From the NCBI GenBank assembly GCA_025360395.1, contig JANYCH010000172.1:1-33292 (forward strand): 33,292 nucleotides of DNA, given 5' to 3'. Below the pieces are notes generated by a model. That model worked only from the letters and a program-made list of their open reading frames with translations, searched no databases and had not been told where the DNA came from. Origin of the DNA: Cytophagales bacterium (lineage in GTDB: Bacteria > Bacteroidota > Bacteroidia > Cytophagales > UBA9547). The translations under genes and the position numbers were made by a program. Positions 1 through 33,292 of this stretch are shown here, piece by piece (within the stretch, counting starts at the first letter, position 1; each line of letters opens with the position of its first letter).

Positions 1-20
1 GTTAATCCAAGTACTAAAAA

Positions 21-1106
21 CTAAAAAGGATCCTTCACACCCAATTTCTTAACCAAAGCAGACAGATCCTCAACAACCGGTATCAACAAAGGAATTCCTG
101 TCACTAGCCTATCAATTTGCATTTCCCTTTCCGGATCGCCTGGTATTATTACCTTCTCACCTTCAATTGACTTGGCATTTCTGAATGTGGTGATCCAATT
201 GTCCATGTGATTTTTAAAGTCCTCAGCAGGGCGAAAAGCATCTACTCTCATGGCACCTAAAAAATGACCGATCCCTTCACCCACAGGATTTGCTGGTGGC
301 GATAAAAAAGCAACAAAGGGCGGCACCCAGGGGCCATAATTCGCCCCAGAAAGTACTGCTGAAAAAATATCCACTATTGATCCCAAACAATAACCTTTGT
401 GGCTTCCATGATCGCGATCACCACCCAAAGGTAATAATGCACCTCCATCCTTTAATTCATGCGGATTAGTGCTTATTTCTCCGGTTTTATCCTGAATCCA
501 TCCTGCGGGTGCTTCTAAACTTTTGCGCTGCAAAATTTCTAATTTTCCATTGGCAGCAGTTGTAGTAGCAAAATCTGCCACAAATGGAGGTTGGTTTTTA
601 GCTGGTACAGCCACAGCTATGGGGTTTGTACCCAAAAGTCTTTCCAATGAATAGGTTGGTGCTACTAAAGGACTTGCATTTGTCATGGCCATTCCAATCA
701 TATCATGTTCCAAGGCCATCATAGCGTGGTAACCCGCTATCCCAAAATGATTGGAGTTTTTAATAGAAACCCAACCAGTACCTACATTTTTGGCCTTTTC
801 TATCACGGTTTTCATTGCCCTTGGTGCCACAACTAAACCCAAACCACGGTCTCCATCAACTACTGCTGTTGAAGGTGTTTCATACACGATCTTAATATTT
901 GGTTTGGCATTTATGCGCTCCTTTTCCCATAACCTGATATAGCCAGAAAGTCTTGCAACTCCATGAGAATCAATGCCTCTCAAATCAGCAGACAACAGAA
1001 CTTCGGTGGCCAGTTCGGCATCTTCTTCCGGGCAACCCATGGATAAAAATATATTCCGGGTGAATTCATAAAGGGAAGAATACGATATATTAAGAGTTTC
1101 AGCCAT
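21..1106 (-). CDS. Ldh family oxidoreductase (malate/L-lactate/ureidoglycolate dehydrogenase family)
   Basis: 361 aa ORF; motifs DLRGIDSHGVARLSGY, NSNHFGIAGYHAMMA, LGTNPIAVAVP, GSHKGYCLGSIVDIFSAVLSGA typical of the Ldh_2 family. Confidence 0.93.
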   Translation of the reverse strand: MAETLNISYSSLYEFTRNIFLSMGCPEEDAELATEVLLSADLRGIDSHGVARLSGYIRLWEKERINAKPNIKIVYETPSTAVVDGDRGLGLVVAPRAMKTVIEKAKNVGTGWVSIKNSNHFGIAGYHAMMALEHDMIGMAMTNASPLVAPTYSLERLLGTNPIAVAVPAKNQPPFVADFATTTAANGKLEILQRKSLEAPAGWIQDKTGEISTNPHELKDGGALLPLGGDRDHGSHKGYCLGSIVDIFSAVLSGANYGPWVPPFVAFLSPPANPVGEGIGHFLGAMRVDAFRPAEDFKNHMDNWITTFRNAKSIEGEKVIIPGDPEREMQIDRLVTGIPLLIPVVEDLSALVKKLGVKDPF

Positions 1107-1217
1107 AACAATTTAAAATAGCCACGAATTACGTGCTTTTAGCTGGAACATTATAACCAAAGAGCAATATTCCCAATAGGTTCAAAGTTTTAATATTGGT
1201 TTTTTAAAAGGCTATAT

Positions 1218-2087
1218 TTGTTCAACCATTTTCAAAATAAGCGTTTGTTTTTAAAGCATATTAAGAAGTTTCTATTTATTCCGGTTTTAAGCTTTATCTG
1301 TCTTGCTGAAGTTTATAGCCAAGATTCATTAATTTTTTTTAAGCACGTTCCTGCTTCTGGCCTGGATAAGGTTTCACAGGATTCTTATGGAAATTTGTAC
1401 ATCAGCGACATTAAAGGGAACATTAACAAATACGACTCTTTAGGCAATTACCTCATCAATTATTCTCCTCAAAAGCTCGGTACTGTAACTTTGCTAGAGG
1501 CTTGGAATACCATCAGAATATTTGTTTTTTACCGTGATTTTCAGGGGTACACAATTTTGGAAAGGTTCCTGGGCCCAATGCCCAGCAATGACCTGAACCA
1601 GGAACAGATAGGTTTTGCCAGACAAGCTACCCTGGCCTCAGATTTCAACCTGTGGGTTATTGATGAAACAGATTTTACACTCAAAAAGTATGACCGGCAG
1701 TTCAACAGGGTGGTAAATAAAACATCTCTGGACCTGCTCTTGGATGTTCGTGAATATGATATAAGTTTTCTTCGTGAATATCAGAACAACCTATATGTAA
1801 ATGACAGGAATACAGGTGTTTTAGTTTTTGATGCTTTTGGATCTTACAAGAAAAAAATCCCTTTTAAAGGGATTGATTTCTTCTCATTTCATGACAATGA
1901 TCTTTTTTACCTTCAAAACGACACCATAAGGTTTTTTGACCTTTACCTTTTTACTGAAAAAACTATGACCCTGCCTACTGGAATGAATTACAAGCGTGTA
2001 TTAATTCACGATAGGAAGCTTTATGCTATACGGCCCGATGGATTCGATATTTATGATGTAAAAGGAAACCCTAAGAGGCTTCGATAA
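1218..2087 (+). CDS. Secreted hypothetical protein, probable beta-propeller (NHL-like) repeats
   Basis: 289 aa ORF with signal peptide (FLFIPVLSFICLAEVYSQ) and repeated strand-like motifs (DSYGNLYISDIKGNINKYDSLGNYL). The true start is probably the in-frame TTG at 1245 rather than 1218. Confidence 0.7.
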   Translation: MFNHFQNKRLFLKHIKKFLFIPVLSFICLAEVYSQDSLIFFKHVPASGLDKVSQDSYGNLYISDIKGNINKYDSLGNYLINYSPQKLGTVTLLEAWNTIRIFVFYRDFQGYTILERFLGPMPSNDLNQEQIGFARQATLASDFNLWVIDETDFTLKKYDRQFNRVVNKTSLDLLLDVREYDISFLREYQNNLYVNDRNTGVLVFDAFGSYKKKIPFKGIDFFSFHDNDLFYLQNDTIRFFDLYLFTEKTMTLPTGMNYKRVLIHDRKLYAIRPDGFDIYDVKGNPKRLR

Positions 2088-2098
2088 AACCGAATATC

Positions 2099-2239
2099 CT
2101 AAAATGGTCCAGATTGCGCTAGGATCGCAATGATTATCCTTATCGCTTCAATGAACTCTGCTAATCCCGGAATTTTTATGCTAAAAGATTGTAGTGTAGA
2201 ACCCGGGCCGAAGGCATCGCGCATACTTTTAAATCTCAT
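2099..2239 (-). CDS. Possible small protein of 46 aa (MRFKSMRDAFGPGSTLQSFSIKIPGLAEFIEAIRIIIAILAQSGPF)
   Basis: ATG-to-TAG ORF read by hand on the minus strand, filling the gap between the 1218 ORF and murB; amphipathic/hydrophobic C-terminal half; not in the ORF track because of length. Confidence 0.25.
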   Translation of the reverse strand: MRFKSMRDAFGPGSTLQSFSIKIPGLAEFIEAIRIIIAILAQSGPF

Positions 2240-2285
2240 TGTATTTAGAAGACAGAGACAAACTTCCTTCACCTCTTTCCAGAAT

Positions 2286-3329
2286 CTAAATAATATTCAC
2301 CTCAGTTTCAAGATTAACACCAAATTTTTCAAATACACTTTTCTGGATTTCTTCTGCCAGGTGCTTTATTTCTTCACCCGTTGCATTGCCAGGATTAGTC
2401 AAAACCAAAGCCTGATTTTTATGAACTGCTGCATTGCCAAGAGATTTCCCCTTCCAGCCGCATTGTTCAATTAACCAGCCTGCTGCAATTTTCCTGAAAC
2501 CAGCAATTTGGGTGGAATACGTGGGCATTAAAGGATTGTCATTCAACAGTAACTGACAAAAACTTTCATCTACTTCCGGATTTTTAAAGAAGCTGCCGGC
2601 ATTTCCTATCACTTTTGGATTTGGGAGTTTGCTGCTTCTTATACTTACAATGGTATTGCTTATATCTCTAATGGTAGGCATAGAAATCTCCATTTCCTGA
2701 AGGACCTGGTTTATAGCGCCATAGCTCATATTTAATTTATGAAAACCAGGCTTTTTCAGACGAAAATTTACCGACGAAATGAAATAACGACCTTTTGCCT
2801 TGTTTTTAAAAATACTGTCGCGATAACCAAATTCGCATTCTTCATTGTTAAAATGTACAATTTGACCGGTTTCAAAGTCAAATGCTTCAAGAGAAACAAA
2901 GGTATCTTTAAGCTCCACTCCATATGCACCAATATTTTGTACTGGAGATGCGCCAACTGTTCCGGGTATCAAAGAAAGGTTTTCAATACCGCCTAGCTTA
3001 TTTTCAACACATTTAAGGACCAGCTCATGCCAGTTTTCTCCGGAACCGGCAGTGACAATAACCGATTGCTCGCTTTCATCTTCAAATGATATTCCGGTAA
3101 TTTTGTTCCTTAAAACCAAACCTTCAAAGTCCTTGGTAAAAAGCATATTACTTCCCCCGCCAAGGATCAGTTTGTTATTTGTAGAATTGTATTCGCTGCT
3201 TTTCCAAATAGCAAGCAATTGATCGTGATTATGTATTTCAGCAAAAAGCTTTGCCTTTGCATGAATACCAAAAGTTGTGAAAGATGAGAGTTGGATGTAG
3301 TGTTGAAACATGGCATGAAGGTAAAACAA
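2286..3329 (-). CDS. murB: UDP-N-acetylmuramate dehydrogenase
   Basis: ORF with LILGGGSNMLFTKDFEGLVLRN, SLIPGTVGASPVQNIGAYGVELKD, GNAGSFFKNPEV, AAGWLIEQCGWKGKSLGNAAVHKNQALVLTN; start may be the internal Met at MFQHYIQL. Confidence 0.97.
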   Translation of the reverse strand: MFYLHAMFQHYIQLSSFTTFGIHAKAKLFAEIHNHDQLLAIWKSSEYNSTNNKLILGGGSNMLFTKDFEGLVLRNKITGISFEDESEQSVIVTAGSGENWHELVLKCVENKLGGIENLSLIPGTVGASPVQNIGAYGVELKDTFVSLEAFDFETGQIVHFNNEECEFGYRDSIFKNKAKGRYFISSVNFRLKKPGFHKLNMSYGAINQVLQEMEISMPTIRDISNTIVSIRSSKLPNPKVIGNAGSFFKNPEVDESFCQLLLNDNPLMPTYSTQIAGFRKIAAGWLIEQCGWKGKSLGNAAVHKNQALVLTNPGNATGEEIKHLAEEIQKSVFEKFGVNLETEVNII

Positions 3330-3452
3330 AATTGATTACCTGATAAACGTCTTTGGGATTTTGAGAAAGGTTTGCCTAAGTTATAGTTGACCATTGAACG
3401 AAAGTCACTAAAGAAGAATGAAAAACCTTCCGAGTTTCATTCCAAGCAAAAG

Positions 3453-5435
3453 CTATTTATTTTTAAAATAAAGCTTAAAAGTAGTACCCACACCTAATTC
3501 ACTTTCAATCTCTATCTTCCCACCGTTATTTTCGATTATTCTTTTTACAATATAAAGTCCTACACCACTTCCTTCAACATGGCTGTGCAGTCTTTTGAAC
3601 ATCGAAAATACAGTATCTTTTTTATCAGGATTTATACCAAGTCCATTATCTTCCACAGAAAGAAGCATGTAATCACCCAGCATTTCTGTAGTGATTTTCA
3701 CGATCGCATTTCGGCCCGGATCTTTGTACTTTAATGCATTAGATATTAAATTATAAACTATGCTTTTAAGGCTCCTTGTTGAAAAGAAAATATTTTCTAT
3801 CTTAAAATCGCTGATGATAATAGCTTTGGCATTTGTAATGAGATTGGTTAGATCATTTTTGACTTCAAACAATATTTCTTCAAAACCTAAATCATTCAAA
3901 TCATCTTCAAAACCCTTTTGAATACGACTTATTTCAGTTAAATCTAAAATAGTGGTTTTAAACCTATCAATAGAGGTGTGGATCATGTTAAAAATTTGCT
4001 CTTCTTCATCATTGCACTTTTCACTGATTAATTCCGAAAGAACATTAACTAAACCCTCCAGATTGGAAATTGGCGATTTCAGGTCATGAGAAGCAGTATA
4101 AACAAAGCTATCCAGGTCACTGTTGATCTTTTGTAGCTCTTTGTTTTTTTCAGACAATAATGCCTCAGATTTTTTCAGATCCGAAACATCCACATTGGTA
4201 CCAAACCATGTTTGAATTTTCCCATTTTCATCAAAAATAGGAACAACTCTGGTTAAAAAGGGCCGATAAATATTGTCGTGACCTTTTAATGGAAATACCA
4301 TTTCAAAAGGTATTCCTGAATTTATTGAAGTAGTCCATTTTTCAATAACTCCTGGAAGCTCATCCGGGTCATGTACAGACTTCCACCCCCAACCTTCCAT
4401 CTCTTTTTCTGTGGTGCCTGTATAATTATACCATTGCTTGTTGTACCAAAAAATCCCACCTTCTGAGTCGGCCATCCAGGTAAGGAGAGGAATATTGTCT
4501 GCTAAGGTTCTGAATTTCTCTTCACTTTCTTCGATCCTTTTAGCAAAAAGCACTGATTCAGTAACGTCATGGCAAACCACCATCACACCAGTAATTATAT
4601 CATTCTTTTCCCTGTAAGGTTGGTAAACAAGATTTAAAAACCCTTCCATTTTTATATTGCCGCTATTATAAAAATAAGGGTGATTATTTAAATACAGAGG
4701 CTCACCTGTTCGCCGAATATTATCAAAAAGAGGCCTGAAATCCTTTTCAGTTTCGGGAATAACGCTAAATAATGGTTTGCCGAGTAATTCTTCTGTTGTA
4801 CGGTCGATCAACCTGCCATATGTATTATTCACTATGTCAACAATCATATCTTCACCACGCAGCACAATAATCCCTACAGAAGATTGTTCAACCAACTTCT
4901 GAAAACGTTGTTCAGATACTTTAAGGCTTTTTATTAAATTAACATTATTGGTCGTTTCTACCACTGTTACCAATACCCCCCCAACCTGACCTGTTACACT
5001 TTCTATTATCGGGCTATAAGCAAAGTCAAAATAACATTCTTCTAAATATCCATTTCTGTTCAAAGGCAGCATTAGTCCTGGAAATCCCACAGGTTTACCT
5101 TTCATTACATCCTGAAACATAGGTCCGATAATATTCCATATTTCAGAGAATGTTTCAGTTGTACTAATGCCTAAAGCTTGAGGATGCTTGGTTTCTCCAA
5201 GAATAGGACGATACCCATCATTATAAAGCTGAATAAATTCTGGCCCCCATGCTATATACATGCCAAAAGGATTGTTAAGCATGATGGACACCGAAATCTT
5301 AAGGGATTCTGGCCAGTTCTCCGGATTTCCCAGAGGAGTTCTTTCCCAATCTTTGTTTCTTATCATCTCCCCCATTTCATCCCCGCCCTGCAGAAAGTAA
5401 AATTTGTTGATATTGCCGGAAGACAAGTTTTCCAT
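3453..5435 (-). CDS. Multi-PAS sensor histidine kinase
   Basis: PAS domains (LVEQSSVGIIVLRGED..., LADNIPLLTWMADSEGGIFWYNKQWYNYTG), HisKA phosphoacceptor TASHDLKSPISNLEGLV, HATPase_c motifs VYNLISNALKYKDP, VEDNGLGINP, GSGVGLYIVKRIIENNGGKIEIESELGVGTTF. Confidence 0.95.
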   Translation of the reverse strand: MENLSSGNINKFYFLQGGDEMGEMIRNKDWERTPLGNPENWPESLKISVSIMLNNPFGMYIAWGPEFIQLYNDGYRPILGETKHPQALGISTTETFSEIWNIIGPMFQDVMKGKPVGFPGLMLPLNRNGYLEECYFDFAYSPIIESVTGQVGGVLVTVVETTNNVNLIKSLKVSEQRFQKLVEQSSVGIIVLRGEDMIVDIVNNTYGRLIDRTTEELLGKPLFSVIPETEKDFRPLFDNIRRTGEPLYLNNHPYFYNSGNIKMEGFLNLVYQPYREKNDIITGVMVVCHDVTESVLFAKRIEESEEKFRTLADNIPLLTWMADSEGGIFWYNKQWYNYTGTTEKEMEGWGWKSVHDPDELPGVIEKWTTSINSGIPFEMVFPLKGHDNIYRPFLTRVVPIFDENGKIQTWFGTNVDVSDLKKSEALLSEKNKELQKINSDLDSFVYTASHDLKSPISNLEGLVNVLSELISEKCNDEEEQIFNMIHTSIDRFKTTILDLTEISRIQKGFEDDLNDLGFEEILFEVKNDLTNLITNAKAIIISDFKIENIFFSTRSLKSIVYNLISNALKYKDPGRNAIVKITTEMLGDYMLLSVEDNGLGINPDKKDTVFSMFKRLHSHVEGSGVGLYIVKRIIENNGGKIEIESELGVGTTFKLYFKNK

Positions 5436-5537
5436 TACTGGTGTATAATTTAGGGTTTGGTGTAATTTATGAAATTAAAATTAAGTTCATAAATTAATTT
5501 CTTTCAGCCAAAAATCAGCTTACTATTCTATATAAAA

Positions 5538-5549
5538 TGTTGTACAACA
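5538..5549. promoter_or_regulatory. 12-bp perfect palindrome TGTTGTACAACA between the lipoprotein stop codon and the histidine kinase gene
   Basis: Direct reading; self-reverse-complementary. Confidence 0.25.
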
Positions 5550-5550
5550 C

Positions 5551-6144
5551 CTAATTATTTACCCTTACAGGGAAATCAACGAGAATATCCTGTTCACCAT
5601 CAGCAGGATTAGCAGTTTTTTCTATTCCATTACTGAAATGCCTTAGATTGATATTGAAAATGCTGTTTCCACCAGCGTTTCCGGATTTAATTTTGAATTC
5701 AAGGCCAAGCGGTTGGGCAGGGCTCCTCGTATCATAATCTGTGATAATAGTTTGTGCTATTAGGCTTCCTTTGATTGAATAATGGAACCGATGAAAATTT
5801 GCTTCCTTTCTAATCTCGTCTGAAACAACCGAAAGTGGAGTTTTTGTATCGTCATAAATTGACTGGCTGACAAAATAAGTTTTATTTACCTCTAATTTTA
5901 TGGTGTCCGCAACCGGAGGATTTTTCCCTTGTCCATCCGTGTCTCTGAGTGTAAAGGTTTTTGAAATGGTATTATTGGCTGAATCAATGAACTGCAACTG
6001 AATTCTCGTGATGTTTTCTTCGTCCCCCGCACCAGGGTTGACTGGTTGCTCTGCAGTTGGGTCAGTTGCCTTATTCTTTTTACAACCGGAAATAGAAATT
6101 GCCACAAATGCCAATAGGAAAATAATGTGTTTAGTTTGTTTCAT
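5551..6144 (-). CDS. Hypothetical lipoprotein co-directional with the TonB receptor
   Basis: 197 aa; lipobox-type signal (LLAFVAISISGC) followed by KKNKATDP; 24 bp downstream of the TonB receptor stop. Confidence 0.8.
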   Translation of the reverse strand: MKQTKHIIFLLAFVAISISGCKKNKATDPTAEQPVNPGAGDEENITRIQLQFIDSANNTISKTFTLRDTDGQGKNPPVADTIKLEVNKTYFVSQSIYDDTKTPLSVVSDEIRKEANFHRFHYSIKGSLIAQTIITDYDTRSPAQPLGLEFKIKSGNAGGNSIFNINLRHFSNGIEKTANPADGEQDILVDFPVRVNN

Positions 6145-6168
6145 CCTTTTTGAATTTAATGATTCGAA

Positions 6169-8502
6169 TTAATTTTTATTGTAAATGCTGACAGGGACTT
6201 TTATTCTTAAAGTAAAATTCCGGCCCATCTCATCAGTAAAATACCTGAAACGGTTCATATAGTCCCGGTAGGCAACATCAAATAAATTATTCACCTGAAA
6301 AATTATACTTACTTTCTGTTTTCCAAAGAGGAGGTCGGTCCCTGCCTCTGCATCAAATAAGGTGTAGGCTGCTGGGGGATTAGCATAATCTGAATTTTCT
6401 GGTACCCTCCATTGATTTTCGGTACGGTTTAAGGTGAATCTCAAATAAGAGTTATAAGCTTCTTTTATAAATCGTGGCCGATAAACAATTGCAGGACTGT
6501 ACCTTATAGGCGGGATATTGATTAAGTACCCTTTTTCAGTAATATTTTCTGCTAAAACCAATGAACCTTTTACGATCAGGTTTATGGATTTGGACATTTC
6601 ATAACTGGCAAACAAATCGGAACCATAAAACCTGGCATCTATTTGGGTATAAGTAAAAGACGGAAATGCACCCCTTATTGTCTGTACCAATTCCAGGTCT
6701 GGTTTTAGATAAATAAAGTTCTGTATTTGACTGTAAAACAGGGAACTTTCCAAATTTAATTTCTCTGATTTAGCTTCCAGGCTTGTTACAAGTTTAAATG
6801 CCTGTTCAGGCTTTAAGGTAGGGTCCCCAATTTCAATTGCTGCGGCTCCGTGATGCAATCCTTTACTAAACAGCTCGTTTACATTGGGCGGACGCCAGGT
6901 AGTTCCTGCATTTGTTCTCCAGTTCAACGCTTTGCTTATTTTATAAATGGCCCCAACAGTTCCCGAAAAATTTGAAAAGCTATACGGCAATAGTTTTACT
7001 ATTCCATTATCGTTAAGGTATATATCCAGGAATTTTTTATCATATCGTAAACCGGCTTCCAGGTCTGTTTTTCCTAAACCCCATTTTTCAATAATAAAAC
7101 CTCCAAAAGACTGACTTTTAAAATTTGGTATAAGGAACCTTCCCTGCCAGATATTGGCTTGTTGCATATAAACTGTTCCGATACTTCCTGAAATATTTTT
7201 AAAAGGTTTATGTTCCAGGACCAGGTCAGCAGAATGGGTTGTCAATTTTAATTGAAGTTGTGGGATCTCTTTAGATTCATTGGCTATTGAATTTCTTAAA
7301 ACATCAAATTCTGATCTGTTGTTGAACTGTCGTCCCAAAAGCAAATTCAAACTCCCTATTTTAGCTAAGTAAGCAGAAAATTTTGCCCGCACCAACTCAT
7401 GTTCCACATGTTGAAAAGGACGGTTGATTTCATAACTAAAACCAGACTTGACAGCTGGTTCCGATTTTTCGATCGCATTTTGCAGGTCAGAGACACTTCC
7501 TATATGTGAACCTGAAAAAATCCCTAATGTGGTATTAAACTGACTATAAAATATTTCTCCTGAAAACCACTTTCTGTTATAACCTACAGCATAAGAAAAG
7601 TTTTTCTCCTCAAATCCGGTATTTGCCTGATAATAATGAGGCGCTTTAACATTCCCTGCTTTGCTCATTGTGCCTTGCAAACGCCACATTAATGGCAGCC
7701 ATTTTCCAAATTTCCCCTCAAGAAGTCCTGAAACAGTTCCTTGCCTGTTATTACTCATTCCTACCAAATTCATTTCACCATTGATGCCCGTTTTCAGTGG
7801 AAGGTTTCTTGGTTCTACAATGACAACACCCGCTATGGCATCTGATCCGTACCGGACCCCGGCAGCCCCCTTTACTACAGTCATTTTATCAGAAACAAAC
7901 GGATCTATTTCAGGTGCATGTTCGTTGCCCCATTGCTGACCTTCCTGTCGTAAACCGGCATTTAAAACTAAAACCCGATTACTGTGCAAACCATGAATGA
8001 CCGGTTTAGAAATAGAATTTCCTGTTTTTAAAGTAGTCACTCCGGGCAATTCTTTTAAAGCATCTCCCAGTGAAAGCCCGCGTGTCCTGTCAAGTTCCTT
8101 CCCTGTAAGTGAGGCCCTTGTGAATGATCCTATTTCTTCGGCCTTCTTTCCATAAACCGTTACAGACTCAAGCTGGCAGGTGTCAGTATGCAGAATAATC
8201 TGGTCTATCCTGATGTCGGAATTTAATTTGTAAGAGGTAGTAAAAGATTTATATCCAAGGGCAGAATACACTACTGTAACTTTCCCCTGACATAAATTAT
8301 TTATCTGAAAAAAACCGTTGGAGTCAGTAGAAGCACCTTTTTGAAATTCTTTAATAAAAACAGAGGCGTATTGAAATGGCTTCCCGGTTTCACCATCCAG
8401 AACATTTCCTTTTAATACAGCATTGCAAGAGTCCGGTTGTGCAAATAAAACTCCCGGAACTAATATTAAATTGAAAAGAAAAAATAAAAAACAGAATTTC
8501 AA
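6169..8502 (-). CDS. TonB-dependent receptor with N-terminal carboxypeptidase-like regulatory domain, possible metal uptake receptor
   Basis: 777 aa; signal peptide, CNAVLKGNVLDGETGKPFQYASVFIKEFQKGASTDSNGFFQI, plug domain (LPGVTTLKTGNSISKPVIHGLHSNRVLVLNAGLRQEGQQWGNEHAPEIDPFVSDKMTVVKGAAGVRYGSDAIAGVV), C-terminal beta-barrel ending NLFDVAYRDYMNRFRYFTDEMGRNFTLRIKV. TTG start codon. Confidence 0.93.
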   Translation of the reverse strand: MKFCFLFFLFNLILVPGVLFAQPDSCNAVLKGNVLDGETGKPFQYASVFIKEFQKGASTDSNGFFQINNLCQGKVTVVYSALGYKSFTTSYKLNSDIRIDQIILHTDTCQLESVTVYGKKAEEIGSFTRASLTGKELDRTRGLSLGDALKELPGVTTLKTGNSISKPVIHGLHSNRVLVLNAGLRQEGQQWGNEHAPEIDPFVSDKMTVVKGAAGVRYGSDAIAGVVIVEPRNLPLKTGINGEMNLVGMSNNRQGTVSGLLEGKFGKWLPLMWRLQGTMSKAGNVKAPHYYQANTGFEEKNFSYAVGYNRKWFSGEIFYSQFNTTLGIFSGSHIGSVSDLQNAIEKSEPAVKSGFSYEINRPFQHVEHELVRAKFSAYLAKIGSLNLLLGRQFNNRSEFDVLRNSIANESKEIPQLQLKLTTHSADLVLEHKPFKNISGSIGTVYMQQANIWQGRFLIPNFKSQSFGGFIIEKWGLGKTDLEAGLRYDKKFLDIYLNDNGIVKLLPYSFSNFSGTVGAIYKISKALNWRTNAGTTWRPPNVNELFSKGLHHGAAAIEIGDPTLKPEQAFKLVTSLEAKSEKLNLESSLFYSQIQNFIYLKPDLELVQTIRGAFPSFTYTQIDARFYGSDLFASYEMSKSINLIVKGSLVLAENITEKGYLINIPPIRYSPAIVYRPRFIKEAYNSYLRFTLNRTENQWRVPENSDYANPPAAYTLFDAEAGTDLLFGKQKVSIIFQVNNLFDVAYRDYMNRFRYFTDEMGRNFTLRIKVPVSIYNKN

Positions 8503-8521
8503 ACTCCTAAATGATTTTTAA

Positions 8522-8552
8522 CAAAAGTAGTTTGAAGATTCTGTAAATGCAA
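8522..8552 (-). promoter_or_regulatory. Predicted Bacteroidota sigma-A promoter: TACTTTTG (-7, 8522..8529) and TTGC (-33, 8549..8552), 19-bp spacer
   Basis: Minus strand reads TTGC-N19-TACTTTTG, matching the TTTG-N17-23-TAnnTTTG type consensus, just upstream of the TonB receptor start. Confidence 0.6.
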
Positions 8553-8569
8553 CAATGTTGCATTTACAG
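8541..8569. promoter_or_regulatory. Perfect inverted repeat CTGTAAATGCAAC-AAT-GTTGCATTTACAG; candidate operator (Fur-family-like geometry)
   Basis: 13-bp perfect arms, 3-bp centre, overlapping the predicted -33 box of the TonB receptor; no T-tract. Confidence 0.7.
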
Positions 8570-8578
8570 CAACCACTC

Positions 8579-9052
8579 TCAAAAATTTAATAAGCTTAAT
8601 CCTTCTTTTGTAATAGCACAGTTAATCCATTCAGGATCAAAGGAAGGATCATATTTTTTATAAAACTTTATGGCAGGCTCATTCCAGTCCAGCACTTGCC
8701 AATGCAATTTGCCTGCACCTTCTTCCCTTGCAACCTTAATTGTTGCTTCCATTAATTTCCGGCCTATTCCTTTTCCTCTAAAAGCTTCATTTACAATAAT
8801 ATCGTCTATATAAATTGATTTTCCTTTCCAGGTTGAATAGCTGTAATAATAAACTGACATCCCACAAACTGTTCCGTTTACTTCGGCTAGCAAGGCGTAA
8901 AATGCAGGATGAGGCCCAAATCCTTCCAACCGCATTTGTTCTTCAGTATTTTTAACTTCTTCTGGTTGCTTTTCAAATTCAGCAAGTTCATGCACCAATT
9001 TCATCATGACTGGAACATCATTTTTTAAAGCCTTTCTTATTTCAATTTTCAT
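8579..9052 (-). CDS. GNAT N-acetyltransferase (diamine/spermidine acetyltransferase-like)
   Basis: IEIRKALKNDVPVMMKLVHELAEFEKQPEEV, YIDDIIVNEAFRGKGIGRKLMEAT, WQVLDWNEPAIKFYKKYDP; Met at 9052 overlaps the upstream stop (ATGA), so the called 9112 start is too long. Confidence 0.88.
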   Translation of the reverse strand: MKIEIRKALKNDVPVMMKLVHELAEFEKQPEEVKNTEEQMRLEGFGPHPAFYALLAEVNGTVCGMSVYYYSYSTWKGKSIYIDDIIVNEAFRGKGIGRKLMEATIKVAREEGAGKLHWQVLDWNEPAIKFYKKYDPSFDPEWINCAITKEGLSLLNF

Positions 9053-9774
9053 TTCGAAATACCTTTCTCTTTTAAATAGTCCTGAAGTGAATCTGGTGTT
9101 CCCAAATCCCACACGGCCTTAGCTTTAGAAATACCTACCAAATCTCCTTTGGCTATCATTTTCTGGTAAACCGGAATAACATAATATTCCCCTTTGGTAG
9201 TTTCTTTGTTTGCGATCATTTCATTTGAAAAATTGACAAACTCCTTCCCGTTCGAAAAATAGTACATACCGGTACTGGCGTGGGAAGAAATTCTTACCTT
9301 TTCAGCAACTTCTACTACTTTGCCATTTTTATCAACAGCAGCAAAACTCCACCTGTCGCCAGGCATATCTGCCACAGAAATCAATCCTTTGCAATCGCTT
9401 GCTTTATTTTGAATATCCTTCCCTATTTCAGATTTTACAATGGTGTCTGAGCCAATTATCAAAACATCCTCATTTTTATTGATATATTCAGTAGCGGAAA
9501 GTACAGTACATAACTGGCCTTGCGTTACTTCCTCTATCAAAACCAGTTTTGTCCTTTCAATTTTGTATTCTGTAAGGTAATTGGTTATCCCATAAAGTTC
9601 TTCATGTTCCTTTAATGCCACTATAACCAATTCAGAATATTCTATACCTTTTATGCTGGCAAGGCTAGTGATAAACATGGGAATTCCATTTACAAGTATG
9701 AGAGGTTTAGGTCTTTCATATCCATGCCCTTCAAACCGGGAACCCCGGCCTGCCATTGGTAAAACTATGATCAT
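9049..9774 (-). CDS. Nucleotidyltransferase (NTP_transferase family, sugar/phosphoalcohol nucleotidylyltransferase-like)
   Basis: MIIVLPMAGRGSRFEGHGYERPKPLILVNGIPMF signature; VLIIGSDTIV; stop overlaps the GNAT start. Confidence 0.85.
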   Translation of the reverse strand: MIIVLPMAGRGSRFEGHGYERPKPLILVNGIPMFITSLASIKGIEYSELVIVALKEHEELYGITNYLTEYKIERTKLVLIEEVTQGQLCTVLSATEYINKNEDVLIIGSDTIVKSEIGKDIQNKASDCKGLISVADMPGDRWSFAAVDKNGKVVEVAEKVRISSHASTGMYYFSNGKEFVNFSNEMIANKETTKGEYYVIPVYQKMIAKGDLVGISKAKAVWDLGTPDSLQDYLKEKGISK

Positions 9775-10133
9775 TTCGATTTTCCGAGTTGTTGCAGCGT
9801 ATTTTCAGAAATACTATGCCAGTCTGAATATCTCAGTGCCCTGTCATCGATGTACAAGTCGGCGTTGGGTTTTCCGAAGAATATTTCATCATATTGAATA
9901 TCATGTCTTTGAAGCCAGTCTAAAGTGATCAACCCGATGTTTTTCATGACTTTCCCTACATTGCTATTGCAGGTGGCCATGTTCCTGGCTGTTTGGATGA
10001 TGATGTGATGGCCATTCTTTTTCAGTTCCTTCAATTTCTCTACTGCACCTTCATGGGGCAAAAGATCAGCATAAAATTCCCCTTCCTGACGGATAGGGCA
10101 GATGGTTCCATCAAGGTCAATTACAATTCTCAT
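9771..10133 (-). CDS. HAD-family phosphatase (capsule biosynthesis phosphatase-like)
   Basis: MRIVIDLDGTICPIRQEGEFYADLLPHEGAVEKLKELKKNGHHIIIQTAR...KPNADLYIDDRA; internal Met chosen over the 10154 start; ATGA-type overlap with the next gene. Confidence 0.82.
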   Translation of the reverse strand: MRIVIDLDGTICPIRQEGEFYADLLPHEGAVEKLKELKKNGHHIIIQTARNMATCNSNVGKVMKNIGLITLDWLQRHDIQYDEIFFGKPNADLYIDDRALRYSDWHSISENTLQQLGKSK

Positions 10134-10261
10134 ATATCTAGGATGTTGTGGCACTAAATTTATCGTGTATATTCAATAGTTTTAATAACAAAGAATATTT
10201 ATTTTGCTGAAACAAAGGTTTTAATTTTTTAAAGACCCATTACAGCCTACGAATAACATGA

Positions 10262-11221
10262 ATGAATAATATTTATAAGATTATTACAGTGGCAATAGGG
10301 GTTCTGTTCCTATTCTATTTTATCCATTTATTTGACGAACTGCCCAAAATTAATTTTCGGGATTTCCTGCGGGAAGTAAATTGGTTTTATGTATGCATTT
10401 CCCTCATGGCGTATTTATTATCCCATGCTTTAAGGGCATTGAGGATAGCAATATTAATGGGAAGGCAAGACTACAGCTTACTCAAGCTAGTATATCTTCA
10501 ATATTACACCAACGGTATCAACCTTATTTTACCCTTTAAATTAGGAGAAGTTTACAGGATTATAGAATTCAATAAAATTATAAAAGACAATAATAAATTG
10601 GTATTGACCATTATAGCCGAAAAAACACTTGATCTTTTAGTCTTATTTATCTGGGCTATACTCGCTATTTCTTTTCTCGGTAACGGCATTGTAGAATTAA
10701 AAATCGTGATCTGGGTTATTTCCGCCCTCATCATGTTTTCAATGGGCATATTTTTTGTTTTGCCTGAAAACCTAAAAACACTAAATCTTGTGCTTGCAAA
10801 AAGGTATAATACACGTACGGTGATTTATGTATTATCCCTGACTACCAAAATATTAAATGTAATTTCTAACATCAAAATCATTTTGAGAAGTAATTTTTCC
10901 ACGATTTCTCTGATAACATTGATGATTTGGTTACTTGAAGTTGTTGGCTTTGCCTATCTGTTGCCCTTTATGACTGAAAAGTTACAGGTTTGGTTATTAT
11001 CCATCCTGGTATTTTTGTCTTCCCTTATTCCTAGTGCATCTCTTGGTTTGGGAGGTTTACAATTAGGTTTTTCTTCACTGGATTATAAGGCCAGCCAATT
11101 CAACAGTTTACTTATTAGCCTTACATATCAAGCCTTTATATTCTCTCCGGCAGTATTATTGGGTTTACTACTCCATCTGGTAGTGATCCTGAATAAAAAA
11201 TCAAAACAGCAATTAAAATGA
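10262..11221 (+). CDS. Lysylphosphatidylglycerol synthase TM region / UPF0104-type membrane protein (flippase-like)
   Basis: 319 aa polytopic protein; SLMAYLLSHALRALRIAILMG, LPFKLGEVYRI, SLGLGGLQLGFSSL. Confidence 0.75.
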   Translation: MNNIYKIITVAIGVLFLFYFIHLFDELPKINFRDFLREVNWFYVCISLMAYLLSHALRALRIAILMGRQDYSLLKLVYLQYYTNGINLILPFKLGEVYRIIEFNKIIKDNNKLVLTIIAEKTLDLLVLFIWAILAISFLGNGIVELKIVIWVISALIMFSMGIFFVLPENLKTLNLVLAKRYNTRTVIYVLSLTTKILNVISNIKIILRSNFSTISLITLMIWLLEVVGFAYLLPFMTEKLQVWLLSILVFLSSLIPSASLGLGGLQLGFSSLDYKASQFNSLLISLTYQAFIFSPAVLLGLLLHLVVILNKKSKQQLK

Positions 11222-12693
11222 TCAACAAACTTATCTGTATATATCTTGATCATCAGACGGTTTCGCCAGAAGTCGGGACCATTATAAATGTGAACAGGTA
11301 TGGAGATATCCTTTATAAAAAGCAGAAATTAAAACTTTATCACAAACTCCTTTATGCTGAAGCAGGAGAAAGTAACTTTATTAGTATCTCTAATCCAGAT
11401 CAATTAATTAGCGCCCTTGAAGATATAAGACTTCATCCTGGCAGCTTTGTTATTATACACCATTCTTCGTTTGCTGTAATAAACAAGGAACAGTTCAAAC
11501 TATTTATCGAGAAAATTAAATACCTGGAAACTGACCTTTCCGTAGCTGATTTTGATGAGCAAAAGCCTTTCATGATGCTCAACTCTAAAACTGCCATTAC
11601 CACTCTTGAAAAAATATACAAATCGCCGGAGAGTGCTGATTTTATACTGGAACACGAGGTAACAACAGCAGAGAAATTCAAACTTGAAAAATTTTATAAA
11701 ACCTTGCGGAACTCTGTTGAGTTTATCGAATTTTTACACACAAACTTTGAAGCACGATTTTTCAATTCTATTGAGAAAGATGAATTGTATATCACTAAAC
11801 GGTCTGATAAGTTAAAAAAAATTGAAAATGAATATCAATACTATGAGTTCCTGCCTGATAGTTTAAAGGTCTTCTATCTTAAGCCAACTGATTTTGTAAA
11901 AACAGACCAATGGTGCTCTTATAAACTTGAAAAACTGAATATCCCAGATGTTTCCATTCAATGGGTACACAACTCTTTCACTAATAAGCAGTTTTCTATC
12001 TTACTTAATAAATTGTTTATATTCCTAACCAGGAGACCCATTAAAACTATAAAAGCTTCAGAATCAGCACAGGTTATAGAATCTTTTTATGTTAAAAAAG
12101 TTGATGAAAGAATTCAGGACCTTAAAACAAAACCAGAATTTACTGCTATTGCAGAAATCGTAAATAACAGTACTTCCTACAAAAATATAGACAACCTTTT
12201 CGAGCAATACCGGGTTAAACTTAATACTATACTTAAAAAACAAAAGTATGAACCGGTACTTGCCTTAAGCCATGGAGACCTCTGTGCTTCAAACATGCTG
12301 TACGATAAACGTATTGACATGCTAAAACTAATAGACCCAAGAGGTGCTGATACACATGAAGGACTATATTTTGACTCCTATTATGATGTGGCCAAACTTT
12401 CACATTCCATTATGGGGGATTATGATTTGATAAACAACGGATTATTCGACCTGGAATACGACAATAATTTGCAGATTTCGCTCAAACTTGACTTAATGCC
12501 TAATAAGGCAACTTACCAGGAACAATTTAAAATTATGCTTGAGAAACATGATTATAACTATGAACTTGTAAGGATCTTTGAAGCTTCATTGTTCCTCAGC
12601 ATGTTACCGTTGCATATAGACAATCCTAAAAAAGTGCTTGCATTTATTTTGAATGCTACGAATATCTTAACTGAAATTCCCGGAGATGTATAA
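11218..12693 (+). CDS. APH/choline-kinase-fold phosphotransferase with ~190-aa N-terminal extension, surface-glycan associated
   Basis: Kinase catalytic motif LSHGDLCASNMLYD and metal-binding LKLIDPRG in the C-terminal half; ATGA overlap with the upstream gene. Confidence 0.7.
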   Translation: MINKLICIYLDHQTVSPEVGTIINVNRYGDILYKKQKLKLYHKLLYAEAGESNFISISNPDQLISALEDIRLHPGSFVIIHHSSFAVINKEQFKLFIEKIKYLETDLSVADFDEQKPFMMLNSKTAITTLEKIYKSPESADFILEHEVTTAEKFKLEKFYKTLRNSVEFIEFLHTNFEARFFNSIEKDELYITKRSDKLKKIENEYQYYEFLPDSLKVFYLKPTDFVKTDQWCSYKLEKLNIPDVSIQWVHNSFTNKQFSILLNKLFIFLTRRPIKTIKASESAQVIESFYVKKVDERIQDLKTKPEFTAIAEIVNNSTSYKNIDNLFEQYRVKLNTILKKQKYEPVLALSHGDLCASNMLYDKRIDMLKLIDPRGADTHEGLYFDSYYDVAKLSHSIMGDYDLINNGLFDLEYDNNLQISLKLDLMPNKATYQEQFKIMLEKHDYNYELVRIFEASLFLSMLPLHIDNPKKVLAFILNATNILTEIPGDV

Positions 12694-14245
12694 TTTTTTT
12701 GAAATTAAAGACCGCACCTTTCTTATTTCCAGTTATGTGTTTGTGGTGTTGTTTTCTATATTTCCTTTATTCTTTAGCCTACCCTTTCGTATACACCTGG
12801 ATTTACCTTACGAAGGTGCTTACCGTTTGTATTTAGGGCAGGCTCCTTACAAAGATTTTGGAATTCCGTTTGGATTTGGCTTTTTTATTGTTCCCACTTT
12901 TTTCTTCCATCTTTTCGGCCCAAATTTTAGCTCACTGCTCTTTGGGCAGGTTTTCTTAAATGTTGTTTCTGGTATAACTTTAATAAGTGTTTTAAAATCA
13001 CTTAATATAACCAAACCAGTACTCTTCCTTTCTGTTTTTGTCTATTGTTTAAGCTACATTTTCATTTACTTCTGGCCCTGGCATACCCACACAGCCTTTA
13101 CATTTGGTTTGATTGCCATCGCCCTAATTCTCAAATACGACAAGGAAAGCACCATTCAGCGACAAGTATTAATCATGATTTGTGCTGGCCTGTTTTCATT
13201 TTTGTCATTTTTTACCAAACAGGATTACGGAGGGCTGAACCTGGTATTTTGCTTAATTATCCTTGCCTATTTATCCTTTTTGAATAAAAGCGTCTGGGCT
13301 TTGGGGGCATTTGTTTTAGCCTATGGTGCTACAGCTTTAATCTGCATTGTGCCTTGGTTAAAACATGGATTTGGATATTGGTTTAATCATGGCCAGGCAC
13401 CTCACAGTTCCAGATTGGCCTTGGGGGATTTTCTGAACGAAATTTTTATGGCTTCAGACTGGGAGAAATTTTACCTACTGGTTTTTGTCATCATTCTGCT
13501 TGTTTATGCTTCTGACCTAAAGAATTTCATCCATGATAAGCATAAGGTAATCACCTTTTTAATATGCACCGGAATGATTGTAGAAGCATTGCTGACGAAA
13601 GTTACAAGCAGGAACTCAACAGGCACTACTACCTATTTCCACGCTTTTGCAGTTGCTTTTATTTTAACTCATTTAAGAGATAAAATAGAAATGCACAAAA
13701 CATTTAACATATTTCTGTTGATGGTCTTTACTTTTTTGTGGTGGTCGCCGATGTACTGGAAGTATGCAAGTAGGATGTTCCCAATAAGTGAAAGTAAAAT
13801 TCCCAGGAAGGATAATGGTCCTAAAGTTCAATCTGGCTGGGAGCTATCTGAATTTAAAACCTTTAAAAAAATAAAGTTGCCAACTGGCACAATTGAAGGC
13901 ATGAGAAGGTTAAAAACTTTACCAGCGTTACCTGTGAATGCCAAAGTGATGAACATGACAGAACTTACTTCGCTTCCTGAAGAACTAGGTTATCAACCTT
14001 TATCAGGAATTCCATTGTGGTACGATTTGGGCGTATCAATATTCCCAAAGCAGGTTAAAGAAATATGCGATAACATAAAAGGCAAAAAATACGATATGGT
14101 GCTTTTTGAAGAAGTCCCGGACCTGGACAACTATTTTCCGGAAGAAGTACGGGATAACCTTAAACTTAACTACAAAAACATAGACACTTTTCGCGCTCCA
14201 AGACAGGAAGACAATGCTTTTATAGAAGTATACGTCAGACAATAA
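12686..14245 (+). CDS. Polytopic membrane protein, possible glycosyltransferase (ArnT/PMT-like)
   Basis: 519 aa, many hydrophobic segments, extracytoplasmic-type C-terminus, overlaps upstream ORF. Confidence 0.6.
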   Translation: MYNFFEIKDRTFLISSYVFVVLFSIFPLFFSLPFRIHLDLPYEGAYRLYLGQAPYKDFGIPFGFGFFIVPTFFFHLFGPNFSSLLFGQVFLNVVSGITLISVLKSLNITKPVLFLSVFVYCLSYIFIYFWPWHTHTAFTFGLIAIALILKYDKESTIQRQVLIMICAGLFSFLSFFTKQDYGGLNLVFCLIILAYLSFLNKSVWALGAFVLAYGATALICIVPWLKHGFGYWFNHGQAPHSSRLALGDFLNEIFMASDWEKFYLLVFVIILLVYASDLKNFIHDKHKVITFLICTGMIVEALLTKVTSRNSTGTTTYFHAFAVAFILTHLRDKIEMHKTFNIFLLMVFTFLWWSPMYWKYASRMFPISESKIPRKDNGPKVQSGWELSEFKTFKKIKLPTGTIEGMRRLKTLPALPVNAKVMNMTELTSLPEELGYQPLSGIPLWYDLGVSIFPKQVKEICDNIKGKKYDMVLFEEVPDLDNYFPEEVRDNLKLNYKNIDTFRAPRQEDNAFIEVYVRQ

Positions 14246-14249
14246 CACG

Positions 14250-14960
14250 ATGGATCTATCGCTTATTATTCCTTGTTACAATGAGGAGCAAAACATACCG
14301 CTTATCTTTAAAAGGATATTAGAAATTATTCCTTCGGATATCCAATTGGAAGTCATTTTAGTAAATAATGGCTCCAAAGACAAAACAAGAGAAGTAATTC
14401 TGGAAAACATTGCTAAAATAAATTCCGGATTTGTTATCTGTGATGTGCCAGTCAATATTGGTTACGGACATGGGATATTAAGCGGACTAGCTGTCGCTAA
14501 GGGTGAAACTTTATCCTGGACACATGCAGATATGCAAACTGACCCAGAAGATGTTATCAAGGCATACAGGTTATACAAATCTTTTAAAGATAATACAGTT
14601 TTTATTAAAGGAGAACGAAAAAACAGGGCATTCGGCCCCAATTTTTTTACCTGGGGAATGGGCATAATCGCTTCAGTCACGTTAAGAGAAACCTTGCACG
14701 ATATTGGGGCACAACCAAAATTATTCAGCAGGGAATTTTACGATAAACATTTGAAATCAGGTGCGCCTTCGGATTTCTCACTGGATTTATATGCCATGTA
14801 CTGGGCTAAAAAATTCGGAAGAATAGAAATCTTCCCTGTATTTTTCGCAAACCGTGCTTTTGGGGAAGCTAAAGGCGGAGGCAGTTTAAAAACAAGGATC
14901 AAGGTGACCAAAAGGGTCCTCAATTTTATTTTTGATTTAAAGAAAAAACTAAATAATTAG
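14250..14960 (+). CDS. Family 2 glycosyltransferase
   Basis: [67 protein letters not shown]. Confidence 0.9.
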
Positions 14961-14962
14961 TT

Positions 14963-15172
14963 TTGAAATATCTTCTGAAGGCCCTGATCAGATTTTATCA
15001 ATTCGGAATTTCCCCATATTTCCCAAAATCCTGCCGATTTACTCCAACATGTTCTGAATATGCTATTGTTGCTATCAATAAACATGGTGTACTAAAAGGG
15101 AGTTCGTTGGCTTTAAAACGAATTTCAAAATGTCATCCTTGGGGAGGACATGGATATGATCCGGTGCCATAA
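14963..15172 (+). CDS. yidD: Membrane protein insertion efficiency factor YidD
   Basis: 69 aa; [63 protein letters not shown] start. Confidence 0.95.
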
Positions 15173-15186
15173 AAAGGTTAGGCATT

Positions 15187-15219
15187 AAAAAGGCCCTTGA
15201 TCTAAATCAATGGCTTTTT
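15187..15219. terminator. Bidirectional rho-independent-like hairpin between convergent yidD and glmM
   Basis: AAAAAGGCCCTTGAT-CTAA-ATCAATGGCTTTTT, imperfect stem flanked by A/T tracts. Confidence 0.65.
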
Positions 15220-15224
15220 AAATA

Positions 15225-16616
15225 TTAAACTTTTTCAGAAATTATCTCTCTTATATCATCTATGATCTTGTTGGCAAGATAAGTAGCTGTCGCTAAACTT
15301 TCAGATTCTGAATATATACGGATAATTGGCTCCGTGTTTGACTTTCTTAAATGTACCCACTCCTTTTCAAAATCAATCCTAACGCCATCAACTGTGTTGA
15401 TTGGCTGTTTCTTGTATTTATTTTTGATCTCCCCAAGTATCTGGTCTACGTCAATTTCAGGTGTGAGTTCTATCTTGTTTTTGGAAATTGAATAGTTAGG
15501 ATAACCAGCCCTTAATTTTGAAATAGATTTCCCAAACTTTGCCAGGTGAGTAAGGAACAATGCTATTCCAACCAATGCATCACGTCCATAATGGAACTCA
15601 GGATAAATGACGCCTCCGTTTCCTTCTCCTCCAATTACAGCATTGTTAGCTTTCATGGTTTCAACTACATTCACTTCTCCTACAGCTGATGCGAAATATT
15701 GTCCGCCCGCCTTTTCTGTAATATCCTTTAAAGCTCTTGTGGAGGATAAATTTGAAACCGTATTCCCAATATTATTCCGAAGAACATATTCTGCTACGGT
15801 TACCAATGTATATTCCTCACCAAACATACTGCCGTCTTCACAGATAAAACATAACCTGTCCACATCGGGGTCAACTACAATTCCAAGATCGAATTTTCCC
15901 TTTTCGATTTCTGAAGATATATGAGTTAGGTTTTCAGCAAGTGGCTCAGGATTGTGTGGAAAATGACCAGTTGGTTCGCAGAAATATTCCGTAACATTCT
16001 GTACGCCAAGGGCTCTCAGTAACATTGGGACTGCAATACCGCCTGTCGAATTTACAGCATCCACTGCAATGCTGAAATTTCTGTTCGAAATAGCTTCAAC
16101 ATCTACAAGGTCCAGTTTTAATATTTCTTCAATGTGTTTTGCTATATAAGTATCATCTTGTGAATAACTCCCATTTTTATTTACTTCAACAAAAACGAAT
16201 GATTCTTCTTCCGCTATAGATAATACTTCGGCACCATCTTCTGCAGATATAAATTCTCCTTTTTCATTCAATAGTTTTAATGCGTTCCACTGAACAGGAT
16301 TGTGACTTGCTGTAATGATAATCCCGCCGATTGCATTTTCCATTGTAACTGCAATTTCTACAGTTGGAGTAGTACTAAGGCCAAGATCGAGAACATCCAG
16401 GCCTAAGGCCATAAGTGTGGAAGATACGATTGCAGAGATTGACTCTCCGGTCGGTCGGGCATCTCTTCCAAGAATTACTTTACGGCCTACATTCTTGTTC
16501 TTCAGATAGGTTCCAAATGCTGCAGTAAATTTTACAACATCTAATGGAGACAGAGATTCGCCTGATTTACCGCCAATGGTACCGCGAATGCCAGAAATTG
16601 ATTTAATTAATGCCAC
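15225..16616 (-). CDS. glmM: Phosphoglucosamine mutase
   Basis: 463 aa; ISGIRGTIGGKSGESLSPLDVVKF, GIIITASHNPVQWNALKLL, VVDPDVDRLCFICEDG, GGEGNGGVIYPEFHYGRDALVGI. Confidence 0.92.
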   Translation of the reverse strand: MALIKSISGIRGTIGGKSGESLSPLDVVKFTAAFGTYLKNKNVGRKVILGRDARPTGESISAIVSSTLMALGLDVLDLGLSTTPTVEIAVTMENAIGGIIITASHNPVQWNALKLLNEKGEFISAEDGAEVLSIAEEESFVFVEVNKNGSYSQDDTYIAKHIEEILKLDLVDVEAISNRNFSIAVDAVNSTGGIAVPMLLRALGVQNVTEYFCEPTGHFPHNPEPLAENLTHISSEIEKGKFDLGIVVDPDVDRLCFICEDGSMFGEEYTLVTVAEYVLRNNIGNTVSNLSSTRALKDITEKAGGQYFASAVGEVNVVETMKANNAVIGGEGNGGVIYPEFHYGRDALVGIALFLTHLAKFGKSISKLRAGYPNYSISKNKIELTPEIDVDQILGEIKNKYKKQPINTVDGVRIDFEKEWVHLRKSNTEPIIRIYSESESLATATYLANKIIDDIREIISEKV

Positions 16617-16936
16617 TTTTTATAGATAAAGGTTTATGCAAATTTAACTTTCTCAAAACGATTAAGAAACCTTCTCAATACATTTTATCCTTTTTGTTTA
16701 GAACCTAAACAAATTTTAAGCTGAAAAAGTTAAAATATCGAGCCATTATAAAGTTTTCATGATAGCCACAAAAATTGACGTTTAATTCTGGCTATATAAA
16801 AAAGTAATCTGCTTTATAAAATTATTTTTCAAGCTGTTCAAAACATTCGGTTACTTATTTTGGTTTATAGCAATTAATTATATTAATTTTATAATAATAA
16901 ATTGACTTATTCTAACATAAGAACTAACTAACAGGT

Positions 16937-19900
16937 ATGAAATTTATTCAATTAATGAAACTGACTTTATTTCTTTTCATGACCATTTCGATTTCACATG
17001 CTCAAACCGCAGTGGAAATCAACGGGAAATTGAAATTAGTTGGGAATCAATTAAGCTCTGAATGTGGAAACGCAGTCCAACTTCGTGGAATGAGTACACA
17101 CGGATTACAATGGTATGGGAACTGTGTAAATAACAGTGCTTTTACTTCACTAAAAAACAATTGGAATGCAGATATTGTCCGCCTGGCCATGTATGTTGAT
17201 GAAGGTGGTTATTTAACTGACCCCAATGGTTATAAAACAAAAATAGATACCTGGATTGATCAGATAGGTGCATTAGGGATGTATTGTCTAATCGACTGGC
17301 ATTCCTTAAACCCAGGAGACCCAAACACACATACTACTGAAGCTAAGGACTTTTGGAATTATATATCAGCGAAGCACAAAGGTAAAAAACATGTTCTATA
17401 TGAAATATGCAACGAACCAAATGGCGTTACATGGGGAACAATCAAAAACTTTGCAAACCAAATAATTCCGGTTATTAGGGCAAATGATCCTGAAACAATT
17501 ATTATTGTAGGTACACCTCAATGGAGCGGAAAACCAGGTGATGTAGTAAGTGGCGGGTCACTTACAAGCCCAAATGCCTATAATGTTATGTACACTTTTC
17601 ATTTCTATGCATCCAGTCATGCAAGTTACCGTCCGGAAGTACAAAAGGCAGCAGGTTCTATTCCGATTTTTGCCACAGAATGGGGACTTAGTGATGCATC
17701 AGGTGGAGGTAGCCTTAATTTAGCTGAAGGCCAGCTTTGGATGGATATTTTCAATGGAAACAATGATGGAAAACAAAAGATAAGCTGGTGCAACTGGAGT
17801 TTTTCTGATAAAAGTGAATCATCCGCAGCTTTAAACCCTGGTTCATGTGCAAGTAGCAGTTGGACAAATACCACCGCTTCAGGTACGCAGGTAAAATCAT
17901 GGATAAGTAGTCCTGCCAAAAATTTTATTTCCTGTACAACTGCCTCGGTTGTTACAAGTGGTATTACCTCCCCGGCAAATAATGCATCCTTTAATAAAGG
18001 AACAAATATTACAATAACAGCTTCAGCAGCAACTACCCAGGGAACAATTACAAAAGTTGAATTCTTTGAAGGAGCAACCCTTCTGGGTACTTCAACTAAT
18101 TCTCCATACAGCATTTCAATTTCAACACTTGCTTTAGGATCTCATAGTATTACTTCAAAAGCCACGGACTCTAACGGATCTACAGCGACCAGTCCTCCTG
18201 TTGCTGTCACAGTCAATAATTCAGTTGTTACTTCTTCCATAACATCACCAGCAAATAATGCTTCTTTCAATCAGGGTGCAAGTATCACCATATCAGCCTC
18301 TGCAGCAACCACCCAGGGATCAATTACAAAAGTCGAATTTTTTGAAGGAGCAACCCTTCTGGGTACTTCAACTTCTTCGCCTTTCAGCATTTCAATTTCA
18401 ACACTTGCTCCAGGATCTCATAATATTACGGCAAAAGCAACGGACTCTAACGGATCTACAGCGACCAGCACTCCTGTTAGCATCGTTGTGAATAATTCTG
18501 TTGTTAGTTCATCCATAATATCACCGGCCAATAATGCTTCTTTCAATCAGGGTACAAGTATCACCATAACAGCCTCTGCAGCAACCACCCAGGGATCAAT
18601 TACAAAAGTCGAATTCTTTGAAGGAGCAACCCTTCTCGGTACTTCAACTTCTTCCCCATTCAGCATTTCAATTTCAACACTAGTTCCAGGTTCTCATAAT
18701 ATTACCGCCAAAGCAACGGACTCTAACGGATCGACTTCTACCAGCACTCCTGTTAGCATCGTTGTGAATAATTCAGTTGTTACTTCTTCCATAATATCAC
18801 CAGCAAATAATTCTTCTATAGTAACAGGAAATGGGATTAATGTTAATGCAACAGCATCAACAACGAGCGGCAGTATTACCAAGATTGAATTTTATGTAGA
18901 TAATGTTCTTTCAGCCACCGATGTTTCTTCTCCTTATCAATTTTCTACCGGAACTAATCTTAGTGTTGGAAGCCATATCCTTTCAATCAAGGCTTTTGAT
19001 TCCAATAATTCTGTTAACAGCCAAAGTATTTCAATAACCGTTATAAATTCTCCCTTAACATTAGACTTAACCTCACCTACAAACGCTGATTATACTATAG
19101 GAACTGATATTATAATATCAGCAGATGCTTCTACAACTGTTGGAAGTATTTCAAAATTAGAATTTTATATTGACGGAACCCTCATGGGTTCTGATTTTAC
19201 CACACCATATTCTTATACGGCAACAGGATTAAATTCGGGAAGCCATATTATTTATGCCAAAGCTTTTGATTCTAATAACAATACATCGGTAACAACTTCC
19301 AAAACAATAAACTTATATACACCAGTTTATAAAGTTACAAATGCTCCTATTGTGGATGGGAACATTGATGTAATTTGGAAAAATTCTTCAATCCCAACAT
19401 CTTATTTGACTAAAACCATTGTAAATACAAGTGTAGGTGCAAGTGACTTGTCTGGAAGTTTCAAAACTTTATGGGACAACAATTATATTTATGTTCTAGG
19501 TGACATTACGGATGACCTTAAAAATAATGATAGTCCTGAGGCCTATAATGATGATGCTGTTGAAGTATACCTTGATATCAATAATGATAAAGCTACAACT
19601 TATGGAACTAATGACGCACAATACACTTTTGGATGGAATGATGGTACAATAGTAGCATCTCTTCCTGGTGGCCATTCAATAACAGGTATTACTTATTCAA
19701 TTGCTGATAAACCTGGAGGATATATTTTCGAAGCTCGTATTCCGTGGTCCGCATTAGCAGCAAGTCCAATGCCTGGCCATAAAGTAGGTTTTGACTTTAT
19801 GATTAATGATGATGACGATGGAGGACTTAGAGATGGTAAAATGTCATGGAATTCCACAACAGACAATGCCTACCAGGACCCTTCATTATTTGGAACTGTT

Positions 19901-20941
19901 ATATTAATGGATGCATTACCATGTCCGTTACCTGGAAATGCAGGAAATATCCTGGGTAACCACACTATATGTTCACAATCTACTGGACAGGTATTTTCTA
20001 TTTCAAGTGTTCCAAATGCAAACGGATACAATTGGGTTTTACCAGCTGGTTACACCATTACCAACGGCCTTAATACTACGGTAATAACTGTTTCATTAAA
20101 TTCCGGCGCAACTTCAGGGCCAATTAGTGTAACACCAACCAATAACTGCGGAAACGGTCTGAGTTCAACTCTGGCAATTCAAGTAAACTCCCTTCCTTTC
20201 TTATCCATAAACTCTACTAAAAACATTGTCTGCCAGGGAGATGCTGTTACATTAACTGGTAGTGGGGCTTCGGCTTATGCATTTGATAATGGTGTAAAAA
20301 ATGAAATACCCTTTATACCAGATATAACAAAAAGTTACCAGATGACAGGTACAGATGTGAATGGCTGTCAAAAAAGCATCTCCACCAGCATTATAGTCAA
20401 TGCCCGTCCGGGAATACCCGTGATAGTTGCCCCGACGCCATTGTGCAATAACGTTTCAAATGACTTTACTATTTCATCTTCAGTAAAAGGATCCGTTTAT
20501 AACTGGACAGCAACAAGTTCCACAAATATCGCAGGTCAGAATTCACCTAAAGCCAGCATTACTTTTAAAACCGGCTTAACCTCTGCTGATGTCACAGTTA
20601 CTGAAACCAACAGTTTAAATTGTACAAGCTCCGCTGGTAGACAAACAGTTTTTTTTACTTCTTGTACATTATCGGGCATTTCAGAAAGTGATATTGCGGA
20701 CCAACTGAAAATATTCCCTAATCCATTCCAAAACAACATCAATATTTCTTTGGGCTCACTTGCTGGAGAAACCAGCAAAATAGAACTTACAGATATTGAA
20801 GGGAAAATTGTGGGTAGCAGAGAAAAAAATATGCTATCAGATCAAAATACCTTAGGTGAAAATTTACAAGCTGGGCAATACATCCTGAGAATAATAACTG
20901 AGTATAAGGTTATTGTAAGATCAGTTATAAAAATTCAATAA
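16937..20941 (+). CDS. Secreted multidomain GH5 endoglucanase: GH5 - 5 Ig-like repeats - CBM9-like - PKD/Ig-like - T9SS sorting domain
   Basis: Signal peptide; GH5 motifs MSTHGLQWYG, LYEICNEPNGVTW (acid/base), IFATEWGLSDASGGG (nucleophile); five SPANN...KATDSNGS modules; VDGNIDVIWKNSS...DNNYIYVLGDITDD; C-terminal LKIFPNPFQNNINISLGS...LQAGQYILRIITEYKVIVRSVIKIQ. Confidence 0.93.
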   Translation: MKFIQLMKLTLFLFMTISISHAQTAVEINGKLKLVGNQLSSECGNAVQLRGMSTHGLQWYGNCVNNSAFTSLKNNWNADIVRLAMYVDEGGYLTDPNGYKTKIDTWIDQIGALGMYCLIDWHSLNPGDPNTHTTEAKDFWNYISAKHKGKKHVLYEICNEPNGVTWGTIKNFANQIIPVIRANDPETIIIVGTPQWSGKPGDVVSGGSLTSPNAYNVMYTFHFYASSHASYRPEVQKAAGSIPIFATEWGLSDASGGGSLNLAEGQLWMDIFNGNNDGKQKISWCNWSFSDKSESSAALNPGSCASSSWTNTTASGTQVKSWISSPAKNFISCTTASVVTSGITSPANNASFNKGTNITITASAATTQGTITKVEFFEGATLLGTSTNSPYSISISTLALGSHSITSKATDSNGSTATSPPVAVTVNNSVVTSSITSPANNASFNQGASITISASAATTQGSITKVEFFEGATLLGTSTSSPFSISISTLAPGSHNITAKATDSNGSTATSTPVSIVVNNSVVSSSIISPANNASFNQGTSITITASAATTQGSITKVEFFEGATLLGTSTSSPFSISISTLVPGSHNITAKATDSNGSTSTSTPVSIVVNNSVVTSSIISPANNSSIVTGNGINVNATASTTSGSITKIEFYVDNVLSATDVSSPYQFSTGTNLSVGSHILSIKAFDSNNSVNSQSISITVINSPLTLDLTSPTNADYTIGTDIIISADASTTVGSISKLEFYIDGTLMGSDFTTPYSYTATGLNSGSHIIYAKAFDSNNNTSVTTSKTINLYTPVYKVTNAPIVDGNIDVIWKNSSIPTSYLTKTIVNTSVGASDLSGSFKTLWDNNYIYVLGDITDDLKNNDSPEAYNDDAVEVYLDINNDKATTYGTNDAQYTFGWNDGTIVASLPGGHSITGITYSIADKPGGYIFEARIPWSALAASPMPGHKVGFDFMINDDDDGGLRDGKMSWNSTTDNAYQDPSLFGTVILMDALPCPLPGNAGNILGNHTICSQSTGQVFSISSVPNANGYNWVLPAGYTITNGLNTTVITVSLNSGATSGPISVTPTNNCGNGLSSTLAIQVNSLPFLSINSTKNIVCQGDAVTLTGSGASAYAFDNGVKNEIPFIPDITKSYQMTGTDVNGCQKSISTSIIVNARPGIPVIVAPTPLCNNVSNDFTISSSVKGSVYNWTATSSTNIAGQNSPKASITFKTGLTSADVTVTETNSLNCTSSAGRQTVFFTSCTLSGISESDIADQLKIFPNPFQNNINISLGSLAGETSKIELTDIEGKIVGSREKNMLSDQNTLGENLQAGQYILRIITEYKVIVRSVIKIQ
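17963..19342 (+). repeat. Five in-frame tandem repeats of exactly 276 bp (92 aa Ig-like modules); first three near-identical
   Basis: Repeat starts at 17963, 18239, 18515, 18791 and 19067 (constant 276-bp spacing); shared TTTGAAGGAGCAACCCTTCT(G/C)GGTACTTCAACT core in the first three. Confidence 0.95.
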
Positions 20942-20993
20942 AATATATTGTGAAGATTGAGCTTATATTTAAGCTCAATCTTCACAATATATT
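20942..20993. terminator. 24-bp perfect hairpin with TATT loop, likely bidirectional terminator of convergent genes
   Basis: AATATATTGTGAAGATTGAGCTTA-TATT-TAAGCTCAATCTTCACAATATATT fills the gap between the cellulase stop and the Lrp stop. Confidence 0.75.
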
Positions 20994-20994
20994 A

Positions 20995-21471
20995 CTATTT
21001 ACCTTCCGGAATAGGCATTACCTTAGATTGTTTATAATTCGCCAGAACTACCATAGATTGCATATTCCCTATTTCTTCTATCTGGCTTAGTTTATCTAAA
21101 ATCAATTTTTGATAACTTGGTATATCGGTAGTTAAAACCTTTAAGAGAAAGTCACCTGAACCCGTTATATGATGACATTCTATAACCTCCTGTAAGCTTC
21201 CTATTTTCTCCACAAAAGCATTGATCTGGTTCATTTTATGGCTTGAAAGGGATATAAGAATAAAAATACTTACTCCTAACCCAAGCATTTGAGTGTCAAG
21301 CTGGGCATGATAACTTTTTATAAGTCCGGAAGACTCAAGTTTTTTTACACGCTCCAATGTGGGGGCAGGCGAAAGCCCTATTTCTTTTGATAATTGTGCA
21401 TTTGTAATTTTAGCATCAGACTGGAGTATTTCCAGTATTTTCCTGTCTATTTTATCTAGTTTGAAATTCAT
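20995..21471 (-). CDS. Lrp/AsnC family transcriptional regulator
   Basis: LDKIDRKILEILQSDAKITNAQLSKEIGLSPAPTLERVKKLESSGLIKSYHAQLD; AsnC ligand domain HHITGSGDFLLKVLTTDI. Confidence 0.95.
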   Translation of the reverse strand: MNFKLDKIDRKILEILQSDAKITNAQLSKEIGLSPAPTLERVKKLESSGLIKSYHAQLDTQMLGLGVSIFILISLSSHKMNQINAFVEKIGSLQEVIECHHITGSGDFLLKVLTTDIPSYQKLILDKLSQIEEIGNMQSMVVLANYKQSKVMPIPEGK

Positions 21472-21562
21472 ATTTAATTCTTTCTAATGAGACCAAGGAT
21501 TTACCTGAAAATTAGGCTAATTAACAATTCAAGTAATACAATATTGCTGATTTAGCCAAATA

Positions 21563-22840
21563 TTATTTTTCCAAATATTCTAAAACAACATTTTGAGCAT
21601 GTAAAAGCTCATCTTCCTTAGTGCAGTAAGGTGGAGAAAGATAAAGTGCATTTCCAAGCGGTCTTAAAAGCAAATCCTTATCTAGGAAGTATTGATAGGC
21701 ATCCTCTGATTGTGAATCAAAATATCCTTTCGACTTTTCTGGTCGCTGGCTCATGGTTAAAATAGTACCAATACTTGCAAACCATTCCAGCTTTTTATTT
21801 CCTTCTAATTTTTTTAGGAACTGGCTTTGAATTTGGGAAATCATATCAATTTTCCTTTTGCAATCATCACTTAAAAGCAGGTCAAGGCTTGCATTGGCCG
21901 CAGCGCATGAAAGAGCATTACCGGTATACGAATGCCCATGAAGAAAAATTTTTCTCTTGTCGGTACTATTAAATGCCTCGTAAATATTTTTTGTGGCTGC
22001 TGTTGCTCCTAATGGTAGAAAGCCGCCCGTTATTCCTTTTGACAAACAAATTATATCTGGTTTTATAGTGAAATGTTCAGAAGCAAACAATTTGCCGGTT
22101 CGTCCAAATCCAGTCATAACTTCATCAGCAACAAGCAATACTTCGTTATCCCGACAAAGCTTAAGTATTTTTTCCTGTAACGCTTTGTTGAATAATCGCA
22201 TACCGCCCACTCCCTGAATCAGAGGCTCATAAACTAATGCAGCAACAAGACCAGAGTTAAATTCCCTTTTCAGTACCTCGAGAGTTTTAGAAATATTTTG
22301 TTCATCTGGAAAAGGAAGATAAACAACTTCAAAGAGATGATTTTGAAAGGGCTGGTTAAAAGGTTCCGGTCCAGCAAGAGACATTGCCCCAAAAGTATCA
22401 CCATGATATCCTCCTTCAAATGCCAGAATCCGGGTCTTTTGTTTACCTGCATTGTACCAATACTGCAATGCCATTTTTAATCCTACTTCTACCGCTGTAC
22501 TTCCATTATCAGAAAAAAAGATTTTGTCCATTTTTCCGGGAAGTATAGCTATTAATCTTTCGGCAAGATGAATAGCTGGTTCGTGTGAAAAACCTGAAAA
22601 GATGACATGACTTAATGTTTCTGCTTGTTTTTGAATTGCCTGAACTATATGAGGATGATTGTGTCCATGTAAGTTTACCCACCATGACGAGACCATGTCT
22701 GATAATATCCTACCTTCGGTTGTATATATTTTATTGCCTAACGCCCTTTCAACCAGAATATTTGGAGAATTCTTGAAAATATCAAAAGGATGCCATACAA
22801 ATTTCTTGTCTTTATCAGCTAAAGAATTACTGTTCATCAA
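21563..22840 (-). CDS. bioA: Adenosylmethionine-8-amino-7-oxononanoate transaminase
   Basis: VWHPFDIFKNSPNI, MVSSWWVNLHGHNHPHI, FEGGYHGDTFGAMSLAG, ADEVMTGFGRTGKLFASEH, CLSKGITGGFLPLGATAATKNI. Confidence 0.95.
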   Translation of the reverse strand: MMNSNSLADKDKKFVWHPFDIFKNSPNILVERALGNKIYTTEGRILSDMVSSWWVNLHGHNHPHIVQAIQKQAETLSHVIFSGFSHEPAIHLAERLIAILPGKMDKIFFSDNGSTAVEVGLKMALQYWYNAGKQKTRILAFEGGYHGDTFGAMSLAGPEPFNQPFQNHLFEVVYLPFPDEQNISKTLEVLKREFNSGLVAALVYEPLIQGVGGMRLFNKALQEKILKLCRDNEVLLVADEVMTGFGRTGKLFASEHFTIKPDIICLSKGITGGFLPLGATAATKNIYEAFNSTDKRKIFLHGHSYTGNALSCAAANASLDLLLSDDCKRKIDMISQIQSQFLKKLEGNKKLEWFASIGTILTMSQRPEKSKGYFDSQSEDAYQYFLDKDLLLRPLGNALYLSPPYCTKEDELLHAQNVVLEYLEK

Positions 22841-23435
22841 GCTTTAGTTTTTTGGAATATGCTAAAATTACGTCAGTATTAATTTCATCCTCTTCATTTA
22901 TTACCAAAAGGGTTTTCAAGCCCGAAATTTTGGATATAATATCAATCGCCCCAAAAGTATCATTTCCATTAAATACCAGGCCTCTTATCAGCGTATCTCT
23001 TCTTTTCAATTCATTTATACTTAGCAATGCATGGTTTATACAGCCTAAATAAAGGCGTATAACCAAAACGATTTCTATTTTTTCAACTGATATAAAATCT
23101 AATAGAAATTCCCCCCTTTCATTAAGTGGGACCAACAAACCTCCTGCACCCTCAATTATCAGGTGGTTGTTAGTTTTTGGGACATTAAATTCGCTTAAAG
23201 CAATTAATTTATTTTCAAGAGAAGCCGCTTTGTGTGGTGAAACAGGTTCTTTAAACAAATAAGTTTCTGAAAATATCCTTACAGGAAAGGATATTAATTT
23301 CTTTAAACTGGAGGAATCTGAGATCTGACCTGTTTGAACTGGCTTCCAATAATCTGCTTTTAAATGCTGGCAAAATATTGCGGAAACAAGCGTTTTGCCA
23401 CAATCAGTTCCTATAGCTGTGATAAATAAGTTCAA
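22827..23435 (-). CDS. bioD: Dethiobiotin synthetase
   Basis: MNLFITAIGTDCGKTLVSAIFC P-loop-like start, YWKPVQTG, IIEGAGGLLVPLNE. Confidence 0.92.
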   Translation of the reverse strand: MNLFITAIGTDCGKTLVSAIFCQHLKADYWKPVQTGQISDSSSLKKLISFPVRIFSETYLFKEPVSPHKAASLENKLIALSEFNVPKTNNHLIIEGAGGLLVPLNERGEFLLDFISVEKIEIVLVIRLYLGCINHALLSINELKRRDTLIRGLVFNGNDTFGAIDIISKISGLKTLLVINEEDEINTDVILAYSKKLKLDEQ

Positions 23436-23878
23436 TGGAGCGATTTTCTTTCTTCTTCGATTACTTCAAGAAGCATTTTCTCGAAATCATCAAGGCTTTT
23501 GTAAAATTTAAACTTCATATCTTTGTTCTGTCGCTTTAGTTCCTGCACTAATTTCAATGCAAGGTCAATTGAATCTACTTCTGCACCTTCCAGGTTAGGT
23601 TCCCAATCTATTCCAGCCAAAATATATTCTTTGTACATGCCAATGCACCAATTCTCCATAAATTCTGAAAGGTGAAGGAATTTAGGCTTGTAAACTTCCC
23701 ATTCGTCAACAGCACATAATTTTGCCAATTCCTCAGATGACCAAAATGGATAAACTACAGTATCTTCCAGTTCACATGAATCTGCATTTGACCAACCTTG
23801 ATCACAATGAAGTCCCCAAACCTTTTCATGATTAACTAACTGTATTATAAATTTTTGCTTTTGTTCTTCTGCATCCAT
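23432..23878 (-). CDS. DUF2750-like protein
   Basis: VWGLHCDQGWSNADSCELEDTVVYPFWSSEELAKLCAVDEWEVYKPKFLHLSEFMENWCIGMYKEYILAGIDWEPNLEGAEVDSIDLA resembles DUF2750; internal Met (MDAEEQKQ) at 23878 more plausible than 23965; ATGA overlap with bioD. Confidence 0.75.
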   Translation of the reverse strand: MDAEEQKQKFIIQLVNHEKVWGLHCDQGWSNADSCELEDTVVYPFWSSEELAKLCAVDEWEVYKPKFLHLSEFMENWCIGMYKEYILAGIDWEPNLEGAEVDSIDLALKLVQELKRQNKDMKFKFYKSLDDFEKMLLEVIEEERKSLH

Positions 23879-24024
23879 CGTCTTACTATATACTTTCAAT
23901 ATGGATGGCAATATCTTAAAAAAATAAATCAGATGTTCAGACCATTCGACATATCTGATCACCATTGAAAATAATTTTAGGTAAATTGCTGGAATAAACT
24001 TAAAACCTATGCTTCATTCTATAT

Positions 24025-24666
24025 ATGTTGTCTATTAAGATATTTACTTTCAACCCATTACAAGAAAACACATATGTTCTTTGGGACGAAACTATGGAAT
24101 GTATAATTATTGATCCTGGGTGTTACGATAAAGAAGAAAAACAAAAACTGAAATCATTTATTGAAGATTCCAAGCTTAAACCTGTCAGGTTATTAAATAC
24201 ACATTGCCACGTAGACCACGTTTTAGGCAATGCTTTTATTTTCAGTTCTTATGGTTTGAAAGTAGAAACAAGCAAAATTGAAGAAGCACAATTAAGAAGT
24301 GTAAAAACATATGCTCCAATGTATGGTTTCCATCAATTTGAAGAATCAGAAGTAGGGAACCATATTGAAGAAGGTGAGACAATTAGCTTTGGAAACTCAA
24401 TCCTGGAAATTCTTTCTGTTCCTGGCCACAGTCCGGGGCATTTAGCTTTTCTTAACAAAGAACAAAACATTTGTATTGCAGGAGATGTGCTTTTCAGAGG
24501 AAGTATAGGTAGGACAGATCTTCCCGGAGGAAATTTTTCCCAACTTGAAAAAAGCATAAAAAGCAAACTGTATACCTTACCAGGGACAATGCAGATTTAT
24601 CCTGGACATGGTCCTAAAACTGATATAAATTATGAAAAGGTTAATAATCCTTATGTAAGAAGTTAA
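24025..24666 (+). CDS. MBL-fold metallo-hydrolase (glyoxalase II-like)
   Basis: LLNTHCHVDHVLGNAF, SVPGHSPGHLAFLN, AGDVLFRGSIGRTDLPGG, IYPGHGPKT. Confidence 0.93.
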   Translation: MLSIKIFTFNPLQENTYVLWDETMECIIIDPGCYDKEEKQKLKSFIEDSKLKPVRLLNTHCHVDHVLGNAFIFSSYGLKVETSKIEEAQLRSVKTYAPMYGFHQFEESEVGNHIEEGETISFGNSILEILSVPGHSPGHLAFLNKEQNICIAGDVLFRGSIGRTDLPGGNFSQLEKSIKSKLYTLPGTMQIYPGHGPKTDINYEKVNNPYVRS

Positions 24667-24859
24667 CTTTCTAATAGATACTATTACTTATTAATTAATT
24701 AACCTTTTAATAAGGTGAATCAATTTTAATTTCTATAGTTTTGTAGTTAATCAAAATATAAAATTGAAAGGTAAAGCTACCTGAATGTAAATATTGATAT
24801 ATTGTTGAAAGGTAATATGCTACTCCTGAATTGTGTTTAGAATCAAATTATTAATCTAT

Positions 24860-25780
24860 ATGAAAAAATTACTACTTTTTTGTTTTCTAATTTTTGGGCG
24901 CATCATTGTAATAGCCCAACAGGATCCATTATATAGTTCTTATATGCAAAATCCTTTGCTTATCAATCCTGCTTACACTGGTACTTATAATATGTTCAGC
25001 GTCACAGCATTGTCAAGGTGGCAATGGGTAAATATGTCTGGGGCACCAGTTACTAATAGTCTTACCGCACATTCTTCTATATATAAGAATAAATTAGGAG
25101 TGGGGGCTATATTGGTGAATGATAGGTTTGGTATAAATAATAATTATGAGGGCTATGGAACGTTTGCTTATAAGATTAATATGGGTGAAAAGGAAGATAA
25201 TGTGCTTTCTTTCGGGATGCAGGCCGGAATAATGAATTATAATTTTAATTATCTCCAGGATGGATTAAGAATCAAAGATGAGGAAGATCCTAATTTCCCA
25301 AAAGGAAGGATAAATGCAACTGAGCCTAATTTTGGAGCAGGTGTATTTTACAGAAATGAAAAACTTTTTGCAGGATTTTCTGCACCGAAAATTTTAAACA
25401 GCAAGTTTGCCGAATTAAACAATGGCACATCTCAATACAGGAGGCATTTCTTTTTTACAGGGGGTTATTTATTTGACCTAATCAATTTTCAGGTAAAACC
25501 ATCGTTTTTAATCAAATATGTAGATGGGGCACCTGTCTCAATAGATATAAATGGGAGTGTTTTAATTAAAGATTTTATATGGCTTGGAACCTCTATAAGA
25601 AACTTAAATACAATTGTGTTAATGACCCAATTGCAATTAACAGACAATTTCAGATTAGGTTATGCTCTAGATATACCCATCAATAAGGTTATCAAAACCA
25701 GCTATGGATCACATGAATTAATGTTAAACATGGATCTTAAGCTCTTAAAAAGCCACGATATAGGTTTTAGATATTTTTAA
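24860..25780 (+). CDS. PorP/SprF family type IX secretion system membrane protein
   Basis: Signal peptide then QQDPLYSSYMQNPLLINPAYTGTYNMFSVTALSRWQWVNMSGAPVTNSLTAHSSIYKNKLGVGAILVNDRFGI; C-terminus HDIGFRYF; ATG at 24860 preferred over GTG at 24833. Confidence 0.92.
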   Translation: MKKLLLFCFLIFGRIIVIAQQDPLYSSYMQNPLLINPAYTGTYNMFSVTALSRWQWVNMSGAPVTNSLTAHSSIYKNKLGVGAILVNDRFGINNNYEGYGTFAYKINMGEKEDNVLSFGMQAGIMNYNFNYLQDGLRIKDEEDPNFPKGRINATEPNFGAGVFYRNEKLFAGFSAPKILNSKFAELNNGTSQYRRHFFFTGGYLFDLINFQVKPSFLIKYVDGAPVSIDINGSVLIKDFIWLGTSIRNLNTIVLMTQLQLTDNFRLGYALDIPINKVIKTSYGSHELMLNMDLKLLKSHDIGFRYF

Positions 25781-25805
25781 GGAATTGTTTTTGCAAAGTA
25801 GATTG

Positions 25806-27224
25806 TTAAGGCAATTCTACTTCTTCCTGGATAAAACATCCCAGTTTCACCTTATCGCCGCTTTTGGCTTCTCCAGACCTGTATAGTTCGGTAAGATTTG
25901 CATTTTCCTTCCAGGCGTCAGACTCTTCACTGTTAGATAGGCTCCAGGCAATATTTGATAAGAGAATATGAAAAGCAGCTAATTCTTTAGCTGTCTGAAA
26001 GTTGCAGGTTCGTTCTCCTTTTTGATATAATTTTGATAAAAATCTTAATCCTTCAGTTTCATCAGGAAGAAGTTCATGAACTGTTATTGCGTATTGTTTT
26101 GCTTTTTTAAAATCCCTTAGATTTTCTGAAGCGGTTGCCATTCCTAAATAACCATCGGCTTTTTCAATAGGACTTGATGCGCTTTTTATTGCAAGGTCGT
26201 AACTTTCCAATGCCTGAGAATATTTTTTCTCAGACATACTATTATTAGCCTTGATCATAAAGTCTGTGAAATTATTAACCAGCTCTTTTTTTTCAACAAC
26301 ACCAGGATTATTAGCTGCCAATGTATTCGTTGCTTTTGGGTCGCTGGATACCAAAGCTGTTTTTATTTCCATGCCTTTAGGGGTTGCGCAGCCACGCTGG
26401 ACTAGCAATGTTGCCACGCTTTGAGTTTCTTCAGATCCTTCCCTGCCAGATAGTAAGTCCGGATGAAGGTATCCGTGCAATTGGCCACAACTCATTTTCG
26501 GACATTTAATCAATTCTCTTTTTAAGCTTTTGTATGGAGCTTTCCAGAGATGGTCATTGTAGGCCATTGCCTTACTTTTTGTAAACTGCCATAAAGAATC
26601 AATATTCACCTTGTCATGGAGGTCACAGGCGCAAAAAGCCATCATTTTCAGGTTATATGGATGGAGGTTCTCTTTGTCAGCATCATATATCCTTTTATAA
26701 AGAGCACAATACCTGCGCAAACTATCTGGTTGTTTGTAATAATAATCTCTAACATCCCGGCCTTTATAGTTCAATACTTCAATTGGGTTTCTGCTGGAGG
26801 CAAACCATTTATCGTACAAAACCATTAAACTATCAAACAAATATTTTGAATGTTTGTCCCTTCCTGCTAGTTTATGGTTATAATATAGCTTCGCATTATA
26901 GAAGAAACAATCGGGTTGCCGTGGGTTTTCTTTAAGGGTTTCGGTGATGAGTTCATGGGCCTGTTCATGGTCATGATGCTTCACAAGTACTTGTAAATGC
27001 TCACAAACAGAAGGCATATCCAACTCAACTGCTTTTTGCTGGCCATGGTCATGATGATATCCGGAATTAGAATATTGCTGGGCTGAGACCTGCAAAACGC
27101 CCCAAAATAATAGGCAACCTATTATTTTACTGTATCTAAAAGGAATTTTAAAGTTGAATGAATTCAAAGCCTTTAAGCTTAATAATTTTTGGAGTAAACC
27201 AAATTTAGCTTCTTTCTTTGCCAC
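25806..27224 (-). CDS. Hypothetical secreted TPR-containing protein with HHDHG/HHDHE motifs
   Basis: 472 aa; signal-like IIGCLLFWGVLQVSAQQ; His-rich N-terminus; helical repeats (KKYSQALESYDLAIKSASSPIEKADGYLGMATASENLRDFKKAKQYAI). Confidence 0.65.
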   Translation of the reverse strand: MAKKEAKFGLLQKLLSLKALNSFNFKIPFRYSKIIGCLLFWGVLQVSAQQYSNSGYHHDHGQQKAVELDMPSVCEHLQVLVKHHDHEQAHELITETLKENPRQPDCFFYNAKLYYNHKLAGRDKHSKYLFDSLMVLYDKWFASSRNPIEVLNYKGRDVRDYYYKQPDSLRRYCALYKRIYDADKENLHPYNLKMMAFCACDLHDKVNIDSLWQFTKSKAMAYNDHLWKAPYKSLKRELIKCPKMSCGQLHGYLHPDLLSGREGSEETQSVATLLVQRGCATPKGMEIKTALVSSDPKATNTLAANNPGVVEKKELVNNFTDFMIKANNSMSEKKYSQALESYDLAIKSASSPIEKADGYLGMATASENLRDFKKAKQYAITVHELLPDETEGLRFLSKLYQKGERTCNFQTAKELAAFHILLSNIAWSLSNSEESDAWKENANLTELYRSGEAKSGDKVKLGCFIQEEVELP

Positions 27225-27283
27225 TCACAACTCTGATGCCTTCTTTTAGCTAAAGATTTCTACTTGAATAATTTCAAAAGCCT

Positions 27284-28615
27284 TTACTCATGTAAATAAA
27301 TGCGCATTTTGTAATTGCGAGCTATAAAAATGAAACCTATTGAAGTAATAAACATCATCCCAACAAAGAACCAGTAATAGTTGGCACCAACAAGCTTAGA
27401 AGTTCCATCCGGATTTTGGATCACATAATTGATTATGGCCGTTATCAGGTTTCCCAGTGAAATGGAAAGCATATACATCCCCATAATCAGAGATTTCATA
27501 TTATGTGGTGCTTGTGAATAAGAGAATTCTAAACCGGTACCATATACTAAAACTTCTGAGGCCGTAAGGATAATATATGCAACCACCTGCCACATGATTG
27601 ATATTTCAATATGCTCCTGTATTTTTTCTTCGGCCAATGCTATGACAATAAATGAAATGGCAGCCAAAAACATTCCAATAGAAATTTTCCTTAATGACGT
27701 TAGAGGGAAAAATTTACTGACTTGTGGATATAGAAAATAAGAGAAAAATGGTACAAAAATGATGACAAATAAAGCATTTAAAAATTGAAGCTGGTCAGGA
27801 AGCATGTCAAAATTAATAAAACCCAGGTCCACATGCTTGCTCATATATTTGGAATCGGCCTGAATAACCCAGGCAGAACCAGTCTGCTCCCAAAGAGACC
27901 AGAAGACTGAGAAAAAAAGGTAAATAATACCTATTGCTTTTAAAGTTTCAATAACCTCTGGTTCTTTAAAACCATCAACATATTTTTTAAGCCCTACAGG
28001 TGGTACTGTTATATATTTATGTCTTCCCATCCAGAAAACGACTGTTGCGGCCATCATTAAAATACCAGGTACTCCAAAAGCAACGTGAGGTCCATATTCT
28101 CTTAGTAAATAAGGGGTTAAAAGGATTGAAAATATAGATCCTATGTTTATTGACAGATAAAACATGTTGTATACCTTTTCCAGAAGATAGGAGTTTGATT
28201 TATTAAATTGATCTCCTACATGGGCCGAAACGCATGGTTTAATACCTCCTGAACCCAATGCTATTAATGTTAATCCCAGCGAAAGGCCCAAACGGGTTTC
28301 GTCCCATGCCAGGGCAAGGTGTCCTGCACAGTATACTAAGGACAAAACAATGATTGTCCTGTATTTTCCCCAAAGAATATCTGATAATAAAGCCCCCAGT
28401 ATTGGAAAAAAATAATTAGCTGTTAAAAACATATGATACCAGACTTTACTTTCTTCATTGCTCATCGGGTCTGGCTGACCGGCCGCATCCATGAGATATT
28501 TGGTCATGAAAATAGTCAGTATGGTTTTCATCCCATAATAACTAAACCTTTCTGCAAGTTCGTTGCCAATAATATATGCTATGCCTTTCGGCATTTTGTT
28601 ATTATTATTTTCCAT
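27284..28615 (-). CDS. POT/PTR family proton-dependent peptide MFS transporter
   Basis: ELAERFSYYGMKTILTIFMTKYL, YFFPILGALLSDILWGKYRTI, IALGSGGIKPCVSAHVGDQF, VYNMFYLSINIGSIFS. Confidence 0.95.
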   Translation of the reverse strand: MENNNNKMPKGIAYIIGNELAERFSYYGMKTILTIFMTKYLMDAAGQPDPMSNEESKVWYHMFLTANYFFPILGALLSDILWGKYRTIIVLSLVYCAGHLALAWDETRLGLSLGLTLIALGSGGIKPCVSAHVGDQFNKSNSYLLEKVYNMFYLSINIGSIFSILLTPYLLREYGPHVAFGVPGILMMAATVVFWMGRHKYITVPPVGLKKYVDGFKEPEVIETLKAIGIIYLFFSVFWSLWEQTGSAWVIQADSKYMSKHVDLGFINFDMLPDQLQFLNALFVIIFVPFFSYFLYPQVSKFFPLTSLRKISIGMFLAAISFIVIALAEEKIQEHIEISIMWQVVAYIILTASEVLVYGTGLEFSYSQAPHNMKSLIMGMYMLSISLGNLITAIINYVIQNPDGTSKLVGANYYWFFVGMMFITSIGFIFIARNYKMRIYLHE

Positions 28616-28757
28616 AATTGATGTTCTACAGATGCAAAACCTTCAAATTAAAATACTAATCGACTACTAAAATAATTTTTAACTAAAAATCTGTCAGCTT
28701 TTTAAAAAATAACACACTATGTTTCTAGTTTTGTTCAATAACAAATATAAGTTTCAT

Positions 28758-29210
28758 ATGTACCAGGTACTTTTAATAATCCATTCAATTTTAAGATATG
28801 CATTTCTTTTTTCAGCCTTATATGCTATCTATCGGTCCGTTTCTGGTTGGCAAAATAAGTTGCCATATACAGATAGGGACAATAAGGCAAGTGTATTTTT
28901 GATTCTGTTTACCCACTCCCAGGTGGTAATTGGCTTGCTATTGTATTTTGTATTCAGCCCTTATACTGCAACTCCAATGAAAGAAGCGATGAAAGACAGT
29001 GTTTTGAGATTTTGGAAAGTGGAGCATATCTCCATGATGTTAATAGCAGCAGTTCTGATTCAGGTTGGAAGGATCGTTTCTAAAAAAGCATCAACAGATT
29101 TGGAGAAGCATAAAAAGGCCGCAATTTTTTACATAATAGGCTTATTGTTGGTTTTGGCAAGTATTCCCTGGCCATTTGCCAACGTTGCAAGACCTTGGTT
29201 AAGGTATTAA
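28758..29210 (+). CDS. Small integral membrane protein, function unknown
   Basis: 150 aa from MYQVLLIIHSILRYAFL, four hydrophobic segments; ATG at 28758 preferred over 28719. Confidence 0.7.
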   Translation: MYQVLLIIHSILRYAFLFSALYAIYRSVSGWQNKLPYTDRDNKASVFLILFTHSQVVIGLLLYFVFSPYTATPMKEAMKDSVLRFWKVEHISMMLIAAVLIQVGRIVSKKASTDLEKHKKAAIFYIIGLLLVLASIPWPFANVARPWLRY

Positions 29211-29212
29211 AA

Positions 29213-29244
29213 AAAGGCCTGATCAGTTTCCTGACCAGGCCTTT
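29213..29244. terminator. Bidirectional terminator; minus-strand RNA has GAAA tetraloop and U-tract
   Basis: Minus strand: AAAGGCCTGGTCAG-GAAA-CTGATCAGGCCTTTTTTT (one G-U wobble). Confidence 0.85.
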
Positions 29245-29265
29245 CTTTAAAGATTTTAGTAAGTG

Positions 29266-29367
29266 TTATTCTTTTGATTTTGACTTACTTTCTTTCTCTG
29301 TTTTATTTGATTTGTTAGCACTCTTTGCAGGAGTTGCTTTTGCGGATTTACTTTTCTCGTTCTTCAT
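29266..29367 (-). CDS. 33-aa Lys/Ser/Ala-rich microprotein (MKNEKSKSAKATPAKSANKSNKTEKESKSKSKE), histone H1-tail-like
   Basis: ATG...TAA ORF read by hand on the minus strand; strongly biased composition; followed 22 bp later by a strong terminator oriented for this strand. Confidence 0.55.
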   Translation of the reverse strand: MKNEKSKSAKATPAKSANKSNKTEKESKSKSKE

Positions 29368-29651
29368 AGCTATTGTTATTTATTTAGGATTTATATTAAA
29401 TTTCCATGCCATACAACGGGGATATGGGGTTTAAACCTGTCTGAACAGAACACTATAATTTACTTTTGGCATACTTTCAAATTGTTTATCAGAAGGCTGA
29501 AAACTGCAATAATCAGTAAATTTGGTCCCAACCAAGTGCTATCCAAGAAAAAAGAGATATTTTGCAGCATTAATCCCTATTAGCTATCATAAGGCAACCA
29601 TTATTTATTTTAGCATGAGGGTACTTTTAAAAACATAAAAGAATTAAAATA

Positions 29652-31265
29652 ATGAATCGTTTCAAAATAACCCTGATAGTACTTTCATCAATAACTGTTG
29701 GGCTTTTAAGTGGGTTTATCCTCGCTTCTGATGATAAAAATAATGAAGCATTGACTAACGGATTGAACAAAATGCGGGAAATACTTACTTATGTCAATCA
29801 TGATTATGTAGATACCGTAAACACAGAAAAACTTATTGATTTTGGTATTCAGAAAATGCTAGCAAAACTAGATCCCCATACGGTTTATATTACTAAATCT
29901 GAAACTGAGCAAACGAAACTACAGCTCGAAAGCAATTTTGATGGAATTGGAGTAGAATTTAATCTTATCAGAGATACAATTGTTGTGGTTGCCCCTATAA
30001 CAGGGGGGCCTTCCGAACAATTAGGAATTTTATCCGGTGACAAAATTATAAATATTGACGGCGAGAATGTGGCAGGTGTTCACATGACCAACATGGGTGT
30101 GTTTAAAAGGCTGAGAGGAACAAAAGGAACAAAAGTAAAAGTCAAAATAAAACGCGGAGCTTCACCTAAACTTGTAGATTACACAATTACCAGGGACAAA
30201 ATCCCAAGCATTTCTGTTGATGTAAGTTATATGATTGACGATTCAACTGGTTTTGCCAAAGTAACGCGTTTTACTGCTACTACAGATCAAGAGCTTCATG
30301 CAAGCCTTCAGAAATTAAAAGACAAGGGTATGAAAAAATTAGTTCTTGATTTAAGGGACAACTCCGGGGGATACCTGAATACTGCTGTTAAAATGGCAGA
30401 TGAATTTCTTTCATCCAACAGGAACATTGTCTATACTAAATCAAAGAATACCAGATATGATCAGAGATATAATACCTCGCCACTTAATGATGGTTTATTC
30501 GAGAAAGGCCCTTTAATTGTATTAATAAATGAAGGCAGTGCCTCTGCTTCAGAAATTGTTTCCGGAGCATTGCAGGATAATGACAGGGCTTTGGTAATAG
30601 GAAGAAGATCATTTGGTAAAGGTCTGGTCCAAATGCCAATTTCCCTATCCGACGGATCGGAATTGAGGCTTACTATATCAAGATACTACATCCCGAGTGG
30701 AAGGTGCATACAAAAACCATATTCTATGGACGATGAAGGCGAAGCCTATCAAAAAGATCTTTTAAACCGGTTTAAAAAGGGAGAATTCTTTAGCGCCGAC
30801 AGTATTAAACAAAGTGATTCAGTTAAATATAAAACACTTTCAGGACGTATTGTTTATGGAGGAGGAGGTATTATGCCCGATTATTTTGTAGCAAGGGATA
30901 CAACACCCTATACAACTACGCTGGCTGAAATGTACAATAAAGATGTTTTAAGGGAATATTCCCTTCAATACTTTATCAATAATAAAAAGAAACTGGAAAA
31001 ACTTACACTAATTGAATACAAAAAGAATTTTAATATTTCAGACGTTCAATGGAATGAAATCCTTCAATTGGCAAAAAATTCGGGGGTGAAAACAAAAGAC
31101 GACGAGCTTAAAAGGTCAGAATTGTTTATCAAAAACCAGATCAAGGCACTCATTGCAAGGTCCATATGGAAAAATGAAGGTTATTATTCAGTTACAAATG
31201 AGAATGATGAGCTATTACAGAATTCTTTAAAACTTTTTGGGAAGGCACGTCAGATCACTAAATAA
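29652..31265 (+). CDS. S41 family C-terminal processing peptidase (CtpA-like)
   Basis: LAKLDPHTVYITKSE, PDZ domain FDGIGVEFNLIRDTIVVVAPITGGPSEQLGILSGDKIINIDG, KKLVLDLRDNSGGYLNTAVKMADEFL, LINEGSASASEIVSGALQDNDRALVIGRRSFGKGLVQ catalytic Ser/Lys region. Confidence 0.96.
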   Translation: MNRFKITLIVLSSITVGLLSGFILASDDKNNEALTNGLNKMREILTYVNHDYVDTVNTEKLIDFGIQKMLAKLDPHTVYITKSETEQTKLQLESNFDGIGVEFNLIRDTIVVVAPITGGPSEQLGILSGDKIINIDGENVAGVHMTNMGVFKRLRGTKGTKVKVKIKRGASPKLVDYTITRDKIPSISVDVSYMIDDSTGFAKVTRFTATTDQELHASLQKLKDKGMKKLVLDLRDNSGGYLNTAVKMADEFLSSNRNIVYTKSKNTRYDQRYNTSPLNDGLFEKGPLIVLINEGSASASEIVSGALQDNDRALVIGRRSFGKGLVQMPISLSDGSELRLTISRYYIPSGRCIQKPYSMDDEGEAYQKDLLNRFKKGEFFSADSIKQSDSVKYKTLSGRIVYGGGGIMPDYFVARDTTPYTTTLAEMYNKDVLREYSLQYFINNKKKLEKLTLIEYKKNFNISDVQWNEILQLAKNSGVKTKDDELKRSELFIKNQIKALIARSIWKNEGYYSVTNENDELLQNSLKLFGKARQITK

Positions 31266-31281
31266 TACTTTAAAATTCAAA

Positions 31282-33292
31282 ATGATACTAGAAGCCATAA
31301 GTACCCTGAATAAAAAACTTTTATTCTTAAGGCTACTTTTAGCTACTTTAATTCTACTTGACCTTTTATATGCAAAGTTATATTTTCCTAAAAGTACAAG
31401 TGATTTTGACCTTTTCGAACTGAGGTTTACAATTTCCATCCTGCTTGCAGCAAACTTTGCTGCAAGCTATTTTTTTGATTACCGGAATACTGTCTTTAAC
31501 CTTTTTACTTATTGTTGTCTATTAATTAATACAGCCTTCGAGCTTTACCTGCTGTATGTACATAAGTTTCACTTCGTCAATGTTTCCGAGTTCTTATTTA
31601 CGTTATTAATTTCTAGTCTTTTATTTCCTAAAATTAGAATAGTCGCAATTTATTTATCAATTGTTTTTTTAATTATAGTTTCTTTAAATATTTCTCTTGG
31701 AACTGAAATCAGCGAGTTAATATCCAGGACCATTCTTATAGGACTTTTTTCTTGCATAGTCTGCATTTTTAGTTCACTTAAACTACACTTTGAAAACAAA
31801 TTCCTGCAGCGTGGCAACCTGCTAAAATACCTTTATCATGAATCCTGGGACGTCATAATATTGGCCGATCCAAAATCTAATTCATTAAAGTTTATTAATT
31901 CTATTGGCAAGTCTGTCTTTAATATTGATAAGAATACCACTATAACAGACATAAAACTCGATATTTTGCTGAATAAAAGGGGTATTGAATTAAGTAATAA
32001 AACAATTGAAAAGGAAATAGAAGTTAAGGGCAGGTTTCAACAGAATATTAAATTTATAAGAGAAAATGGAGAATTGTTTTCCGGAGAACTACATATTGAA
32101 ATAATTCCTGAAAACAATAAAAACTTATGGATGATCAGGATTGTAGATCTTACACATCAATATAATATTAACAAAAAGCTTTCAGAAAATCAGGCAACAT
32201 TCGTCCGTTTACTGGATGCAATTCCTCATAAAATATTTTTGAAGGATCCACAGAGTAAATTTTTAATTGTAAACAAAATTGTAGAAGAAGCACATAACCA
32301 TGAGAAAGGGTTCTTTATTGGTAAAACTGATATTGACCTTTTTCCATTTGAAAAAGCACAGTTATTTTTAGATCAGGAGAAAGACGTAATTCAAAACCTT
32401 AAGACTATATCTTTTACAGAAGAAAAGGTAATTATGGCTGATGGAAATGAAAAAGTCTTTCAGATTACCAAAATGCCCTTTTTCCTGCCAGATCTTAAAA
32501 AATATGGATTATTCGGATTAGGAATAGACATCACTCAAATAAACAACTATCAGGATAAGTTAAGGAAAAGTGAGGCCAGTTATAGAACACTGATGGAACA
32601 GGCATCAGATGGTATCTACTCTTCAGATAAATATGGGATTATTACAGACGCTAATCCCAAAGCATGCCATATGCTCGGCTATTCAAAAGGGGAATTGGTG
32701 GGAATCAATGTAAAATCTCTTGCTGATGAAAAGGACGATAGAATTTTCAATGTAGAGTCTATCGATTTTAATGAAAAAAAATCTCTCATAGTAGAGCGTA
32801 AGTTCAAAAGAAAAGATGGCAGTATTTTCATTGTAGAACTTTCTGTAACTATTCTGCCTGATGGTGGTCATCAGGGTATCATGCGTGATATCACTGAAAG
32901 AAAGCGAATGGAGAAAATTGTGCTGGACAATGAAAAGAAATTCCGCGCATTGATTGACAGTTCATATGACATTACAGCCATTTTGGATGAAAACCTGATC
33001 GTTAATTTTATTAGCCCGTCAGTTTTAAAAATACTTGGTTATTTGCCTAAGAAAATAGAAAATCGCACTCCTTTCGATCTTATTCATCCGGAAGACAAGC
33101 TTCTGACGGAAAACTTTTTACGAAATCTTCTTACTTCTCCCAAAGAATTTAAAATCCTGAAAGAAATCCGCATGCGGGCATTTCAAGGATCATATAAATA
33201 TTTCGAAGTTGCAGGTAACAACCTGGTTGGGGATCAGGCAATTAATGGTTTGGTAATAAACCTTCATGATATAACGGAAAGAAAGAACTCAG
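31282..33292 (+). CDS. Membrane-anchored multi-PAS signalling protein (probable sensor histidine kinase), truncated by window end
   Basis: ATG at 31282 and open frame to the last base; hydrophobic N-terminal segments, then PAS/PAC repeats (SYRTLMEQASDGIYSSDKYGIITDANPKACHMLGYSKGELVG...RDITERKRMEK; KFRALIDSSYDITAILDENLIVNFISPSVLKILGY...HDITERKNS). Absent from the ORF track because there is no stop. Confidence 0.85.
   Translation, partial: MILEAISTLNKKLLFLRLLLATLILLDLLYAKLYFPKSTSDFDLFELRFTISILLAANFAASYFFDYRNTVFNLFTYCCLLINTAFELYLLYVHKFHFVNVSEFLFTLLISSLLFPKIRIVAIYLSIVFLIIVSLNISLGTEISELISRTILIGLFSCIVCIFSSLKLHFENKFLQRGNLLKYLYHESWDVIILADPKSNSLKFINSIGKSVFNIDKNTTITDIKLDILLNKRGIELSNKTIEKEIEVKGRFQQNIKFIRENGELFSGELHIEIIPENNKNLWMIRIVDLTHQYNINKKLSENQATFVRLLDAIPHKIFLKDPQSKFLIVNKIVEEAHNHEKGFFIGKTDIDLFPFEKAQLFLDQEKDVIQNLKTISFTEEKVIMADGNEKVFQITKMPFFLPDLKKYGLFGLGIDITQINNYQDKLRKSEASYRTLMEQASDGIYSSDKYGIITDANPKACHMLGYSKGELVGINVKSLADEKDDRIFNVESIDFNEKKSLIVERKFKRKDGSIFIVELSVTILPDGGHQGIMRDITERKRMEKIVLDNEKKFRALIDSSYDITAILDENLIVNFISPSVLKILGYLPKKIENRTPFDLIHPEDKLLTENFLRNLLTSPKEFKILKEIRMRAFQGSYKYFEVAGNNLVGDQAINGLVINLHDITERKNS

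Follow-up and report, generated by a model that had tools for sequence, protein, structure and literature searches.

In Neisseria, the outer-membrane receptor ZnuD imports zinc under the control of Zur, and in phyla other than the Bacteroidota, COG0523, FolE and HisI are all encoded by Zur-linked genes. COG0523 genes have been placed downstream of Zur boxes in such phyla (PMC2770081), and a Zur site, ATGCAACNNNGTTGCAT, was predicted by Rodionov and co-workers in 2004 for two Desulfovibrio genomes only (PMC545781, Table 5). Reviews of Zur (PMC6103462 and PMC8000910) do not mention the Bacteroidota, papers on Flavobacterium johnsoniae and Riemerella treat Zur as background only and give no operator, and no published description of a Bacteroidota Zur operator was found in the open-access literature, which is not proof of absence. 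The window, by which we mean the whole stretch of 33,292 nucleotides of Cytophagales DNA that was analysed, carries a palindrome that is very probably a Zur box, presumably bound in a zinc-dependent manner, on the promoter of a TonB receptor-lipoprotein operon. Comparative genomics strongly supports this prediction of a Zur operator at the receptor promoter.

The palindrome, CTGTAAATGCAACAATGTTGCATTTACAG, is exact and occupies positions 8541-8569 (window sequence and motif search), and as a predicted operator, drawn from the sequence, the repeat finder and the relatives, it is assigned to neither strand. An earlier sequence-only reading had described it as a perfect 13-3-13 inverted repeat; position and exactness stand, and arms and loop are better given as 14-1-14 because A8554-T8556 adds one inner pair per side in the repeat finder. 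Within it lies the conserved 15-bp core TGCAACANTGTTGCA, the Zur box proper (8548-8562, likewise strandless), taken from exact-core counts in genomes of the order, and the 17-base ATGCAACNNNGTTGCAT published as a Zur consensus (PMC545781) is matched exactly at 8547-8563. The window holds a single copy of the palindrome with up to three mismatches allowed, shuffled sequences leading one to expect none, and it is again the only copy at up to three mismatches over 27 bases in the 3.1 Mb genome (85% complete). When the window was simulated 60 times with a second-order Markov model, only one run contained a perfect palindrome with arms of at least 13 and a loop of 0-5; among plasmids the promoter was without any match. 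Elsewhere in the window, a perfect 24-bp hairpin with a 4-nt loop (20942-20993) lies between two convergent genes and resembles an ordinary bidirectional terminator.

The minus strand carries, in order, a HAD-type gene (9771-10154), a nucleotidyltransferase gene (9049-9774), the GNAT gene (8579-9112), the palindrome, the element TACTTTTG, the receptor gene (6169-8502) and, after a gap of 24 nt, the lipoprotein gene (5551-6144). The receptor starts with a TTG codon at 8502, so that the palindrome indeed lies 39-67 bp upstream, and the overlap with a Bacteroidota -33/-7 promoter is present as claimed: on the minus strand, a TTG at 8552-8550, inside an operator half-site, is followed by a 20-bp spacer and by the -7 element TACTTTTG at 8529-8522, which conforms to TAnnTTTG and sits 26 nt from the palindrome centre. 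Target promoters share this geometry, given that in 134 of them TAnnTTTG falls 20-45 nt from the palindrome centre 49 times (3 in shuffles) and begins 23-28 nt from it in 48 cases. The distances peak sharply at 25-26 nt, and a minor group lies at 15-19 nt. From this peak it follows that one half-site supplies the -33 TTG, so that a repressor bound there should exclude polymerase. The overlap of operator and -33 element, on which the proposal of a repressor placed to occlude RNA polymerase relies, holds for box sites in general, and repression would probably proceed through polymerase exclusion at -33.

The box also stays with the receptor. It precedes all six receptor orthologs of at least 37% identity (37-100%, the window's own included) with 0-1 mismatches; the five from other genomes of the family are 84, 59, 40, 38 and 37% identical, and in each the core lies directly upstream with at most one mismatch. 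Absence of the palindrome upstream of orthologous receptors, which had been named as one observation that would refute the operator, is consequently not what is found. A receptor paralog in the same genome (L230, 32% identity) is without the box. The exact 15-bp core is present in 6 of 10 family genomes, and of the 292 genomes of the order, 111 contain TGCAACANTGTTGCA exactly and only 2 the reversed pattern; an unrelated 14-base Rex-type palindrome, used as a frequency control, gave 8 hits in 395 genomes. A 19-base version of the motif marks at least 116 loci in a GTDB-based collection with one genome per species and, counted from titles, about 97 of these belong to Bacteroidota, 17 to other taxa and 2 are unassigned. 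Boxes outside the Bacteroidota (L096, L112, L157 and L165, from Rhodocyclaceae, Parvularcula, Dehalococcoidia and Betaproteobacteria) adjoin Fur-family, COG0523 or TonB receptor genes.

The genes behind the box point to zinc. For 170 collected sites, genes were called around each, the first gene per side was clustered and target families were identified by hmmscan with Pfam and NCBIfam on representatives. At 122 of these sites the gene behind the box belongs to some ten recurrent families, zinc-response genes dominating; the 48 sites with no recurrent target count against the Zur reading. Zinc-linked recurrent targets comprise zur itself, ZnuD-like receptors, COG0523/ZigA GTPases (ZigA-like, with ZigA as best hit), MerC, FolE, a metal-independent carbonic anhydrase and an AztD-like zinc chaperone, and genes for proteins related to the lipoprotein of the window (5551-6144) recur as well. 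The largest cluster, with 32 targets, joins Fur/Zur-family regulators and TonB receptors, which were merged through a joined reading frame; the others include lipoproteins of the window's type (27), MerC (25), COG0523 (21) and a TrxR-like oxidoreductase (17), with GTP cyclohydrolase I among the smaller sets and HisI behind the box at two loci. To our knowledge the recurrent TrxR-like oxidoreductase family has no established link to zinc, and this too counts against the Zur reading. In relatives, then, the motif stands before genes of zinc uptake and zinc sparing and before Zur-type genes, the latter as autoregulation would predict. Of the zinc genes that the sequence-only reading expected behind such boxes, COG0523 is found, and neither zinc ABC transporters nor paralogous ribosomal proteins appeared among recurrent targets; the central proposal of that reading, a Fur-family (Zur-like) operator at a TonB receptor promoter, is supported by boxes before orthologous receptors, COG0523, zur and other zinc-starvation genes.

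Some individual loci are of interest in their own right. At L147, L168 and L199, the gene behind the box encodes a homolog of metal-independent carbonic anhydrase, which suggests an enzyme swap that spares zinc. In Candidatus Symbiothrix dinenymphae (L142, 3045-5378, minus strand), a single 778-codon ORF behind the box encodes both a Zur-type regulator and a TonB receptor, either truly fused or merged by loss of a stop codon. Another box-adjacent zur (G001:C100, 2920-3255; L045/L047) has an in-frame TAG and is either a pseudogene or an assembly error; a further Zur-type gene (L044) is present in that genome.

The window's own genome has two Fur-family genes and, as had been supposed for the regulator, the candidate is encoded outside the window: it lies on contig C165 (460-879, minus strand) as a putative Zur gene, with the HxH motif and both CxxC motifs that are conserved in Zurs encoded next to boxes. 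Its best match among solved structures is M. tuberculosis FurB/Zur (1.3e-7), and it scores below every NCBIfam cut-off. No box lies upstream of this candidate, autoregulation thus not being seen in this genome; the genome has one good box only; and neither COG0523 nor MerC genes were detected in it (85% complete). All three points count against the Zur reading, and the own-genome regulon is unconfirmed because COG0523 and MerC were not found there. Weaker sites with up to two mismatches occur at 14 further places in this genome; many of them are inside ORFs, and none stands in front of a gene recognisably linked to zinc.

Could the operator answer to another metal? Under a different Fur-family regulator, such as Fur for iron or PerR, the receptor would import iron or heme, and it does score 156 bits against a heme/hemoglobin subfamily vs 112 against ZnuD (NCBIfam, both far below cut-off); a classical Fur/PerR-type protein is also encoded in nearly every family genome. 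The motif, however, does not resemble the Fur consensus GATAATGATNATCATTATC given in PMC545781, inspection finding nothing similar to it in the palindrome, and the Fur-family genes that adjoin boxes are of the HxH/CxxC Zur type. The targets, moreover, are zinc genes, for example COG0523/ZigA, FolE and metal-independent carbonic anhydrase. Control by Fur or PerR is on these grounds very unlikely, and the choice of Zur rather than Fur is supported. Transcription termination offers a reading of another kind, in which the palindrome ends transcription of the GNAT operon upstream of it as a Rho-independent terminator: it lies 9 nt past the GNAT stop codon and its RNA gives a strong fold (-29.9 kcal/mol, z -4.0). 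Yet the G+C-rich stem with a U-tract that such terminators display is not seen, no U-tract following either arm, and a terminator scan does not list the palindrome, while many copies of the box lie between divergent promoters. In G008 and other genomes the box is kept with the receptor and the upstream gene is a different one, and this variation argues against a terminator that belongs to GNAT. The earlier judgement that a terminator is the less likely reading, made for want of a T-tract, is reinforced by the scan and by the box following the receptor and not the upstream gene; we regard it as extremely improbable. The palindrome RNA may nonetheless form a hairpin in read-through transcripts.

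The arms themselves hold a further signal. Beyond the core, the bases are unconserved yet pair: over 116 distinct promoter sites, pairing at positions ±10 to 17 is 0.584, against 0.391 for permuted arms (sd 0.016, maximum 0.446) with slid registers at expectation, and since box sites are not phylogenetically independent, z-values overstate the significance of this excess, the compensated pairs being unaffected. Chance 7-1-7 palindromes from the same loci pair at 0.368 in intergenic DNA (terminators included) and 0.279 in coding DNA. Arms are up to 26 nt long. Between the window (8541-8569) and a sister species (L052/L163, 5030-5058) there are compensated changes at ±11 (T.A to C.G) and ±12 (G.C to A.T), and Aquimarina sites contribute several more compensatory arm changes. 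A dimer footprint does not account for pairing that extends this far into the flanks, and this counts against a plain Zur reading. A dual element, compatible with a Zur box, would have long arms that are structural as well, as a hairpin insulator in read-through RNA or as a cruciform, and it would accord with the pairing, the arm lengths and the compensatory changes. Against it, arm length is the same with divergent (12.1) and same-strand (12.3) upstream genes, the expected transcript start falls outside the arms, and a mutational cause, template switching, would yield an identical pattern. A dual element thus appears unlikely; selection for structure and perfection of the palindrome by template switching are both possible origins of the arm symmetry.

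With the palindrome taken as a Zur box, the products of the operon suggest what it might control. The receptor has plug and beta-barrel domains above Pfam cut-offs, the mark of TonB-dependent receptors; its top PDB hit is ZnuD (4RDR), in the plug region (2.9e-17), and it reaches 111.6 bits against the cut-off of 950 for the ZnuD family NF038289 of NCBIfam. The lipoprotein (197 aa) belongs to a recurrent box-controlled family in which, across 23 aligned members, Cys21 of the lipobox, Glu43, His118 and His169 are invariant. Its model (pLDDT 79) is mostly beta-strand, and a fold search gave weak beta-sandwich matches only, none at E up to 0.001, hence no confident structural relative. It may be hypothesized that this lipoprotein binds zinc. 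When zinc is sufficient, a zinc-loaded Zur dimer, or two, would sit on TGCAACANTGTTGCA, and occupancy of the half-site holding the -33 TTG would block RNA polymerase; as zinc drops, apo-Zur would dissociate, the operon for the ZnuD-like receptor and the surface lipoprotein would be transcribed, and the two proteins would carry zinc, free or in a complex, through the outer membrane. In this scheme we infer that zinc is the co-repressor, that the C165 protein binds directly and that the receptor transports zinc. It is possible, if doubtful, that the co-varying long arms, whether DNA or RNA structure or operator-seeded mutation, constitute a second layer of Zur control and that the two-histidine lipoproteins are a new surface family for zinc capture.

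More broadly, a single searchable motif reads out a zinc-starvation regulon over the Bacteroidota. It ties zinc to unannotated families, namely the two-histidine lipoprotein, a MerC-like family, the TrxR-like oxidoreductase and one family that Pfam does not match, and hints at a zinc-sparing role, under Zur, for a metal-independent carbonic anhydrase. FolE and HisI genes stand beside the boxes here as well as COG0523; the COG0523 survey (PMC2770081) names Firmicutes, Proteobacteria and Cyanobacteria, and its main text contains no word starting with 'Bacteroid'. Caulobacter crescentus also places TonB-dependent outer-membrane proteins under Zur, through a proteobacterial motif, GTTA-N5-TAAC, that is unlike the window's box (PMC4176598). 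Neisseria ZnuD (PDB 4RDR) is the top-ranked solved relative of the window's receptor, which differs in its extra CarboxypepD_reg_2 domain, its partner lipoprotein and a score below the ZnuD cut-off. The predicted Desulfovibrio box shares the 17-base consensus, the Fur-family zinc regulator and the zinc uptake genes downstream; there, however, it precedes znuABC-zur (PMC545781), whereas here it lies before a Bacteroidota TonB receptor-lipoprotein operon and overlaps a -33/-7 promoter. The predicted operator is thus one of a known kind, with a regulon across the Bacteroidota that seems newly traced.
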